Below, in pieces: positions 1-64,000 of a stretch of DNA of 64,000 nucleotides (within the stretch, counting starts at the first letter, position 1; each line of letters starts with the position of its first letter). The translations under genes and the position numbers were made by a program. The stretch comes from Burkholderiales bacterium 70-64 (lineage in GTDB: Bacteria > Pseudomonadota > Gammaproteobacteria > Burkholderiales > Burkholderiaceae_E): contig MKUQ01000044.1 in assembly GCA_001898645.1 (NCBI GenBank), positions 67,952-131,951 on the forward strand, given 5' to 3'. The notes under the pieces were generated by a model that was not told where the DNA came from, searched no databases, and worked only from the letters and a program-made list of their open reading frames with translations.

Positions 1-1498
1 CGAGGTACCGCTTCGCGTAGGCCAGCTCCCCAGGTGCTCGCGCATGCAGCGTGAGCAGCGGCGTATCGCGCTGCACGAGGTCACCGAGTCGGACATGCAG
101 CTCCAGACCGGCCACCGGAACATTCGGCGCTCCCGCCAGTTTCGCGACGCGGGCGAGCCGGCGGCAATCGATGGCGGTGATGCGTCCGACCCGACCCGCC
201 GGTATCGGGTCGATCAACGGCGCGACATCGGGCTCGCGAAACGCGCCTTGTGCCTGGCAGATCGCACGGAACTTCGCCCATGCCGCACCGCTGTCGAGCA
301 GGCTGGATGCTCGTGCTTCGCCGGTTCCCGCAGGGCTGTCACCGCACAGTTCAAGCACCTCGGCGGCCAGCTTCAGCGCCCGACTGCGCAAGTCCGCCGG
401 TGCATCGGGGCTGCGACGCAACACCGCGAGGACGTCGCGCGCCTCGAGTGCCGGCCCGATTCCCCGACCGACCGGCTGATTGCCATCGGTACGCTGCACG
501 CTTGTCTGCAGCCCGAAAGCGGCGGCAACCTGCTCGAGCAGCACCTGGAGCCGATCCGCGTCGCTGGCGCTGCGCACCTTTGCCGTCGGACCGACGGGCA
601 TGTCGATCAGGACGTGGCTCGCACCGGCGGCGATCTTCTTCGACAACACCGAGGCGACAAGCTGCGCGTCGCCGTCGATGTCCAGCGGGCGTGCAACCCG
701 GATCAGGATGTCGTCGGCCGGGCTCAGATTGATCGCGCCGCCCCAGACGAGGCAACCGCCTTCGCGGTCGACGACCTCGCGCATCTCGCGCGTGTCGAGG
801 TCGACGCGGGTAAGCACGTCCATGACGTCGGCCGTGCCTGCCGGCGAAGTGATCGCGCGCGACGACGTCTTGGGAATCGTCAGCCCGGCCGCAGCCACGA
901 TCGCGACCACGATCGGCGTGGTGCGGTTGCCGGGCAGACCGCCGACCGAGTGCTTGTCCGCGATCGGAGTCTTCCCCCACGAAAGGATGTCACCGGCGCC
1001 GACCATCGCCCGGGTGAGGTCGACGGTCTCCTCCAGAGACATGCGCCCGCCGGCGCACGCACTGAGGAACGCGGCGATGTGCACATCCGCGTAATTGCCC
1101 GAGGCGATATCGCCGACGACGGACGCGAACGCGCGAGCATCGAGGCGGTTGCCGTAGATCTTGGAGCGCAACGCACTCAGCGAGTCGAGCGTGGGCGCGT
1201 GCGATACCCACACCGACTCCCGATCGCTCGCTTGCAGCGCCCGCCACGCGCTGGTTGATAGTCCCGCTTCATGCACACCGACGAGATCGGAGTCGACGAC
1301 GTTCAGCGTAGCGACGATTCGCCGCTCGTGCAGCCTTACTTCGACGCGTGCCAGTGCAGTGAAGCCCTCGGCGCGGCAAACGTGGCAGTCGCGGTGCATG
1401 TAGACGACATGCTCGTCGTGCGTATCGATGCCGAGGGTTCGAAGACGCAACGCGTCCGACGAGGGCACGTCGACCGTATCGAGAGGCCGCACGCTCAC
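1..1498 (-). CDS. Thymidine/AMP phosphorylase family protein (C-terminus cut by window edge)
   Basis: Nucleoside phosphorylase of the long, archaeal-type DeoA/AMP-phosphorylase family, expected to split thymidine or nucleoside monophosphates with phosphate. The minus frame is open for about 499 codons from a GTG at 1498 to the window start, close to the usual ~500 residues, so only a few C-terminal residues are missing. The Gly-rich phosphate/nucleoside region reads [10 protein letters not shown] and is followed by the family signature [12 protein letters not shown]. The GTG overlaps the TGA of the upstream metallo-beta-lactamase gene (GTGA), so translation is probably coupled. It is the last visible gene of the 1-7 kb operon. 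Substrate (thymidine versus AMP) cannot be decided from what is visible. Confidence 0.85.
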
Positions 1499-2859
1499 GA
1501 TTCGACCTCGATCGTCTGGCCGAGCCGCGGCGCGTAGGCATCCCAGCCGAGTTCGCGTTCGATACGCTGGCGCAGCGTGTCGGCTGGCCCCGGTTCGCCA
1601 TGGGTCAGGTATACCCGGCGCGGTGGACGCTGCGCGGTGGCGAGCCACTGGACGATCTGACGGGCGTCGGCGTGCGCGGAAATGCCCTCCAGGCTCATCA
1701 CCTCTGCACGCACGGGGATGTCCTGTCCGTGGATCCGGATGCTGCTCTCGCCAGCGACCATCCGTGCGCCGCGCGTTCCTGCCGCCTGGTACCCCGCAAA
1801 GACGACCGTGTTGCGGCGATCGGGCGCGAGTGTCTTCAGATGATGCAGGACGCGCCCCCCGGTGGCCATTCCACTGGCCGAGACGATTACGGCCGGATAC
1901 GTCATCGCGTTGAGCGCACGCGATTCTTCGACGCTCCTCACCATCGTCGCCACTTTGCACATGCCGGCGCACTCGGCGTCGGATAATCGATGCTCCGCTC
2001 GATGCCGGTGGTAAATGTCGGTCATGTCGATCGCCATCGGGCTGTTCAGAAAAACCGGAAGGTCGGGAATGGCGCGCCTTTGCTTCAGGCGATAGATCGC
2101 GTAGAGCAGCGACTGCGCGCGACCGACGGCGAAGGCCGGGATGAGCACGGTCCCGCCGCGTGCGGCCGTGCGTCGTATCGTGTCGCCGAGGACCGCCTCG
2201 ACATCCTGCGCTTCGTGCAGGCGATCTCCATAAGTCGACTCGACGACCACGTAATCCGCCTTTCCGATCGGGGCCGGTGCATTCATGATCGGGTCATCGG
2301 GTCGACCGAGGTCGCCCGAGAACAGTACGGAGGTGGCGTTCGCCGAAAGCCGGACCGAGGCGGCGCCGAGAATGTGCCCCGCGCCCTGCAGCCGCACGCG
2401 AATGCCGGTCGCAATCTCTCGCTCCTCCTCGAACGGCAGCGCTCGGAACAGGCGTAGGGATCGCTGCGCATCGTCTTCCGTGTACAGCGGCAATGCGGGT
2501 CGGTGTTTCGACGTCTTGCGCCGATTGGCGTACTCGGCATCCTCTTCCTGCAGCCGCCCGCTGTCGCGCAGCAGGATCTCGCAAAGCTCGATGGTCGCCG
2601 GCGTCGCGAACACGGGGCCGGTGAAACCCCGCTTGAACAGAAGAGGAAGAGCTCCCGAATGATCGAGATGCGCGTGCGTCAGGACGACCGCTTCAAGCGC
2701 GCCCGGGTCGAACGGGAAAGGGTCCCAGTTCATCAACCGCAGGTTCTTGTAACCCTGGAACAGACCGCAGTCGACGAGAACATTGCGGCCCCCGTGCGTC
2801 ACCAGCGTCCGGGAGCCGGTGACCGTTCCGGCAGCGCCATGGAAAGCGAGTTGCATCAC
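1495..2859 (-). CDS. Metallo-beta-lactamase fold RNA-processing exonuclease family protein
   Basis: 454-residue MBL-fold hydrolase of the RNA-specificity (beta-CASP, CPSF/Ysh1-like) family. The zinc-binding signature T-H-A-H-L-D-H-S-G lies at residues 61-69, where H62, H64, D66 and H67 are metal ligands. The beta-CASP region and a C-terminal RNA-specificity stretch (Y-L-T-H-G-E-P near residue 416) follow, matching the family's usual ~450 residues. It starts 4 bp after the Rieske gene stop and overlaps the phosphorylase start, so it is internal to one operon. Family members are 5'-to-3' exonucleases or endonucleases acting on RNA. Paired with a nucleoside phosphorylase, a role in RNA turnover and nucleotide salvage is a reasonable inference. 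Confidence 0.88.
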
Positions 2860-2863
2860 TACC

Positions 2864-3496
2864 TCAAGTGGATTTCGGATCTACGCCGATTTCGATGACG
2901 GCGTCGGAGACGAAGCGGTACGGAGGAACGACCAGATTCGTCGGCGCGGGCACGTTGCGATAGACGCGGGCGGCGAGATCGAAATACGAGCCGTGACACG
3001 GACAGAAGAAGCCGCCCGGCCAGCGGGGACGAAGGTCGGGCGCGTTGACGTCCGGGCGGTACGTGGGAATACAGCCGAGATGCGTGCAAATCGCCACGTA
3101 GACGCCGATCTCCGGACGAATCGAACGATACGGATTCGAGGCATAGGGAGGCTGCTGTTCGGCGCGGTGCGACAACGGATCGACCAGCAATGCGTGCAAT
3201 TCCTGCGACTGCAGGCTTTCCAGCTGAGCGGGACTGCGTCGAAGGATCCATACCGGCTTTCCCCGCCATTCGACGGTCATCAGTTTCTCTTCCCGCAGGC
3301 CGGCGATCGACGCCGTAACCGGCGCGCCGACCGCCTTCGCGCGTTCGCTCGGCGCGAACGACGCAACGAACGGAACGCCGGCAGCGACCACTCCGGCGCC
3401 ACCGACGCCGGTCGTCATCCAGGTGATGCGGCGGCGCGAAGCATCGGGTCGATCGATGGGTTTCGCTGGAACGGGAGGTTTCGCGGAATCGGCCAT
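2864..3496 (-). CDS. petA: Rieske [2Fe-2S] protein, ubiquinol-cytochrome c reductase type
   Basis: 210-residue Rieske iron-sulfur subunit of the bc1-complex type. Residues 20-24 (S-R-R-R-I) precede a single hydrophobic helix (about 25-47), the usual Tat-like membrane anchor. Cluster motifs are C-T-H-L-G-C at 137-142 and C-P-C-H-G-S at 165-170, so all four cluster ligands and the disulfide cysteines are present. No cytochrome b or c1 gene follows: the next gene is the MBL RNase 4 bp away, and the phosphoketolase-like gene lies 6 bp upstream. It may therefore be an extra subunit for a chromosomal bc1 complex or serve another oxidase. The family call is firm; the partner is unknown. Confidence 0.9.
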   Translation of the reverse strand: MADSAKPPVPAKPIDRPDASRRRITWMTTGVGGAGVVAAGVPFVASFAPSERAKAVGAPVTASIAGLREEKLMTVEWRGKPVWILRRSPAQLESLQSQELHALLVDPLSHRAEQQPPYASNPYRSIRPEIGVYVAICTHLGCIPTYRPDVNAPDLRPRWPGGFFCPCHGSYFDLAARVYRNVPAPTNLVVPPYRFVSDAVIEIGVDPKST

Positions 3497-3502
3497 GGTG
3501 GT

Positions 3503-6019
3503 TCAACGCAAGGTTTCCGGGTCGCCGTGCCCCTGCACGGCAGCCCATTCGGGCGCCGCCAGCCAGTTCTCCGACGGAACGCCCATCGTCTCCGCCGCTC
3601 GCGCGAGCACATGGGCCCAGGTGCATCGATTCGCGAACGACATGCCGAACGTGTCCAGCGTTCCGCCGCGGTTGATGAAGCCAAGGTACGAGGTTCGTCG
3701 CGGACCGGTGTCGATCCGGCGAAGCGCGCCGGCGATCGGCTCAGGCCTCGTGTGCGAGACAACGATCCGCGCGTCGCTGTGCTCGGGAAACATCTCGGCG
3801 AGGTCGTCGTCCGTCAGGGTAGCGCCGGCCTGGGCGCTGTCGTGCGGCGTCTTGAATCTGCCGGGCTCGATGACGACGACCACTGCATGCGCCACGGCGT
3901 GCTGCGCCAACCGTTTCGATGCACGAAGCACCTCGACGAGTTGGTACGAGCCGACCGCCACCAGAACGAGCTTCTCTTCGGACGCACCAGAGCCGACCAG
4001 GCGCAACATTCCTTGTGCGGCAAGTCGCCGAGCCTGCGCCTCATTCAATACACTCGGCACGGGTCGCTTCGGCACGACCATCACCCATATCTGGCCCTGA
4101 GTGCGGTAGCAGGCATCCATGCAGGCGAGCGCCGCGTTCCAGTCGGGCGGAAATACAACCCGGGCACGATCGGGGGGCTCGGCCATCCACGCTTCGCATA
4201 ACGTCGGATCCTGGTGCGACAGCTCATTCTTGCCGTTCTCCCAAGTGTGAGAACTGACGACGATTGGCACCGAAAGCCAGCGCGGTGGGCGTCCCGCCGC
4301 CGCCTGGCCGCGAGCGAAAATCATCTCCTGACGCATGGCGCCAAGCATCTTCACCGCAAACGCTTCGTAACTGACGACGAGATTCAGCCCCGCCTTGTTG
4401 GCGAGCGCCGCGCAGACGACCGCCTCCTCGTTGAGCGCGGTAATTACTGCGCCGTCGACCGCTTCCGGCACGTTCGCTTCCGGCTCGGCCACTCGATGCC
4501 GGAAGTGCTCGAGCGTGCGAGCCATGCCGTTGCTGCGCAATTCATCGGGGTTTCCGATCCGCACGCGCAACGTCGGATTTGCTTGCGCGAGCGCGATGAA
4601 CGCGTCGTCGAGCGCGCTCATCGGCGATCGGGTCGCTGAGGAATCCGCATCGCGCCAGGGCAGCTCGGCCGGTTCGCAACGAACGTCGCGCACGGCGAGC
4701 GGGTGGTCGCGCTCCAACGGGCGCCGTTGCGACTCGTGATTGGACAATCGGCGCAGCGACTGCGAGAGCTCGTCCGGCGGCACCCAGAGTTTTCGTGCCG
4801 CCTCGTTGAAGCGGGTTCGCGCCTGCTCGTCGAGCGCAGGGTTCGCGCCCAACGGCAGGTTGTGCGAAAGATTCGTCCCGGCGCCGGGGAATCCGTACCC
4901 CTTGGGGGCCTGCGCAATCGTGTAGTGAAGGGCGGCGGGATATTCGAGCGCACCCGCGTGGGCGGCGGCCGCGCACGCAGCCAGGCGTGCTTCCGCCTCC
5001 AGGATGGCCCATGCAAAGGCAGCGGGATCGGTGCCATCGATGACGATCGGGTCAAAGCCGTTCAGGCGCAAATGATCGGTGAACCAGGCGACGCCCCCAT
5101 CCTGTTCCATCGAGCTGCGCTGCTCGATGCGGCGGCCGTTGAGGATCATGATCGGCACCGCCAGCCCCGTGTCCTGCGCCCGCCACCAGCGCGGAGCCCA
5201 GTCCGCACCCCGTTGCTCCTCGAACGAACCGTCGCTCAGGAAAGCGACGAGCGTTTCGCCCGGCATCGGCATGTGCACGTATTGAAGCTCGGCGAAACCG
5301 AGATATCCGCCTTCGATGAGACCTCCGGCCGTGTGCGCATTGACATGACTGCCGAGCGGCGTGCCCGGTTCGCCGTCGGCGTCGATCGCGTACGAGTAAA
5401 AATCGGCGCACAGGCGGGAAAGGCCCGTATCGGAGACGTCGTAGCGCGCTGACTGTTCGGGATGCAGGTTGCTCGTCAGCGCATTCACGGCCTCGATGGC
5501 CGCAACACTGTGTCCCTGCCCCATCAGCCATGAACGCGTCCGCCCGGTGAGCGCGTTGGCGAGCAGATAACCGACGTATGCGGGGACCATGTTCAGCGAT
5601 CCGCCGACGTGCCCCTCGGGCGTCTTCTTGAAATCACCGGCTTGTACAGGCTCTCCGTCGAGTCGTACCTTCCGGGCATAGCTCATGTGCACGACGAGCC
5701 ACATCGCTGCGCTGGCGAGGCGGTCGGCGGCGGCGAAGAGTCGCCACACGTCGGCAGACGCATCAGCGGGCTCGCGCTCCAGTGCCACCTCGTGCACCAG
5801 GCGACGAACGCGCAACTGCGTCTGATCGTCGTGACGTATCGCACCGAAACCCTTCGTCCACCGTGCGAAGTCTTCGTCGCGCAGTCGTGCCCTCGCCGCC
5901 GCTGCCGCGAGGCGGTGCATTTCATGCGTCGGCAGCGAGGCACCTGCTTCGTGACGGTACGGGAATGGCGGGGAGCCGTCGGAAACATCCCCGGTTCGAT
6001 CGGTCGGGATCGTGCTCAT
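3503..6019 (-). CDS. Divergent phosphoketolase-family (TPP-dependent) enzyme
   Basis: 838-residue protein of the Xfp/phosphoketolase family, which cleaves xylulose-5-P or fructose-6-P with phosphate to acetyl phosphate. The start at 6019 is chosen because GGGAG lies about 9 bp upstream; the frame is open for 34 more codons with no better site. Length fits the family (~800). The thiamine-pyrophosphate motif is unusual: canonical G-D-G-E-A-E-T-G is replaced by S-D-G-S-F-E-E-Q-R-G (262-271), and canonical G-H-G-G-P by G-Q-G-H-S-V (167-172). The D-G and a downstream Asn (M-I-L-N-G) are kept. Some relatives are, as I recall, labelled xylulose 5-phosphate 3-epimerase. Activity on classical substrates should not be assumed. 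Spacing to the genes on both sides is 6-16 bp. Confidence 0.85.
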   Translation of the reverse strand: MSTIPTDRTGDVSDGSPPFPYRHEAGASLPTHEMHRLAAAAARARLRDEDFARWTKGFGAIRHDDQTQLRVRRLVHEVALEREPADASADVWRLFAAADRLASAAMWLVVHMSYARKVRLDGEPVQAGDFKKTPEGHVGGSLNMVPAYVGYLLANALTGRTRSWLMGQGHSVAAIEAVNALTSNLHPEQSARYDVSDTGLSRLCADFYSYAIDADGEPGTPLGSHVNAHTAGGLIEGGYLGFAELQYVHMPMPGETLVAFLSDGSFEEQRGADWAPRWWRAQDTGLAVPIMILNGRRIEQRSSMEQDGGVAWFTDHLRLNGFDPIVIDGTDPAAFAWAILEAEARLAACAAAAHAGALEYPAALHYTIAQAPKGYGFPGAGTNLSHNLPLGANPALDEQARTRFNEAARKLWVPPDELSQSLRRLSNHESQRRPLERDHPLAVRDVRCEPAELPWRDADSSATRSPMSALDDAFIALAQANPTLRVRIGNPDELRSNGMARTLEHFRHRVAEPEANVPEAVDGAVITALNEEAVVCAALANKAGLNLVVSYEAFAVKMLGAMRQEMIFARGQAAAGRPPRWLSVPIVVSSHTWENGKNELSHQDPTLCEAWMAEPPDRARVVFPPDWNAALACMDACYRTQGQIWVMVVPKRPVPSVLNEAQARRLAAQGMLRLVGSGASEEKLVLVAVGSYQLVEVLRASKRLAQHAVAHAVVVVIEPGRFKTPHDSAQAGATLTDDDLAEMFPEHSDARIVVSHTRPEPIAGALRRIDTGPRRTSYLGFINRGGTLDTFGMSFANRCTWAHVLARAAETMGVPSENWLAAPEWAAVQGHGDPETLR

Positions 6020-6035
6020 TCTCGTTGTCTCCCTT

Positions 6036-6695
6036 TCACGCGGAACCTGCTTCGGCGATTGGGCCAACCCTTGGCCAGAAGCGCGGGGTACGCTGCGCGT
6101 ACTCACGCCATTGCGCGCCAAAGCGCCGCTCGACTTCGCGCTCCTCGGAAAGCGCCAAACGCAGGTACATCACGCACAGGATCGGGAACATCGCCAAAGT
6201 GAGAAGCGTTGGCCACTGCAGCAGAAAGCCGAACATGATCAGCACGAAGCCGGCGTATTGCGGATGACGCATTCTCGCGTAGGGCCCGGTCGTTGCCAGC
6301 GTTCCCGAGCGTTGGCTCGAATAGAGCACCGTCCACGAAGCCGACAAAAGCCAGAAGCCGCCGCCGATGAACACCGCGCTCAACAGGTGAAACGGTCCGA
6401 AATGCGGATTTGTGCGCCAGCCGAACATCATCTCGAGCAGGTGGCCGGCATCGTGCGACAGAAAGTCGACTCCGGGGAACTTCGAGCCCAGCCAACCCGA
6501 CAGCAGATAGATCGTCAGCGGAAAGCCGTACATCTCGGCGAACAACGCGACCAAGAATCCGGAGAACGCGCCGAAGGAGCGCCAGTCGCGGCTCGACTGC
6601 GGCTTGGCGAAGCTGAAGGCGAAGATGATGAACACCAGCGAATTGATGACTACCAGGGACCACAGTCCATAGGCCGGTACGTTGTCGTGGGACAT
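6036..6695 (-). CDS. Isoprenylcysteine carboxyl methyltransferase-family membrane protein
   Basis: 219-residue polytopic protein with four to five hydrophobic segments. It ends in the family's conserved cofactor-binding block, with M-R-H-P-Q-Y-A-G (about residue 141) and the [10 protein letters not shown]...Y motif near the C-terminus. This is the ICMT/PEMT-like fold found in bacterial S-adenosylmethionine-dependent membrane methyltransferases. The substrate of such bacterial proteins is mostly unknown, and they often sit beside metal-resistance genes. It is the second gene of the operon: its stop is 16 bp before the phosphoketolase start and it begins 20 bp after the DUF2933 gene. Confidence 0.82.
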
Positions 6696-6715
6696 GCTCG
6701 TTCTCGTTGGCGTGT

Positions 6716-6985
6716 TCAGTGCTTGTGTGTCGGTTGCTGCGACGAAGAGCGCGTCGAAGCGTCCGAGCCGGAATTACCGCCGCCATGACCTCCATGTCCC
6801 CCGTGGAAGAAGTGCATCAGCGGACACAGCGCAAGCAGTAGGAAGGGAAGCCAGCCCAGCAGATGCGCGCGATGTTCGGTCCACAGGAAGAAGGCGCCAA
6901 TGGCGAGGAAGCCGAAGAACACCCATGAGGCTGCACGTCGGCCGCTTTCGCCTCGACCGGGATCTCGTTGTGAGCGGTTCGACAT
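6716..6985 (-). CDS. DUF2933 small membrane protein with His/Gly-rich tail
   Basis: 89-residue protein with two adjacent hydrophobic stretches (about residues 21-35 and 43-60) and a following [12 protein letters not shown] block. The pattern matches the DUF2933 family of small, often copper- or heavy-metal-island-associated membrane proteins. The His/Gly run is a plausible soft-metal or zinc binding site, but no function is established. It is the first gene of the minus-strand operon; its start faces the divergent thiolase gene across about 280 bp. A translation start at ATG 6985 is preceded by a GGAAAGG-type site, consistent with expression. Confidence 0.75.
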
Positions 6986-7262
6986 GATTGCCTTTCCTGC
7001 TGCTTGATTTCATCGACCGGGCCTGGGACTGCACGAATACGTCGCGTTCGATCGTCGTTCTCGATTCCGCTAGCGCCAGTATGACGCTGAGGAAGTGGTG
7101 ATCAGATGACGCGTGCGTTACATGTCCGTAATGCAAAGCGCGGGTTACATAGAAGTAATCCCGGGGTCATCTCAGGGCCGGGTCGAGGAAGGACAATCGA
7201 TTCACCGGGCCTTCGTCTTGTGCCTGCCGTTGCTTCCCGGTACAGCGGCGAAGGAGCTTTCG
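6986..7262. promoter_or_regulatory. Divergent intergenic region with two TTAC-N6-GTAA dyads
   Basis: The 277-bp gap between the divergently transcribed DUF2933 operon and thiolase holds two copies of the same short dyad. They are TTACATGTCCGTAA at 7118-7131 and TTACATAGAAGTAA at 7145-7158, centres 27 bp apart on the same side. Regular spacing near whole helical turns is typical of tandem operators. A related half-copy (TTACATTTCGTTCATG) occurs at about 12903-12918, upstream of the secreted protein gene at 12404-12814. I do not recognise the regulator; a two-component metal- or envelope-stress regulator is a guess. Confidence 0.5.
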
Positions 7263-8450
7263 ATGTCGAATCCTGGAGTGGTCCTGTGCGCAGCTGTGCG
7301 CACCGCGATCGGAGGCTACGGCGGCGCGCTGAAAGACGTTCCCGCGACCGACCTCGGTGCAATGGCGATTCGCGAGGTGCTCTCGAGAGCGAACCTGAAC
7401 GGCGATGACATCGATACGGTGGTCATGGGCCAGGTCGTTCAGGCCGGCGCGAAGATGAATCCCGCGCGCCAGGCCGCGATGGCGGCGGGTATCGCAGACG
7501 CAGTCCCCGCGATGACGGTGAATCGTGTATGCGGATCGGGCGCACAAGCCATTGCGACGGCAGCGCAGGAAGTCATGCTCGGTTTCGTCCAGTGTGCAAT
7601 CGCCGGTGGCATGGAGAACATGGATCAGTCGCCGTACCTGATGAACGGCGGGCGATGGGGCTACCGGATGGGGGACGCGCAGATCCACGACAGCATGCTG
7701 CGCGACGGACTGAACGATGCGTTCAGTGGCCAGCATTCGGGCTGGGTGACCGAAGACCTGGTTTCGAAGTTCGAGATCTCACGTGAGGCTCAGGATCGCT
7801 GGGCGCTGCGTTCACAAACACGATTCAGCGGCGCGCAGGCGGCGGGCAAGTTCGACGCGGAGATCGCGCCGGTCGAAATCCCGACGCGCAAGGGACGCGT
7901 CGTTTTCGAGCGGGACGAACACAACCGCCCCGATATGACGCTCGAGTCGCTCGCGAAGTTGAAGCCGGCCTTCCGCAACGACGGCACCATCACTGCGGGC
8001 AACGCTCCGGGCCTGAACGCCGGTGCGGCCGCGCTGATCGTTGCCAACGCCGCGTGGGCCGAGAAACGCGGTCTGGAGCCGATGGCACGCCTTGTGGCGT
8101 ACGGCGTCGGGGCCGTCGAGCCGGGCATGTTCGGACTCGGCCCCTTGCCAGCCGTACGTCAGGCGCTGCAGCGAGCCGGTTGGCAACTTGCAGACATCGA
8201 GCGAGCGGAAATCAACGAGGCGTTCGCGGCGATCGCGCTCGCGCTCACCAGGGAACTCGGTTTATCGGAGGAGGTTGTGAACGTCGAGGGCGGCGCAATA
8301 GCGCATGGACACCCGATCGGCGCCACGGGGGCGGTGCTGACCACCCGGCTTCTGCATTCGATGCGACGCGACGGCGTCCGCCGTGGCCTGGTGACGCTTT
8401 GCATAGGCGGGGGGCAAGGGGTTGCACTCGCGCTCGAAGCGGTTCGGTGA
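7263..8450 (+). CDS. Acetyl-CoA acetyltransferase (thiolase)
   Basis: 395-residue biosynthetic-type thiolase that condenses two acetyl-CoA to acetoacetyl-CoA or does the reverse. The start at 7263 is set by AAGGAG at 7251-7256, six bases upstream. The nucleophilic Cys is C90 in N-R-V-C-G-S-G. The catalytic His lies in G-G-A-I-A-H-G-H-P-I-G, and the second Cys in T-L-C-I-G-G-G-Q-G near the C-terminus. Length and motifs are normal. A PhaC-like DUF3141 gene lies about 480 bp downstream, so a polyhydroxyalkanoate or acetyl-unit overflow role is plausible. It would also suit the acetyl phosphate produced if the divergent operon's phosphoketolase-like enzyme is active. Confidence 0.93.
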   Translation: MSNPGVVLCAAVRTAIGGYGGALKDVPATDLGAMAIREVLSRANLNGDDIDTVVMGQVVQAGAKMNPARQAAMAAGIADAVPAMTVNRVCGSGAQAIATAAQEVMLGFVQCAIAGGMENMDQSPYLMNGGRWGYRMGDAQIHDSMLRDGLNDAFSGQHSGWVTEDLVSKFEISREAQDRWALRSQTRFSGAQAAGKFDAEIAPVEIPTRKGRVVFERDEHNRPDMTLESLAKLKPAFRNDGTITAGNAPGLNAGAAALIVANAAWAEKRGLEPMARLVAYGVGAVEPGMFGLGPLPAVRQALQRAGWQLADIERAEINEAFAAIALALTRELGLSEEVVNVEGGAIAHGHPIGATGAVLTTRLLHSMRRDGVRRGLVTLCIGGGQGVALALEAVR

Positions 8451-8456
8451 CGACTG

Positions 8457-8862
8457 AGTGAGAAACCGACGACCGATCACGGCCCGCACGGCGCCCGCAC
8501 TACGCATGCCGAAGCGGCGCCGCCCATGCACGAGGGCGGGCACACGCGCGCGACGCCCATGACAAGCACGCCGGCTACAGCGTGTCGATGTTCCGCAACA
8601 CGAGGCCGGCGACATCGTGCTCGTGCGCAGCGATCCGCGCGACGTGCCGCGTATCGTGAATCTCTCGCGCGCGAGCTACCGCAAGATGATCCAGAACCTG
8701 TGGTGGGCTGCGGGCTACAACATCGTCGCGATCCCGCTCGCGGCGGGCGTGCTCGCGCCGTGGGGCGTGCTGCTCACTCCGGCGGTCGGCGCGGTGCTGA
8801 TGTCGCTGAGCACGATCATCGTGGCGGTCAATGCGCAGCTCCTGCGGCGCGTGCGGCTGTGA
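8457..8862 (+). pseudogene. Internally deleted, frameshifted heavy-metal P-type ATPase remnant
   Basis: Two ends of a P1B-type ATPase are joined without the middle. Around 8552-8598 one frame reads [15 protein letters not shown], matching the His-rich N-terminal lead of copper-type ATPases. From 8602 another frame reads [14 protein letters not shown] and continues through the last two membrane helices to a normal C-terminus (L-L-R-R-V-R-L) at 8862. The phosphorylation D-K-T-G-T, CPC and ATP-binding regions, some 500 or more residues, are absent, and the frame changes at the junction near 8598-8602. A further frame change upstream (H-E-G-G-H in a third frame) adds to the decay. Only the last 81 codons form an open frame from an ATG. 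Confidence 0.8.
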
Positions 8863-8932
8863 ACGACTCAACGCGACGCGTTTTCGGCAACGGCACGCAG
8901 CGTGCAAGTAACCAGGAAGGCATAGACGACAC

Positions 8933-11242
8933 ATGAGCACCGACGAAACGAAACCCATCCATTTCAATCCTCTCGAGCTCGGCGGATGGCGCCTCGCGCA
9001 GGCCGCGACGGAGTACGCCGTCGACGCCTGGCAGCGCGGCGCGCTGTACGCCGACGTGATGCGCCGGCGCGGCAACCAGTACCAGGAGCACCTCCGCGAG
9101 GCGGTGCCGCACGTACTCGACTTCCCCTTCGAGCCGGTCATGTCGGGACGCGATCTCGAGCGGCCGGTCAACTACTGGCTGGTCCGCATCCTGCTCTCCG
9201 AGGACGTGACCACCGATCCGCACAAGCGGCCATTCGTGGTGCTCGATCCGCGGGCCGGACACGGGCCGGGCATCGGCGGCTTCAAGGCCGACAGCGAGGT
9301 CGGGGTCGCCCTGCGCGCCGGCCACCCCTGCTATTTCGTCGGGTTCCTGCCCGACCCGGTGCCGGGACAAACAGTCGAGGACGTGATGCGCGCCGAAGCG
9401 GCATTCCTGGAGCGCGTCATCGCTCTGCACCCGGAGAGCGAGGGCAAGCCGGTGGTGATCGGCAACTGCCAGGCAGGTTGGCAGGTCCTGATGACCGCCG
9501 CGATGCGGCCGGAGCTCTTCGGCCCGATCATCGTGCCCGGCACGCCGCTCTCGTACTGGGCCGGCTGGCGGGGCAAGAACCCGATGCGCTACGCCGGCGG
9601 GTTGCTCGGCGGGAGCTGGCTGACGGCGCTCACCAGCGACCTGGGCGCCGGCCGCTTCGACGGCGCGTGGCTGGTCGCGAACTTCGAGAACCTCAATCCC
9701 GCCAATACCCTGTGGACCAAGCAGTACGACCTGTACGCCAAGGTGGATACGGAGGCCGAGCGCTATCTCGGCTTCGAGCAGTACTGGGGCGGGTACGTCT
9801 TCCTGAGCGACGTCGAGATGCAGTGGCTCGTCGACAACCTGTTCGTCGGGAATCGCCTGGCGACGGCGGAACTGATCACCTCCGACGGCATCCGCCTGGA
9901 CCTGCGCAACATCCGCTCGCCCATCGTCGTGTTCTGCTCGATGGGCGACAACATCACGCCGCCGCCCCAGGCGCTCGGCTGGATCATCGACCTCTATCGC
10001 GACGACGCCGACGTAAAGGCGCACGGCCAGACCATCGTCTACGCCCTGCACGAGAGCGTCGGCCACCTCGGCATCTTCGTGTCGGGAAGCGTGGGACGCA
10101 AAGAGCACAAGGAGTTCGGCGAGAACATCGACTACATCGACGTGCTGCCGCCGGGCATCTACCACGCCAGGCTGGACGCGAAGACGGAGCACACCCTCAA
10201 CCCGGACCTCGTGGTGGGGGACTACGTGCTCGCGTTCGAAAAGAGCGGGGTCGAGGAGGTGCGCAAGATCGTCGCGCCGGATCCGGAGTCGGACCGGCGA
10301 TTCGCGGCGGCGGCCCGCATCTCCGAGATGAACCTGGGCCTGTACCGAACGTTCCTCCAGCCGCTGGTGCGCGCAGCCGTCACCCCCCACTGGGCGGAGT
10401 CGCTGCAGCGGCTGCATCCGTTGCGCCTGTCCTACGAGCTGATGTCTGACGCCAGTCCGCTGTCGGGTCCGATCGCCAAGGGCGCCGACAAAGTGCGCGA
10501 GAACCGCGCGCCGGCGAGCGCCGCCAATCCGTTTCTGCAGCTGCAGGAGATGTTCTCGCAGACCGTCGCGAGATCGCTCGACCAGTGGCGCATGATCCGC
10601 GACGACGCCTGCGAGAAGACCTTCGAGGCGATCTACGGCTCGCCCTGGATCCAGGCGCTCGCCGGGCTGAACGCCGATGACGGCGCCGCCCCCCGACCCC
10701 ATCCGGGGGTGACGCCCGAGCATCGGGAGTACGTCGCACGGGAAGTCGAAAGGCTGCGCGCCAGCCTGGCCGAGGGCGGCGCGGTCGAGGCCGGACTGCG
10801 GGCGATCGGCTTCATCACTCGCTCGCGCGGCGAGGTCGACGAGCGCGGGTTCAACATCCTCCGCAAGTTCCGCGAGGTCCATTGCTGCCGCATCCTTCCC
10901 CTTTCGGACTATAAGCAGATGGTTCGCCAGCAGGCGCTGCTCATGGACCTTGACGAAGATGCCGCAGTGGCTGCGATCCCTGCGCTGTTGGAACAGGCCG
11001 ATCCGGCCGACATTCGGGACGTGGCCGCGATCGTCGAAGAGGCGGTGGCGGCTTCGGCGGAGCAGACGCCGGAAGAACGGCAGCGCCTCGAACAGATGCA
11101 AGCGCTGTTCGAGGCGGCGGCGCGCAGCCCGAAGGAGGCGCGCGCATCGAGCGCCGGCGCCGTCGCCGGATCGGACCGGAGACGCAAGGCGCCGGCGGCT
11201 ATCACTAAGACTGCACAGCGAGGGCGTGGGACGCCTCGATGA
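8933..11242 (+). CDS. DUF3141 protein, PhaC-like alpha/beta hydrolase
   Basis: 769-residue protein of the DUF3141 family, related to class I poly(3-hydroxyalkanoate) synthases. The lipase-box-like G-N-C-Q-A-G-W sits at residues 177-183, with C179 as the likely nucleophile. A later block S-P-I-V-V-F-C-S-M-G-D-N-I-T-P-P carries the probable acid residue and an H-E-S-V-G-H-L-G block the His of the triad. The C-terminal ~130 residues are Ala/Glu-rich and probably helical. The family is common near phosphate acetyltransferase, phosphoketolase and thiolase genes, which agrees with this neighbourhood. Whether it makes polymer, depolymerises it or does something else is not established. Confidence 0.85.
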   Translation: MSTDETKPIHFNPLELGGWRLAQAATEYAVDAWQRGALYADVMRRRGNQYQEHLREAVPHVLDFPFEPVMSGRDLERPVNYWLVRILLSEDVTTDPHKRPFVVLDPRAGHGPGIGGFKADSEVGVALRAGHPCYFVGFLPDPVPGQTVEDVMRAEAAFLERVIALHPESEGKPVVIGNCQAGWQVLMTAAMRPELFGPIIVPGTPLSYWAGWRGKNPMRYAGGLLGGSWLTALTSDLGAGRFDGAWLVANFENLNPANTLWTKQYDLYAKVDTEAERYLGFEQYWGGYVFLSDVEMQWLVDNLFVGNRLATAELITSDGIRLDLRNIRSPIVVFCSMGDNITPPPQALGWIIDLYRDDADVKAHGQTIVYALHESVGHLGIFVSGSVGRKEHKEFGENIDYIDVLPPGIYHARLDAKTEHTLNPDLVVGDYVLAFEKSGVEEVRKIVAPDPESDRRFAAAARISEMNLGLYRTFLQPLVRAAVTPHWAESLQRLHPLRLSYELMSDASPLSGPIAKGADKVRENRAPASAANPFLQLQEMFSQTVARSLDQWRMIRDDACEKTFEAIYGSPWIQALAGLNADDGAAPRPHPGVTPEHREYVAREVERLRASLAEGGAVEAGLRAIGFITRSRGEVDERGFNILRKFREVHCCRILPLSDYKQMVRQQALLMDLDEDAAVAAIPALLEQADPADIRDVAAIVEEAVAASAEQTPEERQRLEQMQALFEAAARSPKEARASSAGAVAGSDRRRKAPAAITKTAQRGRGTPR

Positions 11243-11470
11243 GGCGGATCGAGATCACGTTCTGGCGCGCGCTCGAGCGATGGATCGGCGGCCTGGACAA
11301 AACGTACGGCTGCACAAGTGTCTCGGCATCAGCGGGCTGGCCCTCGCGATCACGCATTGGCTGTGGTCCGAGGGGCCAAAATGGGCTCGGGTGGCTGTGG
11401 CTAGAACGCCCGGAGCGCGGCCTGCGGCTCGTCCTGGGGTTCCGGAATGCTCAGCGCCCAATCAATCTCA
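11239..11470 (+). pseudogene. Ferric-reductase-like transmembrane protein remnant, multiple frameshifts
   Basis: The first codons (M-R-R-I-E-I-T-F-W) overlap the DUF3141 stop and resemble the start of ferredoxin-reductase/ferric-reductase-like transmembrane proteins. The sequence then jumps to the heme-binding helix region: I-G-G-L-D-K-T-Y-G in one frame, L-H-K-C-L-G-I-S-G-L-A-L-A-I-T-H-W-L-W in a second, and G-W-L-W-L-E-R-P-E-R-G back in the first. The N-terminal helices appear deleted and at least two frameshifts are needed to follow the homology. Everything after about 11470, including FAD and NAD domains, is missing. With the P1B-ATPase remnant this is the second decayed redox or metal gene flanking DUF3141. 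Confidence 0.7.
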
Positions 11471-11477
11471 CGAATTC

Positions 11478-11966
11478 TCACGAATAACGTCGATACACTG
11501 AAGTCGTTCCGTCGTGTTGAACAAGCAGGACTTCGTAAGCATCCTTTCGGCCGCCATACTCCGGGCCGTCCATGCCGGGTGAACCGATGGGCATGCCGGG
11601 CACCGCCAATCCGATTGCCTTCGGCTTCTCGCTCAGCAAACGTCGAATGTCGCCGGCGGGAACGTGTCCTTCGATCGCGTATCCCGCGACGACGGCGGTG
11701 TGGCAGGAGCCGAGTTTCTGCGGGATCCCGACTCGAGCCCGCGCATTTGTATTACCGCTATCGTTGACTGTCACGCGAAAGCCGTTGTCCTGCATGTGCC
11801 TCACCCAATCCTTGCAGCAGCCGCAGGTCGGGCTCTTCCAAACCTCGACCGACGGCATCGACGCCTGCGCGGCGACCCAGCCTGGGAAGCCAGTGACGAA
11901 CGCGCCGAGAGCGAGGGCCGGCATCGTGACGATCGCACGTCGAAACTTCTTCATTGGATGCTCCAC
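11478..11966 (-). CDS. DUF411 metal-binding exported protein
   Basis: 162-residue exported protein with a signal peptide (about residues 6-35, ending A-A-Q-A) followed by the DUF411 domain. The signature S-P-T-C-G-C-C-K-D-W puts three cysteines at 48, 50 and 51; further conserved features are S-C-H-T and the M-P-I-G-S-P-G-M segment rich in Met. DUF411 proteins are found in copper- and silver-resistance loci and are thought to bind copper in the periplasm. An alternative start, M-K-K-F at 11954, gives a cleaner signal peptide. It lies about 70 bp downstream of the HMA protein gene on the same strand. Confidence 0.85.
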   Translation of the reverse strand: MEHPMKKFRRAIVTMPALALGAFVTGFPGWVAAQASMPSVEVWKSPTCGCCKDWVRHMQDNGFRVTVNDSGNTNARARVGIPQKLGSCHTAVVAGYAIEGHVPAGDIRRLLSEKPKAIGLAVPGMPIGSPGMDGPEYGGRKDAYEVLLVQHDGTTSVYRRYS

Positions 11967-12034
11967 ACAAGCCGAGGTCGAGAGGAGGCGGCAGGGCGCG
12001 AATTGCGATGGCGCGCGATTTTCCGATCCGCGGG

Positions 12035-12310
12035 TCAGCTACAGCAGCATCCGCCTCGTGCGCCTTTCGACTGCGTCGTTGCGGCCGAGGAAGCAGGCGC
12101 GCCTGCAAGTCGCGACGGATAGCCGGCGTCGGTCAAAGCATTGATGAGCGCGCTGGCCGAAGGGCCGAACGTTCCCTCTACGCGCGCACGACCGGCCCCG
12201 AGGTCGACAGCTACTGTTGCAACGCCCTCGATGGACTCGAGCGCACGTCTGACCCGGGTGACGCACGAGTTGCACGTCATTCCGTCGACAGTGAGTTCTA
12301 CCGTGTTCAT
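12035..12310 (-). CDS. HMA-domain copper-chaperone-like protein with Cys-rich tail
   Basis: 91-residue single heavy-metal-associated domain protein. The metal site G-M-T-C-N-S-C lies at residues 10-16, and the ferredoxin-like fold is complete (I-N-A-L-T-D-A-G-Y-P-S). An extra C-terminal G-G-C-C-C-S adds three cysteines and could form a second soft-metal site. The start at ATG 12310 is preferred over an upstream ATG at 12331 because GGGAG lies seven bases before it. It is grouped with the DUF411 gene and is probably a cytosolic copper or other soft-metal carrier. Confidence 0.85.
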   Translation of the reverse strand: MNTVELTVDGMTCNSCVTRVRRALESIEGVATVAVDLGAGRARVEGTFGPSASALINALTDAGYPSRLAGAPASSAATTQSKGARGGCCCS

Positions 12311-12403
12311 GAAATCACTCCCTTGATTCAAGCGTTTGTACCCGTCGTGCTCGACGTTCTGATACGTATTCGACCTGTCCGCCTGGTTCCGCGATAGCGC
12401 AAC

Positions 12404-12814
12404 TCATTGCTGTTTGTGGAATTTGCGGTGATCGTGCAGTGGCGGCCTGTCGGGTGGTGCGCGGTCCACGCCCGCTTCAGCCCGCGCGCAAGGTGTAAGC
12501 CACCTTGGCGCAGCGCCGCGTTCGACGCCATGATCGTGCTGCGACCTGGCTCTCGTACACTCAACCGAAGCACGGGCACGGGCGGCGGAGCGGGCAGCGG
12601 AATCTGCCAACGGTTGCTCCTGCTCCGAAACGTCGCCGAGCCGAGCCACCCGATGTGGCAGCGTCGACGCCGCGTCGCCGTTTTCGGCAGCAATCTCGAA
12701 AACCGCGGGAACACTTCGCTCGATGCTCGAAAAGCCGGGAACACTCTGCGCAGTCGCAGACGTTGTGCTCGCTGTCAGGACGATCGCGGCGATGGTTAAC
12801 ATACTCAAGAACAT
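12404..12814 (-). CDS. Putative secreted protein of unknown function
   Basis: 136-residue frame that I do not recognise. It begins with a convincing signal peptide (M-F-L-S-M-L-T-I-A-A-I-V-L-T-A-S..A-T-A-Q, cleavage near residue 22) and has a strong AGGAGG-type ribosome-binding site just upstream of ATG 12814, which argues for real translation. The remainder is Ala/Arg-rich with several His near the C-terminus (H-D-H-G; P-L-H-D-H-R-K-F-H). Composition of the distal half is close to that of out-of-frame GC-rich DNA, so a frameshift within the gene is possible. It sits between the HMA gene and the glucoamylase gene, on the same strand. Confidence 0.45.
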   Translation of the reverse strand: MFLSMLTIAAIVLTASTTSATAQSVPGFSSIERSVPAVFEIAAENGDAASTLPHRVARLGDVSEQEQPLADSAARSAARARASVECTRARSQHDHGVERGAAPRWLTPCARAEAGVDRAPPDRPPLHDHRKFHKQQ

Positions 12815-12935
12815 TCCGACTCCCTCCTTGCGACGTTTCCATTTCTTTGCCGCACACGCATCACTCTATGCGTGCCCTGCCAACGGGAACCGGTCAGGGA
12901 GGTTACATTTCGTTCATGTTGCTTGCATGCGCGCG

Positions 12936-14246
12936 CTACAGCCACCCGTTCCGAAACCCGGCCCGTCGAAGTCCAGTCACGACGTATCGGCACGAGCGCA
13001 TCAACCGCCAGAGAAGCTCGGAACGGTAGTTCTCGCACATCAATACGACCGGCCCCAGATTGATGCCGAAGTGGTACGGCGAGGTCCAGCCGATTCCGCC
13101 CTCGACGTCATCGGAAAAGGTCAGATTGAAGCTGCAGCGAAAGCAATACTGGCCCGTTACCTGCGGGTACACGTCCTGGAAATTGCGGACCGCCGACAGA
13201 ACGATGTCGGGGGCGAACGGTAACGAGGCAACGATTGCCCACGGCGCAACGGTGCCGTCGTCCGGTCCGTACGGCGCGCCGCGAGCGACGTAATCGAAGA
13301 ACGAGCGCTCGATGCCGTCGATGCGTCGTGTCGTCCAGCCGGGGCCGTCGCTCGCGGTGATACCCCAGAAATCCTTGCCGTAGCCGGCGAACGCAAGCGG
13401 ATTGCGTATCGCGTACTCGCGCTGCACCTGCGTCGCACGGCGGCTGTTCTCGAAGTAGTCGATCCCCTTCTCATGCACGAAGGAGTCCTGAATGCCTCGA
13501 AAATCCAGCCAGACGTGCGAGTACTGGTGCATGAAGAGCGAACCGCCGTAGATGAACTCGCACCCGTAGATCGTCTTCCAGCGGTAGGTCGAAAGCCACG
13601 CAGCGTAGCTCTCGGCGGGCAGAGGATGCGTCGGCGAGCCCAGGCCCAGGACGTACAGCAGCAACGATTCGTCGTAGCCTTCCCAGCGGTACGGCAGGAA
13701 ACCGCCCTCGGGCGTCCATCCATGCGTGACCGTCGCGCCGCCGTTGCATGCCCAGGTCCATTGCGCACGCCGATAGAGCGCGTCGGCGAGCCGACGTAGC
13801 TCGTCCTCCTCTTCGCACTCGCCATCGAAGAACGCCGCGGCAGTCAGCACTCCTGCAAGCAGAAAGGCGGTGTCTACGGTCGACAACTCGCAGCGGCCCG
13901 CCCTGCGGCCGGTCGACATGTCGATGAAGTGATAGTAAAAGCCCTTGTATCCGGTCGCGTCGGGTTCCGGTCCCTGCGGGCTGTCACGCAAGAACCTCAG
14001 CAGCGCCAGTGTTCGCTCAACGGCATCGGCACGAGTCATCCAGCCGCGCGTGACACCCACCGCATAGGTCGCCAGCCCAAAACCGGTGGCAGCGATGCTT
14101 GCCGTCGACCCGGGATGCGAGGTGTCCGCGACGAGCCCGTTCGCTGGGCTGGTTTCCTGCAGGAAGTACTCGAACGCATGTCGTTGCAGCGAATCGAGCC
14201 GCGTCTCGCCGAAGTCACGAAGCGGCAGGTCGTGCGATGCGGGCAT
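12936..14246 (-). CDS. Glucoamylase-like (GH144, PF10091-type) protein
   Basis: 436-residue (alpha/alpha)6-barrel-type protein of the glucoamylase (PF10091) family, which includes GH144 endo-beta-1,2-glucanases. Recognisable blocks are the N-terminal L-D-S-L-Q-R-H-A-F-E-Y-F, then A-A-T-G-F-G-L-A near residue 53, G-F-Y-Y-H-F-I-D, G-G-S-L-F-M-H-Q-Y-S-H with W-L-D-F-R-G-I, and the C-terminal W-T-S-P-Y-H-F-G-I-N-L-G-P. No signal peptide is seen, so it may act in the cytoplasm. Length fits the core domain. Its presence among copper-type small proteins is not explained by any known pathway. Confidence 0.85.
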   Translation of the reverse strand: MPASHDLPLRDFGETRLDSLQRHAFEYFLQETSPANGLVADTSHPGSTASIAATGFGLATYAVGVTRGWMTRADAVERTLALLRFLRDSPQGPEPDATGYKGFYYHFIDMSTGRRAGRCELSTVDTAFLLAGVLTAAAFFDGECEEEDELRRLADALYRRAQWTWACNGGATVTHGWTPEGGFLPYRWEGYDESLLLYVLGLGSPTHPLPAESYAAWLSTYRWKTIYGCEFIYGGSLFMHQYSHVWLDFRGIQDSFVHEKGIDYFENSRRATQVQREYAIRNPLAFAGYGKDFWGITASDGPGWTTRRIDGIERSFFDYVARGAPYGPDDGTVAPWAIVASLPFAPDIVLSAVRNFQDVYPQVTGQYCFRCSFNLTFSDDVEGGIGWTSPYHFGINLGPVVLMCENYRSELLWRLMRSCRYVVTGLRRAGFRNGWL

Positions 14247-14256
14247 ACGTGTTTGG

Positions 14257-14400
14257 TTAGACAGAAGCCGAAGGCGACTCCACCCCGGCGCTCTCCCTTC
14301 GAACGCGCTCGAGCAGGTAGTGCATCTCGCCGTACAGGTCGTCGCCGGCGACGACCTGCGCGCCGGCGTTGAGCAACTCCATCACGGTGCTCCCGCTCAT
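14257..14400 (-). CDS. Small ORF translationally coupled to the Met-rich protein gene
   Basis: 47-codon ORF whose ATG (14398-14400) overlaps the TGA of the upstream Met-rich gene as ATGA, so it could be read by re-initiation. The peptide (start M-S-G-S-T-V-M-E-L-L-N-A-G-A-Q-V-V) has two predicted short helices and no membrane segment. I know no matching family. The coupling and the sensible amino-acid composition are the only evidence; it may be a chance frame. Confidence 0.4.
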   Translation of the reverse strand: MSGSTVMELLNAGAQVVAGDDLYGEMHYLLERVRRESAGVESPSASV

Positions 14401-15107
14401 CGGGCCGGCATTGAAGGACCCGCGCCGGGTTGGTCCGGTCGGCTGCGCATCATCTGCTCCATCATCATCTGCATCATGTCGAGCCGGCGCTCCATGCGTT
14501 GCAGGTCGGCGGAATCGGGCGCTCCGCTCGACCCGCGGCCCATCATGCCCGGGCCGCCCATCATGCCCGGGCCCATCATGCCCGGGCCCATCATGCCCGG
14601 GCCCATCATTCCCGGGCCCATCATGCCTGGGCACATCATCCCGGAGCCCATCATCCCGCTCATCATCCCCGGTCCCATCATCCCCGGGCCCATCGCGCCG
14701 GGACCCATCATCCCGCCCTCCATTGCCGGATGGCCGCCCATCATCATGCTGCGACCCAACATCATGTTGGCCTGCATCGTTCGCATGTGATCGGCAAGTG
14801 CCGCGCGGCGTTCCTCATCGGTCTTCGCTGAGGCGACGCGTTCCAGTTGCGACTGCATCCGACGCACGTTTTCCTGCATCTTCTCGACCGTAGTGTCCGT
14901 CTCCTGCGTCGCATTCGCACTGGCTGGCGGCATCGATCCCGCGCCCGCTTGCGGATGGTGCTCCTCGACGGCGCCTGCGGGCGAGGCGGCGAATGCGAGT
15001 ACGAGCAATGCACTCGCTAAAAACGGACGCAGAACCGCCTCGTTGCCACGCGCAGTTGGTGCAGCGGTAGGCAAAGCGGGCCTAGACAATTTGTCGGTGG
15101 GCTTCAT
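14397..15107 (-). CDS. Exported Met-Gly-Pro repeat protein, putative copper-binding
   Basis: 236-residue protein. A long N-region ends in a hydrophobic segment (about residues 28-46, L-A-S-A-L-L-V-L-A-F-A-A-S-P-A-G-A) that looks like a signal peptide or anchor. A helical heptad-like region (V-E-K-M-Q-E-N-V-R-R-M-Q-S-Q-L) follows. Then come about 70 residues dominated by G-P-G-M-M pentads, with M-M-S-G-M-M-G-S-G-M-M variants, and a final Met-rich helix (M-E-R-R-L-D-M-M-Q-M-M-M-E-Q-M-M). Over 40 Met residues in the distal half make Cu(I)/Ag(I) binding through thioethers likely. No established family was recognised. The DUF411 and HMA genes downstream support a copper-handling context. Confidence 0.75.
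   Translation of the reverse strand: MKPTDKLSRPALPTAAPTARGNEAVLRPFLASALLVLAFAASPAGAVEEHHPQAGAGSMPPASANATQETDTTVEKMQENVRRMQSQLERVASAKTDEERRAALADHMRTMQANMMLGRSMMMGGHPAMEGGMMGPGAMGPGMMGPGMMSGMMGSGMMCPGMMGPGMMGPGMMGPGMMGPGMMGGPGMMGRGSSGAPDSADLQRMERRLDMMQMMMEQMMRSRPDQPGAGPSMPAR
14540..14715. repeat. Tandem 15-bp repeats encoding Gly-Pro-Gly-Met-Met
   Basis: A run of near-identical 15-bp units of the form CCCGGGCCCATCATG (plus-strand reading) with single-base variants (ATT for ATG, CCTGGGCAC for CCCGGGCCC). Because each unit is 15 bp, gain or loss of units keeps the reading frame and would change only the length of the Met-rich segment of the 14397-15107 gene. The GGGCCC cores are also self-complementary and likely form hairpins. 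Confidence 0.8.
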
Positions 15108-15659
15108 CGCAGTTCTCCTTCGGAAGGATGTGAGTCATGACAAGAGTCGGTCTCCGACGCTTGTTCCAGCACTAGCTCAGCTGCACCTGCACGAGCATTG
15201 TTGGCTCTGTGCCTTGCGTTGAAGAGGTCGATGGCGCAACAGTCTCCCTGCTGCCATCCACGATGCAGGGATCGGCGAGTTCGCGCAGCTTAGCGAGTGG
15301 AAACCAAACGAACGCGTTTCGATGCTCAGCAGAGCTGCGAAGGAGGGTAAGCGGATCTACATCTCGGCCTCTCGAGCTCGTGTCTTCCTGCTAGACACCC
15401 CACGGCGAACACGCCGAAGCGCCGTTGCCGCAAACGCGCGGCCTTCCCAACGAAGGCCCATAATAGGGGGACGTGGATGACGAGAGGCTTACGCGCTAAT
15501 TACATTCACCCAAAGCGACAAGAGCAAGACACGCGCTGGGACATAACGCCTCGCCCTATCAAGTCGGCATTGACCACGAGCGTTCATCGACATACCTTCA
15601 CTGCAATCACCGCGGAGTCTGCAGTAGTACGAACCGCGTTAATCTACTTGTCGCCTCGT
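15108..15659. other. Non-coding stretch, no supported gene
   Basis: About 550 bp upstream of the Met-rich gene and downstream of the transposase remnant. The short frames here (for example 15477-15695 on the plus strand) lack a good ribosome-binding site and family resemblance. A TTACATTCACCC string at about 15500 loosely resembles the TTACAT boxes at 7118 and 12903. Otherwise I see nothing. Confidence 0.5.
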
Positions 15660-15926
15660 TCATGCTGCTTGGGCGGATTTCCCGCTGCAGGCTGATTGCG
15701 CCGTGACGACATCGTCGCGCTCTGGGTTCAAAGTCACCACGCCCACCGGCGTCCAGTTGCGGGTCTCACCTGACCCGTGTCGCGGGTTGCGCGCGCGGGC
15801 CTCGCGATACAGTTGGTGGCGCGCCGCACGGATCGTCGCGTCTTCACCCGCATCGCGCTAAGCGGGGCTGACATAGCGGACGCCGCTGTGATGGTACTCG
15901 TGGTTGTTGTACCAGTGCACTGAAAC
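15660..15926 (-). pseudogene. IS3-family transposase orfB C-terminal remnant
   Basis: The minus-strand frame reads V-H-W-Y-N-N-H-E-Y-H-H-S-G-V-R-Y-V-S-P-A, then an in-frame stop, then R-D-A-G-E-D-A-T-I-R-A-A-R-H-Q-L-Y-R-E-A-R, N-W-T-P-V-G and L-N-P-E-R-D to a stop at 15660. This is the end of the integrase core and the C-terminal tail of IS3-family (IS407/IS1404-like) transposases. The catalytic DDE upstream part is missing and the internal stop shows decay. The junction near 15926 is not followed by any related sequence. Confidence 0.75.
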
Positions 15927-16307
15927 GGGCCGCCCAGCAACGCGCGGCGTGCAGATCTATAAAGCCCCGGCTCAGGAATTCCGGCCGGCATTTGGCGGTT
16001 CGAAACAATGTTTTGCGAAGGCGTTGCCGTCGCTCACGCGAGGTCGCGAATACGACGGCCTCACGCCAATCCAGTCGTTTCCAATCTGTAGATGAGTCTG
16101 AATCTGTTAGCTCGGAGCCGGTGTTGATGTGTGCAGCCGCCGGCCGGTGGGTAGGCGGTGGGCAACGCGTGAGCGTTGTCCACGGGCTATCCACGGGGAA
16201 CGCGTAAGCGTTCAGGCGGGAACCCGGCGTCAGCCGGGCTGTGCACATCTGCACGGGCTCTTGGGCTCGAGTCAAGCGGCGGTTCGGGCGAGCCGTCGGT
16301 TGATGGA
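15927..16307. other. Non-coding junction sequence between transposase remnants
   Basis: About 380 bp with no recognisable gene. It contains a pair of similar strings (GTTGTCCACGGGCTATCCACGGGGAACGC region, 16168-16203; a CGCGTGAGCG and CGCGTAAGCG pair) of the kind found just outside or inside IS ends. No clear inverted repeat or target duplication could be matched. Confidence 0.4.
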
Positions 16308-16547
16308 TTAAAACAATGCCGACCGTGCCTTTTGCAGCTGGTCGGCGGCCTCATTGTCGCTCATGACCCGCGCCTGGACTTGCAGGGCTTGCAGGGTCGT
16401 CTCGGGGCGCAGATTGCGACAGGCCGGGCTCATGCTGGCGAGCTTCTCGAGCGGCGTTTGCACGAGGTGTTGGGGGTACCGCTTGACGACCTTGCCTTTG
16501 GCGTCGGTGCGCTCCTCGGCGAACAGGCACGGGCGGTGCAGATTCAG
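16308..16547 (-). pseudogene. Integrase-core (rve) transposase C-terminal fragment
   Basis: A minus frame from about 16547 to the TAA at 16308 reads N-L-H-R-P-C-L-F-A-E-E-R-T-D-A-K-G-K, Q-H-L-V-Q-T-P-L-E-K-L and D-N-E-A-A-D-Q-L-Q-K-A-R-S-A-L-F. It matches the C-terminal end of a common rve-type transposase with the V-N-L-H-R-P-C-L-F-A landmark. The DDE catalytic part is absent. It abuts the LysR fragment head to head at about 16547, so the element's other side was lost together with the first half of that LysR gene. Confidence 0.72.
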
Positions 16548-17102
16548 GTAAACATCCGGCTCTCCGAAGTACCGCTGACCGAACTCGTGCAGGGGCTGAA
16601 CGCGGATCTGTTCGACGCCGGCTTTGCAATGATCGATGAAGTGGAGGACGGGATCGTTGCCCAGCCGTTGTGGGCCGACCCCTTGGTAGTGGCCCTGCCC
16701 GCACGGCACCCACTTTTAGCCTTCAAGGAGGTGCCGCTGCAGGAAGTGTTGAGCTATCCGCTGGTACTTTGCGATCCACGAACATGCCAAGGTTGCTGTC
16801 GGCAGCGCGAACGACTGTTCCGCTCTGTCGATGTTCAACCGATTGTGGCCGAGTACGCCGCTTCTCACGGGCTGATGCTGACGCTGGTGGCCGCAGGGTA
16901 CGGGCTAGGTTTTTCCACCGCCGCGCACTTGGCAACTTGCCAGCCGGCGGATGTTGTTGTCCGCCCGTTGGCCGGTCAGAGCGCATCGCTAACCACCTAT
17001 CTGTTACGAACCGAGGTTGGCATGACGGAGCCGCTGCAGCGGTTCATCGAACGCGCCGAACGTGTATGCCGTCAGGACGCAAACGCCTCACGCGCGATTT
17101 GA
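16548..17102 (+). pseudogene. LysR-family regulator, C-terminal fragment
   Basis: From V-N-I-R-L-S-E-V-P-L onward the frame encodes the effector-binding domain of a LysR regulator to a natural stop. It includes the unusual C-D-P-R-T-C-Q-G-C-C motif and the S-H-G-L-M-L-T-L-V-A-A-G-Y-G segment. It aligns without gaps to residues 119-303 of the intact LysR at 34951-35862. The helix-turn-helix half is missing, replaced by a transposase fragment. The frame happens to stay open upstream to 16176, which creates a chimeric 308-codon ORF that is unlikely to be functional. Confidence 0.82.
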
Positions 17103-17151
17103 CGCGGATCTGTTGGAGGGTGCGCGGCTAGGTTTTTTCGGATTGCGCGAT

Positions 17152-17853
17152 TCATTTTTGGTCTTGCGGCTGACCCGATCTGCATGGCTCCTTCGCTGTA
17201 CTGATTCCAGTTTCGCCACAATTGCCGCGCCCTTCTGTACTGCAGCACCCGCCTGGGCTCGCATCGAGATCGGAGGCAGGGTTCTGCTCCAGGCCCGGCA
17301 CGATCACCAGCGCGTAGCGGAACAGTTGGTTGAACCACGTCCTGACTTTCTCGGCGACGGAGAGCGCCCTGCGCTTCTCGATCTTGGCGATCACCTCCAA
17401 GAGGTCGGGACGCTTGATCTCATAGACCGACCGCTTGCCCAAGGCGGGCAGCACATCCTTGTCGAAGATGCGCGGAAGTATCGAGAGGGTCGTCTGCCGG
17501 CCTTCCTTGAGGCTGAGCCCGCGATGCTTGAGCCACTTGCGATACACCGCCTCGAAGGTGTTTTCGTCGGCGAGCCGGACAGCGGTGCGCTTCTGCTTGC
17601 GGTGAACGCGAGGATTGGTGCCTTTGGCCAGCAGGGCGCGCGCTTCGTCGCGCAGGCTGCGGGCCTCGCGAAGCGTCACCTCCGGGTAGGTGCCGAGCGA
17701 CATCCGCTTCTGCTTGCCCGCCCAGTAGTAGCGGAAGTGCCAAGTCCTGCCCCCTGCAGCCGTGACGGCCAGGGAGAGGCCATCCAAGTCAGGGAGGGTG
17801 TATGCCTTGCCAGTTGCCTTGGCCTGTCGAACGGCCAGGTCTGAGAGTGCCAT
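17152..17853 (-). pseudogene. Tyrosine integrase (P4/DUF4102 type), truncated before catalytic domain
   Basis: The start at 17853 (M-A-L-S-D-L-A-V-R-Q-A-K-A) has AGGAG seven bases upstream. Residues 1-90 are the DUF4102 N-terminal domain (G-L-S-L-A-V, W-H-F-R-Y-Y-W, M-S-L-G-T-Y-P-E-V-T-L-R-E-A-R). Residues 95-200 form the core-binding domain (W-F-N-Q-L-F-R-Y-A near 185). Homology stops after Q-N-P-A-S-D-L; the R-H-R-Y catalytic domain is absent, and the last ~35 codons are read-through of unrelated DNA. Intact relatives are about 400 residues. It is therefore the stump of a genomic-island integrase and cannot recombine. Confidence 0.85.
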
Positions 17854-18277
17854 GCTCTTGCTCCTGAACATGAGTCAGGAACCAGATGCTGGTCACGTCG
17901 ACCTCGCCCCTCCATCAACAATCCGGAATCAGCCGCGCCCGCAAAAATGGACTTGTTTGTGGACTTAAAAGTCCCGGCTGTAGGCGGATCGCAGTGGACC
18001 GCGGCAGAACGTCAAAGAGAGGAAAAGTCTTTGTGTGGCAACGACTTGCAGACTCTCTTGGACTTCTGCGGAAGTCCGCAGAATGATGCAGTGGAGCGGG
18101 TGAAGGGAACATTTCCTAGCACCCAACCCGTTGATTGAGAACGGGTTTTTCCCATTAGCTGCACGGGAAAAGACCATATATTGTACCAGTCAATCGCGCT
18201 CGACAACGCATTGCTTCCGTCGCCGTCTTGGGACGGCCAGCAAAAGCCATCAAGGCTCTGGTTCCGACGGCTCGCGT
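17854..18277. other. Intergenic region with a palindrome and a hairpin
   Basis: About 420 bp between the divergently placed ends of the integrase stump (5' side) and the LysR 3' end. It contains TTCTGCGGAAGTCCGCAGAA at 18064-18083, a 9-bp perfect inverted repeat around AG, and the terminator-like hairpin at 18125-18150. In intact islands of this integrase class the attachment site lies close to the integrase start, so an att site could be here, but no tRNA 3' end or direct repeat is visible. Confidence 0.45.
18125..18150 (+). terminator. Rho-independent terminator-like hairpin
   Basis: AACCCGTT, loop GATTGAG, then AACGGGTT followed by TTT. The 8-bp stem plus T-run favours stopping plus-strand transcripts. 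No intact plus-strand gene ends here, so it may be left over from a deleted gene. Confidence 0.55.
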
Positions 18278-19186
18278 TCAAGCGCGTGTCTCGCCGCTTG
18301 GTGCCCCGCCAATCGCCTTCACGCGACTGATGAACCGCTTCATCGGCTCGGACGGCTCTCCCTGGCGGCGCAGCAGGAAGGTGGTGAGCGTCGGTGCCGT
18401 GCCGGCCAGCGGCCGGATTGCAATGTCCGGGCGCTGCCATGTCTGCACCTGTGAGCCGATCGCGAAGCCAATGCCATAGCCCGCGCCCACTAGCGTCAGC
18501 ATCACGCCCAGGCTCGTCACGTGGTCGGCCACCTTGGGCGCTACGGCTGCTCCATCCAGCACCGCCTGGATTTGGTTGTGACAGCCCGAGCCCGCATCCG
18601 GGTGGCACAGCACCAATGGGAACTTCAAGGCGTCCTGCAACTTGACTTGGACATGCGCAAGCAGCGGATGGCGCGCCGGCACAATCACCGACAGCGGATC
18701 GCTCCAAGCCGGCTCGGCCACCAACCCGTCGTTGACCCCATCCGATAACGCAAAGCCTATGTCGAGCAGGTCGTTGTGCAGGCCCTTGAGTTGCTGTGAG
18801 AACGGCAACTCAAAGACCCGGATGCCTAACTCTGGCTCTTCCTCACGGCTACGTGCCAACAGCAAAGCGATGCGCGGCTGGGCCAGGCTGTCGCAGATGC
18901 CGATGCGCAAAGTGCCCTGATAGCCTTGGGCGGCGCTCTTGGTCGCCTGTACCGCATGTTCGACCGTTGCGAGCACGCGCCGGGCTTCGCCCAGCAGCAC
19001 CTTGCCGGCCCAGGTCAGCCGCGTTTGGCGCGTGCTGCGGTCGAACAACTGCACGTCAAGCAAACGTTCGAGGTCGCGCATCGCACGCGATACCGGCGAC
19101 TGCTCAATGCCTAGACGTTCGGCCGCTCGGGCCAAGTGCAACTCCTCCGCTACGGCGATGAAGTAGCGCAACAACCTGAACTCCAT
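18278..19186 (-). CDS. LysR-family transcriptional regulator
   Basis: 302-residue LysR regulator with an N-terminal winged helix-turn-helix (F-R-L-L-R-Y-F-I-A-V-A-E-E-L-H, S-R-A-M-R-D-L-E) and a full effector-binding domain. The start at 19186 is chosen because AAGGAGG lies upstream; the frame is open for 30 more codons without a ribosome site. Like the two other LysR sequences in this window it has a Cys in the C-H-P-D-A-G-S-G-C-H segment, possibly an effector or metal contact. It diverges from the RcnR/CsoR-type gene at 19311, which suggests control of that intergenic region. The inducer is unknown. Confidence 0.88.
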   Translation of the reverse strand: MEFRLLRYFIAVAEELHLARAAERLGIEQSPVSRAMRDLERLLDVQLFDRSTRQTRLTWAGKVLLGEARRVLATVEHAVQATKSAAQGYQGTLRIGICDSLAQPRIALLLARSREEEPELGIRVFELPFSQQLKGLHNDLLDIGFALSDGVNDGLVAEPAWSDPLSVIVPARHPLLAHVQVKLQDALKFPLVLCHPDAGSGCHNQIQAVLDGAAVAPKVADHVTSLGVMLTLVGAGYGIGFAIGSQVQTWQRPDIAIRPLAGTAPTLTTFLLRRQGEPSEPMKRFISRVKAIGGAPSGETRA

Positions 19187-19270
19187 AGCGGCCTCCTTTT
19201 CGCGTTGTTTTGGTGTGGCCGATCCGACCCACACATCCGCCCCATTCTTGTTCCAAGGATGATGCCAATA

Positions 19271-19290
19271 TACCATACCCCCCTATCCTA
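19271..19290. promoter_or_regulatory. C6-tract operator candidate for the RcnR/CsoR-family repressor
   Basis: ATACCCCCCTAT at 19275-19286 is a poly-C core framed by ATA/TAT in the divergent region just upstream of the repressor gene. The RcnR/DmeR branch of this family typically binds G/C tracts with A/T flanks, so this is a good candidate autoregulatory site. Confidence 0.6.
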
Positions 19291-19310
19291 AATAAAGATG
19301 AACACCTACT

Positions 19311-19589
19311 ATGAATCACACAGTCAGGGAAAAGCCAAAGCTCCTCGCTCGTGTGCGTCGCATCCGTGGACAACTAGAGGGGATCGAGCGTGCTCTGGAA
19401 GCCGAAAAGAGATCTGCGGAGGTCCTGCATCAGATCGTTGCGGCACGCGGCGCGCTGACGGGCTTGATGCGCGAAGTCATGGAGGGGCATATCAACTCGC
19501 ACATCGCCAATCCGCAGGAACCCGGAGACGGTACGCGGGAGCAAGGCGCGGCGGAACTGATCGCAATTCTGCGCAGCTACATGAAGTGA
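19311..19589 (+). CDS. RcnR/CsoR-family metal-sensing repressor
   Basis: 92-residue all-helical repressor of the DUF156 (CsoR/RcnR/FrmR) family. It includes R-V-R-R-I-R-G-Q-L-E-G-I-E-R-A-L (DNA-contact helix), V-L-H-Q-I-V-A-A-R-G-A-L (His in the metal or effector site) and a terminal A-E-L-I-A-I-L-R-S-Y. The usual CsoR cysteine is not in the H-Q-I position, so it is closer to the Ni/Co or formaldehyde-sensing branches. It diverges from the LysR gene. The gene it would normally control downstream on the plus strand (for example a cation exporter) is missing, so its target is unclear. Confidence 0.83.
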   Translation: MNHTVREKPKLLARVRRIRGQLEGIERALEAEKRSAEVLHQIVAARGALTGLMREVMEGHINSHIANPQEPGDGTREQGAAELIAILRSYMK

Positions 19590-19848
19590 ATCTAACGTCG
19601 CCAATGGGGGGCGGGGCCTTCGCGTCTATGTCGCGATCGTCACTGTGGACTGATCGGCAGGCCACATAGATGTGGCTTAGACATTCCGCGCTCTGTGCCG
19701 AAACGCAGCCCGGGGGGACGAGGCGGCCACGCCCATCCGCGACCGTTGTCGGGCGGCCCAGCACGAAAGCCGGCGGAGCCAGGCCGCTCCGCCGCTTCAA
19801 GCGTGTGTGCAGTGTCACACGCTGCGCGCTGGCTCATCGATCCAACAG
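19590..19848. other. Intergenic region with a GC-rich hairpin
   Basis: About 260 bp between convergent genes. GGCGGAGC (19772-19779), loop CAGGCC, then GCTCCGCC (19786-19793) form an 8-bp stem without a T-run. It may help end transcription from either side. I see no gene. Confidence 0.4.
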
Positions 19849-20257
19849 CTACAACGGTCGCCGGAGTTCGAGATAGTCGCCTCTAGTCCGCAGCACGACG
19901 GCCACTTCAGTGTTGCCTCGATTGCGCCAAAACCAGCCGTGATTGCCGGTGAACGCGGCCACGAGTTCACCTTCGTCCGCGGGAACGCCCCGACCCTTCT
20001 GGTAGCTGATCGAACGTCCGCCGCCATCGCCGTGGGTGTCATAGTTGACGGCACCTTTTCCCTGAACCGCCCAGGCAAATGCCGCCTTGGTCCCTTCGTT
20101 CATGCGCAGCTTGATTTCGATCCCCTGGCCGGGGGCGAGCGTGAAGCGCGTCTCGTCGCGCCACCTCGTCTGCGCCGATGGGGACGCGCCTGCGGCGGGA
20201 CTCTTGACTTGTGCAGTGGAGTTGCCCCGCTTCAGTGGACGGTTTCCCGCTTGGTTC

Positions 20258-21130
20258 TCAAGCGAGCGCTGGGGCTGCAATGAGGTGCTGATTCATCGGT
20301 GAGTTGGGCTGCAGACGGCTCCTTTCGAAGTTGGCCGGCGAGATGCGGCCGAGTGCCGAGTGACGGCGCCGCGGGTTGTACCAACCCTCGATGTAGGCAA
20401 ACAGCGCGAGTCGGGCTTCGGCCTTGGTTTTGAAGCTGCGCCGGTCGATGAGTTCGCACTCCAGGCTCGCGAAGAAGCTCTCAGCCATGGCGTTGTCGTA
20501 CGCATCGCCGACCGTGCCCATCGAGGCGCGCACGCCCATCGTTCGGCAGCGCTGCCCGAAGGCGATGCTCGTGTATTGGGAGCCTTGGTCGCTATGATGG
20601 ATGACATCGCTGGGGCGCCGCTGGGCAGTAGCCATGTTCAGCGCCGCGAGCACGAGCTCGGTGGTCATCTGCTCGCCAATGGCCCAACCGACGATACGGC
20701 GGCTCCACACGTCGAGCACGATCGCCAGGAAGATGAAGCCTGCCCACGTCGGCACATAAGTCATGTCGGCCACCCACAGTTGATTCGGACCCGACGCGAC
20801 GAAGCGTCGATTGACCAGATCCGGCGCCGGCGGCTGCCTCGCATCGCGCCGTGTGGTAACGACAAAGCCGCGCCGACGGCTCACGCCACGAATGAGCGCC
20901 TGTCGCATCAAGCGGGCCACGCGCTTGCGACCGACGCGGCTGCCTTCATCGCGCAACTCGGCGTGGATATTCGGGCTCCCATACGTCTGATCCGAGCTCG
21001 CGTGAATCGCCCGAATCCGCTCGCTGAGCACCGCGTCCTCGATTGCCCGCTGCGACGGCGGCCGCTCTCGCCACGCGTAATAGCCGCTGGCCGAGACGCC
21101 CAGCACCCGACACATCGCCCGCACCGGCAA
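20258..21130 (-). CDS. IS3-family transposase OrfB (DDE catalytic subunit)
   Basis: 290-residue rve-type transposase. It has the N-terminal H-T-H_21 region (M-C-R-V-L-G-V-S-A-S-G-Y-Y-A-W), then the DDE core: D-M-T-Y-V-P (first Asp), I-H-H-S-D-Q-G-S-Q-Y-T-S (second Asp), and A-E-S-F-F-A-S-L-E-C-E with the catalytic Glu. The tail W-Y-N-P-R-R-R-H-S-A-L-G closes it. All catalytic residues are present. The listed start is the first in-frame start codon; in vivo it is probably produced mainly as an OrfAB fusion by programmed -1 slippage near the end of orfA. Confidence 0.92.
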   Translation of the reverse strand: MPVRAMCRVLGVSASGYYAWRERPPSQRAIEDAVLSERIRAIHASSDQTYGSPNIHAELRDEGSRVGRKRVARLMRQALIRGVSRRRGFVVTTRRDARQPPAPDLVNRRFVASGPNQLWVADMTYVPTWAGFIFLAIVLDVWSRRIVGWAIGEQMTTELVLAALNMATAQRRPSDVIHHSDQGSQYTSIAFGQRCRTMGVRASMGTVGDAYDNAMAESFFASLECELIDRRSFKTKAEARLALFAYIEGWYNPRRRHSALGRISPANFERSRLQPNSPMNQHLIAAPALA

Positions 21131-21147
21131 GGCGGCCTGGTTCGCGC

Positions 21148-21459
21148 TTACGAGTTCGAAGAGCCGCCGTTCTTGCCGGCGAACCAGGCCGTAGCCTTTG
21201 CCAGGATGTCGCGCTCCATCTTCAGCTGCCGATTCTCACGACGCAGACGCGCCAGCTCCTCGCGCTCAGCCGTCGTCAGTCCTGCTTTGCCGGGCAGCGG
21301 CTTGCCTTCATCAATGGCCTCTTGTGCCACCCAGTTTCGGATCGACTGCGCTGAGCAGCCAAATTCCTCTGCGAGTTGCTCGGGAGAGCGACCGGCGCGC
21401 ACCAACTCGATTAATTGCTGGCGAAATTCCGGCGCATAGGGAGCATGGGATTGGGGCAT
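21148..21459 (-). CDS. IS3-family transposase OrfA (HTH subunit)
   Basis: 103-residue OrfA with a helix-turn-helix (E-F-R-Q-Q-L-I-E-L-V-R-A-G-R-S-P-E-Q-L-A) and a leucine-zipper-like helix (E-L-A-R-L-R-R-E-N-R-Q-L-K-M-E-R-D-I-L) that mediates multimerisation. It starts about 50 bp inside the right IS end and precedes orfB in another frame by 17 bp, the normal IS3 layout. Confidence 0.9.
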   Translation of the reverse strand: MPQSHAPYAPEFRQQLIELVRAGRSPEQLAEEFGCSAQSIRNWVAQEAIDEGKPLPGKAGLTTAEREELARLRRENRQLKMERDILAKATAWFAGKNGGSSNS

Positions 21460-21814
21460 GGTGGACTCCTTCCTTTACAAGGATCAGGTGTCCACGAAAG
21501 CGGGTCAACTCCACAGTATCGCTGGTTGGCGCACCGGCGACCTTGGACTTCACTTCCGATTGCTTGGCATCCGCCGCAGCATCGTTGGCCGCCTCGGCAG
21601 CGAGCTGCATCTTCGTCTTGCCCATCTCGGTCAGGCGCAGCACGCGGCCAATACCCGTGGGATCAATGCCGTACTCGGCGGGAAGAACGACGGTGGCGAG
21701 CAGGACCGCTGCGCTGAGGGCAGCCAGGATTGTGGAGCGCTGCAGTTGCCTCGACGAAGGCAACTCGACATGCAAAGGGGTATCGCTGTTGTACATGGAT
21801 GGAATCCTTGGAGT

Positions 21815-22552
21815 TCAGGAAGCGACGTAGCCGGTCAACTGATAGCCCATGAGCATGAAGCCCAGGCACATCATGACCACGTTAGCGCTGTAGGCGTGAC
21901 GAAAGAAGCTGGAGGTCCGACGCCAGTAGCTCATGGCAATCAGGATCACCGCCAGGGCCAGCAACTGACCGATTTCCACGCCGACGTTGAACGCCAGCAG
22001 GTTCGGAACAAGGCCATCGGGCGAGACGTCGTACTCCAGGATCTTGGTGGCCAAACCAAGCCCATGGAACAACCCGAACACGAGAGTGGCGGCCTTCGTA
22101 TTCGGCTGGAATCCCAGCCAACGCTGGAAGGCGCCGATGTTGTCGAGGGCCTTGTAGACCACGGACAGGCCGATGATGGCGTCGATGAGGTAGCTATTGA
22201 TCCCGACGTTGAAGTACACGCCGAGAATCATGGTCGTGGAATGCCCCAACGCAAACAGGCTCACATAGATACCAATGTGCGTCAGGCGGTACAGAAAGAA
22301 GATGACACCGAGCAGAAAGAGGATGTGGTCATAGCCGGTCATCATGTGCTTGGCGCCCAGGTAGACGAAGGGTAGCAAGTTCACCCCGGATATTTCCTGG
22401 ATGTACCCCTTGTCTCCCGCGGTCACGGCATGCGCAAAGGCTTCGGTGATGCCGGCAAACGTCAGAAGAAATACGAGTGCGACGAAGAGAGGACGGGCTC
22501 GCCAGTTCAACCACGGAAGAACTGCCGGCCCGCCGCGTTGGCGGCTGTGCAT
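21815..22552 (-). CDS. HupE/UreJ-family metal transporter
   Basis: 245-residue polytopic protein of the HupE/UreJ_2 family, associated with nickel or cobalt movement across the inner membrane. After an N-terminal signal-like helix (P-L-F-V-A-L-V-F-L-L-T-F-A-G) come six to seven helices with the family's polar signature G-A-K-H-M-M-T-G-Y-D-H-I-L-F-L-L. H-S-T-T-M-I and F-G-L-F-H-G-L-G-L-A follow; the clustered His and Asp are likely metal ligands. It lies 18 bp upstream of the IS-interrupted anchor gene in the same transcript and downstream of a His-rich gene. The neighbouring NreB-like exporter supports a nickel theme. Confidence 0.85.
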   Translation of the reverse strand: MHSRQRGGPAVLPWLNWRARPLFVALVFLLTFAGITEAFAHAVTAGDKGYIQEISGVNLLPFVYLGAKHMMTGYDHILFLLGVIFFLYRLTHIGIYVSLFALGHSTTMILGVYFNVGINSYLIDAIIGLSVVYKALDNIGAFQRWLGFQPNTKAATLVFGLFHGLGLATKILEYDVSPDGLVPNLLAFNVGVEIGQLLALAVILIAMSYWRRTSSFFRHAYSANVVMMCLGFMLMGYQLTGYVAS

Positions 22553-22613
22553 AAATACTCCAAAGAAACAGGACTAGAAGAGAGACGGCTGCGGCACTCG
22601 GATGCGTGCAGGC

Positions 22614-23012
22614 TCAGGCGCAGTAGTCCATTCGCGGAGGCCGTTCCAACCGAGAGGCAAAGACTTGTCTGGCCCGGGTGTCCGTGCTGGCAAGCCGGAT
22701 CGATGGCTCTGGTCTCCACGCGCGCGAGCTTTCTGCCAGGGCATGCGGGCTGTCGTGAGAGTGGTCGTTGGAGTGGTGCGGATGATCGGAGTCGGTGTCC
22801 GCGCCCGTATCACCATCATCGCCGTGCGAGTGGCCGTGCTTCTGGTCCAGGCTGCTTCCGATGCCGTGATCCATGGCTGCCAGCACGGCAGAGCCATGTG
22901 AACTGGTGGCGCCAATAGTGGAAAACAGCAGCCCGAACGCGAGCGTCACCAGCGCCATCCAGCGCAAGCTGGATGAACGCATCAAGTCGGTGAATCCGTG
23001 CACGCGCCGCAT
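22614..23012 (-). CDS. His/Asp-rich exported protein, putative metal-binding
   Basis: 132-residue protein with a hydrophobic N-terminal segment (M-A-L-V-T-L-A-F-G-L-L-F-S-T-I-G-A) and a metal-chelator-like middle (H-G-H-S-H-G-D-D-G-D, D-H-P-H-H-S-N-D-H-S-H-D). It most resembles the small His-rich periplasmic proteins (CzcI-like or DUF2946-like) seen with RND and HupE metal systems, but I cannot assign a family. The start could be an internal Met at 22982. It is the first gene of the minus-strand HupE transcript and faces the RcnR-type repressor gene at 23100. Confidence 0.65.
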   Translation of the reverse strand: MRRVHGFTDLMRSSSLRWMALVTLAFGLLFSTIGATSSHGSAVLAAMDHGIGSSLDQKHGHSHGDDGDTGADTDSDHPHHSNDHSHDSPHALAESSRAWRPEPSIRLASTDTRARQVFASRLERPPRMDYCA

Positions 23013-23051
23013 GGGCTGCCTATAGGGATGGAGATGGAGGTTAAAAGGTAG

Positions 23052-23082
23052 TATTATATCCCCTCAGGGGGCATAGGATCAA
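23052..23082. promoter_or_regulatory. Divergent promoter with CCCC/GGGG dyad, RcnR-type operator candidate
   Basis: ATATCCCCTCAGGGGGCATA at 23056-23076 is a near-palindrome of C and G tracts with A/T flanks, lying between the HupE-side gene (starts 23012, minus) and the repressor gene (starts 23100, plus). Its position and composition suit repression of both transcripts by the 23100 product. Confidence 0.6.
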
Positions 23083-23099
23083 TCCAACTTCTAGCGCTT

Positions 23100-23384
23100 A
23101 TGCATGCACAACACGCCCATACGCACCAGTCACACCCCGCAATCGTCAAGCGGCTGCGCCGCGCCGGCGGGCATCTGAACGGCATCGTGGCGATGATCGA
23201 GCATGGACGCTCCTGCTTGGACGTCGCACAACAGCTCCAGGCTGTGGAGAAGGCAATTCAGCAGGCCAAGAAGGCGCTGATCCAGGATCATCTTGACCAT
23301 TGCCTGGAGGACGTGATCGGCCCGTTGGCGCGCGACCAGCGCGACTCCATGGCGGAGTTCAAAGAAATCACCCGGTACCTGTGA
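23100..23384 (+). CDS. RcnR/NreA-type nickel/cobalt-sensing repressor
   Basis: 94-residue DUF156-family repressor with an N-terminal M-H-A-Q-H-A-H-T-H-Q-S-H His cluster. The core I-V-K-R-L-R-R-A-G-G-H-L-N-G-I-V follows, then C-L-D-V-A-Q-Q-L-Q-A-V-E (the Cys ligand) and D-H-L-D-H-C-L (His ligands). The His-rich N-terminus and Cys/His set fit the RcnR branch that senses Ni(II)/Co(II). It lies 59 bp before an NreB-like exporter, the nreA-nreB order known from nickel-resistant Betaproteobacteria. It probably represses both the exporter and the divergent HupE transcript. Confidence 0.85.
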   Translation: MHAQHAHTHQSHPAIVKRLRRAGGHLNGIVAMIEHGRSCLDVAQQLQAVEKAIQQAKKALIQDHLDHCLEDVIGPLARDQRDSMAEFKEITRYL

Positions 23385-23443
23385 GCCCGCGATGCCTTCT
23401 CTTGCCGAACTGATGTAGCAGGAAGACGCGAACGCCTGACGCC

Positions 23444-24769
23444 ATGCTCCAGATTCTTGCCAACCGTACCTACCGACACCTCGTCCTCGCGCAGGTAATC
23501 GCGCTCGTCGGTACCGGGCTGGCGACCGTGGCACTCGGCCTACTGGCGTACCAGTTGGCCGAGGCGGACGCGGGAACCGTGCTTGGCACGGCGTTCGCAA
23601 TCAAGATGGCGGCCTACGTCGGCGTGGCACCCGTCGCCACCGCGCTGGGGGACCGGCTGCCCCGCCGGACGATGCTGGTCTGTCTGGATATCGTGCGCGC
23701 TGTAGTGGCCGTGGCGCTGCCTTTCGTGTCGCAGGTGTGGCAGGTCTACGTCCTGATCTTCGTGCTGCAAGCGGCGTCGGCTGCGTTCACGCCCACCTTC
23801 CAGGCCACGATTCCGGACGTGCTGCCTCAGGAGAAGGACTACACGCAGGCGCTCTCGCTTTCGCGCCTGGCATACGATCTGGAAAGCCTCGTGAGCCCGA
23901 TGTTGGCCGCGGCACTTCTGACGGTTGTCAGTTTTCACAACTTGTTCGCTGGCACAGTCGTCGGTTTTCTTGCGTCTGCCGCGCTGGTGGTCTCGGTCGT
24001 GCTACCGAGCCCCAAGGCGAGTGAGCGTCGCGGCATCTACGACCGCACGACGCGCGGCCTGCGCATCTACCTCGCGACGCCCCGGTTGCGGGGACTATGG
24101 GCAGTGCAGGTCGGTGTAGCGGCGGCTGGTGCAATGGTCTTCGTAAACACCGTCGTACTGGTGCAATCCTCTTGGGGCTTGAATCAAACCCAGGTGGCAT
24201 TGGCCTTGGCAACATTCGGTGCCGGGTCCATGGTTGCGGCGCTGGCCTTGCCGCGAGCACTGGAGCGCTTACCTGATCGGCCAGTGATGCTCGCGGGTCT
24301 AGCCGTGCTGGTGCCGGGCCTGGCCCTTGGGTCGATCATTCAGGGAATGAGTGGCCTGCTTCCGTTGTGGTTCGTGCTCGGCCTTGGATACTCCGCTGCT
24401 CAGACACCTTCGGGTCGGTTGCTACGCCGCTCTGCGCATCCAGAGGATCGACCGGCAGTGTACGCGGCGCAGTTCGCGCTATCACATGCCTGCTGGCTAG
24501 TGTTCTATCCATTGGCGGGGTGGCTTGGGGCACGAGCTGGGTTGCCCTGGGCCTTCGCAATGCACTCTGCGGCAGCGGTAGTCGCACTCGTACTGACCCT
24601 CAAGCTGTGGCCGGCCGATGACCCGGAAGTGCTTGAGCATGAGCACCATGACCTGCCGCCAGGTCACGCGCACGCGGATGGCAGCGAGCCTAGGACCGCA
24701 GGGCTGCGACACACTCACCCCTATGTGGTGGACGACCTGCACCCCCGTTGGCCGGGTTTGGAACGATGA
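23444..24769 (+). CDS. nreB: MFS nickel exporter, NreB-like
   Basis: 441-residue major facilitator protein with about 12 membrane helices. The cytoplasmic loop signature A-L-G-D-R-L-P-R-R-T lies near residues 66-75. The C-terminal tail is His-rich (H-E-H-H-D-L-P-P-G-H-A-H-A-D-G and R-H-T-H-P-Y). NreB of Achromobacter/Cupriavidus confers nickel resistance and has exactly this His-rich tail. It follows the RcnR-type repressor and overlaps the downstream P-type ATPase by ATGA, so they are co-translated. Confidence 0.85.
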   Translation: MLQILANRTYRHLVLAQVIALVGTGLATVALGLLAYQLAEADAGTVLGTAFAIKMAAYVGVAPVATALGDRLPRRTMLVCLDIVRAVVAVALPFVSQVWQVYVLIFVLQAASAAFTPTFQATIPDVLPQEKDYTQALSLSRLAYDLESLVSPMLAAALLTVVSFHNLFAGTVVGFLASAALVVSVVLPSPKASERRGIYDRTTRGLRIYLATPRLRGLWAVQVGVAAAGAMVFVNTVVLVQSSWGLNQTQVALALATFGAGSMVAALALPRALERLPDRPVMLAGLAVLVPGLALGSIIQGMSGLLPLWFVLGLGYSAAQTPSGRLLRRSAHPEDRPAVYAAQFALSHACWLVFYPLAGWLGARAGLPWAFAMHSAAAVVALVLTLKLWPADDPEVLEHEHHDLPPGHAHADGSEPRTAGLRHTHPYVVDDLHPRWPGLER

Positions 24770-26637
24770 ACTCCTTAGCTGATACCTCCACGAATAGCGT
24801 CCTCGGGCTCATGACGCGGGAGCGCTGGATCGAGGTCGGGCGCATCGCTTTGACCGGAGCCGTTGCACTACTCTACTGGCGGCAACTCGTCCCGCTCTAC
24901 GTCCTCTGGGCAGCCGTAAGCGTCGGCCTTTACCCGCTCGTCAAGACTGGGCTGATTGATCTGTTCACCGAACGAAAAATCGGCACCGAGATCTTCGTCA
25001 CGATTGCGACGCTCGTCGCGGTGTTCGGCGGCGAAACAGTCGCGGGTGCTGTGTTGATGGTCATCATCCTCATTGCCGAGTTCATCGCCGAGTTGAACAC
25101 TGATCGCGCGCGAGCATCCATCAAGGCGCTGATCGGCGCTGTGCCACAGACGGCACTGGTCCGCGAAGATGGGACAGAGCGGACAGTGCCCATCGCCGCG
25201 GTCAAAGCCGGGCAAGTCGTTCTCGTGCGCACCGGCGAGAAGATTCCGGTGGACGGCGTTGTGGTCGGCGGCAGCGCTGCAGTGAATCAGGCGCCGATCA
25301 CGGGCGAAAGCGTGCCGCAGGACAAAACCGAGGGCACGCAAGTCTTCGCCGGAACAATCGTCGAATCCGGTGCGATCGACGTGCGCACGGATAGGGTCGG
25401 CGGTGACACGATCTTTTCCCGAATCATTGCCTTGGTCGAGAGCGCCGAGTCCGAAAGAGCACCAGTACAGAAGCTGGCGGACAAGGTTGCGGGCTGGCTG
25501 GTCCCGGTCGTTCTGATCTTTCTGGTAGGTGTATTCCTCGTCACGCGCGATGTCTCGAAGGTGGTGACGCTACTGATCTTCACGTCGCCGGCAGAACTTG
25601 GCTTGGCGACCCCGCTTGTCATGATTGCTGCAATCGCCCGCGCCGCGCGGAGCGGCATTCTGATCAAGGGCGGCCTCTACCTGGAGCTGCTGGCGAAGGC
25701 CGACGCGGTGGTCTTTGATAAGACCGGCACCCTGACCGCGAACAGGCCGGAGGTTGTACAGGTTCAGTCCTTTGATCCGACCCTCAACGAGGACGATCTT
25801 CTGCGCGTTGCGGCTGCAGCCGACCGACGTTCTGCGCATCCGCTGGCCAAAGCCGTTTTCGAGAGCGCAACACGCCGAAGCATTCAGGTACCTGAGCCGC
25901 AGACCTTCGAACAGTTGCAGGGGCGCGGCGTCAAGGCAACCATCGACGGCAGGATGGTGTTGGTGGGCAATTCTGCGCTGCTGCTTGAGGCTGGGGTGAC
26001 GATCGACCGGCCTGTCGCCGAGTCCGGTCGTACCCCGGTGCATGTGGCGGTAGACGGGAAGCTCGCCGGTGTCATCTTCATTGCCGACACGTTGCGGCGG
26101 GGAGCGCGCGAAGCGATTACCTCGCTCAAGGAAAGCGGCGTCAAGCGCGTCGTCATGCTGACGGGAGACAACGCCGCAACAGCCAACGCAATTGCGGGCG
26201 AACTCAGCGTAGATGATGTGAGGGCCGACCTGATGCCGGAGGGCAAGGTCGCCGCGATCTCAGAACTTCAGAAACAAGGATTCAAGGTCGCCATGGTCGG
26301 CGATGGCGTCAATGACGCACCCGCACTGGCGAGCGCTGATGTCGGCATCGCCATGGGCGGCGGCGGTGCCCAAGCAGCTCTTGAGGCGGCAGACATCGCG
26401 TTGATGACCGACGACCTCAGCAAGATCGTGGCTGCACGCAGCATTGCACGCCGCTCCTACCGCACCATCCAGGAGAATCTGTGGGTTGGCGTCGGCGTTG
26501 TGCATGTCCTTGGGATCACTGCCGCGTTGCTGGGGTGGATCGGACCGATTCAGGCGGCCTTCATCCACCTCGGCCCTGACGTTATGGTGTTCCTGAATTC
26601 CGTGAAGCTGTTGCGGGTGAAGATAGCTGGTACGTGA
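24766..26637 (+). CDS. P1B-type metal ATPase with S-P-A in place of CPC/SPC
   Basis: 623-residue heavy-metal-translocating P-type ATPase, with no N-terminal metal-binding domain. Motifs present: actuator T-G-E-S-V-P, phosphorylation D-K-T-G-T-L-T, the H-P dipeptide in R-S-A-H-P-L, and hinge G-D-G-V-N-D-A-P-A-L. The helix-6 transport site reads F-T-S-P-A-E-L-G-L-A-T-P: the cysteine usual in CPC or SPC is Ala. The last helices contain H-L-G-P-D-V-M-V-F-L-N-S. The start is ATG 24766, coupled to nreB (ATGA). The nickel/cobalt context suggests divalent-cation export, but the substrate is uncertain because of the altered site. Confidence 0.85.
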   Translation: MNSLADTSTNSVLGLMTRERWIEVGRIALTGAVALLYWRQLVPLYVLWAAVSVGLYPLVKTGLIDLFTERKIGTEIFVTIATLVAVFGGETVAGAVLMVIILIAEFIAELNTDRARASIKALIGAVPQTALVREDGTERTVPIAAVKAGQVVLVRTGEKIPVDGVVVGGSAAVNQAPITGESVPQDKTEGTQVFAGTIVESGAIDVRTDRVGGDTIFSRIIALVESAESERAPVQKLADKVAGWLVPVVLIFLVGVFLVTRDVSKVVTLLIFTSPAELGLATPLVMIAAIARAARSGILIKGGLYLELLAKADAVVFDKTGTLTANRPEVVQVQSFDPTLNEDDLLRVAAAADRRSAHPLAKAVFESATRRSIQVPEPQTFEQLQGRGVKATIDGRMVLVGNSALLLEAGVTIDRPVAESGRTPVHVAVDGKLAGVIFIADTLRRGAREAITSLKESGVKRVVMLTGDNAATANAIAGELSVDDVRADLMPEGKVAAISELQKQGFKVAMVGDGVNDAPALASADVGIAMGGGGAQAALEAADIALMTDDLSKIVAARSIARRSYRTIQENLWVGVGVVHVLGITAALLGWIGPIQAAFIHLGPDVMVFLNSVKLLRVKIAGT

Positions 26638-27110
26638 CGATGGAAATCCAACAGCCACCATCTCCGACAGCGACGGTGCACGCTACGCCAGCGCACGCTG
26701 TTGTGCGCGCATTCGCATGGATGGCGCGACTGGTCCTGGTGTTGCTGCTGGTGGTCGATCACGTAGGAGCACCGCTGCATGCGCATCACCATGACTTCGG
26801 TATCGATGGCGTGGCCCTCGCCGAGGTGCATGACGCGCACACCCTAGATGCGCCGCACGTCGAGGATTGCCCGGGAATCGGCAGCGGCCATTCGGTCCTC
26901 GCACTTCGCGTTGAGGGCAGGACAGTCGTCGCCTCGCCCGAGAAGTCCGATGCGGGCCAGCATGTAGCCTTCGTTGCGCTGCTCATGGCAGTGTCAGCAC
27001 CGTCGGTCGATATTCGCCGGCAGCCTCACGATTGGCCACGCCAGGCGGCCACCCTGCACTTCACAGGCGTAATCCGTCCACAGGTAAGAGCGCCACCACT
27101 CCGCGCTTGA
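26634..27110 (+). CDS. CzcI-like His-rich membrane-anchored protein
   Basis: 158-residue protein starting GTG 26634 (overlapping the ATPase stop) or ATG 26640. It has one N-terminal membrane helix (about 26-43, W-M-A-R-L-V-L-V-L-L-L-V-V-D-H-V) followed at once by H-A-H-H-H-D-F, then a His/Asp-containing region and a Pro/Arg tail. Size, anchor and His cluster resemble the poorly conserved CzcI/CnrX-type small proteins found ahead of RND metal pumps. It precedes the adaptor gene by 76 bp. Confidence 0.6.
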   Translation: MTMEIQQPPSPTATVHATPAHAVVRAFAWMARLVLVLLLVVDHVGAPLHAHHHDFGIDGVALAEVHDAHTLDAPHVEDCPGIGSGHSVLALRVEGRTVVASPEKSDAGQHVAFVALLMAVSAPSVDIRRQPHDWPRQAATLHFTGVIRPQVRAPPLRA

Positions 27111-27186
27111 CGTCGGTTTTCCATTGACCAGTCAAGGGCCCTGCTCGCCGATTGTGGCGGCGGGTCGGCATTTCCGCGGAGTCTTT

Positions 27187-28302
27187 ATGTCTTATCAATC
27201 TTCCCTTTGGACGCGCGCGTGCTGCGTCACCGCGTTCGCGTTCTCTCTCTCTGCGGTGGCCTTGGCTGCCGACGAGTTCGCCGTTTCTGCGGCGCAGATG
27301 CAAGCCTTGGGCGTTCAACTGCAACGTCTGGACAAACCTGCGTCTATTCCGGGCATGACGTACCCAGCCCGGGTCGTACTCCCTCCATCGCAGGAGTACG
27401 TCGTCAGCGCACCGCTGGCCGGCGTTGTCGATCAACTGCTTGTCGGGCAGAACGAAGCCGTCAAGCCCGGCCAGGCTTTGTTGCGCCTAGCCAGCCCGGA
27501 ATTGGGCGAACAGCAGCTCAAGCTGATGGAAGCGGCTTCGCGCAACCGCTTGGCACAAAGGACTCTGCAACGCGAGAAGCAATTGGCGGCCGAAGGCATT
27601 GTTCCCGATCGCAGAGCGCAGGACGCGGAGATCGCCGCAGCCGAGGACCAAGCCCGTCTGCGCCAAGCGGAAGCCGCCCTGCGCCTGGCAGGACTGGATG
27701 CGGCCTCCATACGCCGCGTCGCCGAGGACGGCGCCATGCAGGATGCTCTGGTCATCCGGGCGCGCGCTGGGGGCATCGTGACCGATCTGGGCATCAACCC
27801 TGGCCAGCGTGTCCAGCAATCCGATCCGTTGGTGCGGATCGCCGATACGCGCAAGCTGTGGCTCGACATCCAGTTGCCGGTGCAGCGGCAGTCGCAGGTG
27901 ACGGCGCGCGGCGGCCAGGTCAGCGTGGTCGGTCGGGATGCAGACGCCGTCACTACGAGCCTAGGCACCACTGTCAGCGACAGTCAGACCGTCGTGCTGC
28001 GCGCGGAGGTCACGCGCGGGACGGCGTTGCTGCGGCCGGGCGAGTTCGTCCAGGCCCAAGTGGCGTTTGCCGCTGGCGGCGAAGGATGGGCGGTCCCGGT
28101 CGCTGCCGTGGTGCGACAGGGTGACAAGGCTTATGTCTTCGTCCGAACCGACAAGGGTTTCGTTGCCACGCCCGTGGATGTGCTGGATAGCGCCGGCCAA
28201 GCCCTGCGAGTCAAGGGCGCGCTTCGTCCCGGTCAGGAGATCGCCGTCACGTCCGTGATTGGACTGAAGGCGGCTTGGCTCGGCAAGGGCGGGAGCAATT
28301 GA
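27187..28302 (+). CDS. RND efflux periplasmic adaptor (CzcB/CusB type)
   Basis: 371-residue membrane-fusion protein. The start at 27187 has GGAG five bases upstream. It has a signal peptide (residues 1-27, ending A-L-A-A) and a lipoyl/barrel-sandwich half (S-A-P-L-A-G-V-V-D-Q-L, E-A-V-K-P-G-Q-A-L). The alpha hairpin (A-S-R-N-R-L-A-Q-R-T-L..) and second lipoyl half (A-R-A-G-G-I-V-T-D) follow, then a beta-barrel and membrane-proximal domain. It lacks the long His-rich N-terminus of CzcB. Its stop is one base before the RND pump ATG region, so they form an operon. It probably links the inner-membrane pump to the TolC-type channel at 31688. Confidence 0.87.
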   Translation: MSYQSSLWTRACCVTAFAFSLSAVALAADEFAVSAAQMQALGVQLQRLDKPASIPGMTYPARVVLPPSQEYVVSAPLAGVVDQLLVGQNEAVKPGQALLRLASPELGEQQLKLMEAASRNRLAQRTLQREKQLAAEGIVPDRRAQDAEIAAAEDQARLRQAEAALRLAGLDAASIRRVAEDGAMQDALVIRARAGGIVTDLGINPGQRVQQSDPLVRIADTRKLWLDIQLPVQRQSQVTARGGQVSVVGRDADAVTTSLGTTVSDSQTVVLRAEVTRGTALLRPGEFVQAQVAFAAGGEGWAVPVAAVVRQGDKAYVFVRTDKGFVATPVDVLDSAGQALRVKGALRPGQEIAVTSVIGLKAAWLGKGGSN

Positions 28303-28303
28303 C

Positions 28304-31300
28304 ATGCTGACCCGTCTCGTTCAATTCGCGCTCGCACAGCGCCTGTTTGTCCTACTGGCCGGTGCACTGCTGGCCGGTGGGGGGTGGTATGCCTTCCGCA
28401 ACCTACCGATCGATGCGTTTCCCGACGTGGCAAGCACGCAGGTCAAGATCATCATGAAGGCGCCGGGCATGACGCCCGAGGAGATCGAAACCCGCATCGC
28501 CGTACCGATCGAGGTCGAGATGCTGGGCATTCCCAATCAGCGCATCCTGCGCTCGATGTCCAAGTACGGCATCGTCGACATCACAGTCGATTTCGAGGAC
28601 GGCACCGACATCTATTGGGCACGTCAGCAGGTGGCTGAACGGCTGTCCAACATCAGTGCCGATCTGCCTGGGGGCATCAGCGGTGGCATGGCGCCGATCA
28701 CCACGCCGCTCGGCGAGATGTTCATGTTCACCGTCGAGTCGAAGGAGATGTCGCTAGAGGAGCGACGTAGCTTGCTCGATTGGGTGATCCGGCCCGCCCT
28801 GCGCTCGGTGCCGGGCGTGGCGGATGTCAATGCTCTTGGCGGCAAGGTGCGCACGTTCGAGGTTGTTCCCGACCCAGTGAAGCTCGCCGCGGTGGGCCTT
28901 TCCACAACGCAGTTGCGGAAAGCGATCGAGGCAAACAACCGCAATGACGGCGCAGGCCGCCTGGGTGAAGGCGATGAAGTGCTGCTGGTGCGCAGCGAAG
29001 GCAGCATCAAGAACATGGACGACGTTCGCGCCATCGTCGTGAAGGCCGAAGGCGGTGCGAGCGTGCGCATCGCCGACATCGCGCAGGTCCGCGAGGGCTA
29101 CCTCACTCGCTATGGCGTGGTGACGCAAAGCGGCCAGGGAGAGGCCGTGCAGGGTCTTGTGCTTGGGTTGGCCGGGGCCAATGCACAGAAAGTCGTGCAA
29201 GGCGTGACGAAGAAGTTGAAAGAACTCAAGCCGACCTTGCCGAAGGGCGTCGAACTCAAGGTCTTCTACAACCGCGCCAGCCTTGTCGAGACTGCGATCG
29301 GCACGGTGTCAACGGCGCTGCTGGAAGCGACCGTACTGGTGCTGGTCCTGCTGGGAGCATTCCTGGGCAACCTGCGGGCTGCCGTGACGGTGGCCATGGT
29401 GCTGCCGCTGTCGGCCCTGGCCACCTTCATCCTGATGCGCTGGTACGGCATGTCGGCCAATCTGATGAGCCTGGGCGGTTTAGCTATCGCGCTGGGCATG
29501 CTGGTTGACGGCGCGGTGGTGGTGGTCGAGAACATCGTCCAGCACATGGCTCATGACGGCAAGGACAAGCTGCCTCGTCAGCACATGGTGTTTCGTGCGG
29601 TGCGTGAGGTGGCCGCGCCGGTCGCCGCCGGCATCCTGATCATCGCCGTCGTCTTCCTGCCGCTGATGACGCTGCAAGGTCTCGAAGGCAAGTTCTTCGT
29701 GCCGGTGGCGATGACGATCGTATTCGCGTTGGGCAGTTCGCTCGTCCTCTCGCTTACCGTCATCCCTGTGCTGTCGTCCTTCCTGTTCAAGAAGGTGGCG
29801 CACGACGACCCCTGGCTGCCACGCCACGCGCTGCGGCTGTACACGCCGATTCTTGACTTCGCCCTGCGCCGGCAAAAGCTGGTCTTTGTTGTGGCGGGCG
29901 TCATGCTGGCCGTAGCAGTGGTCGTCTACACGTTGGTCGGCAAGACCTTCATGCCGGCAATGGACGAGGGGGACATCATCGTCGGCATTGAAAAACTGCC
30001 TTCAGTGAGCTTGGAGCAGACGGCCGAACTCGACCTGAAGATCCATCAGGCGTTGATGAAAGGTGTGCCCGAGATCACCGGCATTGTCGCGCGGGCCGGT
30101 GCCGATGAGATCGGCCTGGACCCCATGAGCCTGAACCAGACCGATACCTATCTCGTGCTCAAGCCACGCAGCGAATGGCCCGAAGGAGGCAAGCCAGCGC
30201 TGGAAGACAAGATCCGTGGCGTACTCGATCAACTACCGGGCGTGGGCTATAGCTTCACGCAGCCAATCGACATGCGCGTATCCGAGATGATCATCGGGGT
30301 GCGCGGTGACGTGGCGATCAAGATATTCGGGCCGGACCTGAAAGCACTCAATGACCTCGCCGGCCAAGTCGAAAAACTGATCAAGGACGTGCCCGGCAGC
30401 CAGGACGTCTATACCGTCGAGAACGACGGCGTGCAGTACCTGCGCGTGGTGGTCGATCGTTTGGCCGCTGGTCGCTACGGTCTGTCGGTCGAAGACGTTC
30501 AGGACGCCTTGCGTGTGCAGATCGAAGGCCAACGTGCAGGCACTGTGATCGATGGCAACCGCCGAATCCCGATCGTGGTGCGCGGCCCGGACGGTGTGAA
30601 GGTTTCCCCTGCAGAGTTCGCAGCGCTGCGCATCATGGCCGCCGGCGGTCAAAGCGTCGCGCTGGACCAGCTCGCCAAACTGGAGCGCGAAAGCGGACCA
30701 GTGAAGATCGATCGCGAGATGGGAAGCCGCTACAGCGTGGTGATCGCCAATGTCACCGGCCGCGATCTGGTGGGGTTCGTCGAGGAGGCCAAGGCAAAGG
30801 TCTCGCAGGCGGTGACGCTACCCACCGGCTATCGCATCGCCTGGGGTGGACAGTTCGAGAATCAGCAGCGCGCGGCGGCGCGCCTGTCGCTGGTTGTGCC
30901 GCTGTCCCTGGGTTTCATCTTCCTGATCCTGTTCTCCACCTTTGGCTCACTGCGTCAGGCGTTGCTGGTCTTGAGCAACATTCCCTTTGCGTTGGTGGGC
31001 GGGATCATGGCGCTCTGGCTCACGGGCGAGTATCTGTCCGTGCCGGCCTCGGTGGGCTTCATCGCGCTCCTGGGTATCGCCGTCCTCAACGGCGTGGTGC
31101 TGGTGAGCTACTTCAACCAGTTGCATGCCGAGGGCCTGCCCCTTGTCGAGTGCGTGACACAGGGAGCACGTCGGCGCTTGCGCCCGGTGTTGATGACAGC
31201 TTCGATCACCGCGTTCGGTCTGATACCACTGCTGTTCGCCACCGGCCCCGGCTCGGAGATTCAGCGCCCCTTGGCCATCGTCGTTATCGGCGGCCTGATC

Positions 31301-31396
31301 ACAGCGACCGCGCTGACGCTGATCCTGTTGCCCATCCTGTACCTGCGATTCGCGCACGCCAAGTCATCCGCGCCCGTGGAGGTGAGCCATGCCTAA
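28304..31396 (+). CDS. CzcA/CusA-family heavy-metal RND pump
   Basis: 1030-residue inner-membrane proton-driven exporter of the heavy-metal RND family. It has the first helix (L-F-V-L-L-A-G-A-L-L-A-G-G-G), porter entry F-P-D-V-A-S-T-Q-V, and two sets of six helices with two large periplasmic loops. The helix-4 relay motif reads L-A-I-A-L-G-M-L-V-D-G-A-V-V-V-V-E-N: the second Asp and the Glu are kept, but the Asp of the CzcA-type D-F-G is Ala, so the substrate class may differ from zinc/cobalt CzcA. It is followed, with an 8-bp overlap, by a DUF3240 gene. The nickel/cobalt genes upstream suggest divalent cations. Confidence 0.92.
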   Translation: MLTRLVQFALAQRLFVLLAGALLAGGGWYAFRNLPIDAFPDVASTQVKIIMKAPGMTPEEIETRIAVPIEVEMLGIPNQRILRSMSKYGIVDITVDFEDGTDIYWARQQVAERLSNISADLPGGISGGMAPITTPLGEMFMFTVESKEMSLEERRSLLDWVIRPALRSVPGVADVNALGGKVRTFEVVPDPVKLAAVGLSTTQLRKAIEANNRNDGAGRLGEGDEVLLVRSEGSIKNMDDVRAIVVKAEGGASVRIADIAQVREGYLTRYGVVTQSGQGEAVQGLVLGLAGANAQKVVQGVTKKLKELKPTLPKGVELKVFYNRASLVETAIGTVSTALLEATVLVLVLLGAFLGNLRAAVTVAMVLPLSALATFILMRWYGMSANLMSLGGLAIALGMLVDGAVVVVENIVQHMAHDGKDKLPRQHMVFRAVREVAAPVAAGILIIAVVFLPLMTLQGLEGKFFVPVAMTIVFALGSSLVLSLTVIPVLSSFLFKKVAHDDPWLPRHALRLYTPILDFALRRQKLVFVVAGVMLAVAVVVYTLVGKTFMPAMDEGDIIVGIEKLPSVSLEQTAELDLKIHQALMKGVPEITGIVARAGADEIGLDPMSLNQTDTYLVLKPRSEWPEGGKPALEDKIRGVLDQLPGVGYSFTQPIDMRVSEMIIGVRGDVAIKIFGPDLKALNDLAGQVEKLIKDVPGSQDVYTVENDGVQYLRVVVDRLAAGRYGLSVEDVQDALRVQIEGQRAGTVIDGNRRIPIVVRGPDGVKVSPAEFAALRIMAAGGQSVALDQLAKLERESGPVKIDREMGSRYSVVIANVTGRDLVGFVEEAKAKVSQAVTLPTGYRIAWGGQFENQQRAAARLSLVVPLSLGFIFLILFSTFGSLRQALLVLSNIPFALVGGIMALWLTGEYLSVPASVGFIALLGIAVLNGVVLVSYFNQLHAEGLPLVECVTQGARRRLRPVLMTASITAFGLIPLLFATGPGSEIQRPLAIVVIGGLITATALTLILLPILYLRFAHAKSSAPVEVSHA

Positions 31397-31691
31397 GTCC
31401 TGCCTGACCCTGGTTCTTGATCCTCAAATCGAGGAAAAGCTGCTCGACCTGCTGCTCGAAGTCGCGGGTGACGAACTCTTTGTCAGCACGCCGACGTTCA
31501 GCCACGGCACGGCCTACGGGCGGCTGTCGAACGAAGAAAAAGTGATGGGGCGCAGCCATGCGGTCCAAGTGCAGATCCTGGTCACCGACGGGAAGCGGGA
31601 AGAACTCCTGCAACTGCTGCAAGAACGTTTTGCTGGCACCGGGTTGCGCTATTGGGCAGCACCGCTGTCGATCGATGGAGAGATTGCATGA
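31389..31691 (+). CDS. DUF3240 small protein of RND metal operons
   Basis: 100-residue cytosolic-looking protein of the DUF3240 family, predicted ferredoxin-like fold (L-V-L-D-P-Q-I-E-E-K-L-L-D-L-L-L, V-Q-V-Q-I-L-V-T-D-G-K-R). Members sit between the pump and outer-membrane genes of metal RND operons and resemble PII-type regulatory folds; their role is not established. It overlaps the pump gene by 8 bp and the TolC-type gene by ATGA. Confidence 0.85.
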   Translation: MPKSCLTLVLDPQIEEKLLDLLLEVAGDELFVSTPTFSHGTAYGRLSNEEKVMGRSHAVQVQILVTDGKREELLQLLQERFAGTGLRYWAAPLSIDGEIA

Positions 31692-32929
31692 AGTCTTGGA
31701 TCACGATGACCTTGGGGTGGGCGCTGGTGCTGCCGCTGCAAGTGGTTGCGCAGCCCGTCACTCCGTCCGACCTACCTCCTGCCGAACTTGCGCGTGCGGC
31801 TATCGAGCAGGAGCCTTCTGTCGTGAAAGCCCGGCATGCGCTGGAAGCAGCAGGCCATGCAGGGCGCAGGATCGCCGCATCACCCTACGAGTGGTCTGTA
31901 GGGATCGACGGTCAGAGACGCCGCTATGACACAGGTGGCAATTCCAACGAATGGGCCGCCAGGATCGAACGACCGATCCGAATTGGCGGCAAGGCCGAAC
32001 TCGATCAGGGCCTCGGCGACGCTACCGAACGGATAGGTCGTGCCGAGTTAGCGGAAGCACGACTTGAAGCGGCGCGTGCATTGGCTGACTTGTGGATCGA
32101 CTGGCTGGCAGCTATCCAGGCGCGAGAACTGGCCAAGGAACAACTCGGCTTCGCCGAATCGAGCGCGTCGGCAGTTGCCGGGCGCCGCAGGGCCGGCGAT
32201 GCGTCGCTTCTGGATCTCAACGCTGCGCAAGCGGATGCGGCCGAGGCGCGCCGACAGTTCGACGCCGCGCAGGCACAGGAGGCCAAGGCAATCCTTCGCC
32301 TGCGCTCACGCTTTCCGTCTCTGATGATGGAGCCACGGTCCTTGAGTGAACCTGCGGAGCTTGAGCTGGACGAGGTGCAGTGGCGCGAACGGGTGCTGGC
32401 CGAGAGCGACACGCTGCGGATCATGCAGGAATCGCTGAAGCGGGCTGAACTGACGGCCGATCGGGCGCGGGCCGATCGGATTCCTGATCCCACGGTTGGC
32501 ATTTATACGGCCTCGGAGGCTCGTCGCAGTGAACGCATCGTAGGCGTCAGCGTGAGCATCCCGCTCGGAGGGACCTATCGCAAGGAAACCATGCAGGAGG
32601 CGCTCAAGCAGGTGGACGTAACGCGGGCCGAACTGGAGCGCCAACGCAAGGAAATCGACCTGGCGACTGCGGAAACCATCAACGATGCCCGCACTGCACT
32701 GCGGCGGTGGAGGTTGGCCGAACAGTCCGCGCAGATGGCCCGCGAGAACGCCAGGCTCGGCCAGCGTGGCTACAGCCTTGGCGAGGGGGATCTGCAGTCG
32801 CTGCTGCTTCTGCGTCGGCAATCCGTTGATGCTGCCGGCGCATCGCTTTCATCCCGCATCGAAGCGTTGAAGGCGCGCAATCGGCTGTTGGTCGATGCCC
32901 ACCTGATTTGGGGGTTAGCCGATGAGTGA
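31688..32929 (+). CDS. TolC-family outer-membrane channel (CzcC-like)
   Basis: 413-residue outer-membrane efflux protein. ATG 31688 overlaps the DUF3240 stop (ATGA). A signal peptide (residues 1-22, ending V-V-A-Q) is followed by the long helical coiled-coil repeats of the OEP fold: A-R-A-A-I-E-Q-E-P-S-V-V-K-A-R, A-G-D-A-S-L-L-D-L-N-A-A-Q-A-D-A-A-E, and the second-repeat G-Y-S-L-G-E-G-D-L-Q-S-L-L. It completes the B-A-C tripartite efflux system with the two upstream genes. Confidence 0.88.
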   Translation: MKSWITMTLGWALVLPLQVVAQPVTPSDLPPAELARAAIEQEPSVVKARHALEAAGHAGRRIAASPYEWSVGIDGQRRRYDTGGNSNEWAARIERPIRIGGKAELDQGLGDATERIGRAELAEARLEAARALADLWIDWLAAIQARELAKEQLGFAESSASAVAGRRRAGDASLLDLNAAQADAAEARRQFDAAQAQEAKAILRLRSRFPSLMMEPRSLSEPAELELDEVQWRERVLAESDTLRIMQESLKRAELTADRARADRIPDPTVGIYTASEARRSERIVGVSVSIPLGGTYRKETMQEALKQVDVTRAELERQRKEIDLATAETINDARTALRRWRLAEQSAQMARENARLGQRGYSLGEGDLQSLLLLRRQSVDAAGASLSSRIEALKARNRLLVDAHLIWGLADE

Positions 32930-33163
32930 GGCTGCATCGCTGCGTCACTTACTCTGTTTCTCTAGCGAGGTTAATCAGCTCGACGCTCCACAACATGATC
33001 GTCGTGCTGGTGTTCAAACGATCTGGTACTCGAAGAACGAGCATTTGGATTCACCAATTCAAAGATAAACGAAAGGAACGGCCATGAAGCGTATGTTGCT
33101 CTCAATGGTGGCTGCGTTAGGCCTGACCGGCTGCGCAGCCACATCCGATCTGTCTACCGACTA

Positions 33164-34216
33164 CTTGATTAGCGACATACCTCAGCCGCCCGAATGAACC
33201 GAGCGGGCCGAGGCGAAGTGACGGAGGCGGCGCGCAGCAAGCGAGCCAAGATGGAGGTGAGATTGAAGCGACGGTTGAATCGGTACTGGGCCTCAGCGAG
33301 GTAGCGATGGGCGTACTTGGTGAAGTCGAAAGCGTGGTAGGTGCCTGCGAGCGCGTTCTTCAGGTTGCCCAACAGTGTGTTGATTGCCTTGAACTGTGGC
33401 AGCTTGGTGCTGGCCGCGCCGCCGCCGGTGACGGTGCGCTCATGCTGGGCGCCGATGATCTTCACGCCGCCGAAGCACCACAGACCGTCGGACACTACGG
33501 TGGCCGAGGTCGCCAGCGACTTGGCCGCCCAGGCCGCCACTGCTTCGGTGGTGAACGGCTGCGGGGCGAAGCAGGCGAACTGCGGTTGTCCGTCGGGCGT
33601 GGTCTGCACGGCTGCGAGGAACGGCACCTTGTTCTCGGAGCCGCGCCCTGTCTTGCCGCCTGGGAGTTCCCCTCCCAGGTAGGCGTCATCGATCTCCACC
33701 CGCCCATCGAGCACACGCGCGTCCTCGCGCACACGCATGACCTCCATCAGCTTGTGCTTGATGAGCCAGGCGGTCTTGTAGCAAACCCCCAGGTGGCGCA
33801 TGAGTTCGAGTGCGGCGACGTTGTTCTTGGACTGGGTGAGCAGGTGCATGGCGAGGAACCAGCGCGTCAGCGGCAACTTGGTCGCCTCGAAGACCGTGCC
33901 GCTGATGACGCTGCATTGGTGGCGACACGCCGAGCACTGCCAGTACAGCCGTCCCTCACGTCTGAACGAACTGTTCTCGCCCGAGCCGCACTCCGGGCAC
34001 ACGAATCCTTGGGGCCAGCGCGAGGCGATCAGTGCTGTCTCGCACTGGTCTTCGCTGCCGTATCGATCGAGAAACTGCGCCATCGAAAGTCCAGGTTGAA
34101 ACTGCACTCGGTTCATCGCCATGGTTCACCTCCTGTCGCGGTGAACCGATCCTCGGCACTCACTGGCTCACCAGGTGAGCCTCCACGGGCGGGGCTGAGG
34201 TATGTCACTAATCAGG
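33164..34216 (-). mobile_element. IS1595-family insertion sequence, 1053 bp, 8-bp target duplication
   Basis: The ends read inward are CTTGATTAGCGACATACCTC (left) and CCTGATTAGTGACATACCTC (right), nearly perfect inverted repeats of about 24 bp. ACCGACTA is duplicated at 33156-33163 and 34217-34224, the 8-bp duplication expected for this family. One intact transposase gene fills most of the element. Confidence 0.92.
33169..34122 (-). CDS. IS1595-family transposase
   Basis: 317-residue transposase with an N-terminal zinc ribbon (C-P-E-C-G-S-G ... W-Q-C-S-A-C-R-H-Q-C) and an ISXO2-type DDE core. Core motifs are E-I-D-D-A-Y-L-G-G-E, V-V-S-D-G and a later H-A-F-D-F-T-K-Y-A-H-R-Y-L with the third acidic and His region. 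The start may be Met at 34122 or 34116. The C-terminal codons run into the left inverted repeat. All key residues are present, so the element may be active. Confidence 0.9.
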   Translation of the reverse strand: MAMNRVQFQPGLSMAQFLDRYGSEDQCETALIASRWPQGFVCPECGSGENSSFRREGRLYWQCSACRHQCSVISGTVFEATKLPLTRWFLAMHLLTQSKNNVAALELMRHLGVCYKTAWLIKHKLMEVMRVREDARVLDGRVEIDDAYLGGELPGGKTGRGSENKVPFLAAVQTTPDGQPQFACFAPQPFTTEAVAAWAAKSLATSATVVSDGLWCFGGVKIIGAQHERTVTGGGAASTKLPQFKAINTLLGNLKNALAGTYHAFDFTKYAHRYLAEAQYRFNRRFNLTSILARLLRAASVTSPRPARFIRAAEVCR

Positions 34217-34950
34217 ACCGACTATGTTTTTGACCCGAAGCAGCCTGAAGGGCTTGCGATCATGTCGCTGACCTTGTCTGGCAAACCCATGGAGAAGGTC
34301 TCCAGTTTCGAGTACCGGCTCCGAAAGTTGCCCCCGAAAGACGGCAAGGCGGTAATTGCTCGGCCGTACTTCGAATCGCTAAAGCAGCACGCACGCGGCG
34401 TATCAAGGCTGACTTCGCGCGCCGACGGCGACCGGAGGATCGTCGCCAAGGGACCGAACTCGATCGAACCGCTCGATCTTCGGGAAAGTGAAACGGCCGG
34501 ACGCGTGGCGTCACTGCACTTGCCGGCTGGTGCGTATGAGTTCTATACATGGTCACTTAAGGACCCTGCCGGTCAGAGTGGTGGCACTGAATACGGCTCG
34601 CAGCGTCCCTTCAGTTACCAGTTTGTGGTCAAACCCGGACGGGCGACCTACATCGGCCAGCTCAATCTTCATCTGAGTGAGTGGAAGACGCAGAAGATCA
34701 CCGTCGAAGATCGACGCGAGCGTGATCTGGCCTTACTCAAGAAGAAGGTGCCGTCGATTGGCGAGGCACTGGTGGCCTCCGAAGTTGGACGTGTTCAACC
34801 TTGACTATCGTCGTTTCATGTTGGATGAGTCCGATCCCTGATGCAAGCTTGATGAGGCGGTTGAGATGAGAGGGCGTCGGATGATTACGCAGCTCGAGCG
34901 TTGTAGCTGAACTTCATCCGGTCGTCTTCGACTCATTCCCGTGCGAAAGC

Positions 34951-35862
34951 GTGAACCTGCGTCATATCCGGGCCTTCATCGCTGTGGCCGAGGAATTGCA
35001 CTTCGGCCAGGCTGCCAAGCGCCTGCATATCGAACAGTCACCCCTGTCCCGCACGATCCTCAAGCTGGAGGCGGATTTGGGGGTAGCGCTGCTCCTGCGC
35101 ACGCCGCGCGGTGTCAGTCTGACCTCGGCCGGACAGGTTTTCTTGCGGGATGCCCGCTGCATCATGTTGGCTGTCGAGCAGGCCGAAGCTAGAGCACGCA
35201 CTGCGGCCGAGGGGTATCAGATTCCACTACGCATTGCGCTGGCAGGCGACATCGGACGGTTTCGGCTGTCGGCGTTGCTCGCACTATGCAGGCAGGAAGC
35301 TCCGCTGGTGAACATCCGATTGTCCGAGGTTCCGCTGGCCCAATTGCTGCATGGACTGAACGCGGGCCTGCTCGATGCCGGCTTTGCAGTGATCGACGAA
35401 GTGAACGCGGGGATCGTTGCGAAGCCGGTGTGGAAAGACCCTTTCGTCGTGGCGCTGCCCTTGCGGCATCCGTTGCTGGCCTTCAAGCAAGTGCCGCTGC
35501 ACGAACTATTGGACTATTCACTCATACTTTGCGACCGACAGGTATGCCAAGGTTGCCACCGGGAACGTGAACGGTTGTTCCGCTCCATCGATGCAGAGCC
35601 GAAGGTGGCGGAATACGTCGCGAGCCACGGCCTGATGCTGACGCTAGTGGCAGCGGGGTATGGGGTGGGCTTTTCAAGTGCCGCGCATCTGGTGGTACAT
35701 CAACAGGCCGATGTCGTCGCCCGGCCTCTGGCCGATCCGACCGCTACGCTGACCACCTATTTACTGCGGGCCGAGGGCAACGTGACGGAGCCACTGCGGC
35801 AGTTCATCGACCGCGCCGAGCGCGTTGGCAGCCAGGATGCTGGCGATCCACGCAGGACTTGA
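34951..35862 (+). CDS. LysR-family transcriptional regulator
   Basis: 303-residue regulator starting at GTG 34951 (M-N-L-R-H-I-R-A-F-I-A-V-A-E-E-L-H). It has an intact helix-turn-helix (A-A-K-R-L-H-I-E-Q-S-P-L-S-R) and effector domain, including the Cys-rich C-D-R-Q-V-C-Q-G-C-H segment around residues 191-200. That segment is unusual and is shared with the LysR fragment at 16548, with a similar Cys-bearing segment in the LysR at 18278. The three may sense the same soft-metal or thiol-reactive signal. No adjacent divergent target gene is present: the lipoprotein gene lies upstream on the same strand and ICE genes begin 565 bp downstream. Confidence 0.88.
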   Translation: MNLRHIRAFIAVAEELHFGQAAKRLHIEQSPLSRTILKLEADLGVALLLRTPRGVSLTSAGQVFLRDARCIMLAVEQAEARARTAAEGYQIPLRIALAGDIGRFRLSALLALCRQEAPLVNIRLSEVPLAQLLHGLNAGLLDAGFAVIDEVNAGIVAKPVWKDPFVVALPLRHPLLAFKQVPLHELLDYSLILCDRQVCQGCHRERERLFRSIDAEPKVAEYVASHGLMLTLVAAGYGVGFSSAAHLVVHQQADVVARPLADPTATLTTYLLRAEGNVTEPLRQFIDRAERVGSQDAGDPRRT

Positions 35863-36427
35863 TTCCGCGCGCTGTCGGCGTGCATACGCAACAGATCCTC
35901 GGATTGCGCGATTCCATTTTGGCCTTGCGATTGACCTGAATTGCATCGACGGCGAGTTGTGTAAATGCCCCGTTCTTGGAGGGACCATTGCTGTGCCGTT
36001 CTGCGTGGCGGCGTCCGCCATACGGGGTGTGCCGAAGCGGTCACTGCACTGACGCAGAGCGCACGAGCTTTGGCTGGTTGCAAACCGGCTCATGCGGTTG
36101 ACGCATTGGCGCTTTACCCCGTTGGAATTCCTACGGAAAACTTTGACCAGGTTTCGGGTAAAGCGCGGCACCCATGCTTGATTCCAGGGTTGCGGCGACC
36201 ACCAAGCCGCGTGCCGGTCCAAAGGCAAAGCGCCCGCATTATGGTGGAGGAGTTTCAAGCGTAGCAAGATGTAATTTGCCCTTAGGCCGGCCGTCAGCGC
36301 CGATGCAACGCCTCCTTCCGCGATATCGGTCGGCCCCGCGCTTCATCCGGATTTCTGGGCAATCGCCTCGCCCTCTTGGGCTGTGCGCGTCTGCCGGAGT
36401 TCGATCCGACGATGGGATGCGCGCGAC
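35863..36427. other. Junction region between the metal island and the ICE backbone
   Basis: About 565 bp without a supported gene. The first ~90 bp (35895-35950) resemble the sequence just after the LysR fragment at 17130-17190 (shared TCGGATTGCGCGATTC and TTTTGG.CTTGCG), so the LysR unit and its tail were copied together. The rest has no recognisable gene, tRNA end or obvious att repeat, although an ICE end is expected in this area. Confidence 0.45.
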
Positions 36428-37183
36428 ATGGAGAAATCGAGTTGCCTTGCCTTTGGCGCCAAGATTTACTACCGCCCGATCGAGGCGGCCGTTCGTTGGG
36501 CGGGCCTGTTGCGCTTTGAGCCACGGATTCTGGAAACGCTCGGGCCACGTGCCATGCCCGAGCCGAACGACTTTCCGCGCTGGCCCATGCTGCGCCTTTT
36601 CTCCGAGCGCATCTTCGACGCACTGGCACACGATGAACTTTCTTACGGCAAGGCAGGCATGGCGCAGGAATCTCAGCGCCCCGCACTCGACGATCCTGCG
36701 TTGATCGTGCGCCACGTCGACCTGAAGGCGTGGATGTCGCATTACTACCCCGGTGAGCGGCCTCCGTTCCTGTTCGACGGCATCGAGCGCGAACTGCATC
36801 CTGCGGTGAGCGTCGCCACGCTGAGCGTGTTGCTGGCCGATCGCGAGGCCGCCAAGCTGCAGCTTGCCGAACTCGCACAACTGCATACGGCGCTGAAGGC
36901 GCAGCACGAAGCGTTGGCGAAGGAACATGCCATTCGCATCGGAGAGGGCGATGCGCGTGAGCCGGGCCTGCGCAGCGAGTCGACCTACCTGAACATCATC
37001 GGCGGCCTGCTGACATTGCTGTTGGGCAAGTCCCCCGCGGGCTCTGCCTACTCGTCCTTCCGCAACATGGATGCGGTGGTCAGCGCACTGCTGGCCCATC
37101 ACGAAGGCCGGCCCGGCATCAGCGAACGCACGCTATGGAGCAAGCTAGCCCAGGCGCGCCGCCACCTGGAGGCGTCCCGCTGA
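36428..37183 (+). CDS. ICE-associated protein of unknown function
   Basis: 251-residue protein that I know only as part of the leading region of PAGI-2/ICEclc-type elements. The start at ATG 36428 (M-E-K-S-S-C-L-A-F-G-A-K) is preferred over the longer frame because homology appears to begin there. It is mostly soluble and helical, with a coiled-coil-like stretch (L-Q-L-A-E-L-A-Q-L-H-T-A-L-K-A-Q-H-E-A) near residues 150-168. A C-terminal I-S-E-R-T-L-W-S-K-L-A-Q-A-R-R-H-L looks like a DNA-contact helix. It precedes alpA. Confidence 0.6.
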   Translation: MEKSSCLAFGAKIYYRPIEAAVRWAGLLRFEPRILETLGPRAMPEPNDFPRWPMLRLFSERIFDALAHDELSYGKAGMAQESQRPALDDPALIVRHVDLKAWMSHYYPGERPPFLFDGIERELHPAVSVATLSVLLADREAAKLQLAELAQLHTALKAQHEALAKEHAIRIGEGDAREPGLRSESTYLNIIGGLLTLLLGKSPAGSAYSSFRNMDAVVSALLAHHEGRPGISERTLWSKLAQARRHLEASR

Positions 37184-37307
37184 GCCTTTAGCTGAGCACT
37201 GCAATTACAGTCGCGCGTTCTGCAATTGCAGTGAATTCCGCGGCGGCGTTGTATTGAATGCGAGGCACTTTCTGAACAACGCCATCGAGCGTCAAGGAGT
37301 GTCTCTC

Positions 37308-37526
37308 ATGTCTTCGCAGACCATCGCGCCGGCCTTGTCACCCGAGCACCGCATCCTGCGCCGCGCCGAAGTCGAGGCCAAGACCGGCTTCAAGCGCGCC
37401 CACATCTACAGCCTGATGAAAGAAGGCAAGTTCCCCAAGGCCATGCGCCTGGGCGTGCGCGCGGTCGGCTGGGATTCCGTGGAGATCGAACAGTGGATCG
37501 CTGACCGGCTCAACGAGCGCGCCTGA
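37308..37526 (+). CDS. AlpA-family excisionase/regulator
   Basis: 72-residue MerR-like winged helix of the AlpA family. It has I-L-R-R-A-E-V-E-A-K-T-G-F-K-R-A-H-I-Y (recognition helix), F-P-K-A-M-R-L-G and V-G-W-D-S-V-E-I-E-Q-W-I. The start at 37308 has AGGAG upstream. In ICEs and satellite phages AlpA activates integrase or acts in excision. Here it leads the parA-parB-replication block. Confidence 0.9.
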   Translation: MSSQTIAPALSPEHRILRRAEVEAKTGFKRAHIYSLMKEGKFPKAMRLGVRAVGWDSVEIEQWIADRLNERA

Positions 37527-37566
37527 CGCGGCTTCTCCCTTCATTCCATTCGACGAGGAGAAGCCC

Positions 37567-38454
37567 ATGCAGGTGGTTTCGATCATTTCGACCAAGGGCG
37601 GCGTGGGCAAGACGACGACCGCGGAAAACCTCGGCGGCTTCGCGGCCGACGCCGGGCTGCGCGTGTTGCTGCTGGACCTGGACGTGCAACCCACGCTGTC
37701 GAGCTATTTCTCGCTGACCGTGCGCGCACCGGCAGGAATCTACGAGATGCTGGCGTTCAACGAGCGCAGCATCGAGCAACTGGTGTCCCACACCGCGATC
37801 GCGGACCTGGACCTGGTGCTCTCCAACGACGACCGTGGCGAGTTGAACACGCTGCTGCTGCACGCGCCCGATGGCCGCCTGCGATTGCGCCACCTTCTGC
37901 CGGCGCTGGCTCCGAGCTATGACCTGGTGCTGATCGACACGCAGGGCGCGCGCAGCGTGCAGCTGGAGATGGCGGTGCTGGCCTCGGACATGGCGCTATC
38001 GCCCGTCACGCCGGAAATTCTCGCGGCGCGCGAACTGCGGCGCGGCACGCTACAGCTTATCGAAGACATCGCGCCGTATCGGCACCTTGGCATCGAGCCG
38101 CCGCCGTTGCACCTGCTCATCAACCGCGTGCATCCGGTGTCGACAAACGCGCGGCTGATCCAGCAGGCGTTGCGGCAGGTATTTCAGGGCCAAGTCGGCG
38201 TGCGCGTACTGGACACCGACGTACCGGCGATCGAAGCCTATCCGCGCGCTGCGACCAGAGGCTTGCCGGTGCACCGCGTGGAGTACCGACAGCCCGTGGG
38301 CCGCAACGCGCCCGCGGCGCTGGCGACCATGCGCGCACTGGCCGGCGAGCTGTTCCCGCAATGGCAGGACCGCTTCGCCCAGGTCACCGGCCGCGCTGAC
38401 ACGGCAAGCGCGGCAGGCACAGCAGGGAGCGCGGGCGATGGCGAGCGCGCATGA
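37567..38454 (+). CDS. parA: ParA-family partition ATPase of the ICE
   Basis: 295-residue ParA/Soj ATPase. The deviant Walker A is S-T-K-G-G-V-G-K-T-T-T at residues 8-18, Walker A' L-L-L-D-L-D-V-Q-P near 38-46, and Walker B Y-D-L-V-L-I-D-T-Q-G. PAGI-2/ICEclc elements carry this gene near one end for stabilisation of the excised circle. It overlaps the HicA-like ORF by 17 bp. Confidence 0.92.
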   Translation: MQVVSIISTKGGVGKTTTAENLGGFAADAGLRVLLLDLDVQPTLSSYFSLTVRAPAGIYEMLAFNERSIEQLVSHTAIADLDLVLSNDDRGELNTLLLHAPDGRLRLRHLLPALAPSYDLVLIDTQGARSVQLEMAVLASDMALSPVTPEILAARELRRGTLQLIEDIAPYRHLGIEPPPLHLLINRVHPVSTNARLIQQALRQVFQGQVGVRVLDTDVPAIEAYPRAATRGLPVHRVEYRQPVGRNAPAALATMRALAGELFPQWQDRFAQVTGRADTASAAGTAGSAGDGERA

Positions 38455-38704
38455 ACTGGCGAGAGGCCACAAGCGCCTGCGCGCCCTCATCGAGTTCGCG
38501 CTGGCTGAAGGCTGGCACGTGGTGCGCACGGCCGGCGGACACCTCAAGTTCACCAAGTCGGGCTGCGCTTCGATCTACACCAGCTCCACCGCGAGCGACC
38601 ACCGAGCGGGCCTTAACGCGCGCGCGCAGCTTCGCCGCGCCGCCCGGCAGGCGCGGGACGGCATTGCCGGCGAGCCGGCGCCTGGGGAGGACGGCCGTGG
38701 CTGA
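38438..38704 (+). CDS. HicA-like small protein within the par operon
   Basis: 88-residue protein with the HicA double-stranded-RNA-binding-like core: F-A-L-A-E-G-W-H-V-V-R-T-A-G-G-H-L-K-F. G-G-H carries the catalytic-type His; I-Y-T-S-S-T-A-S-D and an Arg-rich helix follow. It overlaps parA at its 5' end and the parB GTG start at its 3' end. No HicB antitoxin gene is adjacent, so it may be an ICE-specific relative rather than a toxin. Confidence 0.7.
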   Translation: MASAHELARGHKRLRALIEFALAEGWHVVRTAGGHLKFTKSGCASIYTSSTASDHRAGLNARAQLRRAARQARDGIAGEPAPGEDGRG

Positions 38705-40388
38705 CCTGACCCCGCAGGACATGGCCGCCAAGCTGCTCGCCTCCGGTTTCGAGCGCAGCAGCCCAACGGCTGCGGCCCTGACCGATCCCATCGCGGACAC
38801 GCCGATGATCGTGACGCTGGACCAGTTGCGGCCCTACGACCACGATCCGCGTGTTACGCGCAACCCGGCCTACGAGGACATCAAGGCGTCCATCCGCGAG
38901 CGTGGACTGGACGCGCCACCCACCATCACGCGGCGCCCAGGCGAAGCGCACTTCATCATCAGGAACGGCGGGAACACGCGGCTGGCGATCCTGCGCGAGC
39001 TGTGGGCCGAGACGAAGGATGAACGGTTCTTCCGCGTGCCGTGCCTGTTTCGGCCCTGGCCCGAGCGCGGCGAGATCGTGGCGCTGACCGGGCACCTGGC
39101 CGAGAACGAGCTGCGCGGCGGCCTCACCTTCATCGAACGTGCGCTGGGTGTGGAGAAGGCGCGCGAGTTCTACGAGCAGGAGGTTGGCCAGGCGCTGTCG
39201 CAGAGCGAGTTGGCGCGTCGCCTGACGGCTGATGGATTCCCACTGCCGCAATCGCACATCAGCCGCATGAGCGATGCGGTGCGTTACCTGCTGCCGGCGA
39301 TTCCGACTGTGCTCTACGGCGGGCTGGGTCGGCACCAGGTCGAACGCCTGGCTGTGTTGCGCAAGGCCTGCGAGCGGACCTGGGAGCGCCGCGCGTTGGG
39401 CCGCGATCCGGCGATGGACTTCCCCACACTGTTCCAGGATGTGCTGTCGCAGTTCGACGCACAGGGGGACGGATTCTCGGTCCAACGCGTGCAGGACGAG
39501 CTGGTCGGGCAGATGGCCGAGCTGCTGGGGGCGGACTACGACACGCTGGCCTTGGAGATCGACGACAGCGAACACCGGCAGCGCACGCTGAGCAGCGAGC
39601 CATCGTCCGTCACACCACCGCAGCCCGCAGCGCCTGTTGCGCCGCTGGCCGCCGCTCCCCGTCCACCGACTGCACCGCCCGCGTCGGCGTCGGCGGCCCA
39701 GGCTCCAGCGGCGGCACCGGCCGGCGGTGACCAACCCGAAAATGCCGATCGCGCCGCGGCTCAACTCGAGCGCGACGGCAAGCCGCACGGAGGTGGCGAC
39801 GACGAGCGTGACGCGCGTCTGCAAGGGCATATCGTGTCGCCCGCGGCCACCACCGACCGCCTGCAATCCATCCAGCGTCTCGTCGCCGACCAGATGGGCG
39901 ACAAGCTGCCGGACTTCGCGGGCGACGCGCTGCGCGCGATTCCGGTGCAGGCTGGTGGGCTCTATCCCATCTCTGACGTCTGGTACATCGAGCCCGGCCT
40001 GGACGCGCCGGACCGGCTGCGCGTGCACATCGCGCAGTTCGCCCGCGAGATCGCCGAGGAAGCGTCGATGGCCAAGCACGTCGAGCCCTGCGACACGGGC
40101 TTGGGCTTCGTCTGCCTGGCGCCGCGCGCATCGGCCGCCATGCCGCCGTTCGCGCGAGCGGTGCTGACGCTGTTGCATGCCCTGAGCGCCGCACCGACGC
40201 CCGCAGCCGCGCTTGACCGCACGCGCCTGGCCGACGACCTGGCGCCGCTGTTGCATGGGCACGGGGGCGCAACCACGCGCCTGAGCGACACCAGCCTCGT
40301 GAAGCTATTCCGGCTGTTGCGCCTGGCGCGCCGGCTGCTGGATCTGGAGGCCGGAGCGGCGTCCACCGATACCGGCCCAGGCGCCTGA
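38697..40388 (+). CDS. parB: ParB-family partition protein of the ICE
   Basis: 563-residue ParB-like protein. The start is GTG 38697 with GGGGAGG upstream, overlapping the HicA-like gene; the frame is open further upstream but without a site. The ParB nuclease-like box (L-R-P-Y-D-H-D-P-R-V and N-G-G-N-T-R-L-A-I-L) lies at about 45-105. A helix-turn-helix (S-Q-S-E-L-A-R-R-L-T-A-D-G) comes near 175. An Ala/Pro linker (about 300-350) leads to a C-terminal domain specific to this ICE family. It works with ParA on sites not identified here. Confidence 0.88.
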   Translation: MADLTPQDMAAKLLASGFERSSPTAAALTDPIADTPMIVTLDQLRPYDHDPRVTRNPAYEDIKASIRERGLDAPPTITRRPGEAHFIIRNGGNTRLAILRELWAETKDERFFRVPCLFRPWPERGEIVALTGHLAENELRGGLTFIERALGVEKAREFYEQEVGQALSQSELARRLTADGFPLPQSHISRMSDAVRYLLPAIPTVLYGGLGRHQVERLAVLRKACERTWERRALGRDPAMDFPTLFQDVLSQFDAQGDGFSVQRVQDELVGQMAELLGADYDTLALEIDDSEHRQRTLSSEPSSVTPPQPAAPVAPLAAAPRPPTAPPASASAAQAPAAAPAGGDQPENADRAAAQLERDGKPHGGGDDERDARLQGHIVSPAATTDRLQSIQRLVADQMGDKLPDFAGDALRAIPVQAGGLYPISDVWYIEPGLDAPDRLRVHIAQFAREIAEEASMAKHVEPCDTGLGFVCLAPRASAAMPPFARAVLTLLHALSAAPTPAAALDRTRLADDLAPLLHGHGGATTRLSDTSLVKLFRLLRLARRLLDLEAGAASTDTGPGA

Positions 40389-40401
40389 GCGGGAGGCCGG
40401 C

Positions 40402-40962
40402 ATGTCGACCCCGCACCCGCTGAATCAAGCCGTCATCGCGCAGGCCCTGCACGACCTACGCAACGGGCAACTGCGCCGCTGCAAGGCCATGGGCTTCGGT
40501 GAGGAGGAACTGGACGCGCTGAAGCATCCGGCCCTGGTTAGCGTGCTGGTCAACGCCGCGGTGTCGTGGTGCTCGGTGTCGGTGAACCGCGAAGTGCTGC
40601 GGCGGTTGCTCAGCCAGGTGCATGACGTGGAGCAGGAGATCGCCACCGTGGACCGCATGCTCCGCTTGGGTGCCAGCACGGAAATGGTGAGCCGATACTA
40701 CGGCCTCACGCATCAGGAGGTCGCGCTGCGGCGGGACATTCTCGGCCTGCCCAAACGCAAGGGCCGGCACCCGGTGCTGGACGAGGCGCAGGATACGGTG
40801 CTGTGGCAGCACTGGAAGGCAGGCGTCGGCGAGCGGCACATCGCGCTGGACGACGAGATGGCGATGCTCGCGCTGACCATGGACCTGGCCGAGACCCTGA
40901 GCCTGCCGATGTCGGTGATTTGGGCGGCGATACGCAACTGGATCGACCAGGGCTTGGTGTAA
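40402..40962 (+). CDS. DUF2857 family ICE protein
   Basis: 186-residue DUF2857 protein, a conserved member of the PAGI-2/ICEclc leading region. Features are an N-terminal helical part, a V-N-R-E-V-L-R-R-L-L segment, and a homeodomain-like section (S-T-E-M-V-S-R-Y-Y-G-L-T-H-Q-E-V-A-L-R-R) suggesting DNA binding. It starts 13 bp after parB and ends 4 bp before the STY4528-type gene. Function unproven, probably regulation or replication of the element. Confidence 0.8.
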   Translation: MSTPHPLNQAVIAQALHDLRNGQLRRCKAMGFGEEELDALKHPALVSVLVNAAVSWCSVSVNREVLRRLLSQVHDVEQEIATVDRMLRLGASTEMVSRYYGLTHQEVALRRDILGLPKRKGRHPVLDEAQDTVLWQHWKAGVGERHIALDDEMAMLALTMDLAETLSLPMSVIWAAIRNWIDQGLV

Positions 40963-40966
40963 GGCC

Positions 40967-42190
40967 ATGACGATACGCGGCGCACCACGACGCGATGGTC
41001 CGGTGGCGCTGTCGGCGCTGTTCGACGATGCGCTCCAGCACCTGGCCCCAACGCAAACCGCTGGTCCGGCCGCCGGCACGGCGTCGAGTGACGGTTTTCT
41101 CTTCAGCGGCAACCGTCATGAGAGCGTGCCGCGCGCGCTGTTCCTCGATCGGCGCCTGACCCCACTGGAGCGCAACGCCTGGCAGGTGTTCCGCCTGCAG
41201 CTCAATGAGGATGGTGTCACCGCGTTCCCGACCTACGACCAGCTTCGGCCCTACCTCGCCTCGATGCCGTGCGCGGCGCAGGCGTCGCATGAAACCGTGG
41301 CGCGCGCCTTGACGCTGCTGCGCCTCACGCGCTGGCTGTCCCTGGTGCGGCGACGGCGCGACCCCAAGACCGGCCGCATCCTCGGCAACCTCTACGTGCT
41401 GCACGACGAGCCGCTGACGCCCTTCGAGGCGATCCAGCTCGACCCCGATTACCTCGGCCTGGTCAGCCAGGCGCTGACGCACGCCGCGAAGGCGGTGCAG
41501 CTCGTCGGCGTGAACACGCTCAAGGAGATCGCCGAAGACCCGATGCTCTCGGGCCGCACGCTGCCTACGCGCCTGCAGGTGCTGGCACAGCGCCTGGACG
41601 ACCAAGGCTGGAGCACCGGCAGTTATCCACAGGAGGCTGTGGATCACGATTCCGAAGAAGGCCGGCAAGCCCTTCTTCGGAATGCCGAACGCCCGTCTTC
41701 GGATTCCGAAGCAGGGCCGAAACCCGCGCCAGACGGCTCTCTTCGGAATCCGAAGCAGGACCGTACAGTACGTAATGATCGTATTGATGAAGTACGTACA
41801 GTACCGCGCGCGAAGGCGCTGCAGAACCTGCGATTGCCGGAGCGCTTCCTGCGCCTGAAGGAAGAGCAGCAGGCCGGCGCCTTGGTGGCCCTGCAGCAGG
41901 TCGATGAATCCCTGCGGCAGACCGTGCTCGACGAATGGGCGGCACGTTGTGGCAGCAGCGGCGTGCGCAATGCTGCGGGCTACCTGTTCGGGATCATCCA
42001 GAAGGCAATGCGCGGGGAGTTCAAGGCCTGGGCCGCAGAGAGCCTATCGGCACCGCGCCCGCCGCCGCCCATGGCGTCAGCTTCCCAGCCCGCTTCGCCG
42101 GCACCAGGACCGCCTCCAGCCAATGGCCCTGGCCGGGAGGCCGCGCGGGCGTATCTCGCGCGCTTGCGCGCCAGCCTAGGCGAGCGTTGA
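40967..42190 (+). CDS. STY4528-family ICE replication protein
   Basis: 407-residue protein of the STY4528 pathogenicity-island replication family. It has an N-terminal replication-initiator-like winged helix (R-R-L-T-P-L-E-R-N-A-W-Q-V-F, M-P-C-A-A-Q-A-S-H-E-T-V-A-R-A-L-T-L-L-R), a variable central region and a conserved C-terminal helix block (F-L-R-L-K-E-E-Q-Q-A-G-A-L). The central region (codons about 225-280) is encoded by DNA full of palindromes and looks poorly constrained at protein level. Some ICEs replicate as excised circles and may fire from such sites. Confidence 0.82.
   Translation: MTIRGAPRRDGPVALSALFDDALQHLAPTQTAGPAAGTASSDGFLFSGNRHESVPRALFLDRRLTPLERNAWQVFRLQLNEDGVTAFPTYDQLRPYLASMPCAAQASHETVARALTLLRLTRWLSLVRRRRDPKTGRILGNLYVLHDEPLTPFEAIQLDPDYLGLVSQALTHAAKAVQLVGVNTLKEIAEDPMLSGRTLPTRLQVLAQRLDDQGWSTGSYPQEAVDHDSEEGRQALLRNAERPSSDSEAGPKPAPDGSLRNPKQDRTVRNDRIDEVRTVPRAKALQNLRLPERFLRLKEEQQAGALVALQQVDESLRQTVLDEWAARCGSSGVRNAAGYLFGIIQKAMRGEFKAWAAESLSAPRPPPPMASASQPASPAPGPPPANGPGREAARAYLARLRASLGER
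41649..41804. repeat. Cluster of palindromes inside the replication gene
   Basis: Within 156 bp lie a 13-bp perfect inverted repeat (ATTCCGAAGAAGG at 41649-41661 with its complement at 41671-41683) and the palindromes CTTCGGATTCCGAAG (41697-41711) and CTTCGGAATCCGAAG (41741-41755). There are also two GTACAGTAC copies (41763-41771 and 41796-41804) flanked by TACGT. The shared CTTCGGA core makes four-plus related half-sites, as in an iteron array or multi-site operator. Confidence 0.75.
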
Positions 42191-42196
42191 TCGACG

Positions 42197-42293
42197 GCTA
42201 TCCCCAGGGGATAGCTGGAACACGTCGCCTTCCAGCGCGTGGCGTACTCGGCATCAGCCCGCAGCTATGTACCGGGAGCTATCCCCAGGGGAT
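42197..42293. promoter_or_regulatory. Two CTATCCCC-type palindromes ahead of the TIGR03761 gene
   Basis: GCTATCCCCAGGGGATAGC (42197-42215) is a perfect 19-bp palindrome. A second copy, GCTATCCCCAGGGGAT (42278-42293), has a shifted right arm. They sit just after the STY4528 stop and before the next ICE gene block, an arrangement typical of a repressor operator pair. Confidence 0.7.
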
Positions 42294-42415
42294 GGGTAGC
42301 ACACGCAGCCTTCCCGCGACGCAAACCGGGCGCATGCCGGATGCGGTTTGTTGACTGACGGCCTTCCGGCCGATCTTGATGCTGGCGGCTCGTTCCTTCA
42401 CCGCGAGACGCAGCC

Positions 42416-43201
42416 ATGGCCAACGAACCCCAGCAACCCCTGCAGTTGAACCTCGGATCGCTGCGCAGCGCGATGTCGCTGACGCTGCACACCCACCACG
42501 CTTCGCGCATCTGGCACGGGCGAGCGCCTGCTGAAGGACGCCCCGGAATCATCGGCCTGAACGGCTACATCAGCGTGATGAACAAGATGAAGCGCGGCGC
42601 CGAACAGGACGACCCGTATTCGGACTTCTGGATGCTGCGCATCGAAGACAAGCTGACGCAGACCAAGGCCAGCCTGCAGGCGCTGCGCGAACAGGTGGAT
42701 CAGGCGCTGGCCGACGTGCCGCCCGCGCTGACCCTGGGCGAGAACATGAACGTGCAGCCCGTGAAGCTGCCGCTGTTCGTCAATGCACAGCTCGGCTTCA
42801 TGGCGGTGTACCTGCTGGCCGACTACGACGACCTGGCCCGCAAGCTGATCCTGGCCCACCACACCGCGCTGATCGACCGCAGCACGCTGGAGCGCTGGCT
42901 CAACGACGGCGCGCACGCGCTGCGCAGCCTGTTCTCGCTGGCGCAGCAGTACCGCTACTCCGGCACGACGCGCGACGACTTCGCTGGCAAGAACGCGGCG
43001 GCGCGAGCGGCGCTGGAGAAGTTCGGCGAGCTGCCGCAGGACGTGCTCGAAGGTACGCGCCGCTCGCGCTTCGCGCCGCCGATCGCGCGGCGCCCGGGCC
43101 GCAACGATGCGCCGACTTCCGCGTCAGCCGATGCGCCGACGGCTTCCTCCGCTGGCGCAGCCGATGGGGTTGCGCATAGTGATGCAGGCCCCGAAGCATG
43201 A
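42416..43201 (+). CDS. TIGR03761 family integrating conjugative element protein
   Basis: 261-residue protein of the TIGR03761 (PFL_4669-type) family, found only in PAGI-2/ICEclc-like elements. Conserved blocks include G-S-L-R-S-A-M-S-L-T-L-H-T, I-G-L-N-G-Y-I-S-V-M-N-K and Y-L-L-A-D-Y-D-D-L. The C-terminal tail is Ala/Ser-rich and probably disordered. Its stop overlaps the DUF3158 start by 4 bp. Role not established; probably nucleic-acid handling with SSB and topoisomerase. Confidence 0.85.
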   Translation: MANEPQQPLQLNLGSLRSAMSLTLHTHHASRIWHGRAPAEGRPGIIGLNGYISVMNKMKRGAEQDDPYSDFWMLRIEDKLTQTKASLQALREQVDQALADVPPALTLGENMNVQPVKLPLFVNAQLGFMAVYLLADYDDLARKLILAHHTALIDRSTLERWLNDGAHALRSLFSLAQQYRYSGTTRDDFAGKNAAARAALEKFGELPQDVLEGTRRSRFAPPIARRPGRNDAPTSASADAPTASSAGAADGVAHSDAGPEA

Positions 43202-43746
43202 CGGACGCGCCTTCTGCCGGCCGCACCGCGCGCTTCGTGCCGCTGGAACAGGTGGCCTTCCAGCACCTGGCACACGCAGGCTACCTAAAGGGCCTTTTAC
43301 AGCCTTTTAAAGGTAAGGGGAGTCTGGAGACCTGGGCCAGCCAATGCACGGCGCTGCGCGACGAGTTGATCGACCTGGCGCAGCAGCGCGTGCTGGCGCA
43401 GGCGCGGGCCTACCCCTTCAACCGGCTGGACGTGCAACTGGCCCAGCAGACCACTGGCGCAGGGACGACCTTCCTGCGCTGGCGCAACCTCGACCGTTCC
43501 AGCATGGGCGTGGCGCTGTGGGAGGCGCTGCTGGCCAACCCCGCCACGCCGCCGTCGCTGATCGACGACCTGTACGCGATCGAGTTGCAGCGCATCGTGC
43601 TGAACATGCAGATCAGCCTCACCCACAGCATCGCCCGCCAGGCCATGGAGTGCGCCGCCAAGGTCGCCCAGGCCGAGGCGATCCACTTGCGGCGCACCCA
43701 TGGGCCTGCCGCATTCACGTCTTCCATCACCAAGGAGTCACCATGA
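43198..43746 (+). CDS. DUF3158 family ICE protein
   Basis: 182-residue DUF3158 protein, conserved between the TIGR03761 and ssb genes of this ICE class. It has the typical F-L-R-W-R-N-L-D-R-S-S-M-G-V-A-L-W block and is entirely helical by composition. Both its ends overlap neighbours (ATGA at each side), so three genes are translationally coupled. A local A/T-rich patch (43290-43320, AAAGG/CCTTT repeats) lies near the 5' end. Function unknown. Confidence 0.82.
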   Translation: MTDAPSAGRTARFVPLEQVAFQHLAHAGYLKGLLQPFKGKGSLETWASQCTALRDELIDLAQQRVLAQARAYPFNRLDVQLAQQTTGAGTTFLRWRNLDRSSMGVALWEALLANPATPPSLIDDLYAIELQRIVLNMQISLTHSIARQAMECAAKVAQAEAIHLRRTHGPAAFTSSITKESP

Positions 43747-44126
43747 GCACGCACTTTGTCGGCGAGGGCAACATCGGTTCTGCGCCGGACTACCGTGAGT
43801 TTCCGAACGGCAACGACGAGCCGCGCCGGCTGCTGCGCCTGAACGTCTACTTCGACAACCCCGTCCCCAAGAAGGATGGCGAGTTCGAGGACCGCGGCGG
43901 CTACTGGGCGCCGGTGGAGCTGTGGCACCGCGACGCGGACCACTGGAAGACGCTGTACCAGAAGGGCATGCGGGTGCTGGTCGAGGGCCGCACGGTCAAG
44001 GACGAGTGGGAAGACGCCGACGACAACGAGCGGACGACCTTCAAGATCGAGGCGCGGCGGGTCGGCATCCTGCCGTACCGCATCGAATCGGTGGCGCTCA
44101 GCGCCAAGCCGGCCGGCGGGCAGTAG
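43743..44126 (+). CDS. ssb: ICE single-stranded DNA-binding protein
   Basis: 127-residue OB-fold protein. N-terminal strands H-F-V-G-E-G-N-I-G-S-A-P lead to L-L-R-L-N-V-Y-F-D-N. Then W-A-P-V-E-L-W, G-M-R-V-L-V-E-G-R-T and the final strand I-E-A-R-R-V-G-I-L-P complete the fold. It is of the type carried by PAGI-2/ICEclc elements and lacks the acidic C-terminal tip of cellular SSB. It likely coats transferred single strands with topoisomerase III nearby. Confidence 0.85.
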   Translation: MSTHFVGEGNIGSAPDYREFPNGNDEPRRLLRLNVYFDNPVPKKDGEFEDRGGYWAPVELWHRDADHWKTLYQKGMRVLVEGRTVKDEWEDADDNERTTFKIEARRVGILPYRIESVALSAKPAGGQ

Positions 44127-44194
44127 CTCGCCCGCCGCGCGCGCCTCGGGGGCGGCTGTAGCAGCCGTCAGCCGCCCGCGATGCACCAGCGAAC

Positions 44195-44211
44195 TATCCC
44201 CTGGGGATAGC
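44195..44211. promoter_or_regulatory. CTATCCCC-type palindrome ahead of the topoisomerase gene
   Basis: CTATCCCCTGGGGATAG, a perfect palindrome and third copy of the motif at 42197 and 42278, lies about 170 bp upstream of topB. A shared operator for one ICE regulator is the simplest reading. Confidence 0.7.
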
Positions 44212-44377
44212 GCCAAGGTCGTCCACCGAGTTCCAGCCGCCCTCCCGAAACGAGTCTCCCGCTGCGCCAGCCGCCTACAAAGCGGGGGCTGCGCCAATCG
44301 GCTTCCTTGCTGCCGGCATCTTCCGGCCCCGCCAAGCTGGGGCCATTCGATGAACCGCACATTCCAGAGGAGGCTTC

Positions 44378-46393
44378 ATGCGCGTGTTCCTGTGCGAGAA
44401 GCCGTCCCAAGGCAAGGACATCGCCCGCGTGCTGGGCGCCGGCCAACGTGGCAACGGCTGCTACAGCGGCTCGGGTCTGGTCGTGACCTGGTGCATCGGA
44501 CACCTGATCGAAGCTGCTGCGCCAGAAGCCTACGGCGAGCAGTACAAACGCTGGTCCATCGACCAGCTCCCGATTCTTCCTGAGCGTTGGCAGGTCGAGG
44601 TCAAGCCCAAGACCGCCGCGCAGTTCAAGACCGTCCAGCAGCTTCTCGCCAAGGCGAGCGAGCTGGTGATCGCCACCGACGCCGACCGCGAAGGCGAGAT
44701 GATCGCCCGCGAGATCATCGAGCTGTGCGGCTACCGCGGGCCGATCCAGCGCCTGTGGCTGTCGGCGCTCAACGATGCGTCCATCCGCAAGGCGCTGGCC
44801 GCGCTGAAGCCCTCGGCCGACACGCTGCCGCTGTACTTCTCGGCCCTGGCCCGCAGCCGCGCGGACTGGCTGATCGGCATGAACCTGAGTCGCCTGTTCA
44901 CCGTGCTCGGCCGTCAGGCCGGCTACTCCGGCGTGCTGTCGGTCGGGCGCGTGCAGACGCCGACGCTCAAGCTCGTGGTGGACCGCGACCGCGAAATCTC
45001 GCGCTTCGTCTCGGTGCCGTTCTGGACTGTCGATCTGGTCCTGTCGCACGCGGGCCAGCGCTTCACCGCAAGCTGGACGCCGCCGGACGGATGCACCGAC
45101 GACGCCGGCCGCTGCCTGCAGCAGCCGGTGGCGCAGCAGGCCGCCCAGCGCATCCGCGGCGCCGGCCAGGCGCAGGTGCTGTCGGTGGAAACCGAGCGCG
45201 TGCGTGAAGGCCCGCCGCTGCCGTTCGACCTGGGCACATTGCAAGAAGTTTGTTCCAAGCAGTTGGGGCTGGACGTGCAGGAGACCCTGGACATTGCCCA
45301 GGCCCTGTACGAGACCCACAAGGCGACGACCTATCCGCGCTCGGATTCGAGCTACCTTCCCGAGAGCATGCTGGCCGAAGTGCCGGCCGTGCTCGATGCG
45401 GTATTCGCCACCGATCCCAGCCTGCGCCCGCTCATCGAGCGCTTGGACCGCACTCAGCGTTCATGCGCCTGGAACGACGGTAAGGTCAGTGCTCACCACG
45501 GCATCATCCCGACGCTGGAGCCCGCGAACCTCTCGGCCATGAGCGACAAGGAGCTGGCGGTGTACCGGCTGATCCGCGCGCATTACCTGGCGCAGTTCCT
45601 GCCGCATCACGAGTTCGACCGGACGGTGGCGCAGTTCGCTTGCGGCGGCCAATCGCTGGTGGCCGTGGGCAAGCAAATCGTTGCGGCCGGCTGGCGCCAA
45701 GTGCTCACGGCGCCCGAACCGGAGGACGGTGACGGCGAGGAAGCGCAGCGCAGCCAGGTGCTGCCCGCACTGCATGCGGGCCTGGCCTGCCAGGTCGGCG
45801 CGGTGGACCTGAAGGCGTTGAAGACGCTGCCGCCCAGGCCGTACACGCAGGGCGAACTGGTCAAGGCCATGAAGGGCGTCGCCAAGCTCGTGACCGATCC
45901 GCGCCTGAAGCAGAAGCTCAAGGACACGACCGGCATCGGCACCGAAGCCACGCGCGCTAACGTCATCAACGGGCTGCTGGCCCGTGGCTACCTGGTCAAA
46001 AAGGGACGCGCCGTGCGCGCCTCGGATGCGGCCTTCACACTGATCGACACCGTGCCGCCGGCCATCGCCGATCCGGGCACGACCGCGGTGTGGGAGCAGG
46101 CGCTGGACATGATCGAGGCCGGCACGCTGACGCTGGACACCTTCATCGAGAAGCAATCGACCTGGGTGGCGCAGCTCGTGCAGCAGTACCGTGGCGCGAC
46201 GCTCTCCCTCAAGCTGCCTCCGGCGCCGGCCTGCCCGCAGTGCGGCGCAGCGATGCGCCAGCGCAGCGGCAAGAACGGCGCGTTCTGGTCGTGCAGCCGC
46301 TACCCGGACTGCAAGGGCACGCAGCAGGTCGAATCATCGACCGGCAAAGGCGGTGCGCCCCGCAAGCCGCGCCGCTCGCCCAAGGTGTCCTGA
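44378..46393 (+). CDS. topB: DNA topoisomerase III
   Basis: 671-residue type IA topoisomerase of the ICE/plasmid class. The Toprim domain starts at residue 1 (M-R-V-F-L-C-E-K-P-S-Q-G-K-D) with acidic motif D-A-D-R-E-G-E-M-I-A. The active-site Tyr lies in T-T-Y-P-R-S-D-S-S-Y-L-P. The C-terminus ends with a topoisomerase zinc finger (C-P-Q-C-G-A-A-M, then W-S-C-S-R-Y-P-D-C). Length and motifs are complete. It relaxes or decatenates single-stranded regions during ICE transfer or replication and is a standard member of this backbone. Confidence 0.94.
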   Translation: MRVFLCEKPSQGKDIARVLGAGQRGNGCYSGSGLVVTWCIGHLIEAAAPEAYGEQYKRWSIDQLPILPERWQVEVKPKTAAQFKTVQQLLAKASELVIATDADREGEMIAREIIELCGYRGPIQRLWLSALNDASIRKALAALKPSADTLPLYFSALARSRADWLIGMNLSRLFTVLGRQAGYSGVLSVGRVQTPTLKLVVDRDREISRFVSVPFWTVDLVLSHAGQRFTASWTPPDGCTDDAGRCLQQPVAQQAAQRIRGAGQAQVLSVETERVREGPPLPFDLGTLQEVCSKQLGLDVQETLDIAQALYETHKATTYPRSDSSYLPESMLAEVPAVLDAVFATDPSLRPLIERLDRTQRSCAWNDGKVSAHHGIIPTLEPANLSAMSDKELAVYRLIRAHYLAQFLPHHEFDRTVAQFACGGQSLVAVGKQIVAAGWRQVLTAPEPEDGDGEEAQRSQVLPALHAGLACQVGAVDLKALKTLPPRPYTQGELVKAMKGVAKLVTDPRLKQKLKDTTGIGTEATRANVINGLLARGYLVKKGRAVRASDAAFTLIDTVPPAIADPGTTAVWEQALDMIEAGTLTLDTFIEKQSTWVAQLVQQYRGATLSLKLPPAPACPQCGAAMRQRSGKNGAFWSCSRYPDCKGTQQVESSTGKGGAPRKPRRSPKVS

Positions 46394-46904
46394 CGCCCCG
46401 AATCCCCCTGCCACGCCGTGACGGCGGGGCAAGCATCCCGCCTCCCGCGGGCTCCCCAGCGCGCGACCCCTTCTGCAACGGCGTGCGCGTCCCACTGGTC
46501 CGTCATGGGCCAGGGGACGAGAAGGCCATTCCTCCCCGAATCGCGCATCGCGCCATTCCGCTGGTCCAGTCTCTCGCGCCGATGGCGAGGGGTCTCCTGA
46601 CGGCTTGCCTGCCTTGCGGCGAGCGGCCAGGAGACCCCTCGGGTCGACGGTATTCGGTGCCGGTGCCCGCCGGCGGAACAACGGGCTCCCTTTGTGTGTG
46701 GATGCACGCCAGAGGTTTCCGGCCCCAGCCACGACATGGGCCGGGTGCGATTGCTGACGCAGCGAGCGGCTTTGACGACGGCCTGCGCTGATGCAGCCCA
46801 CAGGTGGTTATCCTTCCTCTCCAGCCGAAGGCCCGTGCGGCCTTCGGCGACTACTCATTGCACTGAGGCACCTCTGTTCCCCGGAATACCTTTGCGAGAG
46901 CGCA
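46394..46904. other. Non-coding gap between ICE topB and the arsenic operon
   Basis: About 510 bp with no supported gene. Frames on both strands are GC-rich shadows without ribosome-binding sites. This marks the 3' boundary of the arsenic insertion; no terminal inverted repeat or duplication could be recognised. Confidence 0.5.
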
Positions 46905-47735
46905 TCACAACGTCATTCGACGCCCGAGCAGCACCGCGCTCGAAGGACACAGGCTCGCGGCCTGCCGTGTGGCAAGGATGGCCGCCGGTGCGACGCTGCG
47001 CTCGATTGGCTTGAAGCCCGCACGCTCGAAGAACGGCGCGGCCGTGGTGGTCAGCAACCAGGCGTCACGCCCGCCCTCGTCGAAGGCGCGGCGCAACAGC
47101 AGCGCGAGCATGCCGCCGCCGAGGCCGCGATGACGCGCGTGCGGCAGCACCACGAGAGAACGCACCAGCACGTCCCGGCCCATGCGCTCGAAGCCGCCGT
47201 AGCCCACGCGCTCGCCGGACACCGTGGCATAGGCGAAGAAGCTGCGCCCCGATTCGGCCAGGTCGTCCGTGGGAAGCCCGGCCTCCTGCAAAGCCAGGGC
47301 AAGGTCCGGGTCGCTGCCGGCGATCGGCGTATCCACCAGCAGCGGCGTGCCATCCTCCTTGCGAATTTCGCCCGCCGGCCGCTGCGGCAACAGCTCGATC
47401 ACCATGTCCGAGGGGCGGCACAGACGCACGCCCAAGTGGGACACCACGATGGGCCGATTGATGAGGATCGGGTGCGCCAGCATCTGGTCGATCAGTTCGT
47501 CATCGCTCCAGTGCGCGGCATCCAGGCCCAGCTCCTTGTAGGGCGTGCCCTTGACGCGCAACACGTCCCGCACGCGCATGCCCATGCGCGCGATCAGCGT
47601 CTTCAAGGTCTCGCGGTCGGGTGGTGTCTTCAGGTACTCGATGACCGTGGGCTCGATGCCGCTGGCGCGGATCAGCGCCAGCGTGTTGCGCGACGTGCCG
47701 CAGTCCGGGTTGTGGTAGATCGTGATGGTGCTCAT
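46905..47735 (-). CDS. Arsenate reductase-ArsN-type acetyltransferase fusion
   Basis: 276-residue two-domain protein. Residues 1-120 are a glutaredoxin-dependent arsenate reductase (H-N-P-D-C-G-T-S-R-N, catalytic C12; I-N-R-P-I-V near 92-97; C-R-P-S near 106). Residues 140-265 are a GNAT acetyltransferase of the ArsN2 type with the acetyl-CoA loop R-H-R-G-L-G-G-G-M-L at 201-210 and a final F-F-E-R-A-G-F motif. The ATG overlaps the acr3 stop. It is the last gene of the ars operon. It probably couples arsenate reduction to acetylation of an arsenical or related toxin; the acetyl substrate is inferred only from the family. Confidence 0.88.
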   Translation of the reverse strand: MSTITIYHNPDCGTSRNTLALIRASGIEPTVIEYLKTPPDRETLKTLIARMGMRVRDVLRVKGTPYKELGLDAAHWSDDELIDQMLAHPILINRPIVVSHLGVRLCRPSDMVIELLPQRPAGEIRKEDGTPLLVDTPIAGSDPDLALALQEAGLPTDDLAESGRSFFAYATVSGERVGYGGFERMGRDVLVRSLVVLPHARHRGLGGGMLALLLRRAFDEGGRDAWLLTTTAAPFFERAGFKPIERSVAPAAILATRQAASLCPSSAVLLGRRMTL

Positions 47736-48802
47736 GCCGGATGCCTCGCTGCGTCGCGCGGGGCCTGTTCGTACCAGGCTCGGGAACGGTTGACCACGCG
47801 CACCACCAGCAGCATCACCGGCACCTCGATCAGCACGCCGACCACGGTGGCCAGCGCGGCGCCGGAATGGAAACCGAACAGGCTGATGGCCGCCGCCACC
47901 GACAGCTCGAAAAAGTTGCTCGCACCGATCAGCGCCGAGGGACAGGCGATGTTGTGTTTCTCGCCCACCTTGCGGTTGAGCCAGTAGGCCAGGCCGGAAT
48001 TGAAGAACACCTGGATCAGGATCGGCACCGCCAGCATGGCGATCACCAACGGCTGCTGCAGGATGGCCTGGCCCTGGAAGGCGAACAGCAGCACCAGCGT
48101 CAGCAGCAGCGCCGCGATCGACAGCGGGCCGATGCGGGCGAGCGCGGCATCGAATGCGGCCCGGCCACGACGCAGCAGCGCGCGGCGCCACAACTGCGCG
48201 AGGATGACCGGGATGACGATGTAGAGCACCACCGAGGTCAGCAGCGTGTCCCACGGCACCGTGATCGCCGACAGGCCCAGCAGCAGCCCGACGATGGGTG
48301 CGAAGGCGAACACCATGATGGTGTCGTTCAGCGCCACCTGCGACAGCGTGAACACCGGGTCGCCGCCGGTCAGCCGGCTCCAGAGGAACACCATCGCCGT
48401 GCAGGGCGCGGCCGCCAGCAGGATCAGCCCGGCGACGTAGCTGTCGAGCTGGTCGGCCGGCAGCCAGTCGGCGAAGACCTGACGGATGAACAGCCACGCC
48501 AGCAGCGCCATCGAGAACGGCTTGACGGCCCAGTTGATGAACAGCGTGACGCCGATGCCGCGCCAGTGCTGGCGCACCTGGCCGAGCGCACCGAAGTCCA
48601 CCTTGAGCAGCATCGGGATCACCATGATCCAGATCAGCAGGCCAACCGGCAGGTTGACCTGGGCCACTTCCATGCGGCCGATGGCCTGGAACGCGCCGGG
48701 CGCGAGCTGGCCCAAGGCGATGCCGGCGACGATGCACAACAGCACCCACACCGTCAGGTAGCGCTCGAAGATGCTCATCGGAGTTGGGTTCGACGGATTC
48801 AT
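47732..48802 (-). CDS. acr3: ACR3-family arsenite efflux permease
   Basis: 356-residue inner-membrane protein with ten helices. Signature regions are I-W-I-M-V-I-P-M-L-L-K-V-D-F, the Cys helix L-L-A-A-A-P-C-T-A-M-V-F-L-W-S (catalytic Cys), L-S-Q-V-A-L-N-D-T-I-M and I-G-A-S-N-F-F-E-L. It exports arsenite, driven by membrane potential or by ArsA. ATGA overlaps join it to arsA and the arsC fusion, consistent with a pump complex. Confidence 0.93.
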   Translation of the reverse strand: MNPSNPTPMSIFERYLTVWVLLCIVAGIALGQLAPGAFQAIGRMEVAQVNLPVGLLIWIMVIPMLLKVDFGALGQVRQHWRGIGVTLFINWAVKPFSMALLAWLFIRQVFADWLPADQLDSYVAGLILLAAAPCTAMVFLWSRLTGGDPVFTLSQVALNDTIMVFAFAPIVGLLLGLSAITVPWDTLLTSVVLYIVIPVILAQLWRRALLRRGRAAFDAALARIGPLSIAALLLTLVLLFAFQGQAILQQPLVIAMLAVPILIQVFFNSGLAYWLNRKVGEKHNIACPSALIGASNFFELSVAAAISLFGFHSGAALATVVGVLIEVPVMLLVVRVVNRSRAWYEQAPRDAARHPA

Positions 48803-50562
48803 GGCGCCTTCCGGCTGGCCAAGTCCCGCAGACGTTCCACACCGACCGGCTCTTCTGTCAGAAGGGGCACGACGGCAAAGCGCTGGGCATGCCGTGTTGC
48901 CACGGCGTCGAGTTCCTGCAACTCGTTATGCGCCCGTTGGCGCAGCAGCGGGGAACGCGGGTGCGCTGCCGCGACACTGCTGTTGACGACCCATGCCCAC
49001 GGTTCGATGCCTGCTCGGCGCAGATCGGATTGTAGATTGGCCGCTTCCAATACGGGCGTGGTTTCGGCAAGCGTGACGATGAGCACCTTGGTTTGCTTTG
49101 GATCTTGCAACTGCATCATCGGCGTCGTGTAGTGCAGACCCGTGCCGCCCATCTGCCGGGCGATTTCGCGGTGGTATGCGCCTGTCGCGTCGAGCAGGAG
49201 CAAGGTATGCCCTGTGGGAGCAGTGTCCATCACCACGAACTTCTTGCCGGCCTCGCGGATGATGCGGGAGAACGCCTGGAACACCGCGATTTCCTCGGTG
49301 CAGGGGGAGCGCAAGTCTTCCTCCAGCAGGGCACGACCTTCGGCATCGAGCTGAGCGCCCTTGGTGTCCAGCACATGCTGTCGGTAGCGCGCCGTTTCTT
49401 CATGCGGGTCGATGCGGCTGATCGTCAGGTTGGCAAGCGAGCCTTCCAGCGTTTCGGCCAGATGCGCGGCCGGGTCTGAGGTGGTCAGGTGAACGGGCAG
49501 CCCCTGGTCTGCCAGTTTCACAGCGACGGCTGCGGCCAGTGTCGTCTTGCCTACACCCCCCTTGCCCATCACCATGACCAGTCCGTGCCCATCGGCGGCA
49601 ATCTGGTCGACCAGGGTGGACAAGTCCGGCGCATCGAGCGTGGCAGGCTCCACGGCATCGGCACAGCCAGGGCTGGCGGTCTCGACCAGCAGACCGCGCA
49701 AGGCATCGAGGCCCACGAGGTTGAAGGGTTTGAGCGCGATCCGGTCCCGGGGCAAGGCCTTCAGCGCTTCCGGGACGGCAGTCAGTGCGGCTTGCTCTCG
49801 CCGATGAATCGCTGCAGCCAATGCGTCTTGCTCGGCCTCACCGGCGGGGAACACGCCGTTGATGACGAAGTATTGCTGCGACAGCCCGATGGCGGCCAGT
49901 TCTTCGTGGGTGCGCGCCGCTTCCTGCAGCGCGGCGCGTTGCGCACGAGCCACCAGAACCAGGCGGGTACGCAACGGATCAGCCAGACCTTCGACGGCTT
50001 CCTTGTACTGGGTGCGCTGCTTCTCCAAGCCTGCGAGCGGTCCCAGGCAGGACGCATCGCCCTTGCCGGCTTCCAGAAAGCCAGTCCATGCGCCAGGCAG
50101 TTGGAGCAGACGGATGGTGTGGCCGGTGGGTGCCGTATCGAAAATGATGTGCTCGTAGTCGGTCGTCAGCGTCGAGTCGATCAGTAATGCCGTGAACTCG
50201 TCGAAGGCGGCGATTTCCGTGGTGCAGGCACCGGAGAGCTGTTCTTCGATACCTCGCACCACCGGATCGGGCAGAACTCCACGCACCGGGCCGACGATGC
50301 GATCCCGATAGGCTTGGGCAGCCGCCTGTGGGTCGATTTCCAGTGCCGACAGGTTCGGCACGGCGGGAATCGCCGTAATGCGATTGCCGATGCGCTCGCC
50401 GAAAACCTGCCCCACGTTCGAGGCCGGGTCAGTGCTGACGAGCAGGACGCGCCGGCCTTGAGCGGCCAGTTGCACGGCGGTTGCGCATGCAATGGAAGTC
50501 TTGCCGACGCCTCCCTTGCCAGTGAAGAAAAGGAAGCGAGGCGGTTGAGCGAGAAAGTGCAT
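48799..50562 (-). CDS. arsA: Arsenite-activated pump ATPase ArsA
   Basis: 587-residue double-domain ATPase with two P-loops, F-T-G-K-G-G-V-G-K-T-S (about 13-23) and V-M-G-K-G-G-V-G-K-T-T (about 334-344). Two signal sequences of the D-T-A-P-T-G-H-T type are present, one in each half. Conserved cysteine regions (S-G-A-C-T-T-E-I-A; S-P-C-T-E-E-I-A) hold the As(III) site. Length matches plasmid R773 ArsA. It is flanked by arsD (15 bp upstream) and acr3 (4-bp overlap). Confidence 0.95.
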   Translation of the reverse strand: MHFLAQPPRFLFFTGKGGVGKTSIACATAVQLAAQGRRVLLVSTDPASNVGQVFGERIGNRITAIPAVPNLSALEIDPQAAAQAYRDRIVGPVRGVLPDPVVRGIEEQLSGACTTEIAAFDEFTALLIDSTLTTDYEHIIFDTAPTGHTIRLLQLPGAWTGFLEAGKGDASCLGPLAGLEKQRTQYKEAVEGLADPLRTRLVLVARAQRAALQEAARTHEELAAIGLSQQYFVINGVFPAGEAEQDALAAAIHRREQAALTAVPEALKALPRDRIALKPFNLVGLDALRGLLVETASPGCADAVEPATLDAPDLSTLVDQIAADGHGLVMVMGKGGVGKTTLAAAVAVKLADQGLPVHLTTSDPAAHLAETLEGSLANLTISRIDPHEETARYRQHVLDTKGAQLDAEGRALLEEDLRSPCTEEIAVFQAFSRIIREAGKKFVVMDTAPTGHTLLLLDATGAYHREIARQMGGTGLHYTTPMMQLQDPKQTKVLIVTLAETTPVLEAANLQSDLRRAGIEPWAWVVNSSVAAAHPRSPLLRQRAHNELQELDAVATRHAQRFAVVPLLTEEPVGVERLRDLASRKAP

Positions 50563-50576
50563 TGAAGTTACCTTGT

Positions 50577-50948
50577 TCAGCAGCAGCGGCTACCGCCGCC
50601 GCAGCGCCCTTGTGCTTGGGTTTGCGATTGCGGCGCGGCGGGTGCGGCGATGCCCGCCCAGCGGGCCAGATCGTCACGCGCCGGATAGCGGCCCGCCAGC
50701 GCCAGTTGGCCGTCCACCAGCGTCACCGGCAGCACGGTCTGGCCGGTGCGCTCCAGCAAGCCCTTGACGATCGCGTTCTCGGCGAATGCCAGGGGCTGCT
50801 GCGACAGATTGAAGCGCTCGATCCGGGCACCGTTGCGGCTGGCCCAATCCACGTCGGCCGCGAAGGTCACGAGGTTCTGGTCCACTTGCGTGCCGCACAC
50901 GCCGGTGTTGCAGCACAGGGCCGGATCGAAGACTTGGATGTTTCTCAT
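50577..50948 (-). CDS. arsD: Arsenic metallochaperone ArsD
   Basis: 123-residue ArsD. The start at ATG 50948 has AGGAG seven bases upstream. As(III)-binding C12, C13 and C18 lie in P-A-L-C-C-N-T-G-V-C-G. The thioredoxin-like fold is complete (L-L-E-R-T-G-Q-T-V-L-P-V-T-L-V-D-G) and the C-terminus carries C116 and vicinal C122-C123. It delivers arsenite to ArsA, whose gene is next. Confidence 0.93.
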   Translation of the reverse strand: MRNIQVFDPALCCNTGVCGTQVDQNLVTFAADVDWASRNGARIERFNLSQQPLAFAENAIVKGLLERTGQTVLPVTLVDGQLALAGRYPARDDLARWAGIAAPAAPQSQTQAQGRCGGGSRCC

Positions 50949-50976
50949 CGTTGTACTCCTGGATTTGGTAACGGGT

Positions 50977-51396
50977 TCAAGAGGACAAGCTGGGGTCCAG
51001 CATGCGGCTCGCGGCAATCATTCCGGCGCGCACCAGCAAGTCTTCGGGGATCACTTCATAACGCTGGCCACCGACTTCCACCGTGCGGCAATCGTTGTCG
51101 CCGCATTCGTCGCAGCAGCGGCTGCGGCCCGTCTGCCCGCCCAGCCAGTATTCGATGGGTTGTCCAGCGATCAGGATCTGGTTGGATTGCAGCGGGTCTT
51201 GCAGGAACGCGGCTTCGTCGATTTCCTGTGTCTGCAATTCAGGCGCGATGCCCAGCGGTTCCAGCGCCTGTTGCAGCTTCCGGACGGCGCGCTGCACTTC
51301 TTCACTCGTGCCCTGGCAGCGCGGGCAGGTCGTTCCCCGTCCGCTAACCAGGCGTTGCCAGGAAATGGGCAGGCGCTTCATTTGAATGTCGGGCAT
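50977..51396 (-). CDS. DUF2703 family protein of the arsenic operon
   Basis: 139-residue protein with C-P-R-C (about 24-27) and a C-C-D-E-C-G-D-N-D-C cluster near residue 95, giving at least six cysteines suited to metal or arsenical binding. The fold is thioredoxin-like by pattern (I-L-I-A-G-Q-P-I-E-Y-W-L). DUF2703 genes recur in arsenic and mercury loci, but a role has not been shown as far as I know. ATG 51396 may be replaced by the Met at 51381. It lies between arsC and arsD, with 35-bp and 28-bp gaps. Confidence 0.78.
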   Translation of the reverse strand: MPDIQMKRLPISWQRLVSGRGTTCPRCQGTSEEVQRAVRKLQQALEPLGIAPELQTQEIDEAAFLQDPLQSNQILIAGQPIEYWLGGQTGRSRCCDECGDNDCRTVEVGGQRYEVIPEDLLVRAGMIAASRMLDPSLSS

Positions 51397-51431
51397 GAGC
51401 CGTCCTCTCAGACACGGATGAGAGGCCGCCT

Positions 51432-51929
51432 TCACTTCTGGCCGATGTCGCGCAACTCGCGCTGCAAGGACATGGCGTCCAGGCGCGCGAGCGGCAACGA
51501 CAGGAACAGTTCGATGCGGCGCTTGAGGACCAGGGCGGCATCCATGAAAGCCATGCGTTGTTGAACCTCGCTGCCTTCGACGGCCGCCGGATCGGGCACG
51601 CCCCAATGGGCCGAGACGGGCTTGCCCGGCCAGACGGGGCAGACCTCGGCGGCGGCGTTGTCGCAGACCGTGAAGATGAAATCGAACACCGGCGCACCGG
51701 GTGCCACAAACTCGTCCCAGCTCTTGCTGCGATAGGAGGTGCCGGGCAGGCCCATGCGCTCCAGCGTGGCGAGCGCCAGCGGGTGGACTTCGCCCTTGGG
51801 GTGGCTGCCCGCCGAGTAGGCATGAAAGCGCCCTTGCCCCAGCGCGTTCAGGATGCCTTCGGCGAGAATCGACCGGGCCGAATTGCCCGTGCAGATGAAC
51901 AGCGCGTTGTAGGTGGTCTCTGTTGTCAT
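51432..51929 (-). CDS. arsC: Arsenate reductase, low-molecular-weight phosphatase type
   Basis: 165-residue LMW-PTP-like reductase. P-loop F-I-C-T-G-N-S-A-R-S places catalytic C13. The redox cysteines lie in F-T-V-C-D-N-A-A-A-E-V-C (about 88 and 96), and G-V-P-D-P-A carries the general-acid Asp. It is a different lineage from the glutaredoxin-type ArsC in the fusion at the operon end, so the operon encodes two arsenate reductases. It reduces As(V) to As(III) for Acr3 export. Confidence 0.92.
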   Translation of the reverse strand: MTTETTYNALFICTGNSARSILAEGILNALGQGRFHAYSAGSHPKGEVHPLALATLERMGLPGTSYRSKSWDEFVAPGAPVFDFIFTVCDNAAAEVCPVWPGKPVSAHWGVPDPAAVEGSEVQQRMAFMDAALVLKRRIELFLSLPLARLDAMSLQRELRDIGQK

Positions 51930-51941
51930 GGGCGCCTCGCG

Positions 51942-52393
51942 TCAGCAGCAGGAAGCAGCCGGCTTCGCGGCGGTGCGGCCGTCGCTGGGTGCGCAGCAAG
52001 CCGCAGCCGTGCCGCTTGCGGTGTGAGGCGCTTCGTTGAACACCGGGATGTTGCCGAGCGTGTGGAAGTGCTCCCAAGCCACGCCCTGCGGGTCGGTGAT
52101 CCAATGCTTCTCGCTGCGCGCGTAGCAGCAGGTCGTCGTGCCTTCGTCGAGCATCGTCATGTCGGCCGCCTGCGCGCGGGCCTTCAGGGCGGCGAGTTCG
52201 TCGGCGTCGTCGGTCTGGATGCCCAGATGGTCGATGCCCGGCTTGCTGCCGCGCGTGGAGATGGCGAAGTTGACCGGCGGGTCTTGGCGTAGTCGCCCTC
52301 GACGCGCGCCGGCTGCGCGGCGAACAGTTGGGAATAGAAGCCGATGCTGCGGTTCGGATCATCGACGTGCAGGTGGACGTGGAAGCGCTTCAT
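51942..52393 (-). pseudogene. ArsI/CadI-family dioxygenase-like gene, frameshifted
   Basis: The first ~36 codons (M-K-R-F-H-V-H-L-H-V-D-D, S-I-G-F-Y-S-Q-L-F, V-E-G-D-Y-A-K) and the rest (D-P-P-V-N-F-A-I-S-T-R-G, G-I-D-H-L-G-I-Q-T-D, T-T-T-C-C-Y-A-R-S-E-K-H-W) lie in different frames, switching at about 52279-52285. From memory of the family consensus the join has lost about 13 bases (D-Y-A-K-W-M-L-D-D-P-P expected). The metal ligand His residues, the vicinal C-C of the arsenical site and a Cys-rich tail are preserved downstream. Intact relatives cleave the C-As bond of methylarsenite or bind cadmium. As written it should not give a full protein. Confidence 0.82.
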
Positions 52394-52404
52394 GGGAAGT
52401 CCTT

Positions 52405-52734
52405 TCAGCAGGAGGTACAGGCATGGGAGGTAGCGTTAGCCTCGCACACGCCACTTTGGCAGCAGTGCTCGGTCAGGTAGCCGAGCAGCCCGTTCATGTG
52501 GGCGAAGTCGGCGCGGTAGATCAGGTTGCGGCCCTGCTGCTCGATCGTGACCAGGCCGGCATGGGCCAGCTCCTTCAGGTGGAAGGACAGGGTGTTGCGG
52601 GCCACGTCGAGCTGGTCGGCCAGGACGCTGGGGGTGAGCCCTTCGAGGCCGGCAACGACCAGGGCGCGGAACACGCGCAAGCGCTGGGTGTGGGCCAGGG
52701 CATTAAGGGCGGAAACGGCTTGGGTCTCGTTCAT
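52405..52734 (-). CDS. arsR: ArsR-family arsenite-responsive repressor
   Basis: 109-residue winged helix repressor (L-A-H-T-Q-R-L-R-V-F-R-A-L, recognition helix V-A-R-N-T-L-S-F-H-L-K-E-L). The inducer site is C-terminal: C91-C92-x4-C97, with further C106 and C109 at the very end, the AfArsR-like rather than the R773-like arrangement. The start at 52734 is preferred over a longer frame from 52752, which would run through the operator. It is the first gene of the operon and represses it until As(III) binds. Confidence 0.92.
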   Translation of the reverse strand: MNETQAVSALNALAHTQRLRVFRALVVAGLEGLTPSVLADQLDVARNTLSFHLKELAHAGLVTIEQQGRNLIYRADFAHMNGLLGYLTEHCCQSGVCEANATSHACTSC

Positions 52735-52735
52735 G

Positions 52736-52761
52736 ATTCGATGATACAACATTTATCGAAT
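52736..52761. promoter_or_regulatory. ArsR operator candidate
   Basis: ATTCGAT (52736-52742) and ATCGAAT (52755-52761) form a perfect 7-bp inverted repeat with a 12-bp spacer immediately upstream of the arsR start, the place where ArsR autoregulates. Confidence 0.75.
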
Positions 52762-53086
52762 CATTGTGCAAGCGTCTCGCAATGGAGGGTCGGACGCGCC
52801 CGGCGAATCGGGGGCGCGGCAGCGTCCGATTGCTGCATGACGCGGCTATCCGGCAGTCGAAAGCTCTCCCCCATGCGCTGCTGACAGTCGTCAGCACCAT
52901 GCCCTGGCAGCCCCGGTCTTCAAGGCTGCAACGCGCCTCGCCGCGCTGACCGCACCAGTCCGCTTCGCATCGACCACCGCGGACGAGCGTTTCACAACGC
53001 CGATGCCGTTCATGTTCAACCCTTCGGGAGTTTCCGCTCCCGTCAGGGCGTGGTCCTCCCGGTCTTTCAACCACCAGGAGAAACCC
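52762..53086. other. Upstream region of arsR; ars/ICE boundary
   Basis: About 325 bp between the divergent arsR and the ICE gene at 53087. No supported gene. This is the 5' boundary of the arsenic insertion; no inverted repeat, target duplication or recombinase relic was recognised. Confidence 0.5.
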
Positions 53087-53338
53087 ATGTCCCTCGCGTT
53101 CGCATCGGCGCCTTTGAGCGTCGAACAGGCCCGCACCGAATCCATCGGCTTCCAGGCCCTGGCCTACGTCGGCAAGCGCCTGCCCTTGCAGCTGCTTTGC
53201 AGCGCAGCCGGCCACTACATCGGCACCGCCGATGCGGACGGCCCGGTCTCGCGTGAATCGGCCAGCTACTTCCGCTCGCACCACGCCGCCGACCAGGCCC
53301 TGCGAACGGGCCGCTGGCAGCAGCGCCTCAACCCGTGA
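53087..53338 (+). CDS. Small ICE-associated protein
   Basis: 83-residue protein, start ATG 53087 with AGGAG upstream. The sequence (A-R-T-E-S-I-G-F-Q-A-L-A-Y-V-G-K-R, C-S-A-A-G-H-Y-I-G-T-A-D, F-R-S-H-H-A-A-D-Q-A-L) resembles short conserved ORFs of the ICE accessory block after topoisomerase. Predicted soluble; no known function. The gap to the next ICE gene is 26 bp. Confidence 0.65.
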   Translation: MSLAFASAPLSVEQARTESIGFQALAYVGKRLPLQLLCSAAGHYIGTADADGPVSRESASYFRSHHAADQALRTGRWQQRLNP

Positions 53339-53364
53339 TTCCGCAACCACCCGGAGCCCATGTC

Positions 53365-53757
53365 ATGAACCAATCTCTGCCCCAAGAGGTACTTGATCAG
53401 ATCGAGTTGGAACACCAGCACTTCGAGGCCGCACCCCAAGCCTTCTTCGAGGCGTGGAAGCGCGGCGTTCGCATCGCCGGCCACGAGTGGTTCGGCGACG
53501 GCACCCGCGAAGGCTTGCAACACGCCAAATCGAAGTGGGATCTGCGGCCGAAGCTGCTGATGCTGAACGACGCCCTTGGCATCCTGAGCAGCGGCCAGCG
53601 GATGTTCCTGTCCGCGATGGTGAGCTTCTACAACTCGCGCGAAGGCGGCGCGATGCTCAAGCGCTGCGGCTTCGAGGGCCTGTCCGACCTGGGCGGCCTG
53701 GACCTGGAGCGGCGCAAGGTCATCGCCGACCTCACGCTGCACTACAACGGCTGGTGA
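53365..53757 (+). CDS. ICE-associated protein of unknown function
   Basis: 130-residue acidic, helical protein (M-N-Q-S-L-P-Q-E-V-L-D-Q-I-E-L-E-H). Distinctive blocks are A-F-F-E-A-W-K-R-G-V-R-I-A-G-H-E-W and L-L-M-L-N-D-A-L-G-I-L-S-S-G-Q-R-M-F-L. I know it only as a conserved hypothetical in this ICE class. GGAG lies upstream of ATG 53365. It is followed by a terminator at 53797. Confidence 0.65.
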   Translation: MNQSLPQEVLDQIELEHQHFEAAPQAFFEAWKRGVRIAGHEWFGDGTREGLQHAKSKWDLRPKLLMLNDALGILSSGQRMFLSAMVSFYNSREGGAMLKRCGFEGLSDLGGLDLERRKVIADLTLHYNGW

Positions 53758-53796
53758 ACCCCCGGCAACCCAGCGCTTCTTCTTCTCCAACCCCAC

Positions 53797-53837
53797 GAGG
53801 GACATGCGTCCTTCGGGGCCATGTCCCTCCTTCTTTT
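53797..53837 (+). terminator. Rho-independent terminator
   Basis: GAGGGACATG and CATGTCCCTC (53797-53806 and 53820-53829) form a 10-bp stem with a 13-nt loop, followed by a T-rich CTTCTTTT. It closes the 53087-53757 transcript. Confidence 0.75.
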
Positions 53838-54003
53838 CACAGGAGCAGCCATGTCCCGAATCACCGTCTTCCACTGACCTTCGCCGCCCGCCACCAGGGC
53901 GGTCCGACACAGCGGCCGGCTCACCGGCTGCCACTTCATCCACTCGCTGGGGTTCAATCCCCGGCAGGGGTTTGGCCCAGCCATCCCCTGCTGGAGAAAT
54001 CCC

Positions 54004-54720
54004 ATGTCCCATTCCAACAATCCCTTCGTCCGCGGCTACGACGGCCTTTCCGTCGAACGGCTGCTGGCGATTTCCTACGACGACGACTGCCCGCTGAGCT
54101 ATCTGCCGCTGCACACCTCGCAGTCGCACCTGCCCGACAGCCAGGTCGAGCGCCATGCCGGCGTCTTCTGTGACGACTTCGCGCTGATCACCGAGGGCCA
54201 GAACGTGCCGCCCGAGTTGGACGCGCAGTGCCCCAGCCACGGCATCGCCCGAAACCTCGTCTACGCCGTCATGGCCGAAGAAGCCGGCAAGCCGCTGCAC
54301 GTCGGCGATACCTGCTCTGAGGAAGCCGCGCGCGAGGTTGTGCGGCGATTGAGCTTCGAGACCGGTTTCTACAGCCGGTGCTGGGAAATCAGCAGTGCCC
54401 ATCTCACCCCCGAGGCGGGCCGCTTCCTCGCCGAACTGGCGGACATCGCCACGCCGAGCGGCTTCTTATTCGTCGCCTTTCGCATTCCGTACAGCCCCGC
54501 GATCGGCGTGAAGCTGATTGCTACCCCCTGGACGGATGCGAACCTGTTGCTCGTCGAGTGCATCACCGCCGAACAGCTGCGGCAGGAGCACCGGGCCAAG
54601 GGCGTGCCGGAGTGCCTCGTGGAAGTGCTGCACCTGGCTGCGCTCGCCGATGTTCGCATGCTGGTGTTCGATGCCGATGCCCCGGTACTGGACGGGCTCA
54701 CGCTCTACGACGACGAGTAA
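54004..54720 (+). CDS. ICE-associated DUF5983-like protein
   Basis: 238-residue soluble protein, start ATG 54004 with GGAG upstream. The block Y-S-R-C-W-E-I-S-S-A-H-L-T-P-E-A-G-R resembles the DUF5983 family of ICE accessory proteins, an identification from memory. Acidic overall, with five Cys. It has its own terminator at 54735 and is the last ICE-type gene before the mercury transposon end at 54782. Function unknown. Confidence 0.6.
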   Translation: MSHSNNPFVRGYDGLSVERLLAISYDDDCPLSYLPLHTSQSHLPDSQVERHAGVFCDDFALITEGQNVPPELDAQCPSHGIARNLVYAVMAEEAGKPLHVGDTCSEEAAREVVRRLSFETGFYSRCWEISSAHLTPEAGRFLAELADIATPSGFLFVAFRIPYSPAIGVKLIATPWTDANLLLVECITAEQLRQEHRAKGVPECLVEVLHLAALADVRMLVFDADAPVLDGLTLYDDE

Positions 54721-54734
54721 CCCGAAACCCATTC

Positions 54735-54762
54735 GAGCCCCCATGTCGGGGCTCTTCCTTTT
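54735..54762 (+). terminator. Rho-independent terminator
   Basis: GAGCCCC (54735-54741), loop CCATGTC-like, GGGGCTC (54748-54754), then TTCCTTTT. It terminates the DUF5983-like gene 15 bp after its stop codon. Confidence 0.8.
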
Positions 54763-54781
54763 CATCGAACTCGGTGGCGGC

Positions 54782-54806
54782 CGCCTTTTTCAGAAGACGA
54801 TTGCCC
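54782..54806 (+). repeat. Tn5053/Tn402-like terminal inverted repeat
   Basis: The 25 bp here contain TTTTCAGAAGACGA followed by TGC, and match the 25-bp terminal repeat of Tn5053/Tn402 (recalled) at about 20 positions. The orientation puts the transposon to the right, so this would be the mer-side end next to merR, as in Tn5053. The matching other end and the tni transposition genes are not in the window. Confidence 0.7.
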
Positions 54807-54860
54807 GAGATGTCTGACGTCCATGGCGCTTCCCTGATACCCAGGCCAATCCATGACCTA

Positions 54861-55241
54861 TCAGCAATGCAGGGCGGCGATCAGCGGACAGGAAACATTG
54901 CCTTGATGCGCATGGCACTCACCAACCAGCGTGGATAAGGCTGCCTCGATCCGGCGCAGGTCGGACAGCTTGGCGCGCACATCGTCCAGCCGCAAGGCAG
55001 CCAGTTCCGCCGCCTCGCTGCAATGGGTCCCGTCTTCCAGTTTCAGAAGCTGCCCGATCTCGTCCAGGCTGAAGCCCAGCCGCTGCGCCGCTTTCACGAA
55101 CTTCACCCGCGCCATGCTGCCGTAAGGCCGGTCCGGCGTCGGCAGCAGTCCCTTGAGTTGATAGAAGCGGATCGTCTCGACGTTGACCCCGGCCGCCTTG
55201 GCGAACGCGCCGATGGTCAGGCTGTCCGGATCGGTGTTCAT
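54861..55241 (-). CDS. merR: Mercury-responsive regulator MerR
   Basis: 126-residue MerR. N-terminal winged helix ([20 protein letters not shown]) and dimer helix are typical. Hg(II) ligands are the Cys in G-T-H-C-S-E-A-A, the one in [11 protein letters not shown] and its partner, matching the three-Cys Tn501 pattern. The start at ATG 55241 is used; a GTG at 55244 is the next codon upstream. It binds the divergent operator at 55247-55277 and switches merT onward on with Hg(II). Confidence 0.94.
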
Positions 55242-55246
55242 CACGC

Positions 55247-55277
55247 TTGACTCCGTAGTTGACTACGGAAGTAACGT
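55247..55277 (+). promoter_or_regulatory. mer operator-promoter
   Basis: -35 TTGACT (55247-55252), a 19-bp spacer holding the dyad CCGTAGTTGACTACGG (55253-55268), and -10 TAACGT (55272-55277). The over-long 19-bp spacer with MerR dyad is the textbook mer promoter that MerR-Hg untwists. Confidence 0.92.
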
Positions 55278-55311
55278 TAGCGCATCAGACCAAAACCCGG
55301 AAGGATTTTCC

Positions 55312-55662
55312 ATGACAGAACCCAAGAGCGGTCGCGGCGCCTTGGCCGCCGGTGGCCTCGCCGCAATCCTCGCCTCGACCTGCTGCCTCGGCCCGCTGGT
55401 GCTGGTCGCGCTCGGCTTTTCAGGGGCATGGATCGGCAACCTCACCGTGCTGGAACCGTACCGGCCGATCTTCATCGGCGCGGCGCTGGTCGCGCTGTTC
55501 TTCGCCTGGCGCCACATCTTCCGGCCGGCGCAAGCCTGCAAGCCGGGCGAGGTGTGCGCGATTCCCCAAGTTCGCTCGACCTACAAGCTCATCTTCTGGA
55601 TCGTGGCCGCCCTGGTGGTGGTCGCGCTCGCCTTTCCCTATGTCCTTCCGCTGTTCTACTGA
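55312..55662 (+). CDS. merT: Mercuric transport protein MerT
   Basis: 116-residue inner-membrane protein with three helices. The vicinal Cys pair C24-C25 lies in the first helix (A-S-T-C-C-L-G-P-L-V) and the cytoplasmic pair is C76 and C82 (Q-A-C-K-P-G-E-V-C). It takes Hg(II) from MerP and passes it inward to MerA. It starts 35 bp after the mer -10 box. Confidence 0.95.
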   Translation: MTEPKSGRGALAAGGLAAILASTCCLGPLVLVALGFSGAWIGNLTVLEPYRPIFIGAALVALFFAWRHIFRPAQACKPGEVCAIPQVRSTYKLIFWIVAALVVVALAFPYVLPLFY

Positions 55663-55674
55663 CAGGAGATCATC

Positions 55675-55956
55675 ATGATTAAGAAACTTGCCGCTCTCGT
55701 GGCCCTGGCCGCCACCCTCGCCACGCCCGCCTGGGCCGCCGTCCAGACCGTCACGCTGTCCGTGCCCGGCATGACCTGCGCCGCCTGCCCGATCACGGTC
55801 AAGAAGGCGCTCACCAAGGTCGAGGGCGTCAGCCAAGTGGACGTGAGCTTCGACAAGCGCGAGGCAGTCGTGACCTTCGACGACGCCAAGACTTCCGTCC
55901 AGAAGTTGACCGAAGCCACCACCAGCTCCGGCTATCCGTCCAGCGTCAAGCGTTGA
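55675..55956 (+). CDS. merP: Periplasmic mercury-binding protein MerP
   Basis: 93 residues: signal peptide 1-22 (ending A-W-A-A) then one HMA domain with G-M-T-C-A-A-C (C35, C38) as the Hg(II) site. It scavenges Hg(II) in the periplasm for MerT. Gap to merT is 12 bp. Confidence 0.95.
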   Translation: MIKKLAALVALAATLATPAWAAVQTVTLSVPGMTCAACPITVKKALTKVEGVSQVDVSFDKREAVVTFDDAKTSVQKLTEATTSSGYPSSVKR

Positions 55957-55971
55957 ACAGGGAGTGATTCC

Positions 55972-56379
55972 ATGACACCGATTGCGCGCATCGCCGACAA
56001 GGCCGGGGCATTGGGTACCGTCATTTCCGCGATGGGCTGCGCGGCCTGCTTTCCTGCGATTGCGAGCCTGGGCGCAGCCATCGGGCTCGGTTTTCTGCAG
56101 CAATACGAAGGCTTGTTCGTTTCTACGCTGTTGCCGCTGTTCGCCGGTTTGGCGCTGCTGGCGAACGCCCTGGGCTGGCTGCGCCACCGGCAATGGCATC
56201 GCAGCGTGCTGGGCATGATCGGCCCTGCGCTCGTGCTGGCTGGACGGTTCCTGTGGATCACGCCCCTGCTCTACACGGGAATCGCCTTGATGGTCGGTGT
56301 GTCGATCTGGGATCTGGTGTCACCGGCCAACCGCCGCTGCGGGCCGGACGGCTGCGAACTGCCCGCAAAACAGGGATGA
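55972..56379 (+). CDS. merC: Mercury transporter MerC
   Basis: 135-residue four-helix membrane protein with the MerC Cys pair in A-M-G-C-A-A-C-F-P-A (C23, C26) and a second Cys pair near the C-terminus (N-R-R-C-G-P-D-G-C). It is an additional inner-membrane Hg(II) importer. It lies between merP and merA with 15- and 27-bp gaps. Confidence 0.9.
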   Translation: MTPIARIADKAGALGTVISAMGCAACFPAIASLGAAIGLGFLQQYEGLFVSTLLPLFAGLALLANALGWLRHRQWHRSVLGMIGPALVLAGRFLWITPLLYTGIALMVGVSIWDLVSPANRRCGPDGCELPAKQG

Positions 56380-58092
<1,713 letters not shown>

Positions 58093-58107
58093 CGAGAAAC
58101 ACCTCAA

Positions 58108-58773
58108 ATGCCAACCTCGTTCGATATCGCAGGGATTGCCGAGGCGCTGACACTGACCCGCGTAAGCGGCGCGGGGTCTGCTGATCTCTTCCGCGTTCTT
58201 TTGTGCGAGCTGGCGATGGGCCACCCGGTATCGCGCGAAACACTGGCAGCTGCTTTGGGCTGGACGGCGAGCCAGGTGACCGCCGCGCTGAACCAAGTCC
58301 GCAGTGTGGAATACGACGACCACGACAACATCGTCGGCTACGGCCTCACGCTGCGCGAGACGGCCCATGCCTTCGAAATGGATGGCCGGCGCCTCTATAC
58401 CTGGTGCGCTCTCGACGCCCTGATGTTTCCGCCGATGATTGGCAGGACCGCGCGAGTCACCTCGTCCTGCGCTGCAACTCGCGCCCCGGTGCGGATGACG
58501 GTCACACCCGACGCGGTTTGCGATATCGATCCCGCCGGCGCCATGGTGTCTCTCGTGGCGCCGGATAGCTCGGCTGACGTTCGCAGCGCGTTCTGCTGCC
58601 ACGTGCACTTCTTTGCTTCTGCGGCGGCAGCAAATGCCTGGGCCGGCGCGCATGCCCGCGTGGCGGTGGTCGGCGTGCACGACGCGTTCCGTCTCGGGCA
58701 ATCGCTCGCGCAGCGGCTGAAGGAGCCGGCACTGCCCTCATATAGTTCGGGCGCTACCGAGGCGCGGCCGTGA
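58108..58773 (+). CDS. merB: Organomercurial lyase MerB
   Basis: 221-residue MerB that cleaves the C-Hg bond of organomercurials. The catalytic set corresponds to C100 and D103 (Y-T-W-C-A-L-D-A-L) and C163 (S-A-F-C-C-H-V-H-F-F), the equivalents of C96, D99 and C159 in R831b MerB. It makes this a broad-spectrum mercury operon. Its stop overlaps the patatin-like gene start by 4 bp. Confidence 0.95.
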   Translation: MPTSFDIAGIAEALTLTRVSGAGSADLFRVLLCELAMGHPVSRETLAAALGWTASQVTAALNQVRSVEYDDHDNIVGYGLTLRETAHAFEMDGRRLYTWCALDALMFPPMIGRTARVTSSCAATRAPVRMTVTPDAVCDIDPAGAMVSLVAPDSSADVRSAFCCHVHFFASAAAANAWAGAHARVAVVGVHDAFRLGQSLAQRLKEPALPSYSSGATEARP

Positions 58774-59672
58774 ACACCCACACGCTGCGCGCGGCGACCG
58801 AGCGCCCCGAGGCGCCGGCTCTCGGCGGCATGACGGATCTGCGCAGCGCCCAGGCCGATCCCGTGGCCGCTCGCGCGGACCCGGGCCGGCAACGCCGCGC
58901 ACTGATCCTCTGCGGCGGCGGCGCGCGTGGGGCGATGGAAGTCGGTTTCTATCAGGCTATCACCGAACTGGGACTGTCCTTCGATCTCGTCGTCGGCAGC
59001 TCGGTGGGTGCCCTCAACGGCGCGCTCATTGCGGCGGGCTTCTCGCCGGCGGAGCTCGCCGGCCTCTGGCGCGGCATCCGCCGACGCGACCTCATCGCGT
59101 GGAGCGGGCGCGCCCTGCTGTCCGGCGGCTTCTACAGTTTCGACCCCCTGCGACGGCTGCTCGAAAAGACACTGCCGGTGCGCCGCTTCGAAGAACTCGA
59201 GCGCCCGTTGGTGATCACGACCACCAATCTGCGCACCGGTCACGTCCACTACTGGGATCGCGGCGATCTGCTGGCGCCACTCATCGCCAGCATGAGCCTG
59301 CCCGGCGCGTTCCCCCCGGTCTGGATCGGCGGTGAGCCGCATGTGGACGGCGGTGTCGCCAGCAACGTGCCGTTCGAGCCTGCATTCGACCGTGGCATTA
59401 CCGAGATGATGCTGGCCTTGTGCACCTGCTGCCCGCCCGCTGCGCATCCGCCACATTCACCCTTTGGCGTGCTGCTGCGCAGCTTCCTCATCTCGCTGGA
59501 CAGCAAGTACGCCTGCGATCTCAACCACTATCGGCGGCAAGGGATCGTCATGCGCGTCGCCCGGCCCGAGTTTCTGCTCGACGTCGGTCTGCTGGACTTC
59601 CAATACGCCGATGCGCTGATCCGCGCAGGCCACGAGCAAAGCCTGAAGGCTTTGCCCTGTTTCGCAGGCTAG
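58770..59672 (+). CDS. Patatin-like phospholipase within the mer operon
   Basis: 300-residue patatin-fold serine hydrolase. The oxyanion motif L-I-L-C-G-G-G-A-R-G-A is at about 45-55, the nucleophile elbow V-G-S-S-V-G-A at about 75-81 (G-x-S-x-G) and the catalytic Asp in V-D-G-G near residue 192. No signal peptide, so cytosolic or membrane-associated. It is coupled to merB by ATGA overlap and followed by merD at 15 bp, so it belongs to the operon. Lipid remodelling after organomercurial damage is a guess. It is not part of the classical mer set. Confidence 0.88.
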   Translation: MNTHTLRAATERPEAPALGGMTDLRSAQADPVAARADPGRQRRALILCGGGARGAMEVGFYQAITELGLSFDLVVGSSVGALNGALIAAGFSPAELAGLWRGIRRRDLIAWSGRALLSGGFYSFDPLRRLLEKTLPVRRFEELERPLVITTTNLRTGHVHYWDRGDLLAPLIASMSLPGAFPPVWIGGEPHVDGGVASNVPFEPAFDRGITEMMLALCTCCPPAAHPPHSPFGVLLRSFLISLDSKYACDLNHYRRQGIVMRVARPEFLLDVGLLDFQYADALIRAGHEQSLKALPCFAG

Positions 59673-59687
59673 CGGAAGGAGGAAGCG

Positions 59688-60041
59688 ATGGACGATTACA
59701 CGATCTCCAGGCTCGCCGGGGCGGCCGGTGTCAGCGTCCATGTCGTGCGCGACTATGTGCTGCGCGGGCTGGTGCGTCCGGTGCGTCACACGCCCGGCGG
59801 CTATGGCCTCTATGACGAGCAGGCGCTGGCGCGGCTGCGCCTGGTGCGGGCGCTGTTCGAGGCCGGGATCGGCCTCGACGAGTTGGCCCGCCTGTGCCAC
59901 GCCCTGGATGCGGACAGCGATGCCGCCGAATGCCTGACCCGCTTGCGCACATGGCTCGCGGCACGGCGCGAGCGGCTGGAGTCCCTCGACCGGCAGCTCG
60001 CCGGCATGGCGGGTGCCAATGCGGAGTGCCGTTATGGATAA
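59688..60041 (+). CDS. merD: Mercury operon co-regulator MerD
   Basis: 117-residue MerR-like protein ([20 protein letters not shown]) without the Hg-binding cysteine triad; it has C-H-A-L near 68 and single Cys near the end. MerD displaces MerR-Hg from the operator to shut the operon down. It overlaps merE by 8 bp. Confidence 0.92.
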
Positions 60042-60252
60042 CGATCAAACGCCGGGCTGGCGAGCCTACGCCTGGGGTGTGCTGGCCGCGCTGACCTGCC
60101 CGTGCCACTTGCCGATCCTGGCCGCCGTCCTGGCGGGCACGACCGCCGGCGCGTTCCTCAGCGAACATTGGGGAATCGCGGCGCTCGCCCTGGCGGCCCT
60201 GTTCCTTTTGGCCCTGACGCGGGCGCTACGGGCCTTCCGGAGCCGGTCATGA
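60034..60252 (+). CDS. merE: Mercury transport protein MerE
   Basis: 72-residue, two-helix membrane protein with the Cys pair in [10 protein letters not shown], the MerE signature. It assists uptake of inorganic and methyl mercury. The start at ATG 60034 lies inside merD; the stop overlaps the EAL gene (ATGA). Confidence 0.92.
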
Positions 60253-61028
60253 TCGCGACGTCATCCGATGAACCGACCGCCACGCAATTGGCGCAAGCGG
60301 TGCAGCGGCAGGAACTGGTTCTTCACTACCAGCCGATCATCGCCGTGGACGGCGGCGCGCTCATCGGCGCGGAGGCGCTGTTGCGCTGGGCGCACCCCGA
60401 CCTCGGTCTGCTGGCTCCTGTGCATATCCTGGCGCTGGCCGAGGCTGCCGGGCTGATGCCGCAGATCGGCGACTGGGTATTGCGGGAAGCCTGCCGGCAG
60501 ATGCATGACTGGCAGACGGTCGTTCCGACATCGTTCCGCCTGGCGGTCAACGTGGCCGCCAGTCAGGTGGGGCCGGATTTCGACAGTGGTCTGCGGCACG
60601 TGCTGGCCGACACGCCGTTGCCCGGCGGGCGGCTGGAGATCGAGCTGACCGAATCGGCCGCGTTCGGCGATCCGGCGCTGTTCGCCCTGTTCGACGCACT
60701 GCGCGCCGTCGGCGTGCGCTTTGCCGCCGACGACTTCGGCACCGGCTATTCGTGCCTGCGACACCTGAAGTGCTGCCCGATCACCACGCTCAAGATCGAC
60801 CAGTCCTTCGTGGCGGGACTGGTCGATGATGCCCGCGACCGCACCATCGTGCGGGCGGTGATCCAGCTCGCCCACGGGCTGGGCATGGAGGTGGTCGCCG
60901 AAGGCGTCGAATCGCCGGCCAGTCTCGAATGGCTGCGCCAGGCCGGCTGCGACGCCGTGCAAGGATTCCTGTTCTCCCCGCCGCTGCCGGCCGACGAGTT
61001 CATCCGCTTCGTCCATCAGAGGAGGTAG
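60249..61028 (+). CDS. EAL-domain protein (mer-transposon Urf2 type)
   Basis: 259-residue stand-alone EAL domain, the family of c-di-GMP phosphodiesterases. It has E-A-L-L-R-W near 40, the N-V-A-A-S-Q metal site, [14 protein letters not shown] and E-G-V-E-S near the end. The main catalytic residues look intact. It corresponds to Urf2/Orf2 found after merE in Tn21/Tn501-type operons. Whether it is active in signalling is unknown. Confidence 0.9.
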
Positions 61029-61030
61029 AC

Positions 61031-61231
61031 ATGATGAGCAACGAACCTGGGACGATTGCCTGCTGCGTCTGCTGCAAGGAAATCCCGCTTGACGCCGCCT
61101 TGACTTCGGAAGGCGCCGAGTACGTCGAGCACTTCTGCGGGCTGGAGTGCTATCGGCGCTTCCAGGCGCGCGCCAAGGCCGGCGAGCGCGAGCCCGACCG
61201 AGCGCCGGGCGGGCAGCCTGATCCGTTCTGA
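61031..61231 (+). CDS. DUF3330 protein, mer-operon end
   Basis: 66-residue Cys-rich protein with C-C-V-C-C-K-E-I-P and H-F-C-G-L-E-C, a treble-clef-like metal site. DUF3330 genes end many mer transposon operons. GGAGG lies just upstream; the start may be the first or second Met of M-M-S-N. It is the last plus-strand gene of this operon, 38 bp from the converging cluster. Confidence 0.85.
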
Positions 61232-61268
61232 GCCAGGTCACGCCGCGCCACGTGGGTACGCCACTGCG

Positions 61269-62163
61269 CTAGAAGTTCAGACGAAAGCCGGTGGTCAGGA
61301 TGTAGTCGTTTCGCAGCGCGCTGCCGTTCAGGTGCTGCGAGACCGGTATCTGGATGCCGGCTTCGAGCACCCATTTGCGGGTCACATACTGCACGGTCGG
61401 CGTCAGGAACAGCGTCGTGCCGCCCGAGTTCGGATCGTCAGCCCCATTGACCCGATCCATGGCGACATGGATCAGGTTGGCCTCCAGCCCGCCGTAGAGA
61501 AAGCTGGGGACGCCTTCGCCCAACGTGCCGGGCCACAGCCGGCGCTGGACCGACAGATCGAGGCGGCTGACCGCGCCGGCCCGGAAGCCGTTGGCTTCCC
61601 CATTGCGCTGAAAGGCGAGCTGGACGTCACCACCCCAATCCAGCGATTGAAAAGATGCCACCGCGCCGCCCTGCCAGTCCCACGAGCCGGAACCCGGCTG
61701 AAGCATCGGCGGCAGCCGTCCAAGGCGGTCGGAAGCGTGGTCGTCGCCGGTCGGCGCCTTGACGCCGAGAAACGGCGCGATGCGGAAGGTATGCCCCGTC
61801 GCGTTGTCCTCGTAGGCCGTGTAGCGGCCCATGAACATCGCATCGCCAAAGCCCGACTGGCTGCGCGTCCGCCCCGCCCACGTTCATCGACAGCCGCTTG
61901 TCGGCATAGGGCAGCACCGCGAACACAGCAAAGTTGCGGGTGACGCCGTAGCCCAGCACGGACATCAGGCCGGAGACCTCCATTCGGCGGTTCATCGGTG
62001 ATGGATCGTCGGTGCTCTTCATGTAGACGAACTGCTCGCGCAGAATCCACTCGTCCTTGGAGATGGGCAGGGCCGTGTTGAAGGTCAGCGGCGCGGCGTT
62101 GGCGGCCCCCGCCCAGGCGCACAGCACGGCCAGCGCCAGGATGTTTCCGAACGGGACGTTCAT
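61269..62163 (-). pseudogene. Outer-membrane transporter-like protein, single-base frameshift
   Basis: The N-terminal part (62163 to about 61876) has a signal peptide (residues 1-23, ending A-N-A-A) and beta-strand-rich sequence (W-I-L-R-E-Q-F-V-Y-M, N-F-A-V-F-A-V-L-P-Y). The C-terminal part (to 61269) continues in another frame with alternating strands and a terminal aromatic (T-G-F-R-L-N-F). Dropping one C from the C4 run at 61872-61875 restores a single 297-residue frame through S-G-F-G-D-A-M-F-M-G. The pattern is that of transporter/MetA-pathway-like beta-barrel proteins. This may be true decay, slippage or a sequence error. It is the last gene of the minus-strand operon, coupled to the MerP-like gene (ATGA). 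Confidence 0.8.
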
Positions 62164-62474
62164 TTGGCTTCTTCTTTGGAAACCTTCGCGTCACCGGGCG
62201 TGAAGCCGGCGTCATAGATCAACTGCTTGTAGCGTTTGAGGTCGGGTTGCGCGCCGGGCTTGAGCACGATGTGGACGTTTTGCGACTTCAGGCTCGCGCT
62301 CACGGAATCGACTTCGCTCGCCTTGCCGAGGTTCTTCTCCAACCCATAGGTGCAGAACGGGCAGGTCATGCCCTTGACGGCAATGTCCACCACCTGGCGC
62401 TCCGCGCCGAAGGCCATGAGTGGCAGGCAAAGCGCCAAGGCTGCTGCCAGGTGTTTCAGATAGGGTCTTTGCAT
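62160..62474 (-). CDS. MerP-like periplasmic heavy-metal-binding protein
   Basis: 104 residues: signal peptide 1-23 (ending A-F-G-A), then a divergent HMA domain with V-K-G-M-T-C-P-F-C-T (C38, C41). The fold continues with V-S-A-S-L-K-S-Q-N-V-H-I-V. It differs from the MerP at 55675 by having P-F between the cysteines and a Lys/Glu-rich C-terminal tail. It probably binds Hg(II) or another soft metal in the periplasm and hands it to the membrane protein encoded upstream. Confidence 0.88.
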   Translation of the reverse strand: MQRPYLKHLAAALALCLPLMAFGAERQVVDIAVKGMTCPFCTYGLEKNLGKASEVDSVSASLKSQNVHIVLKPGAQPDLKRYKQLIYDAGFTPGDAKVSKEEAK

Positions 62475-62503
62475 GACGATGATCTCCTTCGAGGATGGGA
62501 GGC

Positions 62504-62902
62504 TCAGACCCCGAGCCAGATACGGATCGGCAGCGCCAGATAGGCGGCGAAGAAGCCGATGCCCCAGATAGCGGCCGAGACACCATGAATCCGCCGGTTC
62601 CAGCGCTGGGCGCGCTCGCACAAGCGCCCCAACTCGGGATCGCTCGGGCAGGCGCGACCCGGCCGGTAGAGCAGCCAGCCGGAGACCAGCAGCATCAGCC
62701 CGGAGCCCGCGAACACCCAGCCCTTGTGCAGGGCCAGCGTGACCAGGAACGGCACGGCGCTGGTGACGGCCGCCACGGTGGCACCCAGGCCCAGCATGAC
62801 GAACAGGATCGGCAGGGCGCAGCAGATCAGCGTGCCGCTTGAAGCGAACAGCGTCAGCCAACTGACCGTGTTTTGCCGAAGCAGCGACGGGCCGGTCTTC
62901 AT
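62504..62902 (-). CDS. MerT/MerC-like membrane protein with vicinal cysteines
   Basis: 132-residue membrane protein with four hydrophobic helices. The first contains G-T-L-I-C-C-A-L-P-I-L-F, a vicinal Cys pair placed like that of MerT. A loop holds single cysteines (R-A-C-P-S-D, R-L-C-E-R). The sequence is too far from MerT (55312) to be a simple duplicate. Position between a CcdA-like and a MerP-like gene supports metal or electron-coupled transport. Specific substrate unknown. Confidence 0.75.
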   Translation of the reverse strand: MKTGPSLLRQNTVSWLTLFASSGTLICCALPILFVMLGLGATVAAVTSAVPFLVTLALHKGWVFAGSGLMLLVSGWLLYRPGRACPSDPELGRLCERAQRWNRRIHGVSAAIWGIGFFAAYLALPIRIWLGV

Positions 62903-62911
62903 GGCGTGCCC

Positions 62912-63607
62912 CTACCAAGTGAGCCAGGGGAAAAAGGCGAACCAGCCATTGAGCAGATACAGGCCGGTGAGCATCAGCAGGATGCTGCCGGTCAGCTCGA
63001 AAGCCCTTTGGTACCGTCCGAGCGGTTTCATATGCTCGATCCGCTCCAGCGCGGCCGCCGCCAGAGCCAGGGGAATCGCGCGTCCGATGGCGAAACTGGT
63101 CAACATCGCCGCGCCGAACAGCGGCGAGCCGCTGGCCGCCGCCGCGCCCAGCAGTACGACGAGCGCCGGGGCGCAGGAGGGGCAGACGGCGACCGAGAAC
63201 GGGATGCCGAGCGCGAACGCCCCCCAGCCGCTTGCGACACGCTTGGCCTTGAAGCCGAGCGCCGGCAACGGCAACTTGATCCACCCGGTCCACAGCAGAC
63301 CAAGAATGATCAGCCAGGGGCCAAGCAGCAGCCCCCACCAGCGCCCGGCCATTGCCTGCACCCCTTGGCCGCCGAGTCCTGCCACCGTTCCCAGCAGAGC
63401 ATGCGCAGTGATCAGACCCGCGATGAAAGCCAGTCCGTAACGGATCGCCTCCCGTGGCTCGCGCGCCCGCGTCACGTAGGCGAGCGGCACCGGCAGCGCG
63501 GCGATCGCCAGGGGGCTCAGGCTGAAGAACAGACCCGCCAGCAGGCTGATGCCGCTGGCGATTCCCACGCTTTGGGAGGCAAGCTGGCGCAGGGTCTCAA
63601 GCTCCAT
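62912..63607 (-). CDS. CcdA/DsbD-like thiol-redox membrane protein
   Basis: 231-residue six-helix protein of the cytochrome-c-biogenesis CcdA family, which moves reducing equivalents across the inner membrane via a Cys pair. The visible pair lies in F-S-V-A-V-C-P-S-C-A-P-A-L. The usual first-helix Cys is not obvious, as S-L-S-P-L-A-I-A-A replaces the common S-P-C. The start at 63607 has GGGAGG upstream; ten bases overlap the thioredoxin-like gene. It could keep the periplasmic HMA protein or its metal site reduced. Confidence 0.82.
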   Translation of the reverse strand: MELETLRQLASQSVGIASGISLLAGLFFSLSPLAIAALPVPLAYVTRAREPREAIRYGLAFIAGLITAHALLGTVAGLGGQGVQAMAGRWWGLLLGPWLIILGLLWTGWIKLPLPALGFKAKRVASGWGAFALGIPFSVAVCPSCAPALVVLLGAAAASGSPLFGAAMLTSFAIGRAIPLALAAAALERIEHMKPLGRYQRAFELTGSILLMLTGLYLLNGWFAFFPWLTW

Positions 63608-63863
63608 CGCCACGCCTCCCATCTCGCCGGCGCAGTTCGGCGACGAGCTGTTCGGCGGTCGGCAGCGCGGTGAACGCCAACTTTCCGTCGATGGCGAGCG
63701 CGGGCAGCGTCAGCACGCCCAGATCGACCGCGCGGTCGAGATCGTCGAGAACGTTGACCTCGCGCCACTCGACGCCGGACACGGTTTCGGCAGCCGCCCT
63801 GAGCGCTGTCGTCGCCCCCGCGCACTTGGCACAACCTGGCGTAAAGAACAGCTCGATCTTCAG
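63597..63863 (-). CDS. Thioredoxin-like CxxC protein with apparent CTG start
   Basis: 88-residue thioredoxin-fold protein: K-I-E-L-F-F-T-P-G-C-A-K-C with the C-x-x-C at residues 11-14, then V-N-V-L-D-D-L-D-R-A and L-T-L-P-A-L-A-I-D-G (cis-Pro). No ATG, GTG or TTG lies in frame before the active site. A CTG at 63863 overlaps the MerR stop as CTGA, in the place where an ATGA/GTGA junction would be expected. A shorter product from 63782 would lack the CxxC. It probably exchanges electrons with the CcdA-like protein. Confidence 0.75.
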   Translation of the reverse strand: MKIELFFTPGCAKCAGATTALRAAAETVSGVEWREVNVLDDLDRAVDLGVLTLPALAIDGKLAFTALPTAEQLVAELRRRDGRRGDGA

Positions 63864-64000
63864 GGGGTGCGCTCCGCCTCGAAGCCGACCGCTTCCAGGG
63901 CCGCCAGGATCGGACAGTCATCGAGCGGCAGCGAACCGCCAGCGCACTCGGCGATCAGCACGTCGAGCGCGGCGGACATCTTCTGGATGGCGCGAATCTT
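63860..64000 (-). CDS. MerR-family regulator, C-terminal part (gene continues beyond window)
   Basis: The last 46 codons of a MerR-type gene: dimerisation helix K-I-R-A-I-Q-K-M-S-A-A-L-D-V-L, then a Cys pair I-A-E-C-A-G-G and L-D-D-C-P-I-L that replaces MerR's C-x8-C by C-x9-C. The pattern suggests Hg(II) or another soft metal as inducer. It is the upstream gene of the 61.3-64.0 kb operon. Confidence 0.8.
   Translation of the reverse strand, partial: KIRAIQKMSAALDVLIAECAGGSLPLDDCPILAALEAVGFEAERTP

Follow-up and report, generated by a model that had tools for sequence, protein, structure and literature searches.

The 64-kb window (the whole stretch of DNA that was analysed) contains the 3' portion of a conserved gene set, which includes a MerR-type gene and an operator of its own and is linked to mercury. 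We tentatively propose that its products form a dedicated line that imports a soft metal, probably Hg(II), and feeds it to the MerA of a converging mer operon, a reading to which we give slightly less than an even chance.

Layout of the gene set in the window

On the minus strand, genes for MerR-like, thioredoxin-like, CcdA-like, MerT-like, MerP-like and outer-membrane barrel proteins follow one another in that order with overlaps or short gaps. The features are as follows:

63860..64000, minus strand: MerR-like, ZntR-like regulator, C-terminal 46 residues; the rest lies beyond the contig end
63597..63863, minus strand: Thioredoxin_3-fold protein with CAKC, predicted cytosolic; CTG start
62912..63622, minus strand: CcdA/DsbD-fold membrane protein with CPSC, without the helix-1 relay cysteine
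62504..62902, minus strand: MerT-like membrane protein; CC in helix 1, plus two more conserved cysteines
62160..62474, minus strand: MerP-like HMA protein with a signal sequence and CPFC
61627..62163, minus strand: barrel, N-terminal frame, of which about the first 100 residues match
61269..61838, minus strand: barrel, C-terminal frame, with the PF13557 match
56407..58092, plus strand: merA of the converging mer operon, the proposed partner

The six-gene order and spacing described in the sequence-only reading stand, although the contig end truncates the MerR-like gene and the barrel gene is split between two frames. Base 64000 of the window is the end of the contig, so that only the last 46 MerR-like residues, and no promoter, fall within it. 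The thioredoxin-like gene start overlaps the MerR-like gene end by 4 bases, and its CTG start was assigned from this overlap with the MerR-like stop; for the CcdA-like gene, an alternative internal ATG at 63607 is possible. Gaps of 9 and 29 bases separate the CcdA-like from the MerT-like gene and the MerT-like from the MerP-like gene, and the barrel gene begins at 62163, overlapping the MerP-like gene by 4 bases. Both barrel pieces match a single intact 299-residue protein of another locus, L010. The converging mer operon comprises merT, P, C, A, B, a patatin-like gene, merD and merE. That operon is present as had been claimed, but its description as complete and classical is doubtful, since the DNA-binding part of its merR (54861-55244) is 8 residues shorter than in the other aligned regulators.

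Recurrence, operator and regulator

A genome scan for relatives gave 80 loci out of 161 confirmed related stretches (L001-L005 and L006-L009 stand outside the counts of 80). On contigs many of which are short, the MerT-like gene had nearby a MerP-like gene in 72 of the 80 loci, a barrel gene in 67, a thioredoxin-like gene in 54 and a CcdA-like gene in 30. All six gene kinds occurred together in 18 of the 80, with any MerR-family gene on the strand counted as the MerR. One non-pathogenic relative with an intact set is Sinimarinibacterium flocculans (L011). These counts include each of three contigs from one strain (L081, L085 and L086) and both members of two pairs from single genomes (L017/L019 and L021/L023). 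A chance neighbourhood is ruled out by the recurrence of the set in many genomes, and the 18 six-kind loci bear out the earlier suggestion of a second, mer-associated set with an outer-membrane channel. The accompanying statement that no known mer operon combines these parts also held, in that no description of the gene set was found in the literature searched; searches joining MerT, CcdA, thioredoxin and the like returned nothing relevant, and the motif GDCCVxC gave no literature match. The CcdA-like and thioredoxin-like genes are both dispensable: a search of 5 kb on the same strand turned up no CcdA-like gene for 50 of the 80 MerT-like genes, some of the contigs being short, and relative L016 retains the MerT-like, MerP-like and barrel genes but neither of these two.

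A MerR-type operator precedes the set; it was found at 77 sites in 60 of the 80 loci, against 3.6 expected from plain base shuffles. The promoter has the form TTGAC...TGGAG-n4-CTCCA. Almost all of these sites (75 of 77) lie ahead of a listed gene, and none was found on the other strand at the two spacings tested. The operator also forms the end of contig C42 of the same genome. It is near-identical to that of zntA, with the 20-base spacing; this zntA-type form is present at E. coli MG1655 zntA, in L010 and on contig C42. A mer-type operator for the set was rejected, the operator resembling the E. coli zntA promoter and not the mer promoter. The regulator is likewise ZntR-like, in that the ZntR models are the best for it and the loop length is equal, but it falls below both ZntR cut-offs: the full-length L010 regulator scored 125.2 bits (cut-off 143) and 123.2 bits (cut-off 167.95). 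Against the Hg-type MerR model, the same protein scored 100.8 bits (cut-off 150.85), the window having a fragment only. E. coli ZntR binds Zn through Cys115 and His119, and these residues are not kept in the regulators of the set; ZntR also controls an exporter, whereas the regulator here controls an import-type set. In the regulator tree, 23 cassette regulators and 11 mer regulators are parted by one change (support 87/86); with the E. coli references on long branches, the tree gives no evidence of descent from ZntR.

The ZntR-like regulator and the zntA-matching operator make Zn, Cd or Pb a possible inducer, and the same two features, with a regulator that is not Hg-MerR-like, count against mercury import. 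They suggest an alternative that we consider unlikely, though one to be taken seriously, namely that the metal handled by the set is a different soft or borderline one (Zn, Cd, Pb, Cu or Ag), and that the set lies next to mer because mobile islands collect metal-resistance genes. The aligned regulators of the other layout lack Cys79, which would fit such a metal, as would the Acr3, RND pump and P-type ATPase genes near some loci, which also weigh against the import line, and the related modules that adjoin copper and other ATPases in Variovorax and Nitrobacter. However, the ZntR zinc ligands are missing, the MerT- and MerP-like parts belong to Hg import, and it is merA, not acr3, that accompanies the MerT-like gene.

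Membrane, periplasmic and thiol proteins of the set

The four MerT-like cysteines are present in 85, 85, 85 and 84 of the 85 rows of an alignment that takes in L006-L009 and the window. MerT itself carries CC in helix 1 plus another pair of cysteines, and in this the set resembles mer transport, as it does in having an HMA protein with a signal sequence and a MerR-family gene. The window MerT-like protein matched no Pfam family, PF02411 (MerT) included; PF02411 matched 14 of the 26 rows of A1 at E<=0.01 (best, 3.4e-6). Its structure model is weak (pLDDT 68), and a search of solved structures with the MerT-like profile gave no match. The MerP-like protein scored 23 bits against the MerP model TIGR02052, below the cut-off of 92.55. 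The set differs from mer transport in its own ZntR-like regulator and operator, in lacking a merA inside it, and in adding an outer-membrane barrel, a cytosolic thioredoxin-fold protein and an optional CcdA-fold protein.

Against PF13557, the L010 barrel scored 48.5 bits and the window piece 27 bits, both above the gathering score of 22. The AlphaFold model of the barrel (pLDDT 83) matches the COG4313 channel 4rl8 (E 1.5e-11; TM 0.68/0.75), FapF ranking first in the fold search, and has 14 strand pieces of at least 3 residues, some of them probably split, against the 12 strands of COG4313 channels. The set's barrel differs from that family in belonging to a MerT/MerP-type gene set. In the available part of PMC4493636, the COG4313 family is implicated in uptake and its channels are tied to hydrophobic substrates, not ions, with no metal role mentioned there, which counts against an import line for metal ions. 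Two features of the window also count against it: the MerT-like protein has no Pfam match and a weak model, and the barrel gene is broken.

The sequence-only reading had further suggested that the set, with a built-in thiol-redox relay, may keep periplasmic metal-binding thiols reduced. A CcdA fold does adjoin a CxxC thioredoxin-fold protein, and the CcdA-like protein matched PF02683 at 39.5 bits (gathering, 27.1), PF13386 at 41.9 bits (24.9) and, by profile, the CcdA structure 5vkv (E 3.6e-7). The window protein thus has the CcdA/DsbD membrane fold, but it does not have the helix-1/helix-4 relay cysteine pair; aligned with 5vkv, it lacks the helix-1 cysteine, and its CPxC brackets the second relay-cysteine position. 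The fold of the thioredoxin-like protein begins at its start, with no signal sequence and no hydrophobic segment, so it is predicted to be cytosolic and the set has no periplasmic thioredoxin. On these grounds a periplasmic redox relay in the window was rejected, and with a CcdA-like gene near only 30 of the 80 MerT-like genes, and neither gene in L016, the supposed relay could not be upheld. We consider it improbable that the set is a relay keeping metal-binding thiols of the envelope reduced. In other bacteria, CcdA-like proteins that are long and made of two halves carry two more conserved cysteines, which resemble the CcdA pair and lie in the half that the window protein lacks; a redox relay may operate in those bacteria. 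For the CPxC protein of the window, a role as a second metal-binding permease or as a thiol exchanger is likelier than one as a classical electron relay.

These two proteins also recall the ArsEFG system, with its ArsG permease and thioredoxin-like ArsE, whose models are among their best matches. The best NCBIfam match of the CcdA-like protein is ArsG, at 59.1 bits, the thioredoxin-like protein matches the MJ0307 (46.4 bits) and ArsE (35.9 bits) thioredoxin models, and a second CPxC CcdA-like fragment shares a contig with acr3 in the same genome. An ArsEFG-like arsenical exporter with MerT- and MerP-like parts added is nevertheless very improbable: the recurrent core lacks a CcdA-like gene in most loci, and the scores lie far below the cut-offs (ArsG, 200; MJ0307, 92.75; ArsE, 62 bits). 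ArsG was matched at E<=1e-30 in none of 81 genomes (that of the window and those of relatives), and on these results membership in ArsEFG was rejected. Where ArsEFG, as cited in PMC9144182, has ArsF, the set carries MerT-like, MerP-like and barrel genes.

The tie to merA and the proposed import line

merA lies in 19 of the 80 loci, a further likeness to mer transport, and in six of them (L010, L012, L014, L015, L016 and L081) its end is at most 250 bases from the barrel end. Among genomes, counted regardless of kinship, merA was present in 22 of 27 with a MerT-like gene at E<=1e-48, one of four cut-offs tried, against 51 of 342 without. At the other cut-offs, the counts were 23 of 44 (1e-20), 23 of 34 (1e-40) and 18 of 23 (1e-55). 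The tie spans genomes of 16 families; the locus and genome tests overlap, because at least ten genomes in the merA sample also supplied loci among L010-L089. On the other side, merA was not seen in the available flanks of 61 of the 80 loci, is absent from 5 of the 27 genomes and reaches only the 23 of 44 at the looser cut, all of which count against an import line that ends in MerA. No clear link to acr3 was found (13 of 27 with a MerT-like gene versus 118 of 342; P 0.11).

merB lies in the window and is commoner in genomes with a MerT-like gene (7 of 27 versus 26 of 342; P 0.006), which would suit an uptake route specific for organomercurials with MerB as the sink, as would the hydrophobic uptake to which COG4313 channels are tied in the part of that literature available. 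We regard this as quite improbable. Among merA-positive genomes, merB was no commoner with a MerT-like gene (7 of 22 versus 11 of 51; P 0.26), on which a specific tie was rejected, and in L010, L012 and L015 merA lies directly against the barrel with no merB between.

The import line for a soft metal draws its support from the recurrence of the set, the operator, the tie to merA, the conserved MerT-like cysteines and a barrel that matches a COG4313 channel. The COG4313-like barrel would admit the metal, the periplasmic CPFC HMA protein would bind it, and the four-cysteine MerT-like protein would carry it across the inner membrane. The cytosolic CxxC thioredoxin-fold protein would then take the metal and pass it to MerA, the neighbouring resistance enzyme detoxifying what had been imported; the CPxC CcdA-fold protein would be an optional part. 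With a ZntR-like regulator and a non-mer promoter, the set would be switched on at another threshold, or by another metal form, than the mer operon. In its fullest form, which we put on the unlikely side, the prediction is of a second mercury regulon: Hg(II) would be imported all the way from the outer membrane to the cytosol under a sensor and an operator belonging to the set, with the barrel as specific entry and a cytosolic thioredoxin-fold chaperone handing the metal from the MerT-like protein to MerA.

In the available parts of the mer literature, the Mer proteins named are periplasmic and inner-membrane ones, and none is an outer-membrane protein. A barrel that recurs with MerP-, MerT- and thioredoxin-like genes, under a separate MerR-type switch, and is tied to merA opens the outer-membrane step of mercury entry to testing, and the operator motif allows the regulon to be sought in any genome. 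The set also displays a CcdA fold without its relay pair. The proposed import line, if true, would mean a detoxification system that has an outer-membrane channel of its own for import.

The gene set and its recurrence

The minus strand of the window carries, from 64000 to 61269, genes for a MerR-family protein, a Thioredoxin_3-fold protein, a CcdA/DsbD-fold protein, a MerT-like protein, a MerP-like HMA protein and an outer-membrane barrel, overlapping or separated by at most 29 bases, in the order given by a sequence-only reading. The first two are as follows.

From 64000, minus strand: MerR-family protein, last 46 residues only
Minus strand: Thioredoxin_3-fold protein, motif CAKC

Base 64000 is the contig end. 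Another contig of this genome, C42, terminates in TTGACTCTGGAGTTCGCTCCAAGG, the operator of the set, and its end aligns immediately upstream of the set to L010, a related locus with an intact barrel gene. The gap between the two contig ends is about 620 bases, estimated from L010, and a stretch joining them was not among the assembly matches. The barrel gene of the window lies in two frames, both matching the single intact 299-residue L010 protein. The window's MerT-like protein (62504-62902, minus strand) is recorded from 19 contigs, of which the longest has 400 kb; this hints at recent spread.

A protein search yielded 1226 relatives of the MerT-like protein, and a genome scan with it and 25 relatives as queries confirmed 161 places, of which 80 loci were kept. 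Neighbouring genes on the same strand as the MerT-like gene included an HMA gene in 72 of the 80, a barrel gene in 67, a thioredoxin-like gene in 54, a MerR-family gene in 49 and a CcdA-like gene in 30. All six kinds, which the earlier reading had joined in one operon, occurred together in 18 of the 80 loci, and the gene set is a recurrent unit. Gene order differs between loci, giving two layouts. That of the window (second thioredoxin-like gene, MerR, thioredoxin-like, CcdA-like, MerT-like, MerP-like, barrel) was found in Hydrocarboniphaga, Sinimarinibacterium, Thiobacillus and Ralstonia records, among others, with 70 to 94% DNA identity to the window over aligned stretches. The other (barrel 1, HMA, MerT-like, optional second HMA and barrel, thioredoxin-like, optional long CcdA-like, MerR) was found in many gammaproteobacterial metagenome bins. 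On a Nitrobacter plasmid, regulator, thioredoxin, CcdA, "MerT family" and HMA genes are consecutive, and on a Cupriavidus plasmid, regulator, thioredoxin and CcdA genes lie close to merR, merT, merP and merA. A Vibrio plasmid encodes a 223-residue protein (L143:5027-5698) that spans a MerT-like match and an HMA domain and adjoins a GDCCVxC gene; a fusion of this kind in nature would be in keeping with metal passing directly between the two domains.

Association with mercury resistance

The set converges with a mer operon; on the strand of that operon, the merE, EAL-type and short cysteine-rich genes were identified by eye.

Plus strand: merT, merP, merC, merA, merB, patatin-like gene, merD, merE, EAL-type gene, short cysteine-rich gene
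58093-61267: 3.2-kb segment with merB, patatin-like gene, merD, merE, EAL-type gene, short cysteine-rich gene
58770-59672, plus strand: patatin-like phospholipase gene between merB and merD (PF01734, 129 bits)
61031-61231, plus strand: 66-residue cysteine-rich frame (CCVCC) downstream of the EAL-type gene
54861-55244, minus strand: MerR of the mer operon

The DNA-binding part of this MerR is 8 residues shorter than in aligned regulators, and its DNA binding may be abnormal. A second merA above the cut-off lies outside the window on the same contig (G000:C44:49514-50896). The 3.2-kb segment separates merA from the set; its flanks are 89 and 93% identical to L010, and between merA and the set in L010, L012 and L015 it has no counterpart. 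The end of merA lies within 250 bases of the barrel end in six loci (L010, L012, L014, L015, L016 and L081), overlapping it in three.

The gene set goes with mercury resistance. merA was present in 19 of the 80 kept loci. Counting canonical merT as well as merA raises this to 23 of 80; among the 34 loci whose flanks are complete, 10 have at least one of the two. In a sample of 369 genomes of the class, which shares genomes with the loci set, 27 had the MerT-like gene (E<=1e-48), and 22 of these also had merA above its cut-off, versus 51 of the remaining 342 (odds ratio 25, P 7e-13, genomes counted irrespective of kinship); the 22 span 16 families. Excluding the window's own genome left 21 of 26, and a looser cut (E<=1e-20) gave 23 of 44 versus 50 of 325, with both genes at most 20 kb apart on one contig in 7 of the 23. 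As controls, acr3 showed no significant association (13/27 versus 118/342, P 0.11) and merB did (7/27 versus 26/342, P 0.006), though not among merA-positive genomes (7/22 versus 11/51, P 0.26).

Operator and regulator

The gene set has an operator of its own: MerR-type promoter sites lie upstream of the unit, 77 of them in 60 of the 80 kept loci, versus 3.6 expected from shuffles, and 75 of the 77 are within 700 bases upstream of a listed gene. The consensus is TTGACCTGGAGTcnaCTCCAGgntgTAggCT (55 sites, 48 loci), and window-type loci have one extra base ahead of the dyad; neither form occurred on the opposite strand of the loci. Nineteen genomes, the sources of 20 of the loci, hold 12 copies of a strict form of the motif, spread over 10 of them. 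The L010 operator is TTGACTCTGGAGTTCGCTCCAAGGTTTATCCT and the zntA promoter of E. coli MG1655 is TTGACTCTGGAGTCGACTCCAGAGTGTATCCT; the dyad of the window's mer promoter differs from the operator of the set. Ten loci have a second form, TTGAAC-CTGGAG-n4-CTCCA-TGTC, upstream of a barrel or thioredoxin-like gene; in many cases it comes shortly after the first operator.

Second form, first five sites: L017:1907, L018:3752, L024:2821, L045:386, L049:4396
Second form, other five sites: L056:3347, L059:4389, L065:2633, L071:4630, L079:4731

A six-bladed NHL-propeller gene (L049:2549-3523, L059:1824-2798) is preceded by the operator of the set and may belong to the regulon.

The cassette regulators score highest against ZntR models; that of L010 gave 125 bits for ZntR (cut-off 143), 104 for CueR, 101 for MerR and 82 for CadR. 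Two mer regulators adjoining the other layout had MerR as top model (147 and 156). Window-type regulators keep cysteines 79, 114 and 124 in the alignment, with an extra one just before, but E. coli ZntR's Cys115 and His119 are not conserved in them. In the other layout, the three regulators in the alignment have no cysteine at 79, and their loop is shorter. The inducer is thus not readable from sequence. Because of the regulator, another metal as substrate is the main rival reading.

Proteins and a proposed import line

All parts belong to known families. The MerT-like protein has a CC pair in helix 1 and two others, the four cysteines being retained in 85, 85, 85 and 84 of 85 rows; 14 of 26 alignment rows match Pfam MerT, and its predicted structure is weak, with helices visible. 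The MerP-like protein has the HMA fold; of 139 matched HMA stretches, 75 contain CPFC or CPYC. The CxxC cysteines of the thioredoxin-like protein are kept in 68 and 65 of 68 rows, and no hydrophobic segment was found in it. When the CcdA-like protein is aligned with CcdA (5vkv), nothing in it corresponds to the SPC cysteine of helix 1, and the TPC cysteine position sits inside its CPxC; of the two CPxC cysteines, the second is conserved in all 28 rows and the first in 25. Long forms add an N-terminal half with two cysteines invariant in 7 of 7 rows, resembling the CcdA pair by motif. Elsewhere in the window's genome, L004:3-3671 (contig C47) holds another CPxC CcdA-like fragment; after it come a short frame rich in CxxC, an ArsR-like frame, acr3 and a methyltransferase-like frame. 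The predicted L010 barrel (pLDDT 83) matches FapF best and the COG4313 channel 4rl8 next; PMC4493636 describes such channels as having 12 strands and links them to the uptake of hydrophobic molecules.

We file the gene set as a form of mer-type metal transport, kept apart from mer itself, CcdA relays, ArsEFG and ZntR systems because it lacks at least one tested feature of each. The combination, operator and regulon were without description in the literature searched, chiefly open-access and including PMC8261052, PMC3466566, PMC7760498, PMC9144182 and PMC4493636, and an earlier description is possible.

The set is conserved, has its own operator and goes with merA, and we infer an import line from barrel to MerA. 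Metal would enter through the outer-membrane barrel, pass to the HMA protein and then to the MerT-like protein, and be handed to a cytosolic thioredoxin-fold acceptor and finally to MerA; the CcdA-like protein is dispensable in some loci. Mercury is our best guess for the substrate, since taking up a toxic metal would be reasonable only if a sink were present, and the sink that accompanies the set is merA.
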